The notes under the pieces are model-generated. The model was not told the origin of the DNA and did not search any database. It was given only the letters and a program-made list of their open reading frames with translations. A stretch of 56,623 nt of DNA from Candidatus Dormiibacterota bacterium (GTDB taxonomy: Bacteria > Vulcanimicrobiota > Vulcanimicrobiia > Vulcanimicrobiales > Vulcanimicrobiaceae), in assembly GCA_035532035.1 (NCBI GenBank), contig DATKRS010000004.1, forward strand, positions 307,501 through 364,123, given 5' to 3'. Both the position numbers and the translations under genes were made by a program. Shown one piece after another: positions 1-56,623 of this stretch (position 1 is its first letter; each line of letters begins with the position of its first letter).

Positions 1-1986
<1,986 letters not shown>

Positions 1987-2792
1987 CAATTTTGGGGTGT
2001 GGCGGCAGAAATGTCGTCAAAGCATCGGCTTATAACGGTGAAACCCAAAGCTGTCACAGGTCATCTGTACAGTGGGCAATACCGTGGGAAGTCTTTCGGA
2101 GGAGCAGCACTCCATCGTGATCGGCACCTTGCTAGGTGACGGCGCGATGCGCTGCAAGGCAAACGCTCTTCTCGAGGTTAATCACTCCGTCCATCAACGG
2201 ACATATGTCGACTGGAAGTATCGCCATCTGGCGGATTTCGTATCGACAGCGCCAAGGCAGCGGCAGAGCAATGGGAGTAGGTTCGCGTATCGGTTTGTGA
2301 CGCGGAGCCTCCCAGAGTTCACTCCCTACTACCGGTTGTTTTACCCCGACCGGCAGAAGGTGGCTCCAGTTGTGGAGCTAACGCCGTTGGCCTTGGCTGT
2401 CTGGTTTATGGACGACGGTTCCAGATCTCGAAGAGCCGTGTATCTGAATACCCAGCAGTTCGATGTGACGTGTCAGGAATTGCTGCTGTACCTCCTAGAG
2501 GATCAGTGGGGAATCCAGGGCACTCTAAATCGGGACAAGTGCTATCACCGAATTAGATTGTCGGTGATTGGAACGACCCGTTTTGTGGAGCTGATTGCTC
2601 CTCATGTCTTACCTGACTTCAGATACAAGCTTCCGTAATGACCCCGTAACGACTGAGGCCTTGTGCCGAGGTAGCGGTCACTTGGCGCCAAAGCGCCAAA
2701 ATCTACGGCCGCTACAACACGCCGACCCCTCGCCCAGTTTGCCGGGCAGGGTGGAGATATAGTCTGCGCCACTGGAAACGGTGGATTACGCG
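1987..2792 (+). mobile_element. Group I self-splicing intron in the 23S peptidyl-transferase loop (about L2500)
   Basis: An 806-nt insertion splits GGCACCT from CGATGTCGG, which are contiguous in 23S rRNAs. Group I hallmarks can be read directly. P1 pairs exon 1981-1986 (GCACCU) with the guide at 1995-2000 (GGGUGU), with the expected U1986-G1995 wobble at the splice site. P4 is ACGGT (2035-2039) with ACCGT (2081-2085), and P5 is CCC (2044-2046) with GGG (2074-2076). P7 is GACT (2651-2654) with AGTC (2761-2764), inside typical R and S elements (ACGACTGAG and GAGATATAGTC). P9 is CCACTG-GAAA-CGGTGG (2769-2784). The intron ends in G2792, as required. Its base composition is clearly less GC-rich than the protein genes, which suggests lateral acquisition. 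The exact subgroup was not determined. Confidence 0.93.
2072..2638 (+). CDS. LAGLIDADG homing endonuclease encoded in the 23S intron
   Basis: This 188-residue protein has two LAGLIDADG motifs: IGTLLGDGA near residue 17-25 and [10 protein letters not shown] near residue 110-119. Each carries the acidic residue that binds catalytic metal, so one chain should form a monomeric or pseudo-symmetric nuclease. Enzymes of this family cut the intronless 23S allele and drive copying of the intron into it. The frame is intact and spans the intron interior, starting inside the ribozyme core (3' strand of P5) and ending 13 nt before P7. The first start is GTG 2072. GTG 2084 is also possible, and no convincing ribosome-binding site decides. 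Some intron LAGLIDADG proteins also act as splicing maturases; that is possible here but not shown. Confidence 0.88.
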
Positions 2793-3190
<398 letters not shown>

Positions 3191-3300
3191 GACTTGCTCG
3201 TGCTCGCTCTGGAACGCTCGAGGGTTGCGGAAGGCCGCGCCCGACGTTCCGTTGTCAGGCGACCCTCCTGGGTCGCGGGACGGCGGACGAGCGCCAAGGT

Positions 3301-3418
3301 TTCCGGTGGCCATGGCGGCGGGGAAACACCCGTTCCCATTCCGAACACGGCAGTTAAGCCCGCCAGCGCCGATGGTACTTGGGGGGAGGCCCCCTGGGAG
3401 AGTAGGACGCCGCCGGGA
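3301..3418 (+). rRNA. rrf: 5S ribosomal RNA
   Basis: About 118 nt with the 5S core CCGAACACGGCAGTTAAGCC. The terminal helix I pairs CCGGTGGC (3303-3310) with GCCGCCGG (3409-3416). It lies about 110 nt after the 23S 3' end, as expected for the last gene of an rRNA operon. Confidence 0.95.
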
Positions 3419-3427
3419 TTTCTCATG

Positions 3428-3460
3428 ACGAAGGCCACCGCCTTGCGCGGTGGCCTTCGT
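3428..3460 (+). terminator. rRNA operon terminator hairpin
   Basis: A perfect 14-bp inverted repeat (ACGAAGGCCACCGC / GCGGTGGCCTTCGT) with a 5-nt loop starts 10 nt after 5S. There is no T tract, as is common for actinobacterial terminators. Confidence 0.85.
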
Positions 3461-3535
3461 CGCGTTCGGGGTCCGGGTGGCCGGGGAGCCAATGGCCTGG
3501 TCAGCGGGGTAGGTCGGTACTGCGTCGGTGCAACG

Positions 3536-3541
3536 TAGACT
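3536..3541 (+). promoter_or_regulatory. -10 box TAGACT of the TPR gene (leaderless)
   Basis: TAGACT ends 5 nt before GTG 3547, matching the TANNNT-to-start spacing seen at many genes in this window. Confidence 0.5.
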
Positions 3542-3546
3542 CTGCC

Positions 3547-5763
3547 GTGGACCAGAACCAGAGAGACCCCGATCAGCCCCCGCGGGAGAAGGTTGGCGAT
3601 TCTCGGGGCGGTGGAGGGGTTCGCTCCGGGTCGGGGCGGCCTACCGGATCTCGGAGTGGTCGCCCTGGTGCTGGGTCCAACGGATCGCGGAGCGGTGGGC
3701 CTCGGGGAGGGTCAACGGGGAGCGGCGCCGGGCGCCGGAGTGCCGGAGCGGGGGCGGGCGACAGCAGCCGCGGCGGCTCGTGGCGGGAGGGATCGAGGGC
3801 TACGACGGGCGGGAGCCGCGGAGCGCCCGGCGAGTGGAAGAGGGACGACGGCCGCGGCGGCGGTGCCCCTCGGGGGCCAGCTCGACGTCCTGGGGACCCC
3901 GGCAGGCGGTCCGAGCCGAGCGAGAGGCGTTGGGAGCGGGACGGTGAGCGGCGGCCGGCTCAGGGAAGAGGCGAGCAGGGCGAGGGGGGTCGGTCGTTCG
4001 GGCGCCCGGGTTCGCCAGGTCGGCTGGACAGCCCTGCTCGGAGGGCCGGCAGAGCGGCAGAGCGCCCGTCGCCGGCATCACGCCAGGGTGGTCCGAGGAG
4101 CTCGGACCGCCCGAGGCGTGACGAGCGCGGTGGCGACCGGGCGTGGTCGTCGGACCGCCCGAGGACTTCGGACCGCCCCAGGACTTCGGACAGGCCCAGG
4201 ACTTCGGACAGGCCCAGGACGTCGGACCGCCCGAGGACGTCGGACAGGCCCAGGACTTCGGACAGGCCCAGGACTTCGGACAGGACGTCGGACCGCCCGA
4301 GGCGTGACGACCGCGTTGGCCGGGGAGATCGTTCGGAGGGACCGGCCGGCCCGCGTCGGGGGCAGGGGGCACCCTCGGCCACCCGCCGGCCGCCGGCCGG
4401 CAAATGGCCGAGCCGGAGCGGGTCGGGTACAGATGATCCTCGCGCCGGTGCTCGCACCGGCGGGCGGGCACCGGCGCGTGGGCAACGCTCATCGGGCGCG
4501 TCCGGGGGCCGGTGGGAGGCGGGGGGCGACCGCGGGCCGTCGCGGGCCGACAGGGAGCACGGCGGTGGCTTCGGGGCCACCCGGGCTCCGGGCGGCCCTC
4601 GACGATCGGTGGGGGACCGCCCTCGCTTCGTGGAGCGGCCCTTGCCCGAGGCGGCCCAGCACTGGGGCGGTGTAGCCCGTCGGGGAGCACGACTGGTCCA
4701 AGCCGACGACCGGGACCAGAGCCGCGAGCGACCGGGTCCGTCGGCGCCGCCGCCGGCCCCCGACCGTTGGGTCAGGGCAGACGGTCACACCTCCGAATGG
4801 GCCGACCCGGTCCGTCGGCAGAAGGTGTCGGCCCGCCCCTCGCCGGGTGGCCGGGCGTCGCGGACGCAGCCGCTCCCCGCCGACGTGGCAGCCCAGGTTC
4901 GCAACGCGGCCGACGTGGCCACGGCACGCCATCGTGAGGTGTTGGTCGGCAAGATGGAGGACGCCGTCGCCGCCTACGACCGGGGGCGCTATCCCGAAGC
5001 GGCCCGGCTGGCCAAGCAGGTCGCGGACGAGGTGCCGACAGTGGCGGCGGTCCGCGAGCTGGCCGGGCTCTCGGCGTACCGGTCGGGCAGGTGGCGAGAG
5101 GCGATCCGTCACCTGACCGCCTTCGGGGCGATGAGCGACTCGGTGACCCATGTCCCGGCGCTGATGGACTGCCACCGAGCCGTTGGGCAACCCAGGCGCG
5201 TGGCGGACCTTTGGGCCGCCCTGCGCCACCAGTCGCCGGAGCCCGAGGTGCTGGCCGAGGCCCGGATCGTCGCCGCCGGAGCGCAGGCCGACCGGGGTGA
5301 CCTTCTCGGAGCGATTGCCGTGCTGGCCACCGCCGGCGCCGCCAAATCACTTCGCAACCCTGCGGATCGGCACGTTCGGCAGTGGTACGCGCTCGGTGAT
5401 CTGTACGAGCGCGCCGGCGATCTTCCCCGGGCCCGTGAGCTGTTCACCAGGGTGTTGCGGGTCGAGCCCGACGCCTACGACGTGGCCGATCGGCTCGAGG
5501 GCCTCGGACCCGACAGGCCCCGACGGAAGCGACGCGGAGGCCCTCCCGTGCCCAGATCGCTGAAGGACGCCGCTCCCGGGTCGACCGGTCCGACGGCGTC
5601 CCATCCGGCGTCCTCGCCCCCCGTCCCGGAGCCGCCCCCCGTCCCGGAGCCGCCCCACGCCACGGGTACCTCGCGTAACCCGGACGAGGCGTCCGGCCTG
5701 GCGTCACCGCCCTGTGAGGCGGTATCGGCGCCCAAGATCGCCGACCCGCTTGCAGCGTCCTAG
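3547..5763 (+). CDS. Low-complexity Arg/Gly/Ser-rich protein with C-terminal TPR domain
   Basis: A protein of 738 residues in two parts. Residues 1 to about 455 are disordered and extremely rich in R, G, S, D and P, with a run of RTSDRP hexapeptides near residues 206-250. Residues of about 460-655 form helical tetratricopeptide-type repeats (for example [20 protein letters not shown] and [20 protein letters not shown]), which usually mediate protein contacts. A Pro-rich tail follows with a duplicated PPVPEP segment. No catalytic motif is visible. The Arg/Gly-rich tail could bind RNA or acidic partners, but this is inference. The GTG start is chosen because of the -10 box 5 nt upstream. The TAG stop overlaps the next promoter. 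Open frames on the other strand and frames here are composition shadows. Confidence 0.75.
4162..4287 (+). repeat. 18-bp in-frame tandem repeat (RTSDRP)
   Basis: Seven copies of an 18-bp unit of the type AGGACTTCGGACAGGCCC, with T/G and CCGC/AGGC variants, followed by a shortened copy. Each encodes RTSDRP. Near-identity at the DNA level points to recent slippage or unequal exchange. Confidence 0.95.
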
Positions 5764-5766
5764 GCT
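5761..5766 (+). promoter_or_regulatory. -10 box TAGGCT of the aldolase gene, fused to an upstream stop codon
   Basis: TAGGCT lies 7 nt before ATG 5774. Its first three bases are the TAG stop codon of the TPR gene. Confidence 0.6.
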
Positions 5767-5773
5767 TGCGAGG

Positions 5774-6823
5774 ATGGACCTTCAGCAACTTCTCGGGGAC
5801 GAGGCGGACTCCCTGCTCGGTCACCAGAGCAAGGCGTTCCCGGCCGAGGGCCTCGTGCTCCCCGGGCCCGATCACATCGACCGCGTGCTCCGCGACTCAG
5901 ATCGGACGCCGACGGTCCTCAGGAACTTCGGGTCGGTGTTCGCATCCGGGCGGCTGGGCGGAACGGGCTACCTGTCGATCCTCCCCGTGGACCAGGGGAT
6001 CGAGCATTCGGCCGCGGCCAGCTTCTCCAAGAACCCGGCCTACTTCGATCCCGCGAATCTGGTCGAACTGGCGCTGGCGGGGGAGTGCAGCGCCATCGCC
6101 ACCACCCTCGGGACCCTGGGAGCGGTTTCCCGCCGCTACGCCCACCGGATCCCGTTCATCGTGAAGCTCAACCACAACGACTTCCTGCACTATCCGAGCA
6201 CCTACGACCAGATCCTCTTCGCATCGGCGCAACAGGCGGCCGATCTCGGGGCGGTGGGGGTCGGGGCGACCGTCTACTTCGGTTCCGAGCACTCCGACCG
6301 GCAGCTCCAGGAGGTGTCGCGGGCCTTCCGCGAAGCCCATCGGCTGGGCATGTTCACGGTGCTGTGGTGCTACCTGCGGAACCCGGCTTTCGTTGTTGAC
6401 GGCACCGACTACCACGTCTCCGCGGATCTGACCGGGCAGGCGAACCACCTGGGGGTCACCATCGAGGCCGACCTGATCAAGCAGAAGCAGCCCGAGAACA
6501 ACGGTGGGTACCCGGCGCTCCGGTTCGGGAAGACCGACCCCCTCGTGTACGACGAGCTCACCACCGACCACCCGATCGACCTCGCCAGGTGGCAGGTGGT
6601 CAACTGCTACGCGGGCCGGATCGGTCTCATCAACTCCGGGGGGGAGTCGAGGGGCGACAGCGACCTGGCCCAGGCCGTCCGGACCGCGGTGATCAACAAG
6701 CGGGCCGGGGGAACCGGCCTGATCGTCGGCCGCAAGGCCTTCCAGCGGCCGATGGACGAGGGTGCCGCCCTGATCCGTGCCGTCCAGGACGTCTTCCTCG
6801 ACCCGACCGTCACCATCGCCTGA
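5774..6823 (+). CDS. fbaB: Class I fructose-bisphosphate aldolase (DhnA/FbaB type)
   Basis: A cytoplasmic enzyme of glycolysis and gluconeogenesis that cleaves fructose 1,6-bisphosphate to dihydroxyacetone phosphate and glyceraldehyde 3-phosphate through a lysine Schiff base. The 349-residue product matches the E. coli FbaB/DhnA length. The family segments are visible: [10 protein letters not shown] near the N-terminus, VKLNHND, and EADLIKQK, which holds the likely Schiff-base lysine. A C-terminal phosphate-binding stretch reads GLINSGGES...[15 protein letters not shown] 5774 is preferred over upstream in-frame starts because it directly follows the -10 box. It is metal-independent, unlike the class II enzyme of many bacteria. 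Confidence 0.93.
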
Positions 6824-6851
6824 CCCCGACACGGCCGCGGCACCTTGTGGG

Positions 6852-6869
6852 CCCCCCTTTTCCGGGGGG
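6852..6869 (+). terminator. Possible terminator after the aldolase gene
   Basis: CCCCCC-TTTTCC-GGGGGG inverted repeat, 28 nt after the stop codon. There is no T tract, so this is only plausible. Confidence 0.4.
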
Positions 6870-6883
6870 GAGCCGGTGGCAAC

Positions 6884-6889
6884 TATGCT
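6884..6889 (+). promoter_or_regulatory. -10 box TATGCT upstream of korAB
   Basis: A consensus-like TATGCT about 140 nt before korA. It would give a leadered mRNA, unlike its neighbours. No riboswitch was recognised in the leader. Confidence 0.4.
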
Positions 6890-7029
6890 CGACGTCGAGC
6901 CGGAACAACCGGGCTCGGCGAACGGCCGAACGCGACGGTCCCGCTCGCCAGGGCAAGGCCTCGGGGGCGAACGACGTGGTATCGGTGTCCGTGTCCCCGG
7001 ATGGCCGCGAGCACGAGATGAGGAAGCCC

Positions 7030-8903
7030 GTGACGACCGGGACGGAACCGAAGTCCGAGCAGCTCGATCGGGTGGTGATCCGGTTTGCCGGTGACTCCGG
7101 CGACGGGATGCAGCTGACCGGAGACCGGTTCACGGCGTCGAGCGCGCTGTTCGGCAACGACCTGTCGACCTTTCCCGACTTTCCCGCCGAGATCCGGGCG
7201 CCGGCCGGGACGCTCGCCGGCGTGTCGGCGTTTCAGGTGCACATCTCGGACCACGACATCCTGACTCCCGGCGACGCACCGAACGTGCTCGTCGCCATGA
7301 ACCCGGCCGCTCTCCGTGCCAACGTCGATTCGTTGCCCACCGGGGCCATCCTCATCGTGAACAGCGACGCCTTCGAGGAACGGAACCTGGCCAAGGCCGG
7401 CTACGAGAAGGACCCTCTGAGCGACGGGTCGCTGAGCGCCTACAGCGTGTACGAGGTACCGATGACCACCATCACGCAACAGGTGTGCAAGGAGGCCGGG
7501 GTCAAGCCCCGGGACGCGGAGCGCTCCAAGAACTTCTTCGCTCTGGGTCTGGTCAGCTGGCTCTACACCCGCCCGGTGGAGCTGACGATCGAGTGGATCG
7601 CCAAACGGTTCGCCGATCGGCCCCAGGTGTCGGAGGCCAACACCCGGGCCTTTCGCGCCGGCTACGACTTCGGCGAGACGGCGGAGCTCTTCGAGTCGAG
7701 CTACGAGGTGCGACCCGCGACGTTCGAGAAGGGCGAGTATGTACAGGTCACGGGCAATTCGGCCCTGGCCTGGGGGCTGATCGCCGGGGCCCAGCAGGCC
7801 AGTCTCCCGCTGTTCCTCGGGAGCTACCCGATCACGCCGGCGTCCGACATCCTTCACGAGCTCTCGCGCCGCAAGGAGTTCGGCATACGAACCTTTCAGG
7901 CCGAGGACGAGATCGCCGGTGTCGGCGCGGCGCTCGGGGCCTCCTTCGGGGGGTCGCTCGGCGTGACGACGACCAGCGGGCCCGGGCTCGACCTCAAGTC
8001 CGAGACCATCGGCCTGGCCCTCAATCTCGAGTTGCCGTTGGTCATCGTCGACGTCCAACGGGGCGGGCCTTCGACGGGGCTTCCGACCAAGACCGAGCAG
8101 GCAGACCTGCTCTCCGCCATGTACGGTCGGCACGGCGAGGCGCCCGTGCCCATCATCGCTCCCAGGACGCCGTCGCAGTGCTTCGAAGCGGCGATCGAGG
8201 CGGTGCGCATCGCGGTGAAGTACCGGACGCCGGTGATCGTCCTCTCGGACGGGTACCTCGCCAACGGGGCGGAGCCTTGGCGGCTCCCGGACCTCGATTC
8301 GCTGCCGGTGATCGAGCCCGACTTCGCTTCCGAGCCGAACCACACCGACGACGACGGCTCGCCGGTCTTCTGGCCCTATGTCCGTGATCCCGAGACCCTG
8401 GCCCGTCCATGGGCCCCCCCGGGGGTCCCCGGGCTCGAGCACCGCATCGGCGGTCTGGAGAAGGCCGACGGTTCGGGCAACGTGTCCTACGACCCGGTCA
8501 ATCACGAGCGGATGGTCCACCTGAGGGCGGCCAAGGTCGCCGGCATCGCCCGCGACATCCCTCCGATCGAGGTCGACGACCCCGACGGGAACGCCGAGGT
8601 GCTCGTGCTCGGGTGGGGGTCGACCTACGGGGCGATCGCCGCGGGCGCCCGACGGGTCCGGGCGCGTGGGCTCGACGTGGCCCACGCACACCTCTTCCAT
8701 CTCAACCCGTTTCCCGCCGACCTGGGCGAGGTCCTGCGCCGGTACCCCAAGGTCCTGGTGCCGGAGGTGAACCTCGGCCAGCTCAGCCGGCTGGTTCGTG
8801 CGGAGTTCCTCGTCGACGCCCGGTCCCTGAACAAGATGCAGGGAGTGCCGTTCAGGGCGGCCGAGATCGAGACGGCGATCGTGACCCTGCTGCAAGGAGC
8901 CTG

Positions 8904-8904
<1 letters not shown>
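7030..8904 (+). CDS. korA: 2-oxoacid:ferredoxin oxidoreductase, fused gamma-alpha subunit
   Basis: A large subunit (about 624 residues) of a 2-oxoacid (probably 2-oxoglutarate) ferredoxin oxidoreductase, which converts the 2-oxoacid and CoA to acyl-CoA, CO2 and reduced ferredoxin. The gamma domain comes first (FAGDSGDGMQLTG near residue 20). The alpha domain begins near residue 240, with the YPITP substrate-binding motif and the stretch LGVTTTSGPGLDLKSE. This order and length are typical of the actinobacterial KorA. GTG 7030 has GAGGA 5 nt upstream; ATG 7018 is an alternative. The TGA stop overlaps korB by one base, so the two are co-translated. It may serve a ferredoxin-linked TCA cycle or CO2-fixing reactions. 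Confidence 0.92.
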
Positions 8905-9926
<1,022 letters not shown>

Positions 9927-9965
9927 CGCGGCGCCGGACCGGCGCCCTGTTGAACCGGCGCCGCG
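9927..9965. terminator. Bidirectional terminator between korB and DUF1015
   Basis: A perfect 11-bp inverted repeat, CGCGGCGCCGG (9927-9937) and CCGGCGCCGCG (9955-9965), sits between convergent stop codons. Confidence 0.75.
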
Positions 9966-9971
9966 GGTCGG

Positions 9972-11168
9972 TCAATCGTCGAGCGGGCGGAACACCATTC
10001 CCGTCCTGGGCTTCGGACTGAAGTAGGTCGTCTTCGGCGGCATCCGGCGCCGGGCGGCCGCCCACTCGGCAATCTGGGCCACGGTCACGGGGCGGAGGAA
10101 GACGGCAGCCTGGGCCTGCCCCTCGGTGACGGCGGCCACGGCCTCGTCCCAGGTGTGGCGGTGGGTGACCTCGGGCCCGGGCAGCTCGGGGAGCACGAGC
10201 TGCACCAGGCTCGAGTCGAGGTCACTGCCGGCGGCCTCGAAGGCCTCGGCCCTGGGCAGGAGCAGGTAGGCGTCGGTCGCGGTGACGAGGGCCATCGACT
10301 CGGCCAGGGTCAGGGCGCCCAGCGTCCGTTCGGTGGTCGGGCCGGCCCGGATGACGTCGAACCACTTCCCGAAGGCCGCCGGGATGTCGACCCCCTCACC
10401 CATGCCGCCGATCGTCCGGTGGATCGGGCCCACGGTCAACTGGTCCTCGGCGAGCTCGATCACCAGGGCCATCACCGCGTCGGAGCCGGCAGCTGCAGCA
10501 TCGCCGGCCTCCTTCAGCTGGCGGCGGTACGCGAGGGCCGTCTCGTAGCGGTGATGGCCGTCGGCGATCACGACCGGGGCGCCCGAGAACGAAGAGCGCA
10601 CCGCTTCGATCCGGTCCGGGTCGTCCATGACCCACAGCTGGTGGCGCACCCCGTCGTCGTCGAAGGCATCGCCCTGGGGCGCGCCCTCGGGTTGCAGGGT
10701 CGCCGAGAGCCCGGTGGCCATCGACAGGCCCCAGATCGGCGACAGGTTGGTCCGGGTGGCGCGGAGGAGATCGAGGCGATCGCTCCTCGGCTTGCTCATC
10801 GTCTCCTCGTGGGGGAGCACGTCGCCCGTTCCCGGCTCGGCCAGTCCGAGCGCACCGATCACGCCGATGGAGCTTCGGCCGTCCGGCGAGGTCATCCGGT
10901 ACGGGTACAACGACGGTCTCCGGTCGGCCACCAGAAGCCCTGATCCTCGCCAGCGGCTCAGGAGGGTGCGCGCCACCTCGTAGCGGTCGAGGCGGGCGGC
11001 CAGGTCCGGCTCCGGGAGCTCCACCAGCACCGAGTTGGCCGGGTTGCGGCTGGCCAACCTCGTCCGCTCGGCCGACCCGATGACGTCGTAAGGGGGAGCG
11101 ATGACCTCATTGAGACGGACCAACCGCGGGTCGTACCGCAGGCCCCTGAACGGATCGAGCACGGGCAT
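9972..11168 (-). CDS. DUF1015 family protein
   Basis: A cytoplasmic protein of about 398 residues. The start MPVLDPFRGLRYD, the early stretch VIAPPYDVI, the central DEETMSKPRSDRLDLL-like segment (here LPHEETMSKPRSDRLDLL) and VIADGHHRYETAL are characteristic of DUF1015, a widespread family without a settled function. The ADGHHR motif suggests a ligand or metal pocket. ATG 11168 is preferred to an upstream start because CAGTGT, a -10-like box, lies 6 nt before it. The gene stands alone on the minus strand, convergent with korB and divergent from the phosphatidyltransferase gene. Confidence 0.85.
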   Translation of the reverse strand: MPVLDPFRGLRYDPRLVRLNEVIAPPYDVIGSAERTRLASRNPANSVLVELPEPDLAARLDRYEVARTLLSRWRGSGLLVADRRPSLYPYRMTSPDGRSSIGVIGALGLAEPGTGDVLPHEETMSKPRSDRLDLLRATRTNLSPIWGLSMATGLSATLQPEGAPQGDAFDDDGVRHQLWVMDDPDRIEAVRSSFSGAPVVIADGHHRYETALAYRRQLKEAGDAAAAGSDAVMALVIELAEDQLTVGPIHRTIGGMGEGVDIPAAFGKWFDVIRAGPTTERTLGALTLAESMALVTATDAYLLLPRAEAFEAAGSDLDSSLVQLVLPELPGPEVTHRHTWDEAVAAVTEGQAQAAVFLRPVTVAQIAEWAAARRRMPPKTTYFSPKPRTGMVFRPLDD

Positions 11169-11174
11169 GGGCCC

Positions 11175-11180
11175 ACACTG
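11175..11180 (-). promoter_or_regulatory. -10-like box CAGTGT of the DUF1015 gene
   Basis: On the minus strand CAGTGT ends 6 nt before ATG 11168. It has A at position 2 and T at position 6 but is a weaker match than most. Confidence 0.35.
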
Positions 11181-11240
11181 GCACAACGCCGCCCCCACCG
11201 GACGGGAACCGTGAGACCAGCAGGTGCTCCGGCCCGCCCG

Positions 11241-11246
11241 TATGCT
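11241..11246 (+). promoter_or_regulatory. -10 box TATGCT, leaderless start
   Basis: TATGCT ends 6 nt before GTG 11253 of the phosphatidyltransferase gene. Confidence 0.55.
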
Positions 11247-11252
11247 TGCCTC

Positions 11253-11951
11253 GTGCCCGACGGACGCCGGATCGACTCGGAGATGGTCGAACAGGACGGG
11301 CTCGACCGGTGGCTAACCGTGCCCAACGCGGTGACGGCGGTTCGATTGTTGTGTATCCCGCTGTTCCTCTGGCTGCTCTTCGGGGCCGGCCGCCAAACCA
11401 TCGCAGCCATCGTGTTGGCGGTACTCGGGGTCACGGACTGGGTGGACGGCTTCATCGCCCGCCGCTTCCATCAGGTGTCGACGGTCGGCAAGGTGTTCGA
11501 TCCCGCAGCCGACCGCATCCTGGTCGCCACCGGGGTCATCGCCGTGATGGTCCATGGCGCGGTTCCGGTGTGGTTCGGAGTCGCGACCCTGGCCCGGGAG
11601 GTGTTGGTGGGCGGGGCCGTCCTGCTGCTGGCGACGTTGGGGGCTTCGCGGATCGACGTGCTCTGGGTGGGCAAGGCCGGCACGTTCGGACTGATGTTCG
11701 CCTACCCGGCGTTCCTGTTGGCGGATGGGACGGCGGGCTGGCAGGCCCCGATCCACGTCGTCGCCTGGGTGACCGGGGGGATCGGTCTGGTGCTCGCCTG
11801 GGTGGCTCTGATCTCCTACATGGGACCGGCCCGGCGGGCTCTGGCAACCGGTCGAACCGGTCGAACCGGCTCCCGGGTCCCCGACAAGGCCGCTCCCCGG
11901 GTCCCCGACAACGCCGACAAGGCCGACAACGTGGCCGAGGTCGGCGCGTGA
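11253..11951 (+). CDS. CDP-alcohol phosphatidyltransferase (PgsA-like)
   Basis: An integral membrane enzyme that joins a CDP-diacylglycerol headgroup donor to an alcohol acceptor. The family signature D-x2-DG-x2-AR-x8-G-x3-D-x3-D is complete (DWVDGFIARR...GKVFDPAADR, near residues 62-90), so it should be active. About five hydrophobic segments follow. The C-terminal tail is low-complexity and contains small duplications (GRTGRTG, VPDKA/VPDNA). Phosphatidylglycerophosphate synthase is the commonest role for this length (232 residues), but the acceptor cannot be told from sequence. GTG 11253 follows a leaderless promoter; ATG 11283 is also possible. The stop overlaps the next gene in GTGA. Confidence 0.87.
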   Translation: MPDGRRIDSEMVEQDGLDRWLTVPNAVTAVRLLCIPLFLWLLFGAGRQTIAAIVLAVLGVTDWVDGFIARRFHQVSTVGKVFDPAADRILVATGVIAVMVHGAVPVWFGVATLAREVLVGGAVLLLATLGASRIDVLWVGKAGTFGLMFAYPAFLLADGTAGWQAPIHVVAWVTGGIGLVLAWVALISYMGPARRALATGRTGRTGSRVPDKAAPRVPDNADKADNVAEVGA

Positions 11952-14434
11952 AGGCGGTCATCATGGCCGGAGGTGAGGGGACCCGGCTCCGGCCGCTCAC
12001 GTCCAATCAGCCCAAGCCCATGCTGGCGATGGCCAATCGCCCGATGATGGAGCACGTCGTCCTGCTGCTCCGAGAGCACGGAATGACCGAGATCGTGGTG
12101 ACGGTCGCCTTCATGGCGAACGCCATCCGCACCTACTTCGGGGATGGGTCCGAGCTGGGGGTCCGGATGGTCTACGCGACCGAGGAGACGCCACTCGGCA
12201 CGGCCGGATCGGTCTTGAACGCCCGCGAGCAGCTCGACGAGAGGTTCATGGTGATCTCGGGCGATGTGCTGACCGACATCGACCTGAGCGCCGTCGTGGA
12301 CTTCCACCAACGGAAGGGGGCGCTCGCCACCCTGGCCCTGTGCTCGGTGGAGAACCCGCTCGAGTTCGGGATCGTGATCACCCGGGAGGACGGGTCGATC
12401 GAGCGGTTCCTGGAGAAGCCGACTTGGGGCCAGGTGTTCAGCGACACGATCAACACCGGGATATATGTGCTGGAGCCGGAGATCTTCGACTACATCCCCG
12501 AGGGCCGGCCTGTCGACTTCTCGAGCGAGGTCTTCCCGGCCGTGCTCGAGGCCGGGCAGCCGATTTACGGCTACGTCGCCGACGGGTACTGGGAGGACGT
12601 CGGCACCACCGAGGCGTACCGAAAGGCTCACCAGGACATCCTCGATCAACGGGTGCGGGTGACGATCGAGGGCTTCGCCCTCCGGCCCGGCGTATGGCTC
12701 GGCAAGGGATCGACGGTCGAGCCGACCGCGGTCATCGACGGGCCGGCGGTCATCGGCGCCAACTGCTCCATCGGTCCCGGAGTGGTCCTCGGTGAGTACA
12801 CGACCTTGGGTTCGAACGTGCGCGTCGGAGAGCGGGCGGAGGTGCGTCGCTCGGTGATCAGCGACAACGGCCATCTGGGACCCGGGGTTCGGGTGGAGGG
12901 TTCGGTGGTCGGGCGGTCCTGCGATCTCCGGTCCGGGGCCCGGTGCGAGCCCGGCGCGGTGCTGGGCGAAGGGTGCCTGATCGGCGCGCACGCCGAGATC
13001 AGGGCGGGCGTGAAGGTCTATCCGTTCAAGACGGTCGAGACCGGAGCGACGGTCAACTCCTCCATCGTGTGGGAGTCGATGGGATCGAGGCTGCTGTTCG
13101 GGCGCGAAGGGGTCCGAGGGATCGCCAACGTCGACATCAGCCCCGAGCTCGCCGTCCGCCTGTCGATGGCGTGGGCTTCGACGCTCGAGAAGAACGCGAC
13201 GGTCACCGTGTCGCGAGACAGCAGCCGGACTGCCCGGATGCTCAAGAGGGCGATCATGGTCGGGTGCAATGCCGCCGGCGTCAACGTGGACGACCTCGAG
13301 ATGGCGACGGTGCCGGTCACCCGCCACCAGGTGAGGAGCTCGCAGGCACCGGGGGGCGTGACGGTCCGGTTGGCTCCCGACGACCCCCAGTCGGTGATGA
13401 TCCGGTTCTTCGACAGCGGTGGCCTCGACCTCCCCGAGACGGCCCAGCGCAAGATCGAACGCCTCTACCACCGCGAGGAGTTCCGGCGGGTCCTGGCCCG
13501 CGAGATCGGGGACATCTACTTCCCCGCGCGTGCGGTGGAGCACTACACGGCGGACCTGATCGCGGCGGTCGATCTCTCGAGGGCGCGGACCGCGGGCCTC
13601 AAGCTGGTCCTCGATCTCTCCTACGGCTCGGCCAGCTTCGTCATGCCGCAACTGCTGTCCAAGCTCGAGGCGGACGTGCTCGTGGTCAACCCCTACGCCC
13701 ACACGCCGGGCATGATGGCCGTCGACCGGGCGGTGAACGCCGCCCGCGTGGCCGACATCGTGCGCGCCTCGGGCGCCCACCTGGGAGCGGTGGTCGACGC
13801 GGACTCCGAGTACCTCACGATCATCGACGACGAGGGGACGATCCTGTCGGACGACCAGTCGCTGCTGGTGCTCCTCCGCCTCGTCGTCGAGACGCAGAAG
13901 GATCCCAGGGTGGCCCTGCCGGTCGCCGTCTCACGAAGGGCCGAGCAGATCTGCGCCGAGGCGGGGGTGCCGGTCACCTTCACCAAGCTGTCCTCCTCCC
14001 ACCTGATGGAGGTCGCAGCGAAGGGCGGGATCACGTTCGCCGCCAGCCAGTCGGGTGGCTTCCTCTTCCCGGAGTTCCTCCCGGCCTACGACGCGGCAGC
14101 GACGCTGGTGGAGCTGGTGGCGATGCTGTCGGCAACCGGGCAGACGCTCTCCGATCTGGTCAGGGCCCTCCCGCCGATGTACTTCGCCCACGAGTCCGTG
14201 CTCACCCCTTGGGAGCAGAAGGGGATGATCATGCGCACCCTGGTGGAGCAGCTCGGCGACCGCGACCTGGTGCTGGTCGACGGCGTGAAGGTGCCCGAGG
14301 AGGAGGGCTGGGCGCTCGTCGTCCCCGATCCCGAGGAACCCCTCACTCACATCTGGGCCGAGGGTCCGAGCGAAGCCGGGGCCCGGTCCCTGGCGCAGCA
14401 GTACGCGGTCCGCTTGCGCCAGCTCCTGCGCTGA
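11948..14434 (+). CDS. Mannose-1-phosphate guanylyltransferase-like protein fused to a degenerate phosphomannomutase domain
   Basis: A protein of 828 residues with three parts. Residues 1-235 are a nucleotidyltransferase (VIMAGGEGTRLRPLT, then PKPM, with SGDVLTDID as the metal site). Residues of about 250-370 are a left-handed beta-helix of hexapeptide repeats. Residues of about 385-828 resemble phosphomannomutase/phosphoglucomutase. In the mutase part the usual TASHNP phosphoserine loop is replaced (RLAPDDP) and the metal loop DGDGDR reads VDADSEY, so mutase activity is doubtful and the domain may be regulatory or structural. The family makes NDP-sugars for envelope glycans. Its start overlaps the upstream stop (GTGA). 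A 30-bp repeat array follows the stop directly. Confidence 0.85.
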   Translation: MKAVIMAGGEGTRLRPLTSNQPKPMLAMANRPMMEHVVLLLREHGMTEIVVTVAFMANAIRTYFGDGSELGVRMVYATEETPLGTAGSVLNAREQLDERFMVISGDVLTDIDLSAVVDFHQRKGALATLALCSVENPLEFGIVITREDGSIERFLEKPTWGQVFSDTINTGIYVLEPEIFDYIPEGRPVDFSSEVFPAVLEAGQPIYGYVADGYWEDVGTTEAYRKAHQDILDQRVRVTIEGFALRPGVWLGKGSTVEPTAVIDGPAVIGANCSIGPGVVLGEYTTLGSNVRVGERAEVRRSVISDNGHLGPGVRVEGSVVGRSCDLRSGARCEPGAVLGEGCLIGAHAEIRAGVKVYPFKTVETGATVNSSIVWESMGSRLLFGREGVRGIANVDISPELAVRLSMAWASTLEKNATVTVSRDSSRTARMLKRAIMVGCNAAGVNVDDLEMATVPVTRHQVRSSQAPGGVTVRLAPDDPQSVMIRFFDSGGLDLPETAQRKIERLYHREEFRRVLAREIGDIYFPARAVEHYTADLIAAVDLSRARTAGLKLVLDLSYGSASFVMPQLLSKLEADVLVVNPYAHTPGMMAVDRAVNAARVADIVRASGAHLGAVVDADSEYLTIIDDEGTILSDDQSLLVLLRLVVETQKDPRVALPVAVSRRAEQICAEAGVPVTFTKLSSSHLMEVAAKGGITFAASQSGGFLFPEFLPAYDAAATLVELVAMLSATGQTLSDLVRALPPMYFAHESVLTPWEQKGMIMRTLVEQLGDRDLVLVDGVKVPEEEGWALVVPDPEEPLTHIWAEGPSEAGARSLAQQYAVRLRQLLR

Positions 14435-14524
14435 GGCACCCGACGGCATGGAGCCGGGCATCCCGGCACCCGACGGCATGGAGCCGGGCGTCCCGGCACC
14501 CGACGGCATGGAGCCGGGCGTCCC
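14435..14524 (+). repeat. Three tandem copies of a 30-bp intergenic repeat
   Basis: Three 30-bp units with one A/G difference, beginning right after the upstream stop codon and ending 8 nt before the gcvH -10 box. Each unit contains CCCGACGGCATGG, which also occurs in the 15-bp array at 21931. Confidence 0.95.
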
Positions 14525-14531
14525 GGTCGGA

Positions 14532-14537
14532 TATCGT
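14532..14537 (+). promoter_or_regulatory. -10 box TATCGT of gcvH (leaderless)
   Basis: TATCGT ends 8 nt before ATG 14546. The 30-bp array occupies the place where the -35 region would be. Confidence 0.55.
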
Positions 14538-14545
14538 CCCAGGGC

Positions 14546-14926
14546 ATGAACGTTCCCGACGGCCTGCGCTATTCGACGGATCACGAATGGGCCCGGCTCG
14601 ACGGCGGCCGGGTCCGGGTCGGCATCACCGACTACGCACAGGACGCGCTGGGCGACGTCGTGTTCGTCGACCTGCCCTCGGTGGGGACCCAGGTCGCCCC
14701 CGGTGAGCCCCTCGGTGAGGTCGAGTCCACCAAGTCGGTGTCGGAGATCTACGCACCGGTCGCCGGCCGGGTGGTCAGCGTGAACTCGGACCTGTCGGGT
14801 TCCCCCGAGCACATGAACAGCGATCCCTACGGGGAGGGCTGGATCTGCGAGATCGAGCTCGACGACCCTGACGGCCTGCGCTCGCTCCTCGGCCCCGAGG
14901 CATACCGGGCGCTGACCGAGACCTGA
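14546..14926 (+). CDS. gcvH: Glycine cleavage system H protein
   Basis: A lipoyl carrier protein of 126 residues that shuttles the aminomethyl group between GcvP, GcvT and the lipoamide dehydrogenase. The lipoylation site is the lysine of EVESTKSVSEIYAPVAG near residue 62, in the normal hammerhead context. Length and sequence are fully typical (start RYSTDHEWARLDGG). It leads the gcvH-FHA-MerR-DUF151 order known from Mycobacterium, while the other gcv genes lie about 14 kb downstream at 28593-32700. No glycine riboswitch precedes it; the promoter looks leaderless. Confidence 0.96.
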   Translation: MNVPDGLRYSTDHEWARLDGGRVRVGITDYAQDALGDVVFVDLPSVGTQVAPGEPLGEVESTKSVSEIYAPVAGRVVSVNSDLSGSPEHMNSDPYGEGWICEIELDDPDGLRSLLGPEAYRALTET

Positions 14927-15084
14927 GCACGGGCGGATCCGAGCTGCGGGCGGAAGGAAGGTGAGCGCCCGGAGCGGTATGTCGAAAGACCCGGCACGGC
15001 GGCAAAGGGCCCGGTCGGGCCCGTTCCCGGTCGCCGGACGCCCCCTTCGGGCGCGATCAGGGGAGACGGGCCAGACGGACGGAC

Positions 15085-15090
15085 TACCGT
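15085..15090 (+). promoter_or_regulatory. -10 box TACCGT of the FHA gene (leaderless)
   Basis: TACCGT ends 7 nt before GTG 15098. It overlaps the alternative start GTG 15089, which argues for the later start. Confidence 0.55.
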
Positions 15091-15097
15091 GAAGGGA

Positions 15098-15574
15098 GTG
15101 TTCTGCCATAACTGCGGGCATCGGAATCCTGCCGGGGTCAACTTCTGCTCCTCCTGTGGCGCCGCCCTCGCGGTGGGGGGCCCCGACTCGACCATCACGT
15201 TGCAGGCGGTCGACGACCACGGCGAGACGGCCGACGAGGAGGCGTCCGTCCCTCTGGCCGGGCTGCCCCTCGGTACCGGGGTCCTGCTGGTGAAGCGAGG
15301 CCCGAACGTCGGCGCCCGATACGTGCTCGACGGTGATGTCACCCAGGCCGGCCGCCACCCGGAGAGCGATATCTTCCTCGACGACGTGACCGTGTCGCGC
15401 CGGCATGCAGAGCTTCACCGGCGCATGGACGGGAAGGTGGAGATCCGGGACGTGGGCTCGCTCAATGGCACCTATGTGAACCGCGAGCGCACAGAGGTGG
15501 CCGTGCTCGCCGCCGGCGACGAGGTGCAGATCGGCAAGTTCAAGTTGGTCTTCCTCGTCGCGGAAGACCGGTGA
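15098..15574 (+). CDS. garA: FHA-domain protein with N-terminal zinc ribbon (GarA/OdhI-like)
   Basis: A protein of 158 residues. Residues 2-20 hold a double CxxC zinc ribbon (FCHNCGHRNPAG, FCSSCG). Residues of about 70-155 form a forkhead-associated domain with the phosphothreonine-binding signatures GRHPESDI, VSRRHAEL and GSLNGTYVN. In mycobacteria and corynebacteria the neighbour-equivalent GarA/OdhI is a phospho-switch that inhibits 2-oxoglutarate dehydrogenase and controls glutamate metabolism, and it sits in the same gcvH-garA-merR order. Those proteins have a phosphorylated TxxET tail rather than a zinc ribbon. This one lacks an evident tail motif, so a different partner is possible. 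Confidence 0.85.
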   Translation: MFCHNCGHRNPAGVNFCSSCGAALAVGGPDSTITLQAVDDHGETADEEASVPLAGLPLGTGVLLVKRGPNVGARYVLDGDVTQAGRHPESDIFLDDVTVSRRHAELHRRMDGKVEIRDVGSLNGTYVNRERTEVAVLAAGDEVQIGKFKLVFLVAEDR

Positions 15575-15659
15575 GGGCCGGACCTGGCAGACTGGGCGTT
15601 CACAACCGGCGGCATGCGGTGGCGATCGGTTCGGGTGAGGGTCGGGGCGAGGGAGATCG

Positions 15660-17054
15660 ATGGTGAGCAGCCGCACACATCTGTCGATCGGTGACGTGCT
15701 CACGCTGTTGCGTGAGGAGTTCCCCGACGTCACCATCTCGAAGATCCGCTTCCTCGAGAGCCAGGGCCTGGTCAACCCCGAGCGGTCCCCTTCGGGGTAC
15801 CGGAAGTTCTTCGAGCGCGATGTCGAGCGCCTCCGCTGGGTTCTTCGCCAGCAACGAGAGCACTTCCTTCCGCTGAAGGTCATCCGGGACCGGCTGATCG
15901 AGAGCGGCGGCGGCGTGCCGGCGGACGAGGACAGTGCAGAAGCCCTTCCGGCAGCGGAGCCGGCGGTGCCCGAGGAGGGCCGGAGCATCACGGCGGGGGT
16001 CTTGGCCAACGGGGCGACCGAGCACCTGGCGACGGGCCTCAGGGTGCCCGAGCCGGCGCTGCTCCTCTCGCAGGGAGTCGGGCACCACCCCGGCGGGGCA
16101 GGAGCGGGCGAGCGATCGGCGACCGGGCGACCGGGCAGCCGGGCGGCAGGGGGGCAGGAACCGATCTCGGCCAGGGGGGAGGACGGTCGCCAGGAGGCGG
16201 CGTTGATCCGGGAGGCGGTCCGCGACGCGCTCCCGGGGCTTTCGCCGCCGAGCTCGCCGCCGGGGCCGGGGGGTGAACCGCGCGCACCGCAAACGCCGGT
16301 GGCGAAGCGGGCTCCCGTTTCGGCCGCCGCCCCGGTGGAGGTCGTCGGTGGGGAGACCTCCGGTTCCGGGAAACGATCGCAAGCGGTCGCCGCCTCCCGC
16401 CCGGGAGCGGGTAGGGCGGTCGATGCGGGGCCGCGGGGTGGTCAGCCGGTGGCCCACGGCACCGGCCCGGACGCCGGGGGAACCGCCACGGGTGCGGGCG
16501 GCCCGGCGGCGGGGGAGCCCGACCTGCCTTCGGCTCCCGATCCCCGTACCGCACCATCCTCCCGGCAGGGTCGTCCCGCCGCCGGTCAGGGATGGTCGGT
16601 CGAGGCCGGGTCGTCCTCGGAGGATCCCTCAGGGGAGGAGCCCGGTGTCCCCTTCGACCTGTCGTCGGGAGTGAGCGGGGCGAGCCTCACGATGGAGGAG
16701 CTCTGCGCCGCCACCGATCTGACCGCCTCCGACATCGCCTCCTTGGAGGCCTTCGGCCTGATCGAGACGATGACCGTCGCCGGCACCACCTATTACGACG
16801 AGTCCGCCCTGGCGGTGGCGAACCTCGTCTCAGGGTTCGGTCGGTACGGGATCGAGCCCCGGCACCTCCGCCTCTACCGGAACGCCGTCGAGCGGGAGTC
16901 GGGCCTGATCGAGCAGGTCGTGGCCCCGCTGCTCCGCCAGCGGAACCCGGAGTCGCGTCAGCGGGCGGCGGAAGCGGCCGCCGACCTGGGCAAGCTCGGG
17001 CAGAGCCTGAGGTCGGCCCTGCTCCGCAAGGAGCTCCGGCGGCTGATCGGTTGA
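15660..17054 (+). CDS. MerR-family regulator (FtsR-like) with long disordered linker
   Basis: A DNA-binding protein of 464 residues. A MerR-type winged helix (LSIGDVLTLLREEF...RFLESQGLVNPERSPSGYRKF) covers residues 8-75. A helical C-terminal domain covers about 340-464 (LTMEELCAATDLTASDIASLE onward). Between them lie about 250 low-complexity residues rich in G, P, A and R. Mycobacterial and corynebacterial homologues in this locus (Rv1828/FtsR) are about 250 residues, so the linker is a large expansion. FtsR activates ftsZ in corynebacteria; a division role here is inference. ATG 15660 has GAGGGAG 7 nt upstream, so this gene is leadered. Confidence 0.87.
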   Translation: MVSSRTHLSIGDVLTLLREEFPDVTISKIRFLESQGLVNPERSPSGYRKFFERDVERLRWVLRQQREHFLPLKVIRDRLIESGGGVPADEDSAEALPAAEPAVPEEGRSITAGVLANGATEHLATGLRVPEPALLLSQGVGHHPGGAGAGERSATGRPGSRAAGGQEPISARGEDGRQEAALIREAVRDALPGLSPPSSPPGPGGEPRAPQTPVAKRAPVSAAAPVEVVGGETSGSGKRSQAVAASRPGAGRAVDAGPRGGQPVAHGTGPDAGGTATGAGGPAAGEPDLPSAPDPRTAPSSRQGRPAAGQGWSVEAGSSSEDPSGEEPGVPFDLSSGVSGASLTMEELCAATDLTASDIASLEAFGLIETMTVAGTTYYDESALAVANLVSGFGRYGIEPRHLRLYRNAVERESGLIEQVVAPLLRQRNPESRQRAAEAAADLGKLGQSLRSALLRKELRRLIG

Positions 17055-17171
17055 CGGACGGTTCGGCCCGCCGGCCGGCGGGCCGGGTCCGGAGCGATCC
17101 GTGGGTGGGCCGTTCGGGCTGGTCCCGTGCCTGGTTCGGGCACCGGTAGGCGCACACGAAGTCGGCAGCGC

Positions 17172-17177
17172 TACATT
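17172..17177 (+). promoter_or_regulatory. -10 box TACATT of the DUF151 gene (leaderless)
   Basis: TACATT ends 6 nt before ATG 17184. Confidence 0.55.
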
Positions 17178-17183
17178 TCTTCC

Positions 17184-17687
17184 ATGGTCGAAGTCCGGCT
17201 CCGGGCTGTCCGGGTAGACCTCCAGTCCAATACCCCGGTGCTGCTCCTGCAGGAGACCGAGGGCGAGGGCCGGACGCTTCCCATCTTCATCGGCACCGCC
17301 GAGGCGACGGCGATCGCCTATGCGCTTCAGGGGGTGGACATGCCGAGGCCGATGACCCACGATCTCCTGAGGGACGTGTTCGGCGCGCTCGACGTGGAGG
17401 TCGAGCGGGTGGTGATCACCGAGTTGCGGGCGGCGACGTACTACGCCGAGCTGCACCTGCGGCGCGAGGCGCAGCGGTCGGTGGTGTCGAGCCGGCCGTC
17501 GGACGCGGTGGCGGTCGCCGTCCGGACCGGCAGCCCGCTCTACGTCTCGGACGAATTGATGGATGCCGAGGGCATCCTGCTGGCCCTCGAGAACGGCGAG
17601 GACGAGGAAGACGCCAGTCCCGAGGAGCTGGTGGGACAATTCCGCCAATTCCTCGACTCGATCAAGCCAGAAGACTTCGGCCTGTGA
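17184..17687 (+). CDS. DUF151 bifunctional nuclease-family protein
   Basis: A cytoplasmic protein of 167 residues matching the DUF151/BFN fold. It begins MVEVRLRAVRVD and contains LPIFIGTAEATAIAYALQG, RPMTHDLL and SSRPSDAVAVAVRTGSPLYV, all family hallmarks. Some members are reported as bifunctional nucleases in plants; the bacterial role is unsettled. The position after the MerR gene is the actinobacterial arrangement (Rv1829 in M. tuberculosis). ATG 17184 is chosen because of the -10 box 6 nt upstream and because the family sequence starts there. The acidic C-terminus reads EDEEDASPEEL. The stop overlaps the lipoprotein gene (GTGA). Confidence 0.9.
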   Translation: MVEVRLRAVRVDLQSNTPVLLLQETEGEGRTLPIFIGTAEATAIAYALQGVDMPRPMTHDLLRDVFGALDVEVERVVITELRAATYYAELHLRREAQRSVVSSRPSDAVAVAVRTGSPLYVSDELMDAEGILLALENGEDEEDASPEELVGQFRQFLDSIKPEDFGL

Positions 17688-18340
17688 GCTCGCCGCGGCG
17701 AGCGGCGCCCCCGGGCAGTCGCCGGCCGGGCAGCCGCCGGATCGCGATGGGGTTCATGTTGGCGGCGGTCGGGGTGGCCCTGACCGCTTGCTCTTCCCCG
17801 TCGGCGAGCCCGTCGGGGACCACGAGCACCAGACCGCCGGGTCCGACCACCACCGCGCCGTCCGGCACGACGAGCACCACGGGAGCCGGCACGACCACCA
17901 CGGGCTCGTCGACCTGCCAGGTGGCGCAGCTCCACATGGTCCCCCAGCAGGGGAGCGGGGCCGCCGGCACCATCGAGATGTCCGTCAACCTGACCAACCA
18001 GGCCGGCACCACCTGCACCCTCTTCGGCTATCCGGGGATGCAGCTGTTGGACGGGTCGGGCAACAACCTCCCGACGAACGTCGTCAGGGGTGGCGGGCCG
18101 CAGTTCGGGGTGCCCGGGGCCGACCAGGCCCCGACCACCGTGGTGCTGGCTCCCCAGCAGACGGCGGCGTTCAGTCTCAGCTACTCGGACGTCCCCGTAG
18201 GGACGGAGACCACCTGTCCCACGTCGACGAACGCCCTGATCACGCCCCCCGGTGATTTCGTTCCGGCCACGGTGGCCCTGGCGGTCGCCCCTTGCGGCGG
18301 GGGGACGATCCACGTCTCGCCGGTTTACGCCACTTCATAG
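17684..18340 (+). CDS. DUF4232 lipoprotein
   Basis: A secreted lipoprotein of 218 residues. A basic N-terminus and a hydrophobic segment lead to the lipobox LTAC near residue 36, followed by a Ser/Thr/Pro-rich stalk of about 40 residues. A beta-rich DUF4232 domain then runs from CQVAQL to the end, with paired cysteines (CTLFGYPGM, TCPTSTN, APCGGG) that could form disulfides outside the membrane. DUF4232 proteins are common actinobacterial surface lipoproteins of unknown function. The GTG start overlaps the DUF151 stop, so translation is coupled although the functions look unrelated. Confidence 0.85.
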   Translation: MSSPRRAAPPGSRRPGSRRIAMGFMLAAVGVALTACSSPSASPSGTTSTRPPGPTTTAPSGTTSTTGAGTTTTGSSTCQVAQLHMVPQQGSGAAGTIEMSVNLTNQAGTTCTLFGYPGMQLLDGSGNNLPTNVVRGGGPQFGVPGADQAPTTVVLAPQQTAAFSLSYSDVPVGTETTCPTSTNALITPPGDFVPATVALAVAPCGGGTIHVSPVYATS

Positions 18341-20373
18341 TGGGGGCGGTGCGTCGCGTGGCCACGGTCGCGCCGTTCGGGAGGTGGGATTCGCCCTTGG
18401 GCGCCGAAGAGGCAGCCGCGGGCCGGGCCCGGCGCGCCGGTTTGGCCAGCGACGGGACGTTCCTCTACTGGCTCGAGAGCCGGCCGGCGGAGGGAGGCAG
18501 GACCGCGTGCGACCGGGCGAGACCCGGTGAGCGACCCGAGGAGGTCTCCCCCCGCGGTGCCGACGTCCGCAGCCGGGTGCACGAGTACGGGGGAGGGGCG
18601 TTCTGCCTCGTCCCTCCGAGCGGGGGGCGGCCCCCGGCGATCGGGTACGTCGACCTCGGCGACCAGCGGGTCCGATTGCACCGGATCGACGGCCCCGGGG
18701 ACCGGGACCCGATGGGTCCCGGCGGTGAGGCCCTGACCGCCGAAGCGCCCTCCGGAGAGCGGTGGAGCCATGGCGATCTGAGGGCCACCGATGATGGCAG
18801 CCTCGTCCTGGCGGTCCGCGAGCGCCTCGCTGCCGGCGGCAGGGCCAGGCGCGCCATCGTGGGGCTCCACCCGGGCGAGCCGGGACGTGTCTCGGTCCTC
18901 GTGGAGGTCCCTGACTTCGTGGCGGCGCCCCGACCCGACGCAGGTGGCCACCGGCTGGCCTGGGTCCGCTGGGCCCATCCGGACATGCCGTGGACGTCCT
19001 CGGAGCTGTGGGTCGGGGATCTCGTCCGAGGAGCGGACGGTCCCGAGATCGGGTCGGCACGCAAGCTGGCCGGGGGAGCCGGGGTATCGGTGGGACAGCC
19101 GACCTGGGCGGCGGACGGGTTCCTCGTGTTCGCCAGTGACGCAGGGGGGTGGTGGCAGCCCTGGGGCTGGCGCCCGGGGACGCTTCCCGCCCGCCTGTGC
19201 GGGGAGCCTGCCGAGTTCCACGCCCCGGACTGGGCGTTGGGCCAGTCGACGATGGTTCCGTTGGAGGATGGTCGGATCCTGTGCCGGTGGCGCTCCCTGG
19301 GAACCGATCGGATCGGACTGCTCGACCCGGCCAGCGGTCGGCTCGAGACCGTCACCCAGCCGGCGGTGTCGATCGGCGCCGTGTGCGCACACGGCGCCGG
19401 CGCCGCATGGCTGGGTGATTCCCCGTTCGCCCCCGCGTCGATCTGGTGGTGCCCCGATCCTTCCGGACGGGCCCGTCGCGCCGATTCCCGTCGCGCCGAT
19501 TCCCGTCGGGTCGACTCGCCTGTGGCCGTCGCCAGGGTGACGGCGGCTCCCGCCGCACCCTTGGAACGGCGGGACGTCTCGGTGGGGGAGCCGTTCTCCT
19601 TCCGCAACCGCTCCGGTGAGCTCGTGCACGGGCTCTTCCACCCGCCGCTCCTGCACGGGGTGGAGGGACCGGAGGGAGAGCTCCCGCCCCTCGTCGTGCG
19701 GTGCCACGGAGGCCCGACCGGGTCCGCCGAGGCGGGGTTCGACGTGGTGGTGCAGTTCCTCACCACCCGGGGGTTCGCCGTCGCGGACGTGGACTACGGC
19801 GGAAGCACCGGCTACGGGCGCGCCTACCGCGAGCGGCTGCACCGCCGGTGGGGCGTGGTCGACGTTGACGACTGCACCGACGCGGCGGTCCACCTGGCCG
19901 GGAAGGGCCTGGTGGACGGCCGGCGCATGGCAATCCGGGGGAGCAGCGCCGGTGGTCTGACCGCCCTGATGGCCCTGGCGCGCTCGGACTGCTTCGCCGC
20001 CGCGGTGAGCTGGTACGGGGTAACCGATCTGCGGGCTCTGGCCGCCTCGACCCATGACTTCGAGTCGCGCTACACCGACTGGCTCGTCGGCTCGCTGCCC
20101 GCAGCGGGTGAGGAGTACGACCAACGCTCCCCGCGGTATCAGGTGGAGCGGATGAGCGGGGCCGTCCTGTTGTTGCAGGGGACGGAGGATCCGATCGTCC
20201 CACTCGACCAGGCCGCGTCCATGGCGGAGGCCCTCCGGCGCCGGGGGGCCCGTTGCGAGCTGCTCACCTTCGCCGGCGAGGGGCACGGTTTCCGGCGGGC
20301 GGAGACGGTTGCCCGGTGCCTCCGGGCGGAGCACGAGTTCTACCTGAAGGAATTGGTCGGTCCCGCTCGTTGA
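18340..20373 (+). CDS. S9-family prolyl oligopeptidase-like serine peptidase
   Basis: A protein of about 677 residues with an N-terminal beta-propeller (residues 1 to about 420) and a C-terminal alpha/beta-hydrolase. The catalytic triad is readable: serine in GSSAGGLTAL (about residue 534), aspartate in GTEDPIVPLD (about 617) and histidine in GEGHGFRRAE (about 649). The oxyanion segment YGGSTGYGR is also typical. It lacks a signal peptide, so it should cleave short peptides in the cytoplasm. A short 15-bp duplication encodes RRADSRRADSRR near residue 380. GTG 18340 overlaps the upstream TAG by one base; GTG 18349 or 18358 is also possible. Confidence 0.88.
   Translation: MGAVRRVATVAPFGRWDSPLGAEEAAAGRARRAGLASDGTFLYWLESRPAEGGRTACDRARPGERPEEVSPRGADVRSRVHEYGGGAFCLVPPSGGRPPAIGYVDLGDQRVRLHRIDGPGDRDPMGPGGEALTAEAPSGERWSHGDLRATDDGSLVLAVRERLAAGGRARRAIVGLHPGEPGRVSVLVEVPDFVAAPRPDAGGHRLAWVRWAHPDMPWTSSELWVGDLVRGADGPEIGSARKLAGGAGVSVGQPTWAADGFLVFASDAGGWWQPWGWRPGTLPARLCGEPAEFHAPDWALGQSTMVPLEDGRILCRWRSLGTDRIGLLDPASGRLETVTQPAVSIGAVCAHGAGAAWLGDSPFAPASIWWCPDPSGRARRADSRRADSRRVDSPVAVARVTAAPAAPLERRDVSVGEPFSFRNRSGELVHGLFHPPLLHGVEGPEGELPPLVVRCHGGPTGSAEAGFDVVVQFLTTRGFAVADVDYGGSTGYGRAYRERLHRRWGVVDVDDCTDAAVHLAGKGLVDGRRMAIRGSSAGGLTALMALARSDCFAAAVSWYGVTDLRALAASTHDFESRYTDWLVGSLPAAGEEYDQRSPRYQVERMSGAVLLLQGTEDPIVPLDQAASMAEALRRRGARCELLTFAGEGHGFRRAETVARCLRAEHEFYLKELVGPAR
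19478..19512 (+). repeat. 15-bp in-frame tandem repeat in the S9 peptidase gene
   Basis: Two exact copies plus a partial copy of CGTCGCGCCGATTCC, encoding RRADS. It lies between the propeller and the hydrolase domain, where length change is tolerated. Confidence 0.85.
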
Positions 20374-20385
20374 GTGGGCGGTAGG

Positions 20386-21888
20386 ATGCTCCGCGGCGAG
20401 GATGTCCGCTTGCAGCCAGCCGGGCTCGACCGTGAAGAAGCCGTGGAGAGCAGCGAGGTGCGAGAGCTGACCAGCAGGGTGGGAGGTTCGGGCACCAGGG
20501 TCCAGGGGCTCCGGGACCGGATCGTCACCCGGGTCTCCCTCTGGCGCCCCGAAGCGGGTGACGCGGTGCTGTACGCCGGTTCGGCCCTGTTCGCCGAGTT
20601 CACCGCCCGGTTCTCCTCCATCTCCCTCTACCGGCAATGGGGCGAGCTGGCACTCGGCCCGTACCTGCTGGCTGCCCTGATCTCCGCTCTGTCGGCCCGG
20701 GCTCACCGCAACCGTGCCGGGGCGGAACGGGATGCCCGGCTCGCCGGGGAGCCCGTTCCGCCCCGGACTCCGGGCGCTACCGCGGGAACCCGCCAGTGGG
20801 GTCCCGTCCGGATCTGGGTCTTCGTCTTCGCGTTGGTCGGGGCCACCGTCCTCCCGCTCTCGCTGGAGGTGGCGTGGCGGGCTCAGGGGAACCCCACGGC
20901 GCACGTGCAGCCCGAGGCCGTCGTCGTCGAGCAGGCGGCCCATCGCGCCGCGAACGGCCACGACCCCTACCGGCTGATCACCAGCCACGGCCGGGTGGTG
21001 GTTCCCACCCCACCCGGTCAGCCGACGTCCGAGAGCTTCTTCCCGTACCTGCCGCTCATGACCCTGTTCGGCTTGCCGAGCAGCACCAAGGAGCCGATCG
21101 CCCTCACCGACTCCCGCATCTTCTTCAGCATGGTGACGATGCTCGTGGTCGTCGGGGCCCTGGTCATGTCCCGCGGTCCGAACGAGCCCAAGGTGCGAAC
21201 CCTGCAAGTGCTGACGGTGCTCCCGACGGCGGCGCTGCCCCTCGCCACCGGGGGCGACGACATGCCGGTCGTCGCCTTCCTCCTGCTGGCCATGGTGCTC
21301 GCCCAGAGGCGACGACCGGGGTGGTCGGGGTTCGTGCTCGGCGTTGCCTCCTCGATGAAGTTCACCGCCTGGCCGCTCGCCGCGCTGGCGTTGTTCGCCG
21401 CCCGCGACGCCCAAGGTCGGCGAGCCCCCGGACGCATGGCCCTGGGAATGCTCGTCGTCGCCGGCCCCGTGGTGGCCCCCTTCGTGCTGCGGAACCCCCA
21501 GGCATTCGTGGAGAACGTCATCCTGTTCCCGCTCGGTCTGTCCGGGGTGAGCTCTCCGGCCGCCAGCGCGTTGCCGGGCCACGTCCTGGTCGGCATCTTC
21601 CCGTCCCTCCACCGGATCCTGCCCGTCGCCGTGGGCGTTGTGGGCAGTTCCGTGCTCGTCGCACGCCTCCTGCGCCGGACGCCGTCCACGGCGGCTCAGG
21701 TGACGGCGCTGGCCGGCTGGGTGATGCTCGTCGCCTTCTTGCTGGCCCCCGCCACACGGGTCGGGTACCTGCTCTACCCGCTCAACTTCTTCGTCTGGAG
21801 CCACCTGCTGCGCGAGCCCGAGCGCGAGCCCGAGCCGGAGCGGTCCCTGCTCGCAGCGGTTGCCGTTCCGGTCACCTCGTCGGCCTGA
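20386..21888 (+). CDS. Polytopic membrane glycosyltransferase-like protein (GT87/DUF2029 type)
   Basis: A protein of about 500 residues with ten or more hydrophobic segments, matching polyprenol-phosphate-sugar-dependent (GT-C) transferases. The loop after the first periplasmic segment contains AAHRAANGHDPYRLI and SFFPYLPLMTLFGLP, which resembles the donor-binding region of DUF2029 mannosyltransferases. MKFTAWPLAALALFAARD is also typical. Such enzymes add mannose to envelope lipids or glycans on the outer face. The start is uncertain: ATG 20386 lies inside a TAGGAT that could be a -10 box, in which case GTG 20443 is the better start. The C-terminus carries an EPEREPEPE mini-repeat. Confidence 0.75.
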   Translation: MLRGEDVRLQPAGLDREEAVESSEVRELTSRVGGSGTRVQGLRDRIVTRVSLWRPEAGDAVLYAGSALFAEFTARFSSISLYRQWGELALGPYLLAALISALSARAHRNRAGAERDARLAGEPVPPRTPGATAGTRQWGPVRIWVFVFALVGATVLPLSLEVAWRAQGNPTAHVQPEAVVVEQAAHRAANGHDPYRLITSHGRVVVPTPPGQPTSESFFPYLPLMTLFGLPSSTKEPIALTDSRIFFSMVTMLVVVGALVMSRGPNEPKVRTLQVLTVLPTAALPLATGGDDMPVVAFLLLAMVLAQRRRPGWSGFVLGVASSMKFTAWPLAALALFAARDAQGRRAPGRMALGMLVVAGPVVAPFVLRNPQAFVENVILFPLGLSGVSSPAASALPGHVLVGIFPSLHRILPVAVGVVGSSVLVARLLRRTPSTAAQVTALAGWVMLVAFLLAPATRVGYLLYPLNFFVWSHLLREPEREPEPERSLLAAVAVPVTSSA

Positions 21889-21933
21889 GCCCGGCCGGTC
21901 GGGCCCCGTCGGCCTGAGCCCGGCCGGTCGGGC
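21876..21933 (+). repeat. 29-bp direct duplication at the end of the glycosyltransferase gene
   Basis: A unit beginning CGTCGGCCTGAGCCCGG is present twice in tandem, and the stop codon lies in the first copy. It runs straight into the 15-bp array. Confidence 0.8.
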
Positions 21934-22042
21934 CCCGACGGCATGGGCCCCGACGGCATGGGCCCCGACGGCATGGGCCCCGACGGCATGGGCCCCGACG
22001 GCATGGGCCCCGACGGCATGGGCCCCGACGGCATGGGCCCCG
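21931..22042 (+). repeat. 15-bp tandem array, seven copies
   Basis: Seven perfect copies of GGCCCCGACGGCATG plus a partial copy, between the stop codons of two convergent genes. It shares CCCGACGGCATGG with the 30-bp array at 14435. The apparent coding capacity on either strand is a by-product of the period. Confidence 0.97.
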
Positions 22043-22082
22043 CGATCCGATCACCGGCGCGTGCCGAGACCTCGTCCCGTTC

Positions 22083-22757
22083 TCACTGCTGGTCGGAGAT
22101 CTGAAAGAGGCGGATGGTGAACCGGGTCGTGTTCGCGGCCCCGGACGGGCCCGCCGACGACGTGGTTCCTGCCGTGCCGAAGGTGGTCGGTGCGACGAGG
22201 GCCCCGATCTCCCAGTACCAACCGTCGTCGCCGGCCTGCTTGGCCAGCACCTCCACGGTCCCGGGCTTGTTGACGGCCGGGCCCGTGCTGAACACGCCCC
22301 AGTTCTGCGCCGGCAGCTCGGCGCGGAAGAAACCGATCACCGCCGATTGGGACGCGTCGACCGCCAGCACGACCTCCTCGTCGTACTGGCCGCTCCCGGC
22401 CGCGCCGCGCCCGGAGGCAACGAGGACGGTCCCGGCGGGAACGTACAAGGATCGCACGATGTTGGTGGGGGGCGACCCCGGGCTCACGATGCCGGCCAGC
22501 AGGTGCCCGGCTGGGACGGCAAGCAGCGAGGACCCCTTCACCCTGGTCGGCGATGCCGACACGGCCGGACCTTTCCGGGCGGTGCTCCCGCTGCCGGTGA
22601 CCACCGCGATGACGGCGAACAGGACCAGGATCAGGGCACCGAGCCCGAGCACCACCATGGCGGGGCGCAGGCCCGGCCCCGATCGCGGCGGAGGCTGGGG
22701 GACCGGTCGGGCCGACGGTCCCTCCTGCGGTGAAATTGTCGTGTCGACCAGGTCCAT
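22083..22757 (-). CDS. Membrane-anchored hypothetical protein
   Basis: I do not recognise the family. The product has 224 residues: a Pro-rich cytoplasmic N-terminus of about 33 residues, one transmembrane helix (MVVLGLGALILVLFAVIAVV), then an extracytoplasmic part of about 170 residues. The outer part contains LLAVPAGHLLAGIVSPGSPPT, an ASQSAVIGFFRAEL segment and QNWGVFS, which recall small beta-rich domains in which an acidic or hydrophobic patch meets a lipid-like ligand. That is only an impression. It follows thiD on the minus strand with its own -10 box, whose first bases are the thiD stop codon. A role in thiamine metabolism is not implied. Confidence 0.7.
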   Translation of the reverse strand: MDLVDTTISPQEGPSARPVPQPPPRSGPGLRPAMVVLGLGALILVLFAVIAVVTGSGSTARKGPAVSASPTRVKGSSLLAVPAGHLLAGIVSPGSPPTNIVRSLYVPAGTVLVASGRGAAGSGQYDEEVVLAVDASQSAVIGFFRAELPAQNWGVFSTGPAVNKPGTVEVLAKQAGDDGWYWEIGALVAPTTFGTAGTTSSAGPSGAANTTRFTIRLFQISDQQ

Positions 22758-22765
22758 CTGCTGCA

Positions 22766-22771
22766 AGCCTA
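22766..22771 (-). promoter_or_regulatory. -10 box TAGGCT fused to the thiD stop codon
   Basis: On the minus strand TAGGCT lies 8 nt before ATG 22757. Its TAG is the thiD stop codon. Confidence 0.55.
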
Positions 22772-23659
22772 GGGCCGGGCCGCACCGGGTCCGGATCGGT
22801 CCGCCGACCAGCCGAAGTGGTCGATGGGGCCGTGTCCCGAGCCGAGATGCCAGCCCGCGGCACCGGCCAGGGCTGCCGCGACGTAGTCCTTGGCGGCACG
22901 GATGGCGGCGATGTGCCCGTCGCCGAGGGCGAGCCCGGCGGCGATGGCGGCCGACAACGAGCAGCCGGTGCCGTGGTCGTTGGCGGTCGCCACGCGACCA
23001 CCCTCGAGCACGACCACCCCGTCGGGACCGGCGATCACGTCGGGCGAGGCCGGCCCGGCCGCACGGCGGTCCCTCCCGTCGGGCCCGGGGACCCGGGCCG
23101 CTTGTGCCGCGGCGAGGTGGCCGCCCTTCACGACGACCGTGGTCGCGCCGAGTGCCCGGATCTCCTCGGCAGCATCGATCATCGCCTCGACGGTCGCGAG
23201 CTCGGAGACCGGTCGTCCGGTCAGCACCGCCGCCTCCCGGAGATTCGGGGTCGCCACCTCGGCGCAGGGCAGGAGCAGCTCGCGGAAGGCGGTGACACCG
23301 CCCTCGTCTGTCAGGAGGTGACCGGTCGAGGAGACGAGTACCGGATCGACGGTCAGGTTCGGGAGCCGCCCGGCGGCGGCCATCGCGGCGATCGCAGCGA
23401 CGATCTCCGACGTGGCCAGCATGCCGGTCTTCACGCCGGCGACCGGTAGGTCCGCCAGCACGGCGTCGATCTGGGCCACGACGAAGGCCGGCTCGAGTGC
23501 CACCACGCCGGTGACGGCGGTCGTGTTCTGGGCGGTGACTGCGGTAACGGCGCTCGCCCCGTGGACCCGGTGGGCGGCGAAGGTCTTGAGGTCCGCTTGG
23601 AGGCCGGCGCCACCGCTCGAGTCGGACCCGGCGATGGTGAGCACGACGACAGGGGTCAC
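22769..23659 (-). CDS. thiD: Hydroxymethylpyrimidine/phosphomethylpyrimidine kinase
   Basis: This 296-residue kinase phosphorylates HMP and HMP-P in the pyrimidine branch of thiamine diphosphate synthesis. Ribokinase-fold signatures are complete: LTIAGSDSSGGAGLQADLKTF at the N-terminus, KTGMLA, DPVLVSSTGHLL, VVKGGH, and the anion-hole/catalytic motif NDHGTGCSLSAAIAAGLA near residue 213. An insertion (AAQAARVPGPDGRDRRAAGPASPDVI, in parts) sits before the last strand. GTG 23659 is set by the -10 box 6 nt upstream. It is divergent from thiG with only about 58 nt between the first start codons, so the two share a regulatory region. No TPP riboswitch precedes it. Confidence 0.93.
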   Translation of the reverse strand: MTPVVVLTIAGSDSSGGAGLQADLKTFAAHRVHGASAVTAVTAQNTTAVTGVVALEPAFVVAQIDAVLADLPVAGVKTGMLATSEIVAAIAAMAAAGRLPNLTVDPVLVSSTGHLLTDEGGVTAFRELLLPCAEVATPNLREAAVLTGRPVSELATVEAMIDAAEEIRALGATTVVVKGGHLAAAQAARVPGPDGRDRRAAGPASPDVIAGPDGVVVLEGGRVATANDHGTGCSLSAAIAAGLALGDGHIAAIRAAKDYVAAALAGAAGWHLGSGHGPIDHFGWSADRSGPGAARP

Positions 23660-23665
23660 CGCGGA

Positions 23666-23671
23666 AGCCTA
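23666..23671 (-). promoter_or_regulatory. -10 box TAGGCT of thiD (leaderless)
   Basis: On the minus strand TAGGCT ends 6 nt before GTG 23659. Confidence 0.6.
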
Positions 23672-23704
23672 TCGACGCGCCGGGGGTTCCGGGCACGCCC
23701 CGGT

Positions 23705-24634
<930 letters not shown>

Positions 24635-24666
24635 CCCGTCCGTCTCGCTCGGTCGACCAGAAGAAT

Positions 24667-24682
24667 CTTTGGCTAGCCTAAG
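24667..24682 (+). promoter_or_regulatory. Candidate DtxR/IdeR-type iron operator overlapping a -10 box
   Basis: CTTTGGCTAGCCTAAG is a palindrome with one mismatched pair around GGCTAGCC. It resembles the core of actinobacterial iron boxes of the TTAGGTTAGSCTAACCTAA type. The -10 hexamer TAGCCT (24674-24679) lies inside it, so a bound repressor would block the promoter of the ABC transporter. Confidence 0.5.
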
Positions 24683-24687
24683 TCCTG

Positions 24688-24756
24688 ATGAATGACGGAC
24701 CTTTGGTGGGGCGGGACATCGGCAGCCGACCGGCGACCGGTGCAGGGGCCCGGTAG
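24688..24756 (+). CDS. Possible leaderless 22-codon uORF before the ABC transporter
   Basis: ATG 24688 lies 8 nt after TAGCCT and opens a 22-codon frame (MNDGPLVGRDIG...) that ends in TAG at 24754, 24 nt before the permease GTG. It is in the same frame as the permease but separated by the stop. Translation is unproven. Confidence 0.35.
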   Translation: MNDGPLVGRDIGSRPATGAGAR

Positions 24757-24780
24757 CAGCGCGGCTGCCGGGGGTCGAGC

Positions 24781-26400
24781 GTGTCGGCGACGATCGTGGA
24801 TCAGGGCCAGGCGCCCGTGCCCGGCTCCGGCGAGGGACCGCCCCTCTCCGCGCGCCCCAGGTCGCTGCGACGGCCCTGGGTGCTCACCTGCCTCTCCGTC
24901 GGGGTCGCCGCGGGGCTCGTCCTGCCTCTCGTCTTCCTGCTCATGCAGGCGAGACAGATCGGGTGGTCGACTCTTCGCCCGCTGTTGTTCCGCCAGCTGA
25001 CCGTCCATCTCTTGTGGAACACCGTCAGCCTGACCGTGGTGGTGACCTTGCTCTGCGCCGTGGTCGGGACGTTGGCGGCCTGGTTCGTCGAGCGGACCGA
25101 CCTCCCGGGCAGGAGGGCCTGGGCGGTCCTGGTGGTGGTCCCCCTGGGGATCCCCGACTTCGTCACCAGTTTCGGTTGGCGGTCGATCTTTCAGTCCCTG
25201 GGCGGGTTCAGTGGTGCGACCCTGGTGATGACCGTCGCCGTGTACCCCCTCGTCTACCTTCCCGTCGCCGCCAGCTTCCGGAACGCCGACCCGGCACAGG
25301 AGGAGGTCGCCCGCAGTCTCGGGCTCGGACGCGCCCGGACCTTCTGGCGGGTCACCCTGGGGCAGGCCCGGCCGGCGATCATCGGAGGGAGCCTGCTGGT
25401 GGCGTTGATCCTCCTGGCCGAGTACGGCGCCTTCGAGATCCTCGGGTTCCGGACGTTCACGACGGAGATCTTCACCGAGTCCCACGTCGCGTTCGGCGTT
25501 GCCGCGTCCTGCGCCCTGTCGCTGGTGCTGGTGCTCATCGGGGCGCTGGTGCTCGTGGGTGAAGGAGCGACGCGCGGGCGGGGGCGTTCGGCCCGCCTGG
25601 GGCCTCTGGCCCCGCGGCCGGCCCGGCCCCACCGGCTGGGGCGCGCCACTCTGCCGGTTCTCGGGGGTTTCGCCCTGCTGGTGGCTCTGGCCCTCGGGGT
25701 GCCGTTGGGGGCGATCGTCTACTGGCTGGTTCAGGGCGGACGATCCACCCTTCCCGCTGCATCCATCGGGTCGGCGGTGTGGCACACGGCGTTGTACGGG
25801 GGGGCCGCAGGCGTCCTGGCGACGGGCCTGGCCCTGCCGGTGGCCCTGCTCTCGGTCCGGCACCCGAGCCGCCTCGCCGGGATGCTCGAGCGCAGCACCT
25901 ACGTGGTGCTGGCCATCCCCGGGCTCGTGGTCGCCCTGTCGCTCACGTACTTCTCCGAGCGGTATGCGGCGGGGTTCCTCTACCAGAGCACCGTGTTGCT
26001 GATCGTCGCGTACGCGGTGATGTTCTTCCCCCTGGCGCTGGTGGCGGTGCGCACGTCGGTGCTCCAGTCGCCCACCGGTCTCGAGGAGATGGCTCGTTCG
26101 CTCGGCTCCACCCGGTTGGCCGTCCTGTGGCGCGTCACCGTCCCGCTCATCGGCCCCGGCCTGGCGGCGGCGTTCTGTCTCGTCTTCCTCGAGACGGTGA
26201 CCGAGCTGACCGCAACCCTGGTCCTGATCCCGACGGGGGCCCAGACCCTCTCCACCCAGTTCTGGGCCTTCTCGTCGAACATCTCCTACAGCCAGGCGGC
26301 ACCCTACGCGGCGCTCATGGTCCTGGTCGCCGCCTTGCCGAGCTACGTGCTCGGACGCTGGTTCGATCGGCTCCCGGCCCGCTCGGCGGCGGCCGCATGA
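24781..26400 (+). CDS. ABC transporter permease, ferric-iron type (FbpB-like)
   Basis: An inner-membrane protein of 539 residues with two fused BPD-type permease domains and about 12 transmembrane segments. Each half has the EAA loop that contacts the ATPase: EEVARSLGLGRARTFWRVTL near residue 177 and EEMARSLGSTRLAVLWRVT near residue 437. The two-domain layout is that of FbpB/ThiP transporters for Fe3+ or thiamine. The iron-box-like operator upstream favours iron, while the neighbouring thi genes keep thiamine open. No substrate-binding protein is encoded nearby. GTG 24781 is the first good start before the conserved part. The stop overlaps the ATPase start (ATGA). Confidence 0.88.
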   Translation: MSATIVDQGQAPVPGSGEGPPLSARPRSLRRPWVLTCLSVGVAAGLVLPLVFLLMQARQIGWSTLRPLLFRQLTVHLLWNTVSLTVVVTLLCAVVGTLAAWFVERTDLPGRRAWAVLVVVPLGIPDFVTSFGWRSIFQSLGGFSGATLVMTVAVYPLVYLPVAASFRNADPAQEEVARSLGLGRARTFWRVTLGQARPAIIGGSLLVALILLAEYGAFEILGFRTFTTEIFTESHVAFGVAASCALSLVLVLIGALVLVGEGATRGRGRSARLGPLAPRPARPHRLGRATLPVLGGFALLVALALGVPLGAIVYWLVQGGRSTLPAASIGSAVWHTALYGGAAGVLATGLALPVALLSVRHPSRLAGMLERSTYVVLAIPGLVVALSLTYFSERYAAGFLYQSTVLLIVAYAVMFFPLALVAVRTSVLQSPTGLEEMARSLGSTRLAVLWRVTVPLIGPGLAAAFCLVFLETVTELTATLVLIPTGAQTLSTQFWAFSSNISYSQAAPYAALMVLVAALPSYVLGRWFDRLPARSAAAA

Positions 26401-26456
26401 CCGACCTGCGCATGACCGACCTGCGCATGACCGACCTGCGCATCACCGACCTGCAC
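26397..26456 (+). repeat. 15-bp tandem repeat at the ATPase start codon
   Basis: Three exact copies of ATGACCGACCTGCGC and a fourth with ATC for ATG. Every full copy carries an in-frame ATG. Confidence 0.95.
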
Positions 26457-27506
26457 AAGGCGTTCGGATCCCACCCGGTGCTGCGGGGTGTCGACCTCAC
26501 CGTCGAGGCAGGATCGCTCACGGCCATCCTCGGGCCCTCGGGAAGCGGCAAGACCACGTTGCTGCGGATCGTCGGCGGGTTCGAGCACGCCGACCGGGGC
26601 CTCGTGGAGATCGGCGGGACCGTTGTCGACGGCGTGGGCCGGTTCGTGTCCTCCGAGCACCGCAGGATCGGCTACGTACCCCAGGAGGGCTCGCTGTTCC
26701 CGCATCTGACGGTGGAGGCGAACGTCGGCTTCGGGCTGGGGCGGCGCCGGCGGCGCGGAGCGCGGGTCTCCGAGCTGTTGGAGATGGTCGGCCTGGGGTC
26801 GATGGGACCGCGCTACCCCCATCAGCTCTCGGGCGGCCAGCAGCAACGGGTGGCCCTGGCCCGGGCGCTCGCGGTCGATCCCCAGATCGTCCTTCTCGAC
26901 GAGCCGTTCTCGTCCCTCGACGCCAGCCTCCGGGCGAGTGTCCGCAGTGACGTCCAAGCGGTGCTCCGCAGCGCCGGCACGACCGCGGTGCTGGTGACCC
27001 ACGACCAGGACGAAGCGTTGTCGATCGCCGATCACGTCGCCGTCATCCGTGAAGGCCGCATCGGGCAGGCCGGCACCCCGCAAGCTCTTTACGGTCTTCC
27101 CGCCGATCCCGATCTGGCCCGGTTCTTCGGCGAGATCAACCTCGTCCGGGGAACGACGGTGGGTGGCTCGGTGCAGACCCCTTTGGGGCTTCTCCCGCTC
27201 GAGCACGGCGTCGGGCCGGCGGGGCCCGACGGCTCCGATGTCGTCGTGATGGTGCGCCCCGAGCAGATCGAGCTCACGAGGGAGCCTGGGGAAGGCGCGC
27301 TCACCGGTCAGGTGCTCAGCTTCGACTACTACGGACACGACGCCGTGGTCCGGGTCCGGCCCGATCGAGACCTGGGCGACCACGCCCTCGTCGTGCGGGT
27401 GGGCGGCGGGGTTCGTTGGGAGCCGGCGTCCCGGGTGGGTGTGACCACCCGAGGAGCGGTGGTCGCCTGGCCGGCGATGGCGGGGGACGGAGCAGGGGAC
27501 CCCTGA
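26397..27506 (+). CDS. ABC transporter ATP-binding protein, FbpC/PotA-like
   Basis: The ATPase of the transporter, 369 residues. Walker A GPSGSGKTT is near residue 45, the signature LSGGQQQRVALARAL near 143, Walker B IVLLDEPFSSLD near 163 and the switch histidine in LVTHDQDEA. A C-terminal TOBE-like regulatory domain follows (VMVRPEQIEL...GQVLSFDYYGHDAVVRV). The 5' end is a 15-bp tandem repeat giving MTDLRMTDLRMTDLRITDL, so three ATG codons are available. The first overlaps the permease stop. Iron(III) import is the best guess; polyamine or thiamine uptake is not excluded. Confidence 0.9.
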   Translation: MTDLRMTDLRMTDLRITDLHKAFGSHPVLRGVDLTVEAGSLTAILGPSGSGKTTLLRIVGGFEHADRGLVEIGGTVVDGVGRFVSSEHRRIGYVPQEGSLFPHLTVEANVGFGLGRRRRRGARVSELLEMVGLGSMGPRYPHQLSGGQQQRVALARALAVDPQIVLLDEPFSSLDASLRASVRSDVQAVLRSAGTTAVLVTHDQDEALSIADHVAVIREGRIGQAGTPQALYGLPADPDLARFFGEINLVRGTTVGGSVQTPLGLLPLEHGVGPAGPDGSDVVVMVRPEQIELTREPGEGALTGQVLSFDYYGHDAVVRVRPDRDLGDHALVVRVGGGVRWEPASRVGVTTRGAVVAWPAMAGDGAGDP

Positions 27507-27594
27507 CCAGGGATGATCCCGTCCGGGGCGGCAGACCGGTCGAACGGCCACCGGGCGGCGGGACGGGCCTGCTCACGGTGGCGTCCCTCTGGAG

Positions 27595-27618
27595 CACGCC
27601 GGCGTAACTACCGGCGTG
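27595..27618. promoter_or_regulatory. Inverted repeat between the ABC genes and merR
   Basis: CACGCCGG-8 nt-CCGGCGTG, 25 nt before a TAAGGT -10 box (27643-27648). It could be a terminator for the transporter genes or an operator for the MerR gene. Confidence 0.45.
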
Positions 27619-27642
27619 TGGTCCGCACCGGCTAAGGTGCGG

Positions 27643-27648
27643 GAGAGT
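27643..27648 (+). promoter_or_regulatory. -10 box TAAGGT of merR (leadered)
   Basis: TAAGGT is followed by a short leader with GGAGGAGG 5 nt before ATG 27670. Confidence 0.45.
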
Positions 27649-27669
27649 CCGAGGAGCGGAGGAGGTCCG

Positions 27670-28188
27670 ATGGACAGCCCAGCTGAGCCCGAGGTCGATG
27701 GCTTCGGGGGTCCCCAGGTCTGCACGCTGGTCGGGATCTCGTACCGGCAGCTCGACTACTGGGCCCGCACCGGGCTCCTGCGGCCTTCGCTGGCCGAGGC
27801 TCGGGGCAGCGGGACCAAGCGGCGGTATTCGTACCGGGACGTCCTCGAGGTGAAGGTCATCAAGCAGCTGCTCGACGCGGGGGTCTCCCTCCATTCGGCC
27901 CGGCGTGCGGTGGACTGCCTGCGCGAGAACCTCGGTGTCGACGTGGCCTCGGCCAACTTGGTGCTGACCGGCACCCATTCGGTGCTGGCCCGATCGAACG
28001 GGGAGGTGGTGGACCTGCTGGCCGGCGGTCAGGGCGTGTTCAACATCGTTCCCCTCTCGGGCGTGGTGGACGAGCTCGACGCGGACATCGTCCGCATCGA
28101 ACGGGGCGAGCCGGTGCGTCACGACCGTCCCACGGACCGACCGGCGGCCGCCGGCACCCGCACTGCGGGTCGAGCGGCCGGGGAGTGA
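27670..28188 (+). CDS. MerR-family regulator of the glycine cleavage locus
   Basis: A regulator of 172 residues with a MerR HTH at residues 14-80 (TLVGISYRQLDYWARTGLLRPS, then GTKRRYSYRDVLEVKVIKQLLDAGVSLHSARRAV). A dimerisation and ligand region follows to about residue 140, then a short Arg/Ala tail. It corresponds to the second MerR of the actinobacterial gcv order (Rv1830 in M. tuberculosis). ATG 27670 has a strong Shine-Dalgarno (GGAGGAGG). The stop overlaps the next gene as GTGA, so it is co-translated with the nuclease-fold protein. The effector is unknown. Confidence 0.88.
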   Translation: MDSPAEPEVDGFGGPQVCTLVGISYRQLDYWARTGLLRPSLAEARGSGTKRRYSYRDVLEVKVIKQLLDAGVSLHSARRAVDCLRENLGVDVASANLVLTGTHSVLARSNGEVVDLLAGGQGVFNIVPLSGVVDELDADIVRIERGEPVRHDRPTDRPAAAGTRTAGRAAGE

Positions 28189-28583
28189 CGAGACCCGGCT
28201 ACCCCCGTCGCTGCGGGTCCGGGCACCCGTCCGGCATCCCGGCGGCCACGGTCCGGTTCGCCCATCCGTCGGAGCGGGTGTTCGCCGCCCTGCTCGACGT
28301 TCACGGTGTTCGCTGGGAGTACGAGCCGGTCGAGTTCACCCTGCGCTGGAGGGCCGACGGATCACCGGCCGCCGGCTTCCGACCCGACTTCTGGCTTCCC
28401 GAGCATCGGTGCTTCGTGGAGCTGACCACGGCCGACCAACGGCTGGTCACCCGGAAGAACGCCAAGATCCGGCGCATGCGGGAGCTCTACCCCGAGCTGG
28501 AGGTGGAGGTTGTCTACCAGCGTGACTTCCGCGCGCTGCTCGAGCGTCACGGCTTGCAGATGCCGGACACCAGCGCCGCCTAG
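28185..28583 (+). CDS. Small PD-(D/E)XK nuclease-fold-like protein
   Basis: A protein of 132 residues. The segment VRWEYEPVEF...GFRPDFWLPEHRCFVELTT, then RKNAKIRRMRELYPELEVEVVYQRDF, has the E...PDF...VEL layout of small PD-(D/E)XK nucleases (T7 endonuclease I and Vsr-like domains). The usual catalytic lysine after the last acidic residue is threonine, with a lysine in RKNAKI as a possible substitute. Activity is therefore open. It is coupled to merR by a GTGA overlap and ends with TAG, which is also the first half of the gcvT -10 box. A small gene at the same place exists in the mycobacterial order, but I cannot say it is homologous. Confidence 0.65.
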   Translation: MTRPGYPRRCGSGHPSGIPAATVRFAHPSERVFAALLDVHGVRWEYEPVEFTLRWRADGSPAAGFRPDFWLPEHRCFVELTTADQRLVTRKNAKIRRMRELYPELEVEVVYQRDFRALLERHGLQMPDTSAA

Positions 28584-28586
28584 GCT
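28581..28586 (+). promoter_or_regulatory. -10 box TAGGCT of gcvT fused to an upstream stop codon
   Basis: TAGGCT ends 6 nt before GTG 28593. Its TAG is the stop codon of the nuclease-fold gene. Confidence 0.6.
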
Positions 28587-28592
28587 GAGCCC

Positions 28593-29708
28593 GTGGAAGC
28601 AGGGGCGCCGGCCGTCGCCGACGAGCAGGGTATGTTCGCCGGCGGTGGCGGGGAGCTCCGGCGCTCCCCCTTGCACGCCGCCCACGTGGGGTTCGGGGCC
28701 AAGCTCGTACCGTTCGGCGGTTGGGAGATGCCGTTGGCGTACCCGTCCGGGACGGTCGCCGAGCATCGGGCGTGCCGCACCGGCGCAGTGATCTTTGACG
28801 TCAGCCATCTGGGCACGGTCCGGGTGGAGGGGCAGGGTGCGTTCGAGCGTCTGCAGGCGGCGTTGACCAACGATCTGCGAAAGATCGGACCGGGGAGGGC
28901 GCAATACACCCACCTGCTCGGCGAGGACGGGTCGGTCGTCGACGACCTCATCGTCTGGTGGGTCGGGGACCAGCGGTTCGACGTGATGCCCAACGCATCG
29001 AACACCCACCGGGTCCGGGACGCGATCGGCGGCACCGACACGACCGCGGACCGGGCGGTTCTCGCCGTGCAGGGTCCCGAGGCCCGACGGCGCCTCGCCG
29101 CCGTGGCACCCGAGGCGGCGGCCGTGGAGCGTTTCGCGGTGGAGAGGTTCGAGTGGCGGGGGGCCCGGTGCGTGGCTGCGGGTACCGGGTACACCGGTGA
29201 GGACGGGGTGGAGTGCGCCGTCCCGGCCGCTGCGGCCGGAGACCTCTGGGCGGCGATCGTCGGGGCCGGGGTGGTTCCGGCGGGCTTGGGGGCGCGCGAC
29301 ACGCTCCGGCTCGAGGCCGGGCTCCCGCTCCACGGCCATGAGCTGGGTCCCGGGATCACCCCGCTGCAGGCCGGGCTGGGTTGGGTCGTGGGCTGGGACA
29401 AGGGACCCTTCCCCGGGCGCGCGGCGCTCGAGCGGGAGCGGGCCGACGGCCCGGCCCGGAGCCTCCGGGGGCTCCTGGCCGACGGCAGGCAACCGCCGCG
29501 CGAGGGCGCGGTCGTGACGGTCGCGGGGCAGCCCGTCGGAACGGTGACCAGCGGCAATTTCTCCCCGATGCTCCAGAGGGGGATCGCGCTGGCCCTCGTG
29601 GAGGCGGCGGCGCTGCACGAGGGCGACGACGTCACGGTGGAACAGCGCGGACGGTCCCTCGGTGCCTCCGTCGTGCGGTTGCCGTTCTGGCGGCGCGGGG
29701 CGGGCTGA
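28593..29708 (+). CDS. gcvT: Aminomethyltransferase (glycine cleavage T protein)
   Basis: This 371-residue enzyme transfers the H-protein-bound aminomethyl carbon to tetrahydrofolate, releasing ammonia. Family signatures are clear: VPFGGWEMPLAY, VIFDVSHLGTVRVEG, YTHLLGEDGSVVDDLIVWW, YTGEDGVEC, ARDTLRLEAGLPLHGHEL and TSGNFSPMLQRGIALALV. The GTG start is set by a -10 box 6 nt upstream and there is no leader, so no glycine riboswitch. The stop overlaps gcvPA by one base, giving a gcvT-gcvPA-gcvPB operon. Confidence 0.96.
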   Translation: MEAGAPAVADEQGMFAGGGGELRRSPLHAAHVGFGAKLVPFGGWEMPLAYPSGTVAEHRACRTGAVIFDVSHLGTVRVEGQGAFERLQAALTNDLRKIGPGRAQYTHLLGEDGSVVDDLIVWWVGDQRFDVMPNASNTHRVRDAIGGTDTTADRAVLAVQGPEARRRLAAVAPEAAAVERFAVERFEWRGARCVAAGTGYTGEDGVECAVPAAAAGDLWAAIVGAGVVPAGLGARDTLRLEAGLPLHGHELGPGITPLQAGLGWVVGWDKGPFPGRAALERERADGPARSLRGLLADGRQPPREGAVVTVAGQPVGTVTSGNFSPMLQRGIALALVEAAALHEGDDVTVEQRGRSLGASVVRLPFWRRGAG

Positions 29709-31102
29709 TGGGCGACTACCTTCCCCACACCGAGGCGGAGATCGCCTCGATGCTCGGCTTCATCGGGCTGGACTCGCTCGACGAGCTCTTCGCCGCGGTA
29801 CCCGAGGCCCTCCGGATCAGCGGCGGCCTGGCCTTGGCCGACGGCGTTCCCGAGCCCGATGTGCTCGACCGGGTCCAGCGGTTGGCCGAGGCCAACATCG
29901 CCCGGTCCGACCACCTGGTCTGCTTCGCCGGTGGCGGCGCGTACGACCACGAGGTGCCGCCGGTGGTGAAGGCACTGGCCGGGCGCTCGGAGTTCGTGAC
30001 CTCCTACACCCCGTACCAGCCCGAGGTGGCCCAGGGCGTGCTGCAGGCGGTCTTCGAGTACCAGACGATGGTCGCCCGCCTGGCCGGCCTGCCCGTGGCC
30101 AACGCCTCGCTCTACGACGGGGCGAGCGCCCTGGTGGAAGGGGTCAACCTCGGCGTGGGCGTGACCGGGCGCGAGGGGGTCTGGCTGTCGGCGGGGGTGC
30201 ACCCGCACTGGCGTGCCGTGCTGGCCACCTTCGCCGCGGGGACGGGTCACCAGGTAGAGGTGGTACCCCTCGTCGACGGCCGCACGGCGTGGCCGCCCCT
30301 CACCGGCGGGTCCGGGGCCGAGGTCGACCGTCCGGGGGTCGTGGTCGTGGGCTACCCGAACTACCTCGGGTGTATCGAGGACCTGGCCGAGGTCCGCCGG
30401 CTGTGCGACGCGCTCGGCGCGGTGATGGTGGTGGTGGCCGACCCGGTATCGGCCGGGATCCTCCGTTCGCCCGGCGAGCAGGGGGCCGACGTGGTGGTCG
30501 GGGAGGGACAGGCCTTCGGCACCCCGCTCGGTTTCGGTGGCCCGTACCTCGGGCTGTTCGCCTGCACGCTCGAGCACGTCCGCCGGCTCCCCGGGCGCCT
30601 GGTCGGCGAGACGGTCGACTCGGAGGGCACCCGCGCCTACGTCACCACGCTGCGTGCCCGCGAGCAGGACATCCGGCGCGAGAAGGCCACCTCCAACGTG
30701 TGCACGAACCAGACGCTGATGGCGGTCACGGCGGCGGTCCAGCTGGGCTGGCTCGGCACCTCGGGGCTGGCCGAGGTGGCGCTGCGCAGTGCCCGCGGCA
30801 CCCGCTACTGCCGCGAGGCGTTGGCCGGGGTCGACGGGGTGACGCCGCTCACTGCCGCCACGCCGGTGGTGCGCGAGTTCGCCGTGCTGACCCCGACGCC
30901 GGCCCGCACGGTGGTCCGGCGGCTGGCCGAGGACGGGTTCCTCGCCGGGCTGGCACTGGCCGACCTGGTCGGGGAGGGCGGCGACGGCTCGGTGGGGCCC
31001 GAGCAGGCCGAGCACGGACTGCTCGTTGCCGTCACCGAACGCCGGACCGCCGCGGAGATCGACGCGTTCGTGGCGGCCCTCGACAAGGCGGTGAGATCGT
31101 GA
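29708..31102 (+). CDS. gcvPA: Glycine dehydrogenase (decarboxylating) subunit 1
   Basis: The N-terminal half of a split P protein, 464 residues, forming a heterotetramer with GcvPB. It carries the subunit-1 blocks YLPHTEAEIASML, FAGGGAYDHEVPPVV, TSYTPYQPEVAQGVLQ, EYQTMVARLAGLPVANASLYDG and EKATSNVCTNQ. It lacks the PLP lysine, which lies in GcvPB, as normal for this arrangement. The ATG overlaps the gcvT stop (TGATG). Many actinobacteria, such as Mycobacterium, use a single fused GcvB, so the split form is a difference. Confidence 0.95.
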   Translation: MGDYLPHTEAEIASMLGFIGLDSLDELFAAVPEALRISGGLALADGVPEPDVLDRVQRLAEANIARSDHLVCFAGGGAYDHEVPPVVKALAGRSEFVTSYTPYQPEVAQGVLQAVFEYQTMVARLAGLPVANASLYDGASALVEGVNLGVGVTGREGVWLSAGVHPHWRAVLATFAAGTGHQVEVVPLVDGRTAWPPLTGGSGAEVDRPGVVVVGYPNYLGCIEDLAEVRRLCDALGAVMVVVADPVSAGILRSPGEQGADVVVGEGQAFGTPLGFGGPYLGLFACTLEHVRRLPGRLVGETVDSEGTRAYVTTLRAREQDIRREKATSNVCTNQTLMAVTAAVQLGWLGTSGLAEVALRSARGTRYCREALAGVDGVTPLTAATPVVREFAVLTPTPARTVVRRLAEDGFLAGLALADLVGEGGDGSVGPEQAEHGLLVAVTERRTAAEIDAFVAALDKAVRS

Positions 31103-32700
31103 GTGCCCCGATGAGCGAGCCGGGGACAGCGGCGGCCGGCGGCCGGGCGGCAAGTGCTCCACTGCTCGGCAACATGGCCGAGCCCACGATCTTCGAGCTG
31201 TCGCAACCGGGCCGGTCGAGCTGGCAGCTGCGGACCACGGGCATCCCGGAGTGGAGCGTGGAGGAACTGGTGCCGGCGGAGCATCGGCGGAGCGATCCGG
31301 TCCCCTTGGCCGAGGTGTCCGAGCGGGACCTGGTGGGGCACTTCACCCGGCTCAGCCACCGGCAGTTCTCCGTCGACCTCGGCGCGTACCCGCTCGGCTC
31401 GTGCACGATGAAGTACAACCCGAAGACCTGCGACACCGTGGCCGGGCTCCCGGGGCTGTCCAACGTCCACCCGGGGGCGCCTGCCGCCCTGACCCAGGGA
31501 TGGCTCGAGCTCCTCGTCGATCTCGAGGAGATGCTGTGCGAGATCACCGGGATGGCCGCCGCCACCCTGCAACCGGCGGCCGGTGCCGCGGGCGAGCTCA
31601 CCGGCCTGCTCCTGATGCGGGCGTGGCACGACGCCCAGGGCGAGCAGCGCCGCCGGGTGGTCATCCCCGATTCGGCACACGGCACCAACCCCGCGTCGGT
31701 GACGTTGGGCGGCTACGAAGTGACCACCGTCCCGAGCGACGAGCGCGGCTGTGTCGACATGGCGGCGCTGCGCAGCGTGCTCGACACCGACGTTGCCGGC
31801 ATCATGCTGACCAATCCGAACACGCTCGGGCTCTTCGAAGAGGACATCGTCCCGATCGCCGAGGCGGTGCACGAGGTGGGGGGGCTCCTCTACTACGACG
31901 GCGCCAACCTGAACGCCATCCTCGGGGTGGTGCGGCCCGGGGACATGGGGTTCGACATCGTGCACATGAACCTGCACAAGACCTTCGCCACTCCACACGG
32001 CGGGGGAGGGCCCGGCGCCGGCCCCGTCGCCGTCTCGCCCCGGTTGGTCGACTTCCTCCCCGGCCCCCGGCCGGTCCGGATCGCCGGCGGAGCCACGAGT
32101 GGCGCCGGGCCGGCCGACCCCGGGGTCCGGGCGACCGCGGACCCGGAGAGCGGGACGGGCGACCTTCGGTTCGGCTGGTCGGTGCCGCCGCACTCGGTCG
32201 GTCGGGTCCACAGCTGGCACGGCAACGCGCTGGTGCTCGCCCGAGCGCTCGCGTACATCACGGTGCACGGCGGTGACGGGTTACGGCGGGTGGCCGAGCG
32301 AGCCGTGCTCAACGCCAACTGGGTCCGCACGCGCCTGTCGGGCGTGTACGACGTGCCGTTCGACCGGACGTGCATGCACGAGGTCGTCCTCGCCGCCTCG
32401 ACTCTCCGCAAGCAGCACGGGCTCAGGGCGCTCGACGTCGCCAAGCGCCTTCTCGAGGAAGGCTTCCACTCGCCGACCGTGTACTTCCCGCTGGTCGTCG
32501 ACGAGGCGCTCATGATCGAGCCGACCGAGACCGAGAGCCTCCAGACGCTCGAGGCATTGGCCGACGCGCTCGAACGGATCGCCGCCGGCGCGGCGGTCGA
32601 CGACAGCTTCAAGGCTGCGCCGCGCACCACGCCGGTGCGGCGGGTGGACGAGGCCCGCGCGGCCCGCACCTTGGTCCCCACGTTCGACGCCCGCGGCTGA
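31099..32700 (+). CDS. gcvPB: Glycine dehydrogenase (decarboxylating) subunit 2
   Basis: The PLP-binding half of the P protein, 533 residues. The cofactor lysine is in HMNLHKTFATPHGGGGPG near residue 294. Other hallmarks are YPLGSCTMKYNPK, LQPAAGAAGELTGLL, IPDSAHGTNPASV and MLTNPNTLGLFE. The GTG start overlaps the gcvPA stop as GTGA; an in-frame ATG comes four codons later. A 40-residue insertion rich in G, A and P (around residues 320-355) separates the PLP region from the C-terminal domain. The stop codon lies in the loop of the terminator hairpin. Confidence 0.95.
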   Translation: MSAPMSEPGTAAAGGRAASAPLLGNMAEPTIFELSQPGRSSWQLRTTGIPEWSVEELVPAEHRRSDPVPLAEVSERDLVGHFTRLSHRQFSVDLGAYPLGSCTMKYNPKTCDTVAGLPGLSNVHPGAPAALTQGWLELLVDLEEMLCEITGMAAATLQPAAGAAGELTGLLLMRAWHDAQGEQRRRVVIPDSAHGTNPASVTLGGYEVTTVPSDERGCVDMAALRSVLDTDVAGIMLTNPNTLGLFEEDIVPIAEAVHEVGGLLYYDGANLNAILGVVRPGDMGFDIVHMNLHKTFATPHGGGGPGAGPVAVSPRLVDFLPGPRPVRIAGGATSGAGPADPGVRATADPESGTGDLRFGWSVPPHSVGRVHSWHGNALVLARALAYITVHGGDGLRRVAERAVLNANWVRTRLSGVYDVPFDRTCMHEVVLAASTLRKQHGLRALDVAKRLLEEGFHSPTVYFPLVVDEALMIEPTETESLQTLEALADALERIAAGAAVDDSFKAAPRTTPVRRVDEARAARTLVPTFDARG

Positions 32701-32719
32701 ACTGTCTGCCGCGGGCGTC
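32686..32719. terminator. Terminator hairpin enclosing the gcvPB stop codon
   Basis: A perfect 11-bp inverted repeat, GACGCCCGCGG (32686-32696) and CCGCGGGCGTC (32709-32719), with the TGA stop in the 12-nt loop. It lies between convergent genes and can serve both. Confidence 0.7.
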
Positions 32720-32754
32720 CGGCCGGCCGGAGCCGGGCGCGGGCCCGGATCGGG

Positions 32755-33147
32755 TCAGAGTGCCCCGCCGAGAGCGATGCCGGCCACCGCTCCGAGCACT
32801 GCCAGCGTCATGCCCCCCAGGGCGTACAGGACGGCCAGGCCGATCCGGCCGAGGGTGGCGAGCTGCACCGTCTCCCAGCTGGCCGTGGACCAGGTCGTCA
32901 GGCCCCCGCAGAGGCCGGTGCCGACGATCGACCGCCATCGCCCGGGCAGGTCGTGGTACCAGAACGCGCCGGTGACCGCGCCCATGACGAACGAACCGAC
33001 CACGTTGACCACGAGCGTCCCGTAGGGCACGCTCGCCGAGCCGGGATGGATGCGGGAGGGGCGTTCCTGCAGGGCGCCGTCCACGAGGTGTCGCAGCAGG
33101 GCCCCGAGGCCTCCGGCCACCCCGACGACGATCGCCGTCAGCACCAC
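32755..33147 (-). CDS. crcB: Fluoride channel CrcB/Fluc, second copy
   Basis: A fluoride-specific membrane channel of 130 residues with four transmembrane segments that exports toxic F-. Fluc motifs are visible: GGLGALLRHLV, YGTLVVNVVGSFVMG, and GLCGGLTTWSTASWE with the TTxST ion-pathway segment. Fluc channels are dual-topology dimers; a pair of adjacent genes usually means a heterodimer. The gene is 25 nt downstream of the other crcB on the same strand and should share its riboswitch. The start is GTG 33147 or 33144. Confidence 0.92.
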   Translation of the reverse strand: MVLTAIVVGVAGGLGALLRHLVDGALQERPSRIHPGSASVPYGTLVVNVVGSFVMGAVTGAFWYHDLPGRWRSIVGTGLCGGLTTWSTASWETVQLATLGRIGLAVLYALGGMTLAVLGAVAGIALGGAL

Positions 33148-33172
33148 TGCTCCCCGGCGGGCACGGCTGAGG

Positions 33173-33661
33173 TCACTCGAGCGGGTCCGACGTGAGCGCT
33201 GCGGCGGTGCGGCGGAGACCGAACGGACCCAACGAGATCCCGAGGGCGACGGCGGCGATCCCGGCGGCGAGGGTGGCGGCGAGGTAGGCGGCGGCCAGGC
33301 CGAGCTGGCCCCCCTTACCCAGTGTGGTCGCCTCCACTACCAGGGTAGAATAGGTCGTCCAACCGCCGAGGATGCCGGTCCCTATGAAGGGCCTGGCGTA
33401 CGGGCTTGGCCGCCGGCTCCCGCCCAGCAGGGCCAGGAGGAACCCGAGCAGGAAGGCGCCGCTGGTGTTGATGGTGAAGGTGACGAGCGGGAAGTGCCCT
33501 GCCGGGGTGGGCCAGGCCAGCTCGAGCTCGTAGCGGCCCAGGGTCCCGAGCAGGCCGCCGGCGATGATGCACGTGAGAAACCGCGGGTGGGCCCAATGGA
33601 GACCGGTCGGCACGGGCTCGGTCGTCACGGGCTCGGTCGTCACGGGCTCGGCGTCGGGCAT
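33173..33661 (-). CDS. crcB: Fluoride channel CrcB/Fluc, first copy with N-terminal extension
   Basis: A channel of 162 residues with four transmembrane segments. The core begins after about 27 residues: IIAGGLLGTLGRYELELAW, PLVTFTINTSGAFLLGFLLAL, and FIGTGILGGWTTYSTLVVE. The N-terminal extension contains a 15-bp repeat encoding VTTEP and is unusual for this small family. ATG 33661 has AAGGAGGAGG just upstream, and a fluoride riboswitch lies before that. It is the promoter-proximal gene of the crcB pair. Confidence 0.92.
   Translation of the reverse strand: MPDAEPVTTEPVTTEPVPTGLHWAHPRFLTCIIAGGLLGTLGRYELELAWPTPAGHFPLVTFTINTSGAFLLGFLLALLGGSRRPSPYARPFIGTGILGGWTTYSTLVVEATTLGKGGQLGLAAAYLAATLAAGIAAVALGISLGPFGLRRTAAALTSDPLE
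33613..33654 (-). repeat. 15-bp in-frame tandem repeat in crcB
   Basis: Plus-strand unit ACGGGCTCGGTCGTC twice plus a partial copy, encoding VTTEPVTTEPV on the minus strand. Confidence 0.85.
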
Positions 33662-33982
33662 GGTCCTCCTCCTTCCGGAACAGGAACCATCAGCCGTCAC
33701 CGAGCGCTTCAGGGGCCCCGAGCTGCAGACCACCCCCGGCGGGATCCATCGCCGGGCGGGAAGCTCCCCGCGTCGGGCATCGTAGCGGGGAGCCCGGCCG
33801 TCGCGAAACTCGCCAACGGGTCCGAACGGACCCACCACCCGAAATTCGCCGGGCCTCGGTCGGGCGCAGACGCGAGGCGGGCCCCCGGTCGGCCGAGGGG
33901 GCCGGTCCGGGGGTCCGCCTCGCACGTCGGGCTCGCGCCGCTGTGCGTCCCTCCGGATCGGGAGGGCGATGGCGCTGGGGAA
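33662..33982. other. Intergenic stretch between crcB and the phasin gene
   Basis: It contains the fluoride riboswitch (33676-33757) and a minus-strand -10 box TACGAT (33779-33784) that would start the crcB transcript about 15-20 nt before the riboswitch. From 33785 to 33982 I see no gene, only GC-rich sequence. Confidence 0.6.
33676..33757 (-). promoter_or_regulatory. Fluoride riboswitch (crcB motif)
   Basis: On the minus strand the leader reads GGCGATGGATCCCGCC, then about 40 nt later GGCTGATGGTTCCTG. These match the two conserved parts of the crcB RNA (GGCGATGRRGYCCGCC and GCTGATGRYYCCTAC types). GGATCC pairs with GGTTCC with one mismatch, as P1 should. The Shine-Dalgarno of crcB lies about 10 nt downstream, so fluoride binding should turn translation or transcription on. 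Confidence 0.88.
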
Positions 33983-34285
33983 CTAGGCGCCGGCCTTCTT
34001 GGCCGTGGGGACCGCCGGTGCGGGGCGGGTGGCCAACGCCGCCATCTCGGAAGCGAAGGCGCGCTGGGTGGCCAGGATCCGCTCGACGAAGCCGAAACCG
34101 GCGTCGACGGCTTGCTGCGGCGAAGGCAGACGGTCGACGAGGGGGAGCTTGGGGGCGTCGGGGATCATCCCGTCAAAGGTGTCGGCTGTCTTCCGCGCGG
34201 CGCCGAGGGTCCATCGCTGGCTGGTCTCGACCGCTTTGACGACGCCGTTCTGGACGGAGTTGGTGATCTCGAGGGCGGTAGGCAT
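33983..34285 (-). CDS. Phasin-like PHA granule protein
   Basis: A small protein of 100 residues: two amphipathic helical stretches (ALEITNSVQNGVVKAVETSQRWTL, in parts, and GFGFVERILATQRAFASEMAALATR), a Pro-rich middle and an Ala/Lys tail (PTAKKAGA) that recalls histone-like phasins. Phasins coat PHA granules and control their size. It fits here because the acyl-CoA ligase and PHA synthase genes lie just upstream on the same strand. ATG 34285 has GTGAGG 5 nt upstream and a strong consensus promoter, so it should be highly expressed, as phasins are. Similarity was judged by context and composition, not by a search. Confidence 0.75.
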   Translation of the reverse strand: MPTALEITNSVQNGVVKAVETSQRWTLGAARKTADTFDGMIPDAPKLPLVDRLPSPQQAVDAGFGFVERILATQRAFASEMAALATRPAPAVPTAKKAGA

Positions 34286-34319
34286 GGGAACCTCACTTGG
34301 GATGATTGGTGGTTTGCTT

Positions 34320-34349
34320 ACTATATCAAGCATTCCGGGCGTGCGTCAA
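34320..34349 (-). promoter_or_regulatory. Consensus-like promoter of the phasin gene
   Basis: On the minus strand TTGACG (34349-34344), an 18-nt spacer, then TATAGT (34325-34320), about 35 nt before ATG 34285. It is the best -35/-10 pair in the window and has an untranslated leader with a Shine-Dalgarno sequence. Confidence 0.75.
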
Positions 34350-34409
34350 GGCCCCGGTGGTGATCAGCCGGCTTCGGCGGCCTGAACCGGGCCCGGGGGA
34401 TCGGCGGGG

Positions 34410-36005
34410 TCAGGCGCCGAAATTGGCGCGCAGGACCTTCTTGTCGAACTTGCCCACGCTGGTCTTGGGGACGGCGTCGATGATCTCGAGCCTTGTCGGG
34501 AGCTGCCAGTGGGCGAAGCCGCTCGCCGTCAGGTGCGTGTGGACTTCTTGGAGCGTGACCTCGCCGCCGCCCCGGAGCACCACACAGGCGAGGGGCCGCT
34601 CCTGCCACTTCGGGTCCGGGACGGCCACCACGGCCGCCTCGAGCACGGCGGGCATCGCCATGATCGCGGACTCCATCTCCACCGAGGAGATCCACTCCCC
34701 CCCGGACTTGATGAGGTCCTTCGTCCGGTCGGCGATGACGAAGTAGCCGCCCGGTGACCCGATCGCCACGTCACCGGTGCGGAACCATCCGTCGGTGGCG
34801 AAGTTCTCGTCGCCCTCGTCCTTCAGGTACCCGTCGATCACCCAGGGACCCCGGACGTACAGGTTGCCCATCGTCTCGCCGTCGAAGGGCAACGCGCGTC
34901 CTTCCTCGTCGCGGATGCTGACGTCCACGCCGGGGAGTGGGATCCCGGCCTGGATCCTCGCGGCGTCGGTCACCCGCTCCTCGTCCCATCCGCGCATTCG
35001 TTCCTGCGGCCAGGCGACCGAGGCCAGGGGGGAGGTCTCGGTCATGCCCCAGGCCTGGACGATCCGGAGGCCGAAGTCCTCCCAGTACCGGGTGATGAGG
35101 GCGCGGGGAGGCTGGCTGCCGCCCACGATGATGTGGCGCATGTCCGGCAAGCCGCCGCGTGCGCCCACCTCGTCGGCCACGGTGAGCCAGATGGTGGGAA
35201 CGCCGGCGCTGACCGTGACCCGCTCGGTCACCAGGAGGTCGACGAACGGTCCGGCGAGGAGCGGACCGGCGAAGTAGACCTGCTTCGCTCCCGCGAGGGT
35301 CGAGCCGTACGGCATCCCCCAGGCATTGGCGTGGAACATCGGTACCTGGCTCAGGACGGAATCGCCCGGACCGATGGCCATGGCCGTGGCCGAGGTCACG
35401 GCGAACGCATGAAGGAAGGTGGAGCGGTGCGTGTACTGAGCGCCTTTGGGCCGGCCCGTGGTTCCCGACGTGTAACAGAGCCCGAGCGGGGTCCGTTCGG
35501 GAATGTCGATGGGGGAGTACGAGCTCGCCCGGTCGGCGATCAGGTCCTCGTAGGCGATCACCCCGTCGAGCGAGGTGTCGGGGACGCGGTCGTCGAGCAC
35601 GATGACGTGGCGGAGACCGGGGACCCGGCCGCGGATCTCCTCGATCAACGGGAGGAAGTCGGGATCGACGAGCACCGCCCGGTCGTCCGCGTGGCCGATG
35701 ATGTAGGCGAGGTCCTCGGGCGACAGGCGGGCGTTGAGCGTGTGCAGGACGCGACCGGTGCAGGGGATGGCGAAGTACGACTCGAGATGGCGGTAGCTGT
35801 TCCAGGCCAGGGTGGCGACCCGCTCGCCCCGTTGGACGCCCAGCCCGTCGAGGGCGTGCATCAGCTGTTGGGCGCGTCCGGCGAAATCCCCGTACGTGTA
35901 GCGGTGCAGTTCCCCGGAGGGGAGGCGACTGACCACCTCGGCGTCCGGCGCGTACTTCGGGGCGTGCTCGAACATCAGCCACGAGTTCAGCTCGACGTCC
36001 ATCAT
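34410..36005 (-). CDS. Fatty-acid (medium/long-chain) acyl-CoA ligase
   Basis: An AMP-forming enzyme of 531 residues that activates fatty acids to acyl-CoA. ANL-superfamily motifs are in order: LCYTSGTTGRPKGAQYTH (about residue 182), QAWGMTETSPLAS, TGDVAIGSPGGYFVIADRTKDLIKSGGEWIS and VPKTSVGKFDKKVLR with the catalytic lysine near the C-terminus. The MMDVELNSWLMFEHAP opening resembles AlkK/FadD-type medium-chain ligases. Between phaC and the phasin gene it may feed acyl groups to PHA synthesis or beta-oxidation. ATG 36005 is chosen, ATG 36002 is equivalent. A minus-strand TATCCT lies about 30 nt upstream as a possible -10. Confidence 0.9.
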   Translation of the reverse strand: MMDVELNSWLMFEHAPKYAPDAEVVSRLPSGELHRYTYGDFAGRAQQLMHALDGLGVQRGERVATLAWNSYRHLESYFAIPCTGRVLHTLNARLSPEDLAYIIGHADDRAVLVDPDFLPLIEEIRGRVPGLRHVIVLDDRVPDTSLDGVIAYEDLIADRASSYSPIDIPERTPLGLCYTSGTTGRPKGAQYTHRSTFLHAFAVTSATAMAIGPGDSVLSQVPMFHANAWGMPYGSTLAGAKQVYFAGPLLAGPFVDLLVTERVTVSAGVPTIWLTVADEVGARGGLPDMRHIIVGGSQPPRALITRYWEDFGLRIVQAWGMTETSPLASVAWPQERMRGWDEERVTDAARIQAGIPLPGVDVSIRDEEGRALPFDGETMGNLYVRGPWVIDGYLKDEGDENFATDGWFRTGDVAIGSPGGYFVIADRTKDLIKSGGEWISSVEMESAIMAMPAVLEAAVVAVPDPKWQERPLACVVLRGGGEVTLQEVHTHLTASGFAHWQLPTRLEIIDAVPKTSVGKFDKKVLRANFGA

Positions 36006-36094
36006 GACGGGGTCTCCGGGTGGTCGATGCAGGGAGGATAGTCCCGCCCGGGGGCTCGGGAAGGCCCGGGGGCACCGCTTCGCGAGCGGGGTCC

Positions 36095-37753
36095 CTACCG
36101 CTCCATCACGTAAAGGCCCGGTGCGGGCTCGATGGGCGGGTGCTCTTTGCTGCCGAGCCCGGTGGCCGGTGCCCGTTGGTCGCCGGACCGCGGGGCCAGC
36201 CACCCGGCCCATCGTTCCCACCACGATCCCTGGTGTTGGACTGCACCGGCCAACCATTTGTCGGGGCCGGTGCCGGTGGCCGGGCCGCTGGCGTAGGTCA
36301 TCTTCGGGTTGCCGGGGGGGTTGACCAGGCTCTGGATATGGCCGGACGAGGAGAGGGTGAACTCGCTCGGCCCCCCGAGGAGCCTTGTGGTGGAGTAGCA
36401 CGCCCGCCATGCGGTCAGGTGGTCGTTGCTGGCAGCCACGACGAAGTTGTCGCATTTGACCTGGGCCAGCTCCACCGTGGTCCCGAGGGTCTTCAGCGTG
36501 CCGGCGGAGAAGGAGTCGTTGCGGAAGATGTCGAGGAAGTCGGCGTGGAGCGAGGCCGGGAGGCGCGTGCTGTCGGCGTTCCAGGCCAGGACGTCAAAGG
36601 TCGGGGGGTCCTCGCCGAGCAGGTTGTTGCTCACCCAGTAGTTCCAGAGCAGTTCGTTGGGCCTGAGGAGGGCGAAGAGGAGCCGGGTGGCGTTGCCGTC
36701 GAGCACGCCTGCCCGCTCCGAGGAACGGATGGCGTTGCGGACGACGGAGGCGGATCCGAACATGCCGATCATGGTGGGCTCGGAGAAGTCGAGCAGGGTG
36801 ACGGCGAAGGTCGCAGAGTGCACCAGCGGGTCGCCGATGGCGGCGAGATGACCGATGACCGCCGCGGTCGTGATGCCTCCGGCGCAGAGCGCGATGGTAT
36901 TGACCCGGTCGCTGCCCGTGATCTCCTGGGCGGCCCGCAGGGCTTCGATCGCCGCGCCGGCGTACTTGTCGAGATCCCAGTCGTGGTGCTCGGCGGTCGG
37001 GTTCCGCCAGCTGACGACGAACACCTGAAATCCCTGGCGCACCGCGTACTCGACGAGGCTTCGCCCGGGCGCCATGTCCATGAAATAGAACTTGTTGATC
37101 TGCGGGGGGATCAGGACCACGGGGAGCGAGTACACGGCCGGCGTCTGGGGGCTGTACTGGATGAGCTCGCATACCTCGTTGCGGTACACGACCGCTCCGG
37201 GTGTCACCGCCAGGTTCTTGCCCACGGTGAACGCACCGGGCTTCACCGATCGGGGCACGCCGGAGTTGTGGCGGATGTCGCGGCCGATGTTCCGGAGACC
37301 TCGCAAGAGGCTCTTGCCCCCCGTCTCCCATGCGCGCTCGAGGGCATCGGGGTTGAGGGGGAGGAAATTGGTGGGGGACAGCGCCGAGGTCATCAACCGG
37401 GTGGCGAATTGGGCCCGTTCGGTGGTACGCCAGTCGAGATCGGCGTCCGCGACGATCCGGTCGACGACCTGGGCCCAAGCCAGGTACCCCTGGGCGAGCC
37501 GGCGAAATGCCGGGTTCTCGCTCCACGCCCGGTTGGCGAAGCGCCAATCCTTGGGCTCGGGTCGGACGCCGGACCTCCCGACCGTGATCTTCCCGAGCTC
37601 GACCCCGAGGTCGGCCATGCGCCGGGGGGCATTGCGCGAGCGGACGGCGACCTTGGCGAGCGCCCCGAGGAGACCGAGCGAGTCGGCGCGCGCGAGAACC
37701 TCGCCGCTCTCGACGGCCTCCTCGAAGTCCTGCGGTGAGAACACCTTCGACAT
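36095..37753 (-). CDS. phaC: Poly(3-hydroxyalkanoate) synthase, class I type
   Basis: This enzyme polymerises 3-hydroxyacyl-CoA into PHA at the granule surface. It has 552 residues, a class I length. The lipase-box-like nucleophile is the cysteine of ALCAGG (about C290), with the aspartate in AASNDHLTAW (about D444) and the histidine in SSSGHIQSLVNPP (about H472). Other PhaC blocks are LAVTPGAVVYRNEVCELIQY and VVLIPPQINKFYFMDMAPGRSLVEYAV. No phaE or phaR subunit gene is adjacent, in line with class I. It is divergent from the Xre regulator gene and upstream of the acyl-CoA ligase and phasin genes. Confidence 0.94.
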   Translation of the reverse strand: MSKVFSPQDFEEAVESGEVLARADSLGLLGALAKVAVRSRNAPRRMADLGVELGKITVGRSGVRPEPKDWRFANRAWSENPAFRRLAQGYLAWAQVVDRIVADADLDWRTTERAQFATRLMTSALSPTNFLPLNPDALERAWETGGKSLLRGLRNIGRDIRHNSGVPRSVKPGAFTVGKNLAVTPGAVVYRNEVCELIQYSPQTPAVYSLPVVLIPPQINKFYFMDMAPGRSLVEYAVRQGFQVFVVSWRNPTAEHHDWDLDKYAGAAIEALRAAQEITGSDRVNTIALCAGGITTAAVIGHLAAIGDPLVHSATFAVTLLDFSEPTMIGMFGSASVVRNAIRSSERAGVLDGNATRLLFALLRPNELLWNYWVSNNLLGEDPPTFDVLAWNADSTRLPASLHADFLDIFRNDSFSAGTLKTLGTTVELAQVKCDNFVVAASNDHLTAWRACYSTTRLLGGPSEFTLSSSGHIQSLVNPPGNPKMTYASGPATGTGPDKWLAGAVQHQGSWWERWAGWLAPRSGDQRAPATGLGSKEHPPIEPAPGLYVMER

Positions 37754-37921
37754 CGCACCCACCCCACGGCTTCCGTACGACGGTCCTGCTCTGATTAGAG
37801 CCTCGTTCGACGTCGGCGTCAACGCGCGCCATGAGCGATCGGCGACCAGGAACGGTTCCGGGTCCCGGGTGGCGTAGCCGAACTGCCGGGAAGGTCGCCG
37901 CCGTCCGTGGTGGTGCGTGGC

Positions 37922-37927
37922 TACGAT
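37922..37927 (+). promoter_or_regulatory. -10 box TACGAT of the uORF-xre transcript
   Basis: TACGAT ends 7 nt before GTG 37935, which opens a 42-codon ORF. Confidence 0.5.
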
Positions 37928-37934
37928 CGGCACG

Positions 37935-38063
37935 GTGGACAAGGTGCGGACCGGATGCGACTCGGCCTGCGCGTGGCGAGCACGGCCGCCCGGCGGGCCT
38001 GTTCGCGCTCCGTGCCCAGGAGCGGGGGAACCGGTGGGCCGGGCCGTGGCCCGTCCCGGGTGA
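37935..38063 (+). CDS. Leaderless 42-codon upstream ORF coupled to the Xre regulator
   Basis: GTG 37935 lies 7 nt after a -10 box. The frame (VDKVRTGCDSACAWRARPP..., with three cysteines) runs 42 codons to TGA 38061-38063, which overlaps GTG 38060 of the regulator as GTGA. This is the same layout as the thiG uORF. It may simply carry a ribosome to the regulator start; a regulatory peptide is possible but not shown. Confidence 0.45.
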   Translation: MDKVRTGCDSACAWRARPPGGPVRAPCPGAGEPVGRAVARPG

Positions 38064-38575
38064 GCGCCGGTCCGGGCTCGGAGTCCCCGGGCAACTGGGG
38101 AGTCTTCGGCTCCTATCTTCGGACTCAGCGGAAGCTGGCCCAGCTCAGCCTCCGCCAACTGGCCGAGCTCACCCGGGTGTCGAACCCCTACCTGAGCCAG
38201 ATCGAGCGCGGGCTCCACCAACCCTCGGTGGCGGTGATCAAGTCACTGGCCAGGGCGCTCAACCTCTCCGTCGAGGACCTGCTCGCTCAGGCCGCCGGCG
38301 TCGACGACGAGGTCTCTGCGCCCTCCACCGAGGTGGCCATCCGACTCGACCCGCGGCTGACGGTCGGCCAGAAGGGCGCCCTGCTGGCCGTGTACCACTC
38401 GATGCTCGACGAGGCCGGAGCGGGCTCTCGGGGCGGGCCGGTTCCCTCGACCGGTTCGGGAGGGACGGGAGCAGACGGGTCCCGGACCGCGGACACCGAT
38501 CCCGATCCCGATCCCGACACCGACCGCGACCCCGACCCCGGCGAGGGGTCCGGCGGGCGAGCGGGTACCGGGTAG
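38060..38575 (+). CDS. Xre-family HTH regulator divergent from phaC
   Basis: A Cro/CI-type HTH covers residues of about 16-75 (GSYLRTQRKLAQLSLRQLAELTRVSNPYLSQIERGLHQPSVAVI, read in parts), followed by LARALNLSVEDLLAQAAG. The C-terminal half is short and ends in a disordered Asp/Pro repeat (DPDPDPDTDRDPDP). The product has 171 residues if it starts at GTG 38060, which overlaps the uORF stop. An in-frame ATG at 37955 gives a longer version with a basic, low-complexity head. Xre regulators next to phaC are common in actinobacteria and probably sense PHA or acyl-CoA status. The stop codon is inside a 15-bp repeat. Confidence 0.82.
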   Translation: MSAGPGSESPGNWGVFGSYLRTQRKLAQLSLRQLAELTRVSNPYLSQIERGLHQPSVAVIKSLARALNLSVEDLLAQAAGVDDEVSAPSTEVAIRLDPRLTVGQKGALLAVYHSMLDEAGAGSRGGPVPSTGSGGTGADGSRTADTDPDPDPDTDRDPDPGEGSGGRAGTG

Positions 38576-38609
38576 TCGAGGACCGGGTAGTCGGGTACCG
38601 GGTAGTCGG
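38565..38609 (+). repeat. 15-bp tandem repeat spanning the xre stop codon
   Basis: Three copies of a GTACCGGGTAGTCGG-type unit. The TAG of the first copy is the stop of the Xre gene, so loss or gain of copies would not change the protein. Confidence 0.9.
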
Positions 38610-38713
38610 GTACCGGGGCCGGGCCGGGTTGTGTCCCGGTCGACGGGGTCGCCGACCCGGCGGCGCCGCCGGCTGTGGCGGGGGGGCTCCACGGCATGAG
38701 GCGCCGACGTTGC

Positions 38714-38719
38714 TACCGT
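38714..38719 (+). promoter_or_regulatory. -10 box TACCGT of the LCP gene (leaderless)
   Basis: TACCGT ends 8 nt before ATG 38728. Confidence 0.5.
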
Positions 38720-38727
38720 GAGCACCC

Positions 38728-40548
38728 ATGGACAGCGGCCATCTCTCCGGTGGCGGCTCCCGTGGCGGTCCCGGCGACGGATCTGGCACTCCCGACGTCC
38801 GTGGCAGCTCGCGGGGCCCACGGAGGGGACGTCACGGGTCGGTGCCCAACGAGGCGGCGCTCCGGGCCCTGGGCTCCTCGGGGGAGGCCGATCCGGGGCC
38901 GGTGGCCAACGAGGACGGTCTGCGATCGCTCGGGCTGGAGGTCGAGAGGGCGGGCCGCACGCAGCCCCGGCGGGGCGGGCGTCCCCACCCGCACCGGCGC
39001 CGACGTCGGCGGGTCAAATGGGCGCTCGGGATCGTGGGGGCGGTCGTGCTGCTGGTGGTGGTGGCCGTGCTGGGCGACGCCTGGTACCTCAACCACCGGA
39101 TCCACCGGATTTCGGTCGCCGGTCTCGCGGATCAGCCGAAGAGGGGAGCGGACGTCGGCACGGTGAACATCCTGATGGTCGGCTCGACCTCACGGTGCGC
39201 CCTGAAGGTCCAGAGCCTCGCCTACGGGCTCTGCTCGCAGGGAGTCACCGGCGTCAACAGTGACGTCATCATGATCCTGCACCTCAACCCGGTGACCCAC
39301 GCGGTGTCGATCCTGTCCATCCCCCGCGACCTCTTCGTGCCCAATGCCCGCGCCGAAGGTGCGAACAAGATCGACGCCGCATTGGCAGAAGGACCGACAC
39401 AGCTGGTCCGTGCCGTCGAGCAGGACTTCGGCATTCCCATTCAGCACTACGTCGAGCTCAACTTCGACTCCTTCGCCGGCGTGGTCGACGCGCTCGGCGG
39501 CATCTCGATGTACTTCCCCGAGCCCGTGTACGACGCGTACTCGGGGTTGAACATCCGGACGACGGGCTGTGTCCACCTGAACGGGACCCAGGCGCTGCAG
39601 GTGGTGCGGGCCCGCCACCTGCAGTACAAGGGACCGACGGTCACCACCAACTACGCGCCGGACTGGCCGATGGAGGCGCAGAGCGATCTCGCCCGGATCC
39701 GCCGTGACCACGAGTTCCTCCGGGTCCTGGCCTCGGCCGTCCAGAAGAGGGGACTGGGGAACCCGGTCGCCGACCAGCAGCTCGTCTCGAGCGTGGTCGG
39801 TCAGCTCCAGGCCGACTCCTCCTTCTCGGCCAGCGAGATGCTCTCGTTGGTCCTCGCCTTCCATTCCGTGAACGTCGGGCAGGCGCCCCAGGTCACCCTG
39901 CCCGTGGCGGTCGACCAGTTCGGGAACTACTACTACAAGGGTGGCGACTACGGCGACATCGAGTTCCCCTCCCAGCCCCTGGACGCCCAGGTGGTCGACC
40001 AGTTCCTCGGCCTGAAGTCGTCCGACGACACGTTCAACGGCGGCCCCCTGCCCCCCCCGTCCTCGGTACCGGTGTCGGTGCTCAACGGCACGGGAGCGAC
40101 GAACCAGGCCACCGACACCGCGCAGGCCCTCACCGCGCTCGGGTTCCACGTGGGCACGATCGGCGACACCCCCTCCGTCGCGACGCAGTCCGAGACCGTC
40201 GTCTACTACTCGGCTCGGACCCCCAAGCTCGAGGCGGCGGCCCAGACCGTCGCGCACGCCCTCTCGGGGGCGGTGATCATGGCGGTGAACCCGGCGATGG
40301 TCAGCACCGGTGCTCAGGTCACGGTGGTGACGGGGACCGACTTCGCGGTCAACAGCCCGGCTCCTCCGGCGACCACCCCAGCGGGGGGCGCCGGCTCCAA
40401 GTCCACGACGACCGTCCCGCCGACCACGCCGACCACGACCTCCACCACCGCCGGCAACGGGGCGTTCAGCCCTCCGAGCCCCGCCGTGGAGTCCCTGAGG
40501 CCCTGGGACCCCCGCTCCTGCACGCCCTCGGGGGGCGAAGGTCCCTGA
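38728..40548 (+). CDS. LytR-CpsA-Psr (LCP) family cell-wall ligase
   Basis: LCP enzymes transfer glycopolymers from polyprenyl-pyrophosphate carriers to peptidoglycan outside the membrane, despite the old regulator name. This one has 606 residues: a charged cytoplasmic head with a duplicated VPNEAALRALG / VANEDGLRSLG motif, a transmembrane helix near residues 95-120, an LCP catalytic domain at about 150-320 (NSDVIMILHLNP, SIPRDLFVPN with the substrate-binding arginine, GANKIDAALAEG, VRARHLQYKG) and a LytR_C domain near 445-530 (VPVSVLNGTGATNQA). The tail is Thr/Pro-rich. It could attach arabinogalactan-like or teichoic polymers. Confidence 0.92.
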   Translation: MDSGHLSGGGSRGGPGDGSGTPDVRGSSRGPRRGRHGSVPNEAALRALGSSGEADPGPVANEDGLRSLGLEVERAGRTQPRRGGRPHPHRRRRRRVKWALGIVGAVVLLVVVAVLGDAWYLNHRIHRISVAGLADQPKRGADVGTVNILMVGSTSRCALKVQSLAYGLCSQGVTGVNSDVIMILHLNPVTHAVSILSIPRDLFVPNARAEGANKIDAALAEGPTQLVRAVEQDFGIPIQHYVELNFDSFAGVVDALGGISMYFPEPVYDAYSGLNIRTTGCVHLNGTQALQVVRARHLQYKGPTVTTNYAPDWPMEAQSDLARIRRDHEFLRVLASAVQKRGLGNPVADQQLVSSVVGQLQADSSFSASEMLSLVLAFHSVNVGQAPQVTLPVAVDQFGNYYYKGGDYGDIEFPSQPLDAQVVDQFLGLKSSDDTFNGGPLPPPSSVPVSVLNGTGATNQATDTAQALTALGFHVGTIGDTPSVATQSETVVYYSARTPKLEAAAQTVAHALSGAVIMAVNPAMVSTGAQVTVVTGTDFAVNSPAPPATTPAGGAGSKSTTTVPPTTPTTTSTTAGNGAFSPPSPAVESLRPWDPRSCTPSGGEGP

Positions 40549-40651
40549 GGGAACCCTCGACCTGAACCTCAACCTGAGGGTGCTCGCGGGTGCGGGCCCG
40601 GGCCCGGGCCAGAGCCCGAGGGGACAGGAGCCCCGCTGCCGGACCGGAGGG

Positions 40652-42364
40652 TCACACCCCGACGGGAAGCCCTCCCGGCTCGCCCTGGGCGTTGCCCGCT
40701 TCGATCGCCGGCCAGCCACCGCTCGGGTTCCCCTCGGGAGGACGGGAGCGCCCGATCTCCACTTCGGCGTCTGCCGCCAGGCCGAGGGGGACCAGGGCCA
40801 CGCCGACCAGGCCGATGAGCAGCAAGAGGTCGGCGGGCACGCCGGTGTGCCATAGGGCGTTGGCGATGCCCTCGACGGAGCTGGTCCCGATGAAGGTCCA
40901 GGCGATCGTGATGACGATGACCGTGCGGCGGAGCCAGCCGGTGGCCACGACGGACAGCACGATCAGGCCCCACGTGAGGTACCACGCCCAGAGGATCGGG
41001 CTGAGGATCGACACGACCAGCAGCATCAGCCCGAGGGACCGGAGCGGGCCGAGGCGGGGCGATCGGACGAGCAGCCATCCGCAGATACCGGCAGCGCAGA
41101 CGATCCCGATGGCGTCGAGCACCGTCCGGGCCGACGCGAAGGAGAGGGGGATGCCGACCAGACCGGCGGTGCCCGCGATCGAGTGGGCCACCGCCGAGAG
41201 CGGGGTGACCCCGGTGGAGATCTGGTTCGCGGTCCCCAGATTGCGGGTCCAGCCCCAACCCACCCCGGTGAGGGCCGACACGACGGCCAGCGTCGCCGCG
41301 CCGATGCCCAGCGCACCGAGGGCGCGGATCGCCCGCCGGACGGCCGACGCACCTGCCGGGCCCCAATTCCACCCGATCATGACGATCGCCAGGGCGGCGG
41401 GGGCCTTCACGCCCGCGGCGAGGGCGCAGACCACGATCCCCGGGACGGGCCCGACCCTTTTGGCCACGGCGAGCCCGGCCACCATGAGACCGACCATCAG
41501 CGCGTCGTTGTGGCCCCCCCCGACGAGAACGGTCAGGGCGAGCGGGCTTCCGGCGCCGAGCAGCACCACCTCGGCCGGATCACGGCCCCACCCCCTGGCC
41601 AGCGTCGGCAGCCCGCCGACCACCAGCGCCAGCCCGCCGAGCTCGAGCAGCCGGAGGAGCACCAGGTCGGCAAGTTCGTGGTGGCCGACCACATCGGCGA
41701 TCGCACCGTCAGCCGCCAGGAAGACCGGACCGTAGGGGGAGGGCGAGTTGCTCCACAGGGGCCCGGGGAGCGAGCTGAACGGGGTGGAGCCGAGCACCCC
41801 GGTGCCGTACTGGTAGGGATCGATGTGGTGGCTCACCATCTCGCCCTGCCCGGCGTAGCTGTAGAGGTCGCGGCTGAACAGCGGGGGAGCGATGACGAGG
41901 GGGATGATCCACAGGGCGAGCACGCCGACCACCCGCCGGACCGGCACTCCGGGCCGCCGGCGGAGCACCCTGAGCAGCCCGAGCCAGGTCCGGGTGAGCA
42001 GGATCAGCCCCCCGAAGACCAGCAGGAGCGCCACTGCGGGGGGAGTGTGCCCCTGGGCGGCGAAAGAGCCCAGAGGGCCTCCGGCGGAGCCGAAGAACCA
42101 AGCGCCGGGAAGCACCGAGACGAAGGTCCTCCCGCCGACGACCGCGCCGCCCACCACGACCATCGTCGCCACCATGCCGAGGAACGCCGGGCGCCGGAGG
42201 GAGATGCCCGTCGGGCCACCCGACGTCCCCGCCGCCGGCGATCCGAATTCCTCGGGTCGCGTCGAAGCGGGTCGACCCGACGCCCGGACCGCCCGATCCC
42301 GGCCGCCGGATCCGGTACCCGGATCGGGGCGCCAGAGGCCAGATGCGGAGAAACCGCTGGTCAT
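40652..42364 (-). CDS. Polyprenol-phosphate mannosyltransferase, MptB-like
   Basis: A polytopic membrane protein of 570 residues with about 13 hydrophobic segments, of the GT-C class. The extracytoplasmic loop motif FSRDLYSYAGQGEMVSHH holds the catalytic Asp region seen in mycobacterial MptA/MptB alpha-1,6-mannosyltransferases. GSTPFSSLPGPLWSNSPSPYGPVFL and LVGGGHNDALMVGLMVAGL are further family blocks. A role in a lipomannan-like glycan fits the adjacent LCP gene, although the two converge. ATG 42364 follows TATCGT by 6 nt. The N-terminal 55 residues are low-complexity. Confidence 0.85.
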   Translation of the reverse strand: MTSGFSASGLWRPDPGTGSGGRDRAVRASGRPASTRPEEFGSPAAGTSGGPTGISLRRPAFLGMVATMVVVGGAVVGGRTFVSVLPGAWFFGSAGGPLGSFAAQGHTPPAVALLLVFGGLILLTRTWLGLLRVLRRRPGVPVRRVVGVLALWIIPLVIAPPLFSRDLYSYAGQGEMVSHHIDPYQYGTGVLGSTPFSSLPGPLWSNSPSPYGPVFLAADGAIADVVGHHELADLVLLRLLELGGLALVVGGLPTLARGWGRDPAEVVLLGAGSPLALTVLVGGGHNDALMVGLMVAGLAVAKRVGPVPGIVVCALAAGVKAPAALAIVMIGWNWGPAGASAVRRAIRALGALGIGAATLAVVSALTGVGWGWTRNLGTANQISTGVTPLSAVAHSIAGTAGLVGIPLSFASARTVLDAIGIVCAAGICGWLLVRSPRLGPLRSLGLMLLVVSILSPILWAWYLTWGLIVLSVVATGWLRRTVIVITIAWTFIGTSSVEGIANALWHTGVPADLLLLIGLVGVALVPLGLAADAEVEIGRSRPPEGNPSGGWPAIEAGNAQGEPGGLPVGV

Positions 42365-42370
42365 CCCCTC

Positions 42371-42376
42371 ACGATA
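42371..42376 (-). promoter_or_regulatory. -10 box TATCGT of the mptB-like gene (leaderless)
   Basis: On the minus strand TATCGT ends 6 nt before ATG 42364. GAGGGG in the gap could also serve as a ribosome-binding site. Confidence 0.5.
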
Positions 42377-42467
42377 TCTGCACCGCTCCGATCGGCACCG
42401 TCACCCCGTCCCGTCCCGGCCCGCCCCGGGAGCGGTCCGGGAGCCGCCGCGCACGGTGATCTCCGTT

Positions 42468-42485
42468 CACGCCATGACGGGCGTG
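42468..42485. promoter_or_regulatory. Inverted repeat in the mptB/ATPase intergenic region
   Basis: CACGCC-6 nt-GGCGTG in the 288-bp divergent region. It shares its half-site with the repeat before merR at 27595. A regulator site is possible. Confidence 0.3.
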
Positions 42486-42604
42486 CGGTGGACCGCCACC
42501 GGCGGGGCCGGGGTCCGATGGCCGTTGCCCCAGAGGCGGTGTCGTCCGTCGAATGTCCAGGTCGACTGGGACGTTCGGCCCTGCCGGCGCCTCGGCTGCG
42601 ACCG

Positions 42605-42610
42605 TAGGCT
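42605..42610 (+). promoter_or_regulatory. -10 box TAGGCT of the A/V-ATPase operon
   Basis: TAGGCT lies 42 nt before GTG 42653. GGAGGA in the short leader gives this operon a normal ribosome-binding site. Confidence 0.55.
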
Positions 42611-42652
42611 TCGCGTGGTCTCGCAGCACGGCAACAGCCGGAGGAGGTGACA

Positions 42653-43126
42653 GTGGCGTCGTTGGCAGAGCTACTGCGCCGCTTTCGGTCCCAGGGCGTG
42701 CCCGGTGCGCCCGCCTCGGCCGGCGTCCCGGTGGACCGTGCCGCGGCGCTGGCGGCCGAGTTGCTGCCCGTCCTCGGCGCGCTGCGGGACACCGGGTCCC
42801 GTGCCGCGCAGCTCGAGGACTCGGCGGCGCTGCGGGCGTCGGAGCGCCGGACGGCGAGCGACGAGGAGGCACGGCGCCTGCTGGCGGACGCCCGGCGCCG
42901 CGCCCCGGCCGAACGGGTCGAGGCGGCCACGGAGCGCCTCCGTCGGGCGGCTGACGAGCAACGGGCGTTGCTGGCGGGTGCTCAGTTGGAGGCCGACCGG
43001 ATCGCCGCCGTGGCGGCACGCCGCTCCGGGGCCCTCGTCGAGGACGTCGTGCGGCGCGCCCTGGCCGTCGGCGGCCCCACCGCGGGACCACCGACGGGTC
43101 CACCGGCGACCCGGGGGCGACGATGA
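42653..43126 (+). CDS. A/V-type ATPase coiled-coil stalk subunit (G/H-like)
   Basis: A protein of 157 residues that is almost entirely helical and rich in Ala, Arg and Glu, with a long coiled coil from about residue 55 to 130 (EEARRLLADARRRAPAERVEAATERLRRAADEQ in parts). This is the form of the peripheral-stalk H/G subunit that pairs with subunit E. The assignment rests on position as first gene of the operon and on the coiled coil, not on a clear motif. GTG 42653 is chosen because GGAGGA lies 7 nt upstream; GTG 42647 is an alternative. The stop overlaps the next start (ATGA). Confidence 0.65.
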   Translation: MASLAELLRRFRSQGVPGAPASAGVPVDRAAALAAELLPVLGALRDTGSRAAQLEDSAALRASERRTASDEEARRLLADARRRAPAERVEAATERLRRAADEQRALLAGAQLEADRIAAVAARRSGALVEDVVRRALAVGGPTAGPPTGPPATRGRR

Positions 43127-44062
43127 GCATGGGATGGGTGGCCGCAGGTACCCGGGGACGCGGCCTGCTGCGCCGACGGCTGGGGAGCGACGGCGCCCGC
43201 CGGCTGGCGTCGAGCGGCTCCCTCTCCGAGACGGTGGGCGTGCTGGCGCACACCCCGTACGGCCACGACGTACGGCCCGGCATGGACCTGCCCACGGCCC
43301 AGCACGCGGTGTCGGCCACGCTCTTGTGGCATCTCCGGGTCCTGGCCGGCTGGGGACCACCGTTGAGTGCCACCTATCTCCGGGTCCTGGCCGGCGGCTT
43401 CGAGATCGCGAACGTCACCATGCACCTCGCAGGCCTGGCCGGGTCGGCGTCGGGGCGCCCGCCCGGGTTCCCCGACGGTCCGCCCTACGTGCTCGGCGCG
43501 CTCGCCACCGCGTGGCCCCAGGTGTCCCCGGCACGCACCCCGGCCGACGTCCGGCATGCGCTCGCCGCCTCCGCGTGGGGTGACCCGGAGGCCACCGACC
43601 CGGCCTCGGTCCGCCTGGCCCTGCAGATCGCCTGGGCCCGGCGGGTCGCAGAAGCGGTCCCGGACGCAGCCGAGTCGGCGACGTCGTATGCGGCACTGGT
43701 CTTCGCCCGGGTCCTCGCCGCCGGAGCCCTCCCCGCGTTGGGTCCGTCGGCGGTGCGCGGCGTCCGACTTCTCCTCGGTACCCGGTGCGCGGCGGCGACG
43801 TCCGTGGGGGAGCTGTCCCGGTGCCTTCCCCGTCGCACCGCGCGCGTCCTTCGCGACGTGGGGAGTGTGGACGACCTGTGGCGTGCCGAGGCTCGATGGC
43901 GGACCCTGCTCGAGGTCGACGGCAGCGCGGCGGCGGGTTCGGCACACCCCGGGGTCGGGTCCGTCGTCGGGGTGGTCAAGCTGCTTGCCGTCGACGCGTG
44001 GCGAGTTCGGGGTGCGCTGGAGTTCGCCGCCCGCGGCGGTCGGCAGGTGGCGGAGGTCGCCG

Positions 44063-44076
<14 letters not shown>
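43123..44076 (+). CDS. A/V-type ATPase subunit C (AC39-like)
   Basis: A soluble, mostly helical protein of 317 residues. In A/V-ATPases subunit C (d) is the funnel that connects the central stalk to the membrane ring. Typical features are the N-terminal GWVAAGTRGRGLLRRRLGSDGARRLA, repeated three-helix bundles and the DDLWRAEARWRTLLEVDG segment. A 20-bp direct repeat (ATCTCCGGGTCCTGGCCGGC at 43331 and 43376) encodes two LRVLAG motifs. Sequence conservation in this family is low, so context supports the call. The start overlaps the upstream stop (ATGA). The end overlaps the start of subunit I by 14 nt. Confidence 0.78.
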
Positions 44077-45891
<1,815 letters not shown>

Positions 45892-45895
45892 CGGC

Positions 45896-46117
45896 ATGGG
45901 CCAGGTGGTCGCCCTGGGCGAGGCGGTGCGGGTCGCCGGGTTCGCTCTGGCGGGCGCGGGCGTCGTCGTCGCCGACGGCCCGGCCGCCGTGCGTGACGCG
46001 TGGCGGGCGCTTCCTGGTGACGTGGTCGTGGTCGTGCTCACCCCGGCGGCCGCCGCGTCCCTGGGCGGAGCGGTCGAGGACCGTGGCGAAGTCCTGACCG
46101 TGGTCATGCCGGGATGA
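45896..46117 (+). CDS. A/V-type ATPase subunit F, short form
   Basis: A protein of 73 residues with the Rossmann-like subunit F pattern: VVALGEAVRVAGFALAGAGVVVADG, then VVVVVLTPAAAASLGG and the final LTVVMPG. Subunit F is part of the central stalk and modulates rotation. Usual length is about 100, so this one has lost the C-terminal helix. It is placed between K and E as in other A/V operons. The stop overlaps the E start (ATGA). Confidence 0.8.
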   Translation: MGQVVALGEAVRVAGFALAGAGVVVADGPAAVRDAWRALPGDVVVVVLTPAAAASLGGAVEDRGEVLTVVMPG

Positions 46118-46701
46118 CCCCCACGCTGCGACTCCTTCGGTCGTTCCGGCCGGCGAAGTCCCGGCCGGCGAAGTCCCGGCCGTCGTCGTCGTCGGACGCG
46201 CCGGAGCCGCTGGCGGCGGTGCGGGACGCGCTGATCGAGGACGCCCGGCGCCGGGCCCGGGCGCTGATCGAGGACGCGGACGACGAGGCCCGCGACACCC
46301 TCGGGAGAGCGCAGGCCGAGGCGCACCGGATCCTGGCCGAGGCGAGCGCGGACGGGGAGGCCGCCGCCGAGCGCGTCGCGGCCCGGGACCTCACCCGGGC
46401 CCGGGCCGACGCGCAGGCACTGGTACTGGCGGCCCGCCGCCGTGCCTACGAGGACGTCCGCAGGCGGTCGGTCGACGGGCTGGTCCGCCGACGGTCCACG
46501 CCGGAGCTGGCGGGGCTCGCCGACCGTCTCGGTGAGTTGGCCGGTGCCCGGGTGGGTCGAGGTGGGGGAGCCGGCCGGAGGGCTCCCGGCGAGATCGCCG
46601 TCGCCGAACTGGGCGGCGAGCGGGCCGTGGTGCGCGCCGACGCACTCGTCGACCACGTGCTGGCCGACGCGGCGGACGAGGTCCGGAGCTTGTGGGCATG
46701 A
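46114..46701 (+). CDS. A/V-type ATPase subunit E
   Basis: A peripheral-stalk subunit of 195 residues. The N-terminal part is a long coiled coil (DALIEDARRRARALIEDADDEARDTLGRAQAEAHRILAEA, in parts) and the C-terminal part is a small globular domain that caps the catalytic head. A 15-bp repeat at the 5' end (GGCCGGCGAAGTCCC twice, 46147-46176) gives RPAKSRPAKSRP before the coiled coil. The start overlaps subunit F and the stop overlaps subunit A, both as ATGA. Confidence 0.85.
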   Translation: MTPTLRLLRSFRPAKSRPAKSRPSSSSDAPEPLAAVRDALIEDARRRARALIEDADDEARDTLGRAQAEAHRILAEASADGEAAAERVAARDLTRARADAQALVLAARRRAYEDVRRRSVDGLVRRRSTPELAGLADRLGELAGARVGRGGGAGRRAPGEIAVAELGGERAVVRADALVDHVLADAADEVRSLWA

Positions 46702-48425
46702 CCGACGGGCGCGTCGCGCGGGTGAACGGCCCGCTGGTCGAGGTCGAAGGCTTGGACCGCGTGGCCATGGCGGACGTGGTCCTCGTCGGCACCGGGCGCG
46801 TCCCGGCGGAGGTGGTGTCCGTCCGGGCCGGCCTCGTCACGGCACAGGCTTACGAGTACACGGGTGGCGTGCGGGTCGGCGACCCGGTCGTCGGGCTCGG
46901 CCGTCCGCTGTCGGCCCGGCTCGGACCGGGGTTGCTGGGCGGCGTCTTCGACGGGCTGCTCCGGCCTCTCACCGGCCGGTCGGCCTGGTTGACACCGGGC
47001 TCGCTCGATGTCGCCGCCGAAGACGTCCGGTGGCACTTCGTCCCCTCGTTGCGGGCCGGCGACGCCGCCACGCCCGGCACGGTGGCCGGGGTGGTGCCCA
47101 CGGCAGGCGGTACGGAGCATCGCGTGCTGGTCCCCGTTGGTGTCTGGGGGACGGCGGAGTGGGTCGCCGCCGAAGGCGAGGTGGGCGAGGAGGAACCCGT
47201 GGCGGTGGTCGCCGGGAGGGAGATCTCCGTCACCGAATTGTGCTCGGTGCGCGTCGCCCGACCCTCGGCGGCCAGGCTGGACACGGCTGCCCCCCTGCTC
47301 ACCGGCCAGCGGGTCGTGGACCTGTTGTTCCCTGTGGCAAAGGGCGGCACCGTCGCCGTCCCCGGCGGGTTCGGCACCGGCAAGACCGTGCTGCTGCAGC
47401 AGCTGTTGAAATGGTGCGATGCAGACGTCATCGTGTTCGTGGGGTGCGGGGAGCGGGGCAACGAGCTGGCCGACGCCCTCGCCGACCTCGAGCAGATCAG
47501 CGACCCGTCCACCGGTCGGAGCCTGCTCGAGCGCACGGTGACCATCGGCAACACCTCAAATATGCCGGTCATGGCTCGGGAGGCGAGCATCTACACCGGT
47601 CTCACGGTTGCCGAGCTCTACCGGGACATGGGGTACGACACCGTCCTGCTCGCCGACTCGACGTCGCGCTGGGCCGAGGCCCTGCGGGAATTCTCCTCGC
47701 GCAGCGGGGAGCTCCCGGCGGAGGAGGGCTATCCGGCCGGGCTGGCCTCTGCGCTCGCCGCCTTTTACGAGCGCGCCGGGAGGTTCCGCACCCTCGGCGG
47801 GGAGCATGGAACGGTGACGGTGATCGGCGCGGTGTCGCCCCCCGGCGGGGACATGACCGAGCCGGTCACCGCCCATACCGAGCGCTTCGTCCGGTGCCTG
47901 TGGTCCCTCGACCGCGACCTCGCCTACGCCCGGCACTACCCGGCGATCACCTGGGCCCGGTCGTTCTCGCGCGACGTCGAACCGGTCGGTGCATGGCACG
48001 CCTCGGCGGGCCGGCCCGGCTGGGTCCGTGATCGGGCGCGGGCCGTGGCCCTCCTCGCCGAGGCCGACCGTCTGTCGTCGGTGGTGGAGCTGGTCGGGTT
48101 GGGGGCTCTCCCGGCGCGTGAGCGCATGGTGCTCCTCGCCGGCCGGCTGCTCCGGGAGGCGGTGCTCCAGCAGAGCGCGCTCAGCGATCGCGACGCCTAT
48201 TGCGCCCCGGCCAAGCAGGCGGCGTTGCTCGAGATGGTCCTCGCCGTCCACGATCGGTGCCTGGCCCAGGTGGACGGAGGCCTCCCGGCCTCGGTGGTCG
48301 AGGAGCTGGACCTCTCGGGCGTCACCCGCGTACGCGACGAGGTGGGCCCCGCCGACGCGCAGGGGGTGTCCCGCCGGCGCGACGAGATCCTCGAGATGCT
48401 GGACGGGCTGGGAGGACCGGCATGA
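46698..48425 (+). CDS. atpA: A/V-type ATPase catalytic subunit A
   Basis: The catalytic subunit, 575 residues. Walker A is GGFGTGKTVLLQQL near residue 228, and the catalytic glutamate lies in GCGERGNELAD. DSTSRWAEALREFSSRSGELPAEEGYPA is the Walker B and arginine region typical of A/V enzymes. The extra A/V-specific bulge domain is present (FDGLLRPLT to VPVGVWGTAEW). All catalytic residues I can check are intact. A/V-ATPases can work as ATP synthase or as ion pump. The start and stop overlap neighbours as ATGA. Confidence 0.96.
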   Translation: MTDGRVARVNGPLVEVEGLDRVAMADVVLVGTGRVPAEVVSVRAGLVTAQAYEYTGGVRVGDPVVGLGRPLSARLGPGLLGGVFDGLLRPLTGRSAWLTPGSLDVAAEDVRWHFVPSLRAGDAATPGTVAGVVPTAGGTEHRVLVPVGVWGTAEWVAAEGEVGEEEPVAVVAGREISVTELCSVRVARPSAARLDTAAPLLTGQRVVDLLFPVAKGGTVAVPGGFGTGKTVLLQQLLKWCDADVIVFVGCGERGNELADALADLEQISDPSTGRSLLERTVTIGNTSNMPVMAREASIYTGLTVAELYRDMGYDTVLLADSTSRWAEALREFSSRSGELPAEEGYPAGLASALAAFYERAGRFRTLGGEHGTVTVIGAVSPPGGDMTEPVTAHTERFVRCLWSLDRDLAYARHYPAITWARSFSRDVEPVGAWHASAGRPGWVRDRARAVALLAEADRLSSVVELVGLGALPARERMVLLAGRLLREAVLQQSALSDRDAYCAPAKQAALLEMVLAVHDRCLAQVDGGLPASVVEELDLSGVTRVRDEVGPADAQGVSRRRDEILEMLDGLGGPA

Positions 48426-49882
48426 GCGAGCCGCTGCCGATCCCCGTCGAGCACCGGGGGGCCCGGGACGTCGAAGGTCCACTGCTGGTGGTCGACGCCG
48501 TCGGGAACGTGGGCTGGGACGAGTTCGTCACCGTGCGTCTGCCCTCGGGCGAGGTCCGGCGCGGCCTCGTCCTCGAGGTGGATCGAGCCCTCGCGGTGGT
48601 GCAGGTCCTCGAGGGGACGTCGGGTATCGACCCCGACGAGGTGATCGTGGCCTTCGTGGGCCAGCCCTTCGGGATCCCGGTGGGCGACGGCTGGCTGGGC
48701 CGGGTCTGGAACGGCATGGGTGACCCTCTCGACGGCGGCCCGCCCATGCTCGGGCCGCAGACCCGCCCGGTGGCAGGCGCTCCGTTGAACCCGACGGTGC
48801 GGGACGTGCCACGGGATCCGATCCTGACCGGGATCTCCGCCATCGACGCGCTGACCACCCTGGTGCGGGGGCAGAAGCTCCCGGTCTTCTCCTCGGCCGG
48901 GCTCCCTCACTTCGAGCTGGCCGCCCAGATCGCCGCCCAGGCCCACGCCGGTGGCCAGCCGTTCAAGGTGGTGGTGGCGGCCATGGGCGTCACCCACGCC
49001 GACGCCGCCGCCATCCGGGATGTGCTCGAGACCCGCAGCGAGGCGGGAGACCTGGCGCTTTTCCTCGACACCGCGGACGATCCCGTGGTGCAGCGCATCC
49101 TCACGCCGCGGGTGGCGCTCACCGTGGCCGAGCACCTCGCCTTCGACCTCGGCCAGCACGTGCTCGTCGTCCTGGCCGACATGACGAGCTACTGCGAGGC
49201 GGTGCGCGAGGTGTCGGCCGCCCGCGGCGAGATCCCCGGTCGGCGCGCCTACCCCGGCTACCTCTACAGCGATCTCGCCTCCATTTACGAGCGGTGCGGT
49301 CGACGGCGCGACCGCCCGGGCTCGGTCACGCTCGTCCCGGTCCTGACCATGCCGGCGGGCGACATCACCCATCCGGTCCCCGATCTCACCGGCTACATCA
49401 CCGAGGGTCAGGTGGTCCTGTCCCCGGTTGTCCACGGCGAGGGTGTCTACCCTCCGGTGGACGTCCTGGGGTCACTGTCCCGGCTGATGCGCAAGGGAAC
49501 CGGCGAAGGACGGACCCGGGCCGACCATCCGGCCATCGCCGCCCAGATCATCGCCGCGCTGGCCCGGGCCCGCCAGGCTCGGGACCTCGCCGACCTCATC
49601 GGTGCAGCGGCACTGACCGAGACCGACCGCCGGTACCTGGCCTTCGCCGACGAGTGCAGCAGCGTGCTCCTGAACCAGCGGCCTGACGAGCTCCGCACCC
49701 TGGAGGACACCCTGGAGCGGGCGTGGCGGGCGGCGTCGGTGCTCCCGCGCCGCGAGCTGACCATGGTGTCGGCCGCCGAGGTCGAGGCCCACTACACCGG
49801 TGGCGAGCTCGGGACCGACGAACCCAAGGGTCCGGGGGCGCCGCGGCGAGAGCCCGGCGAGGAGGAGCCCGGCGGTGCCTGA
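48422..49882 (+). CDS. atpB: A/V-type ATPase subunit B
   Basis: The non-catalytic nucleotide-fold subunit, 486 residues. The degenerate P-loop reads PVFSSAGLPHFELAAQIAAQA near residue 160. ADMTSYCEAVREVSAARGEIPGRRAYPGYLYSDLASIYERCG is the diagnostic B-subunit block, with the arginine finger region following in VLTMPAGDITHPVPDLTGYITEGQ. The C-terminal 25 residues are an acidic, Gly/Pro-rich tail. Translation is coupled to subunit A and overlaps the start of subunit D by 8 nt. Confidence 0.96.
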   Translation: MSEPLPIPVEHRGARDVEGPLLVVDAVGNVGWDEFVTVRLPSGEVRRGLVLEVDRALAVVQVLEGTSGIDPDEVIVAFVGQPFGIPVGDGWLGRVWNGMGDPLDGGPPMLGPQTRPVAGAPLNPTVRDVPRDPILTGISAIDALTTLVRGQKLPVFSSAGLPHFELAAQIAAQAHAGGQPFKVVVAAMGVTHADAAAIRDVLETRSEAGDLALFLDTADDPVVQRILTPRVALTVAEHLAFDLGQHVLVVLADMTSYCEAVREVSAARGEIPGRRAYPGYLYSDLASIYERCGRRRDRPGSVTLVPVLTMPAGDITHPVPDLTGYITEGQVVLSPVVHGEGVYPPVDVLGSLSRLMRKGTGEGRTRADHPAIAAQIIAALARARQARDLADLIGAAALTETDRRYLAFADECSSVLLNQRPDELRTLEDTLERAWRAASVLPRRELTMVSAAEVEAHYTGGELGTDEPKGPGAPRREPGEEEPGGA

Positions 49883-50519
49883 CCGCATCCCTCCGGGTCG
49901 GGCGGGTCGGCTGTGGCTGGTCGATCGCCTGGCCGCCGCCCGGCGGGGCGTCGAATTGCTCGATCGCAAACGGCAGCTGTTGCGGCGCGAGGAGAGCAGG
50001 CTGGCGCTGCTCCGCGACGAGACGGCCCGTCGCTGGGCGGCGACCTGTGGCGAGGCCGAGCGCTGGGACATGCGCAGCGGCGAGCTGGGTGGCGCGGCCG
50101 ACCTGGCCGTCGCCGCCAGGACCGTGACCGCTCGGGCGCAGGTGGAGGTGACGTGGCGGAACACCATGGGCGTCCGCCATCCCGACGAGCCCCGGACCAC
50201 GTTGCCCACCCTGGCCCCGGCGGAGCTGGCGGCGGGGAACGCGGCGCTGCGTCCCGCCGCCGCCGCGTACCGGCGGGCGCTCGAAGCCGCCGTCACCCAC
50301 GCGGTGACCGACGCGGCCCACGGGCGGGTCGCCGCCGAGCTCCGTGCCACGCAACGGCGGCTGCGGGGGATCGAGCGGCATCGGGTCCCGACGCTCGAGG
50401 AGGCGCTGCGCCGACTCCAGCTCCGCCTTGACGAGCTCGAGCGGGAGGAGCGCGTCGTCACCCGCTGGGCGCAACGTCGGCAGCCGGCGCGCGGCCGTCG
50501 GAAGGGAGGCCGGCGATGA
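49875..50519 (+). CDS. atpD: A/V-type ATPase subunit D (central shaft)
   Basis: The rotor shaft, 214 residues, with two long antiparallel helices: an N-terminal one (LWLVDRLAAARRGVELLDRKRQLLRREESRLALL, in parts, with the family RG-x-LLDRKR motif) and a C-terminal one (RAT QRRLRGIERHRVPTLEEALRRLQLRLDELEREE, in parts). The C-terminus is Arg-rich. GTG 49875 has GGAGGAG upstream and lies inside the end of the B gene. The stop overlaps uspA (ATGA). Confidence 0.92.
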   Translation: MPDRIPPGRAGRLWLVDRLAAARRGVELLDRKRQLLRREESRLALLRDETARRWAATCGEAERWDMRSGELGGAADLAVAARTVTARAQVEVTWRNTMGVRHPDEPRTTLPTLAPAELAAGNAALRPAAAAYRRALEAAVTHAVTDAAHGRVAAELRATQRRLRGIERHRVPTLEEALRRLQLRLDELEREERVVTRWAQRRQPARGRRKGGRR

Positions 50520-50968
50520 TCGACCGGGTACTGGTGGCGGTCGACGACTCCCGGGAGAGCCTCGGGGCAGCACGGGTGGCGGCGCGCCTGGCGGCCGGCT
50601 GGAACGCCAGTGTGCGGGTCCTGACCGTCGTGGAGGACAGCCTGATCGGGGAGGCGGTGGCGAGCGTTGCCGGACCCGGGGTGGAGGAACGCATGCGCAG
50701 GGACGCCGAACGGGTGCTGGCCCAGGTCGGCCGGGACATGGCGGCGGCAGGCGTCCCGGCGGCTTCGGTGGAGACCATGGTGCGCAGCGGGGTTCCGTTC
50801 CGCCGCATTCTCGAGGAAGCCCGGTCCTGGCCGGCCGACCTGGTGGTCATGGCCGTATCGGATCGGCGGGGGGTGCAGTCCGCTTACGTGGGGAGCGAGA
50901 CCGAGCACGTGCTGGAGTTCGCGCAGTGTCCGGTCCTGGTTGTCCCGCCGCCGGTGGCCGGTAGCTGA
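50516..50968 (+). CDS. Universal stress protein (UspA family) at the end of the ATPase operon
   Basis: A single-domain Usp of 150 residues: MIDRVLVAVDDSRESLGAARVAARLA at the N-terminus and VVMAVSDRRGVQSAYVGSETEHVLEFAQCPVLVVPP at the C-terminus. The ATP-binding G-x2-G-x9-G(S/T) motif reads SDRRGVQSAYVGSETEHV, only partly matching, so nucleotide binding is uncertain. It is translationally coupled to subunit D, which suggests that it acts with or on the ATPase. Confidence 0.88.
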   Translation: MIDRVLVAVDDSRESLGAARVAARLAAGWNASVRVLTVVEDSLIGEAVASVAGPGVEERMRRDAERVLAQVGRDMAAAGVPAASVETMVRSGVPFRRILEEARSWPADLVVMAVSDRRGVQSAYVGSETEHVLEFAQCPVLVVPPPVAGS

Positions 50969-50997
50969 CCGGGGGTGCGAGGGTGGTTGCCGTGACC

Positions 50998-51003
50998 TAC
51001 GCT
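50998..51003 (+). promoter_or_regulatory. -10 box TACGCT (leaderless)
   Basis: TACGCT ends 6 nt before ATG 51010. Confidence 0.55.
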
Positions 51004-51009
51004 CGGATC

Positions 51010-51861
51010 ATGGCGAGCGTGCGGGCGTTGCAGAGTGTCGAGCTCAGCGATTTCTGGGCCGAGTTCGAAGCGGTGATGGGCGGTACCGACGGCCTCATGA
51101 CGTACCGGTACCTCGGCACCCACGCCCACGCGCTGGACCGCCACCACGCCACCGGGAGCCTGCGCCTCCGGTCGGACCTCCGAGGTGAGCATGGCCTGAT
51201 GGCGGCGCCGCTGACCATCCTGGTGGCCGACGTGATCGGCATCCTCGACGACGCCATAGCCGTTCCGGCGCCGACGCAGATCGCCCTCGAGATCGTCGAC
51301 GACGGCGCCGGGGTCGACGAGGTCTACTGCGTGGGGGAGATGTTCCACGAGGGCCGGTCCCAGCTGTTCAGCCGGGCCCGCCTGGTCGACGCGTCCGACC
51401 ACGACCGGGTCCTGGCGGTCTGCCGGGACGCCGGCGCGGTGATGGCGCCCGCCCCCGAGGGCTACCACTACGTCGACCCGGGACCGGGCGTGCCCGACTC
51501 CCCGTCGCTGCCGCCGCTCTGGCAGGCCTTCGGAGCGGTCCGACGGCCCGACGGCGGGTTGGAGATCCCCGAGCTGACGGGCAGGATCGGCTCCACCTCG
51601 GGCTCCCTCCACCACGGCCCGACACAGATCGTCCTGGAGACTGCGGCGACGGAGGCCGCCGTCGGCGCGGCAGGGACCGACGCGCTCCGGCTCCGCCACT
51701 GGCACGTCACGTTCTCGGCGCGCGGCACCATCGGGCCCTTCGTGACGACCACCGAGGTGGTCGGCGCGAGGGGTGACGCCGTGGTCGTCGAGGCCGAGCT
51801 GCGCGACGAGGGCGTCGGAAGGCTCATCGCGGCAGCGTCCGCGGTGTTCGAGCGGATCTGA
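51010..51861 (+). CDS. Double-hotdog protein, thioesterase-like
   Basis: A cytoplasmic protein of 283 residues. The layout suggests two hotdog folds: residues of about 40-125 ([30 protein letters not shown], then [24 protein letters not shown]) and about 185-283 ([53 protein letters not shown], read in parts). PaaI-like acyl-CoA thioesterases show this pattern. No catalytic Asp or Glu can be assigned with certainty. It stands alone behind its own leaderless promoter. Confidence 0.6.
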
Positions 51862-51875
51862 CGGGCTACGCGCGC

Positions 51876-51881
51876 CATACT
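51876..51881 (+). promoter_or_regulatory. -10 box CATACT (leaderless)
   Basis: CATACT ends 6 nt before ATG 51888. Confidence 0.45.
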
Positions 51882-51887
51882 GACCGG

Positions 51888-52346
51888 ATGCCTCTCACCG
51901 GAACCTATGAGCCCAGCACCCAGAAGTGGGTTCGCGACCAGGTCGATCTCTTCGAGAGCTCGGGGGGAACCGACGGCACCACCATGCGGGGGATGCCGGT
52001 CATCGTCCTCACCACGGTCGGGGCCAAGTCCGGCAAGATCCGCAAGACCCCCCTCATGCGGGTCGTGCACGAGGGCCGCTATGCGGTGGTTGCCTCGCTC
52101 GGCGGTGCTCCCAAGCACCCCGTCTGGTACTTCAACCTCGTCGCCGACCCCCGCGTCGAGCTTCAGGACGGCCCGGTCAAGCAGGACATGGTTGCCCGAG
52201 AGGTCACCGGAGACGAGAAGGCCGTCTGGTGGGAGCGTGCGGTGGCGGCATACCCCGACTACGCGGACTACCAGCAGAAGACCGAGCGGGTGATCCCGGT
52301 CTTCGTCCTCGAGCCGGTGGCGTCGGACGGTGGCCATTCCGGGTAG
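51888..52346 (+). CDS. F420(deazaflavin)-dependent nitroreductase-family protein (Ddn-like)
   Basis: A split beta-barrel protein of 152 residues. [58 protein letters not shown], read in parts, is the conserved block of the Ddn/FDOR-A family, which uses cofactor F420H2 to reduce quinones and other acceptors. [10 protein letters not shown] binds the F420 phosphate and the W-Y-x-N-L motif faces the substrate. The Ddn family is largely actinobacterial and supports the taxonomic guess. ATG 51888 follows a -10 box. Confidence 0.9.
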
Positions 52347-52462
52347 TCCGGCCGGACCCAGCTCCGGCGATACGCCGCCGGGACGGCCCGCACGACCGGA
52401 GGGCTCAGGCCTCACCAGGGGAGCGGGCCTCCCCGGCGAGCCTCGACAAACGGTCGGCATGC

Positions 52463-52663
52463 TCATCGGGCGAAGGCATGCCATCCGAGCCACGCCCATC
52501 CCAGCAGCAGCAGGGCTCGCCCCGTCCCGCTCGTGCCGAGGCGTCGGAGGACAGCCCCGACGCCGGGGAACCGGCCCCTCGAGACGGCCGCCACGAGCTG
52601 GCAGGCCACGAGGCCGCCGCCCACCAGCCACCACCCGAGGAGCGTGGCGTCCCGAGCGGTCAC
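52463..52663 (-). CDS. Small two-helix membrane protein (DUF6186-like)
   Basis: A protein of 66 residues: TARDATLLGWWLVGGGLVACQLVA, a short basic loop (SRGRFPGVGAVLRRLGTS) and a second helix ending LLLLGWAWLGWHAFAR. This matches small actinobacterial proteins I recall as DUF6186; the function is unknown. The GTG start overlaps the stop of the upstream gene as GTGA. The two genes form a pair that is common in actinobacteria. Confidence 0.65.
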   Translation of the reverse strand: MTARDATLLGWWLVGGGLVACQLVAAVSRGRFPGVGAVLRRLGTSGTGRALLLLGWAWLGWHAFAR

Positions 52664-53145
52664 GGTCGTGCCACGAACCATCCGAGCACAAGCCACAAGG
52701 CGAACGCCACGGCCTTGCCCGGTCGGGACGAGTCGAGCATGTCGAGCAGGGAGCTGAAGGTGGGGAAGTGGGATCGTGGCTGACCGCTGTAGCAGTACAG
52801 CTCCCATCCGACTGCGGCGACCAGCGCGGCCACCGGCCCCGACCAGCGCCAGCCGCGTGCGTCGACCGCACCGCCGGCTCCGCCCGAACCGCCGTCCCGC
52901 CGGACCGTCCCGCCGGCGGCCGCCGGGCCCCGCAGGGCCAGCGTCAGGGCGAGGGCCGACACTCCGGCGAGGACGACCCCGGTCGCCAGGTCGGCGGCCA
53001 ACGTGAACGGCCGGGTGAAGGACGCCAAGACCGCAAGGACCACACCAGCGAGAACCGCCGCGATGATCGACGCGTTCGACCGGAGCTGTCGAAGTCGCCG
53101 CAAGCACGCCGTCCCGTGGTAGCTGACGGGTCGCCGGGTGGCCAC
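52660..53145 (-). CDS. Integral membrane protein paired with the DUF6186-like gene
   Basis: About 161 residues with four hydrophobic helices. The C-terminal half, GWELYCYSGQPRSHFPTFSSLLDMLDSSRPGKAVAFALWLVLGWFVARP (read in parts), has an exposed loop SQPRSHFPTFSSLLD-like that is conserved in actinobacterial neighbours of DUF6186. Function unknown. The start is uncertain: GTG 53145 is used; the frame is open upstream to GTG 53229. It is coupled to the downstream gene by GTGA. Confidence 0.6.
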   Translation of the reverse strand: MATRRPVSYHGTACLRRLRQLRSNASIIAAVLAGVVLAVLASFTRPFTLAADLATGVVLAGVSALALTLALRGPAAAGGTVRRDGGSGGAGGAVDARGWRWSGPVAALVAAVGWELYCYSGQPRSHFPTFSSLLDMLDSSRPGKAVAFALWLVLGWFVARP

Positions 53146-53229
53146 CCTCCTCCATTGAAACCGAGATCGGTTCCGGCGGCTGGTCGCATGGGACGCAGGA
53201 GGGGAGCATCGACGACGCCCCGAAGACAC

Positions 53230-53503
53230 CCCCGATCCGAGGCCTTCCTTACAACTTTACATAATGTACATTATCGGCGGTTTAGCCCCAGGGCGAGATG
53301 GCCTGACCGACGGGGAAATTGGCGGCCTCGCCCCCGCCAGGCACTCCCGGGACGCCCCCTTCCACTTCTTTCGGGGGTCCTTGCCAGCCGCCGACCACGG
53401 ACCCCCCGAGTCGTGTCACTTGCCGACGAGGTCTGAACCTGCCTTTCCGGACCGGCCGGCGCGCCGACGAACGCCACGCGTGTAGTTCTCGGGCGAACCG
53501 CTG
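53230..53503. other. Intergenic region with an AT-rich palindrome
   Basis: ATAATGTACATTAT (53261-53274) is a perfect 14-bp palindrome in a locally AT-rich stretch, unlike the rest of the window. The 73-codon plus-strand frame from 53264 has no ribosome-binding site and no recognisable protein features, so I do not call it a gene. Otherwise I see nothing in this stretch. Confidence 0.5.
53261..53274. promoter_or_regulatory. Perfect palindrome ATAATGTACATTAT, candidate operator
   Basis: Two 7-bp arms without spacer, of the size bound by TetR- or MarR-type dimers. It lies upstream of the minus-strand membrane protein pair. Its regulator is not in the window. Confidence 0.45.
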
Positions 53504-55108
53504 TCAGAGGTGGGTCCGACGAGCCTGCTTCGCCAGCGCCTTCCACGACCGGTGCCAGTTGTGGCGGAGCTCCACCTGGCGCTGCTGCTCGCGAACCACG
53601 AGCTGACCGGCGGCGAAGGCTTGCGAGGGGGTCCCCGCCGTGGCGGCGTCGCGCAGCCAGGCTTCGGCGGCGAGGGCATCGTGAAGATCACCGAGCACGG
53701 TCTGGAGCTCGCTCGCCCGTTCGCCCAGGCGCCGGGCGGGGGTGCCCATGACCGGGACGGCGGCCTCGGCCGCATAGCGGAGCTGCTTGGATCGGATGCG
53801 TATCCGGTGCAGTTGCTCATCGGTCGGGTGCGCCCCCGCCGTACGGACGGCCTGTCGGAGCTGGCGCCACGGGCGCCTCAGGAGATCGTGCAGGACCAGG
53901 GCAGCCGGGGCGGAGGGTTCGATTCCCGGCCGGTGCGGACCGTCCCGTCCTTCTTCCTCGCGATCTCCGTCTTCCTCGTCCTGCTCGCCCAATGGTCCGG
54001 CCCGGTCGGGTGCGGGGGCCCGGACCGGAGGGTTGGCCACTGCCGCGGCGAGGTCGTCGAGGAGATCGAAGTAGCGCTCGGTCTCGATCGCCCCGAGGAG
54101 GTCGGACCGTGCTCGCTGTCGTTGCCGGTGGAGCTCGGCGTGCAGGGCGGCGAAGGCCGGGGCGTCGTTCGGAGCCGACCCGGCCGCCTGCAGGGTGAGG
54201 TTCTCGTCGAGCACGTCGGCGTCGCGTACCGCCCCGAGGACGGCCCCGAGCCACTTCAGGTCGTCGCGGATCCGGATGGTCCACGTCGGGTCGAGGAGCT
54301 TGGCGAAGGTCCTGAGATCCGACCGGAGGCGCCGGGTGGCCACCCGCGCCTGGTGGACGTACTCGATGTCGCTCCCCCCGACCCGGAGTCCGGGATCGTG
54401 GTCGAGCAACCGGTCCACCCCGGTGGCGATCTCGAACCGGAGGAGGTCCTCCACCGACGAGTCCGGGCCCACCTCGTCGACGTCGAAGGTGCGCCGCCGG
54501 CCCAGACTCATCGCCCGGTCGAGCTTCGGGAGCTTGTCCCCCAGGGTTGCCCCCGCCTCGCACAAGAGCGTCACCAGGGACCTGGCGATGTCGTCCCCCG
54601 TCTCCCCCAGCTCGATCTCGATCTCGCGGAAGCGCAGTCCCTGGCGTACCCCGCTCATGACCGAGACGACGTCGTCGTCCACCTCCGCCAGGCGCTCACC
54701 GTCTCCGTCGACCACTTCGGCCCGACGTCGGGTGGTCAGGAGCTTGGCCACGATCACGATGTCCGAGTGGCGCACCAGGCCGTGCACGAGGAACCGGGCC
54801 TCTTCGGGGATCTCGGGGAGCTCGCCCGACCACGAGTGCTCGTTCCGGGCCAGGTGCGCATGCGGGGTGCCCGCCGGCAACTTGAGCGTCCAGAGGTTCT
54901 CGCTGCCGGCCAGCCGGTCCTCGCGGCGCCGGAGGGTGATACCTCGCCGCAGTAGCTGCAGATCGGGCGTGTCGTAGTAGGTGGCCGCCAGGCGGAGGAC
55001 GGGTCGCGGCACCACTTTCAGTCCGGTTGCCGCCGCGGTGAGGTCCGGCATCTGGAAGCGGAGATCCACGCCGAGCTTGATCTCCCGCTCGAGCGATTCC
55101 ATCGCCAT
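53504..55108 (-). CDS. CYTH-CHAD domain protein (triphosphate/polyphosphate-binding)
   Basis: A protein of 534 residues. An N-terminal CYTH tunnel fold at residues 1-205 begins with the ExExK-type motif EREIKLGVD and continues with AATYYDTPDLQLLRRGITLRRRED, LWTLKLPAG and FREIEIELGE. A CHAD helical domain at about 225-534 has the conserved His/Arg/Lys helices (YVHQARVATRRLRSDLRTF, then LHRIRIRSKQLRYAAE). CYTH enzymes hydrolyse triphosphates and CHAD domains bind polyphosphate. An acidic insertion (DEEDGDREEEGRDG) lies in the CHAD part. ATG 55108 or 55102 is the start. The divergent neighbour is pyrophosphatase. Confidence 0.92.
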   Translation of the reverse strand: MAMESLEREIKLGVDLRFQMPDLTAAATGLKVVPRPVLRLAATYYDTPDLQLLRRGITLRRREDRLAGSENLWTLKLPAGTPHAHLARNEHSWSGELPEIPEEARFLVHGLVRHSDIVIVAKLLTTRRRAEVVDGDGERLAEVDDDVVSVMSGVRQGLRFREIEIELGETGDDIARSLVTLLCEAGATLGDKLPKLDRAMSLGRRRTFDVDEVGPDSSVEDLLRFEIATGVDRLLDHDPGLRVGGSDIEYVHQARVATRRLRSDLRTFAKLLDPTWTIRIRDDLKWLGAVLGAVRDADVLDENLTLQAAGSAPNDAPAFAALHAELHRQRQRARSDLLGAIETERYFDLLDDLAAAVANPPVRAPAPDRAGPLGEQDEEDGDREEEGRDGPHRPGIEPSAPAALVLHDLLRRPWRQLRQAVRTAGAHPTDEQLHRIRIRSKQLRYAAEAAVPVMGTPARRLGERASELQTVLGDLHDALAAEAWLRDAATAGTPSQAFAAGQLVVREQQRQVELRHNWHRSWKALAKQARRTHL

Positions 55109-55178
55109 AGTGACCGCCGCCTTTGCTCGATCTGGAGGTCCGGTGAGTCCTGCCTGTCCGGCCTCTGCCCCACCCTAC

Positions 55179-55196
55179 GCAACGAAAGTTGCTTTT
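55179..55196 (+). other. Short hairpin GCAAC-GAAA-GTTGC followed by TTTT
   Basis: A 5-bp stem with a GAAA tetraloop and four T residues, in the divergent region between CYTH-CHAD and ppa. There is no plus-strand gene upstream for it to terminate, so it may be a regulatory hairpin or chance. Confidence 0.3.
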
Positions 55197-55349
55197 CGGA
55201 CCCCGGTCTCGTCGGCGCACCCCGCGAGCGCCCCCTCCGGAGTGGCAGGCTCAGGGCGTGAGCCGTGCGGCGCGGGCGCTCCCGTGTGCGCCGGACGGGT
55301 CGCCGTAGGTCCGCACGAGCCCGTTATCGGGAGGAGAGCGAGGTGGGCA

Positions 55350-55913
55350 ATGGCCGACGGGACGGTCGACCTTGGGGCCGACGGGGCGGATGGGATCGTC
55401 GACATCATCGTGGAGATCCCCGCCGGAGGCCGGAACAAGTACGAGTACGACCATGATCTTCATGTCATCCGACTGGACCGTCGGCTGTTCACCGCGACCG
55501 CGTACCCGACCGACTACGGGTTCGTCCCCGAGACCCTGGCACTCGACGGCGATCCGCTCGATGCCATGGTGCTGCTGGCCGATCCCACGTTCCCGGGTTG
55601 CATGGTGCGGATGAGGACCCTCGGGGTCTTCTGGATGCGCGACGAGAAGGGACCCGACGCCAAACTGCTCGGCGTGCTCGAGCACGACCCGAACTGGGAC
55701 CACGTCGTCGACCTCGGGGGTCTGCCCGGCCACCTCTTGTCGGAGATCGAGCACTTCTTCACCATCTACAAGGATCTCGAGCCGGGCAAGACCAGCTACA
55801 TCGGGGGCTTCGACGGCAAGGCGGAGGCGCTGCAGGAGCTGCACGAGTGCAAGGAGCGGTATCACCGCGAACTGCCGGACGCCTCCGGCGGGCACCCGGA
55901 CGTGCCGGCCTGA
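55350..55913 (+). CDS. ppa: Inorganic pyrophosphatase, family I
   Basis: This enzyme hydrolyses pyrophosphate to two phosphates and so drives biosynthesis. It has 187 residues with the family I active-site residues in place: GGRNKYEYDHD, YPTDYGFVPET, and the metal motif DGDPLDAMVL, followed by GVFWMRDEKGPDAKLLGV and EIEHFFTIYKDLEPGK. A C-terminal tail (DASGGHPDVPA) is free. ATG 55350 has AGGAG...GAGG 6-20 nt upstream; the longer open frame to the left is not coding. Confidence 0.96.
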   Translation: MADGTVDLGADGADGIVDIIVEIPAGGRNKYEYDHDLHVIRLDRRLFTATAYPTDYGFVPETLALDGDPLDAMVLLADPTFPGCMVRMRTLGVFWMRDEKGPDAKLLGVLEHDPNWDHVVDLGGLPGHLLSEIEHFFTIYKDLEPGKTSYIGGFDGKAEALQELHECKERYHRELPDASGGHPDVPA

Positions 55914-55965
55914 GGTCCGAGGCCGGGGACGGTCCCATGCGGTCCGCTCTCCCGGCGCGCCGGAT

Positions 55966-55982
55966 CGGGGGCGGCTCCCCCG
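55966..55982. terminator. Possible terminator between ppa and DUF2277
   Basis: CGGGGG-CGGCT-CCCCCG hairpin between convergent genes, without a T tract. Confidence 0.4.
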
Positions 55983-56015
55983 GCGGGCGGCCGGCCACCG
56001 GGGGCGGCGATCGGG

Positions 56016-56270
56016 TCAGCCCGCTCGGGAGGCGACGCGACGCAGCGGCGGGAGCGTGGGCGGTGGTTGCCGGCGGGGCGGAAGCTCGGCCAGCAGGTCG
56101 ACGGTTGCCTCCGCGATCCGGCGGACGGCCCGCTCGAGTGGTTCGGCGTTGCCCCGGGTCGCCGCCTGCACGCCGCTGATCTTGCGTACGAACTGGCGGG
56201 CGGCCGCCTCGATCTCCTCGGCGGTCGCCTCGGGCTGGAGGCCCCGGAGGGTCGTGATGTTCCGGCACAT
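56016..56270 (-). CDS. DUF2277 family protein
   Basis: A protein of 84 residues. The opening MCRNITTLRGLQPEATAEEIEAAARQFVRKISG (read in parts) is diagnostic of DUF2277, a small helical family of unknown function that is widespread in actinobacteria and proteobacteria. The last 20 residues are Pro/Arg-rich. ATG 56270 is fixed by the family start and by TAGTGT 7 nt upstream. Longer minus-strand frames that include it are not supported. Confidence 0.9.
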   Translation of the reverse strand: MCRNITTLRGLQPEATAEEIEAAARQFVRKISGVQAATRGNAEPLERAVRRIAEATVDLLAELPPRRQPPPTLPPLRRVASRAG

Positions 56271-56277
56271 GCGCGTC

Positions 56278-56283
56278 ACACTA
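56278..56283 (-). promoter_or_regulatory. -10 box TAGTGT of the DUF2277 gene (leaderless)
   Basis: On the minus strand TAGTGT ends 7 nt before ATG 56270. Confidence 0.5.
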
Positions 56284-56342
56284 CGCGGGGCCGGTACCGC
56301 CGGGGCGCGTGCGACCCCGTCCCGGTGCCGCCGGGCGCCTGC

Positions 56343-56348
56343 GACAAT
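56343..56348 (+). promoter_or_regulatory. -10 box GACAAT (leaderless)
   Basis: GACAAT ends 6 nt before GTG 56355. It has the conserved A2 and T6 but not T1. Confidence 0.4.
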
Positions 56349-56354
56349 GACCCG

Positions 56355-56623
56355 GTGCGGGTGGCCATGGTCTGTCTGGGGAACATCTGCCGGTCGCCGA
56401 TGGCGGCGGTCGTGGCCGGGGCGATGGTGGAGCAGGCGGGGCTCTCGGGCCTGGTGGTGGTCGAGTCGTTCGGGACGGCGAACTACCACGCGGGCGAACT
56501 GGCCGATCCGGGCGCGCTGGGCGCGCTGCGCCGTCGGGGCTGGCCCGCGGGCGGGCACCGGGCCCGCCAACTCCTGCCCGAGCACGTGGTGGCCGCGGAC
56601 CTCGTGCTGTGCGCCGACCGCTC
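56355..56623 (+). CDS. Low-molecular-weight protein-tyrosine phosphatase, truncated by the window end
   Basis: The first 89 codons of a cytoplasmic phosphatase. The catalytic P-loop CLGNICRSPMA (C-x4-CR-S) appears at residues 7-17 after MRVAMV, which is the normal place. VESFGTANYHAGELADPGALGALRRRGW matches the family up to the window edge, ending DLVLCADRS, where the first metal-independent Asp motif (D-x-x-L-x-x-D/M) begins. Arsenate reductases of the ArsC/Wzb class are related, but the spacing favours LMW-PTP. It is absent from stop-bounded frames because it runs off the end. Confidence 0.92.
   Translation, partial: MRVAMVCLGNICRSPMAAVVAGAMVEQAGLSGLVVVESFGTANYHAGELADPGALGALRRRGWPAGGHRARQLLPEHVVAADLVLCADR

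Follow-up and report, generated by a model that had tools for sequence, protein, structure and literature searches.

A 23S rRNA gene whose peptidyl-transferase loop is split by several hundred extra nucleotides raises two questions, namely what the insertion is and to which organism the interrupted gene belongs. We addressed both for a stretch of 56,623 nucleotides, here called the window, which lies on one contig (C4) of the bacterial assembly G000. Our answer, to which we give a probability of about 0.92, is that a mobile group IA intron, self-splicing and homing, occupies site L2500 of an Acidimicrobiia-like 23S rRNA gene, and that misassembly joined this gene to the 23S rRNA gene of a member of the Eremiobacterota.

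The insertion site and its exon borders

Positions 1-3194 of the window match the bacterial large-subunit rRNA model (LSU_rRNA_bacteria, cmscan), and a 5S rRNA gene follows at 3302-3418 (RF00001, 114.3 bits); these and all features described below lie on the forward (+) strand. An insert of 806 nt at 1987-2792 exactly separates the equivalents of E. coli U2500 and C2501, the K-12 rrlB gene having T at 2500 and C at 2501. Exon 1 ends with ...GGCACCT at 1986 and exon 2 begins with CGATGTCGG at 2793. As a C stands at both 1987 and 2793, the border is ambiguous by one base, an ambiguity resolved by the rule of a U.G pair at the splice site and by the final G of the intron. The two exon motifs abut without any insert in 12 other loci (L026, L037, L039-L044, L011, L012, L014 and L018), and other 23S genes carry introns at the same site. 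The exactness of the insertion relative to the empty sites, together with the fold and covariation described below, bears out that note's central claim of a group I intron between U2500 and C2501 of a bacterial 23S rRNA.

A chimeric 23S rRNA gene and the host of the intron

The affinities of the 23S rRNA gene change along its length, a feature which the earlier note overlooked, together with the position of the intron in the actinobacterial part. When blocks of forty bases readable in both groups were compared, the closest of 6 Eremiobacterota loci surpassed the closest of 9 actinobacterial ones in 34 of 36 blocks of 1-1756 (1 tie, 1 opposite), the part equivalent to E. coli ~798 to ~2270. One locus, L042, reached 95-100% identity in 21 of the 39 readable blocks of this left part, its lowest value being 61%. 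Actinobacterial loci led in 4 of the 5 blocks (1 tie) of the 5' exon beside the intron (1787-1986), the final bases of which, CACCT, form P1, and in 9/9 blocks of the 3' exon (2793-3194).

Closer resolution came from G355, a genome drawn from the class of G060, which its record title assigns to the Acidimicrobiaceae. Informative sites, defined by three Eremiobacterota rows against one G355 row, switch at 1786/1787: up to 1786, 55 of 60 are of the Eremiobacterota type, 2 of the G355 type and 3 of neither, and from 1787 on, 24 of 28 are of the G355 type, 3 of the Eremiobacterota type and 1 of neither. The 23S locus of G355 (L194) is 92-100% identical to the window in 60-nt blocks from 1801 on, and contains an intron that agrees with the window's in both position and length; its strong collinear match with the window starts at 1749 and runs through 23S and 5S into the downstream genes. 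The contig thus appears, on these comparisons, to be a chimera, of Eremiobacterota origin to the left of ~1757-1786, a stretch common to both lineages, and Acidimicrobiia-like after it, intron included. The lineage switch and the collinearity of G355 together assign the intron to an Acidimicrobiia-like actinobacterium, its class being taken from a record title.

A chimeric 23S rRNA gene could also be biological, an Eremiobacterium having gained by recombination the 3' half of an actinobacterial 23S gene along with the genes downstream, in which case the Eremiobacterium would itself be the host of the intron. Homologous recombination would be possible at the crossover, which falls within conserved sequence, and the contamination figure of the bin is only 0.4; in addition, the L2500 3' junction pattern is present in 13 other Eremiobacterota genomes, and 3 of the 28 informative sites after the switch still resemble Eremiobacterota. 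We nevertheless consider such an event very improbable in view of the wider gene neighborhood. Contig C35 and the part of C4 left of the window match an Eremiobacterota genus at 71-85% over 0.8-2.8 kb (up to 83% over 2.5 kb for C35, and 79% over 2.7 kb for C4), whereas window 20-26 kb finds in the same genus only matches of at most 496 nt at 66-68%, plus 27 nt at 96%. Window 20-32 kb instead matches the Acidimicrobiaceae genome G060 at 69-74% over 0.7-2.3 kb, in a search where 11/11 genomes had some match and the two from Eremiobacterota were weaker. The gene at 15660-17054 belongs to the equivalog family of the actinobacterial regulator FtsR, and G355 is collinear from 1749 through 23S and 5S into the downstream genes. 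Furthermore, the same kind of join recurs in a second chimeric 23S contig, L125/L196, where an Eremiobacterota intron and exon are joined to an Acidimicrobiaceae 23S. The join at ~1757-1786 is therefore most likely an artificial one, produced by misassembly.

As the intron side of a misassembled contig comes from another organism, the intronless 23S gene on C35 (L026) is the Eremiobacterium's own gene and not an allele, and the coexistence of two alleles, with and without the intron, in one genome was ruled out. Separately, window 1-1756 is only ~86-90% identical to this L026 gene of the same assembly, a divergence that points either to another binning error or to a pair of strongly differing operons. 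L125 (Acidimicrobiaceae palsa_552) was likewise rejected as an independent same-site intron, the first 231 nt of its contig being 99% identical to the Eremiobacterota genome G010. These cases carry a warning: conserved 23S stretches can join genomes in assemblies, with the result that an intron is credited to the wrong host.

Ribozyme fold and covariation

We evaluated the fold on an alignment (A1) of the window intron, with its open reading frame (ORF) excised, and 24 hand-picked ORF-less same-site introns (257-314 nt) of non-CPR bacteria, CPR and archaeal introns being left out. P1 (CACCU/GGGUG) joins the exon bases 1982-1986 to the internal guide sequence at 1995-1999, with T at 1986 facing a guide-sequence G as the splice-site U-1.G pair, and the GGGGTG of the guide region is invariant in 25/25 introns. 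Two-sided changes affect all 6 pairs of the P2 hairpin (2002-2017), 3 of 5 in P3 (2025-2029 with 2721-2725), 2 of 5 in P4 (2035-2039 with 2081-2085), which is paired in all 25 introns, and 2 of 3 in P5 (2044-2046 with 2074-2076). They likewise affect 6/6 pairs of the P7.2 stem between P7 and P3' (2671-2715; 2671-2676 with 2710-2715), where 94% of cells are paired, and 6/7 of P8 (2727-2751; 95.1% of cells paired). In the terminal element at 2766-2791, P9.0 (2766-2768 with 2789-2791) encloses the P9 hairpin with its GAAA loop (2769-2784), and two-sided changes occur in 2/3 and 5/6 of their pairs, respectively. P6 (2086-2093 with 2640-2645), whose loop holds the ORF, is 100% paired, nearly invariant and devoid of two-sided changes, and the guanosine-binding helix P7 (2651-2654 with 2761-2764) is invariant in 25/25; this near-invariance speaks neither for nor against pairing in these two helices. 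The terminal omega-G, at 2792 in the window, is again invariant in all 25 introns.

Every element that the earlier note had picked out by reading the sequence, namely P1 with its U-G pair, P4, P5, P7, the GAAA-capped P9 and the terminal G, was found in the window copy; P2, P3, P6, P7.2, P8 and P9.0 form in addition, with P3 and P7 crossing each other. By eye, P10 is weak in the window copy (C-G, G.U, A-U), and a small P7.1 is visible between P7 and P3', outside the 51 counted pairs. Extra hairpins P7.1/P7.2 in this position are a criterion for subgroup IA, and on the strength of P7.2 and the small P7.1 we place the intron in the IA group.

Over the 51 pairs and 25 introns, 98.2% of cells are paired, and 32 pairs show two-sided changes, amounting to 196 cells. 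Sliding the 3' partners by 1-3 columns reduced pairing to 33-45%, a control against which the counted structure is somewhat favored, having been drawn from the same sequences. Shuffled alignments have a mean covariation score of 0.197, compared with the observed 0.448. Among 500 shuffles none reached the observed value in four of five measures, and 6 did so in the remaining one, which counts further pair types; related rows in the alignment inflate these shuffle tests.

The covariance-model search proposed in the earlier note gave a divided outcome. The Rfam group I model (Intron_gpI, RF00028) found no match on the window copy, either at the gathering score or at E<=10 over 1950-2830, none anywhere in assembly G000, and none on the ORF-bearing L2500 intron of L122. 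Among ORF-less same-site relatives the model did recognize L030 (26.8 bits, E 5.9e-5) and the actinobacterial L108, L048, L097 and L099 (36.7-44.8 bits, E 5.2e-6 to 1.9e-8), all of these scores being below the gathering score of 50. The window copy probably escapes the model because the ORF splits P6; the score is a detection aid and not a defining feature of group I introns.

A homing endonuclease in the P6 loop

The earlier note also overlooked the gene inside the intron. At 2072-2638, with a GTG start, lies an ORF of 188 amino acids encoding a LAGLIDADG_2 homing endonuclease (Pfam PF03161, E 1.9e-33, 116.3 bits against a cut-off of 25). Its best match among solved structures, I-SceI, extends across both motifs (E 6.5e-9); in this alignment LLGDG and FMDDG fall opposite the motifs of I-SceI, and the acidic residues are present. 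The ribozyme core itself (3' strand of P5, J5/4, P4 and P6) supplies the codons of the N-terminus, GNTVGSL, and several relatives have MDNTVGSL in the corresponding frame. Compared with the G355 gene, 148 of 186 residues are identical and dN/dS is 0.117, and to judge from this comparison the intact frame is under purifying selection.

Both intron ends were located in 72 of 99 entries, and the 22 frames among them that reached 160 aa, the window's and 21 others, supplied the proteins for a tree. In it the window protein pairs with that of the Actinomycetota L2500 intron L122 (66% identity, support 97/93), a pairing retained at 88/80 in a tree of 31 rows. A motif filter kept the L209 and L212 genes out of this larger tree, along with those at other sites in L090 and L111. 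We also observed that the L2500 endonucleases of the Hadarchaeota loci L112 and L127 cluster with the main CPR group at 90/89, which is short of the starred level and hints at a possible transfer between domains.

The intact gene bears on whether the insert could be dead, a defective intron in an rRNA copy that is not expressed. This is less probable still than recombination in the host: every counted core pair forms in the window copy, the exons retain conserved sequence, and the endonuclease gene has an uninterrupted frame that purifying selection maintains. Intervening sequences are known in bacterial 23S rRNA, and an insert of that kind would be cut by RNase III without ligation, leaving a fragmented 23S, an explanation which we regard as the least credible, given that the insert lies at a highly conserved site in the peptidyl-transferase loop and holds a whole group I core with a homing endonuclease gene. 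Short non-intron insertions at sites resembling those of intervening sequences are described for CPR in the accessible part of PMC11270868.

From the families to which the intron and its endonuclease belong, we infer that a mobile, self-splicing group IA element operates at this locus as follows. The transcript would fold with the P1 U.G pair at the 5' site, the crossed P3/P7 core, and P9.0 with omega-G at the 3' site; a guanosine bound in P7 would then initiate two transesterifications that excise the intron and join U2500 to C2501. The two-motif, I-SceI-like endonuclease encoded in the P6 loop most likely cuts the uninterrupted L2500 site of intronless 23S genes, and repair of the cut would copy the intron in. 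The target being nearly invariant, such an element could cross phyla, and loss of the endonuclease gene would yield the short ORF-less forms of the relatives. The efficient splicing expected in the earlier note is likewise an inference.

Known relatives and the spread of L2500 introns

The window intron resembles introns that occur at L2500 in many other microbes, and it has more distant counterparts at other sites. With the yeast mitochondrial omega intron and I-SceI it shares a two-motif LAGLIDADG endonuclease in a large-subunit group I intron, and differs from it in site and host, the omega intron being mitochondrial and located at L2449. The 23S group I introns of Thermotoga, Coxiella and Simkania also contain LAGLIDADG genes and differ in site, lying near 1917-1951, although G355, a relative of this host, does have insertions near 1931 and 1952. 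The Thermotoga intron with its LAGLIDADG gene is treated in the accessible part of PMC3984707, and that of PMC12641178 provides further background.

Closer parallels come from archaea and CPR bacteria. The available sections of PMC6125680 list IA3.2 and IA3.3 as group IA3 introns that occupy LSU/2500 in archaea, among them the IA3.2 intron of Hadarchaeum (LQMQ01000054.1, our L112), and assign to P6 the LAGLIDADG insertion of IA3.1, whose own site is LSU/2593. The window intron occupies the same site as L112 and begins with a comparable P1/P2, and its LAGLIDADG endonuclease is a homologue of the L112 one, with 41.6% identity. The archaeal introns differ in their archaeal 23S host and in their much diverged endonuclease (branch of 1.71 in the 31-row tree). 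According to the portions of PMC11270868 at hand, CPR 23S group I introns (23IS6-23IS14) cluster around the peptidyl-transferase center, occur at one site in ORF-plus, ORF-less and degenerate-ORF forms, and have LAGLIDADG_1 genes at 1917, 1931, 1952, 2593, 2604 and 2657; the terms '2500' and '2501' are absent from its main text. The window intron thus shares with these its group I nature, a LAGLIDADG gene and the region of the peptidyl-transferase center, and differs in host; CPR contigs with an L2500 junction are nonetheless present in our own scan. For L2500 introns in Actinobacteria, Eremiobacterota or Chloroflexota, titles and the beginnings of abstracts gave no report, in a search with thin coverage of the subscription literature.

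The scan used an exact pattern, a P7-like ATAGTC followed by 12-42 bases and then by G|CGATGTCGG..., on the 84,980 genomes of the genome_contigs collection, and returned 97 stretches whose 3' junction at L2500 resembles that of a group I intron. These are matches to the junction pattern, assigned by the fallible titles of binned genomes (as L125 illustrates), and they divide into CPR (31), archaea (12), Chloroflexi (11), Actinomycetota (9, one being the chimeric L125), Eremiobacterota (7), Omnitrophota (5), Pseudomonadota (5), Acidobacteria (2), and Deltaproteobacteria, Aminicenantes, Planctomycetales and Chlamydiae (1 each), with 11 lacking a taxon. The view in the earlier note that sites in the 2500 loop are known mostly from organelles does not hold for prokaryotes as a whole, in light of these 97 stretches and of the archaeal LSU/2500 introns and the CPR introns around the peptidyl-transferase center in the accessible parts of PMC6125680 and PMC11270868. 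These findings indicate that group I introns in the catalytic loop of the ribosome are no organelle curiosity, and that they occur in numerous bacterial phyla as well as in some archaea.

Intron lengths range from 257 to 948 in the 72/99 entries with both ends located (window and L035 included). Near relatives include L028 (818 nt) with a full endonuclease gene, L027 (332 nt) with what appears by eye to be a truncated remnant, and others of 282-298 nt without a gene, a series of full, remnant and absent forms as the homing cycle predicts. A single invariant site thereby allows the spread of introns between distant microbes to be followed along with the gain, decay and loss of their endonucleases.

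Within Eremiobacterota the junction pattern occurs in 14 of 149 genomes, the chimeric contig of G000 included. In the class of the Acidimicrobiaceae genome G060 it occurs in only 2 of 296, one of them chimeric, and direct corroboration within that class comes from a single genome, G355. A further pattern, GTTTGGCACCTNH, was tried as a marker and rejected: it matched 76 of the 296 genomes, but the reversed pattern was common too.

Several loci bear multiple insertions. The five in the 23S gene of G355 (L194) measure 309-806 nt and lie at E. coli ~1931, ~1952, ~2262, 2500 and 2593. L090, L116 and L111, from other phyla by title, have four or five each, of 302-933 nt, at sites among ~1912-1932, 1952, 2262, 2475, 2500, 2593 and 2604. 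Another locus, L047, from a tick Coxiella endosymbiont, has an 832-nt L2500 insert with only pieces of the endonuclease gene in more than one frame, the longest open frame of the insert being 68 codons; a search of the accessible literature on introns of Coxiella endosymbionts returned nothing on point.

Endonuclease genes behind the 5S rRNA in Eremiobacterota

Homologues of the endonuclease were detected at E<=1e-20 in 11 of the 149 Eremiobacterota genomes. Besides the chimeric contig of G000, they lie within an L2500 intron in G024 and within an 814-nt 23S insert near 2474 in G390. Five genomes have the gene outside the 23S, behind the 5S: G010 (L204/L036), G046 (L203/L038), G422 (L209), G424 (L207) and G031 (L212), with gaps between 5S and gene ranging from ~75 nt to at most ~460 nt. 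G420 (L206) is a possible sixth, the start of its frame resembling, by eye, a translated 5S, and Rfam reported no 5S at this locus. The remaining homologues are those of G414 and G025.

The 23S is assembled in three of the five genomes and, in the same operon as the gene, contains inserts too short for it: G010 has one of 291 nt at L2500, and G424 and G031 each have one near 2474, of 276 and 274 nt, respectively. Partial motif matches (G031) suggest a possible group I fold for the near-2474 inserts, on which Rfam gave no match at gathering. In the 31-row tree, which lacks the genes of G422 and G031, the G010 gene groups at 95/92 with the L2500 genes of the window and L122, and that of G424 is joined, at 98/94, by the gene from the G390 intron.

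We tentatively suggest, with the odds somewhat against it, that in Eremiobacterota some 23S introns, located at L2500 or near 2474, may have become separated from their endonuclease genes, the two working in trans within one rRNA operon, as in collaborative homing, on which the accessible literature includes phage work. The 23S would then hold an insert lacking an ORF, and an endonuclease gene of the cognate type would stand by itself behind the 5S. If so, and taken with the spread of the 97 stretches, L2500 would serve for homing across domains and be supplied by endonuclease genes in several arrangements.

Other features of the window

The variable regions of the 23S gene contain extra stretches of ~106 and ~186 nt, at window ~375-485 and ~720-890, the second of which is also present in the Eremiobacterota loci L026 and L031 (199 nt). 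Behind the rRNA operon, a long GC-rich ORF at 3547-5763 includes an in-frame tandem repeat (SDRPRT) at ~4140-4290.
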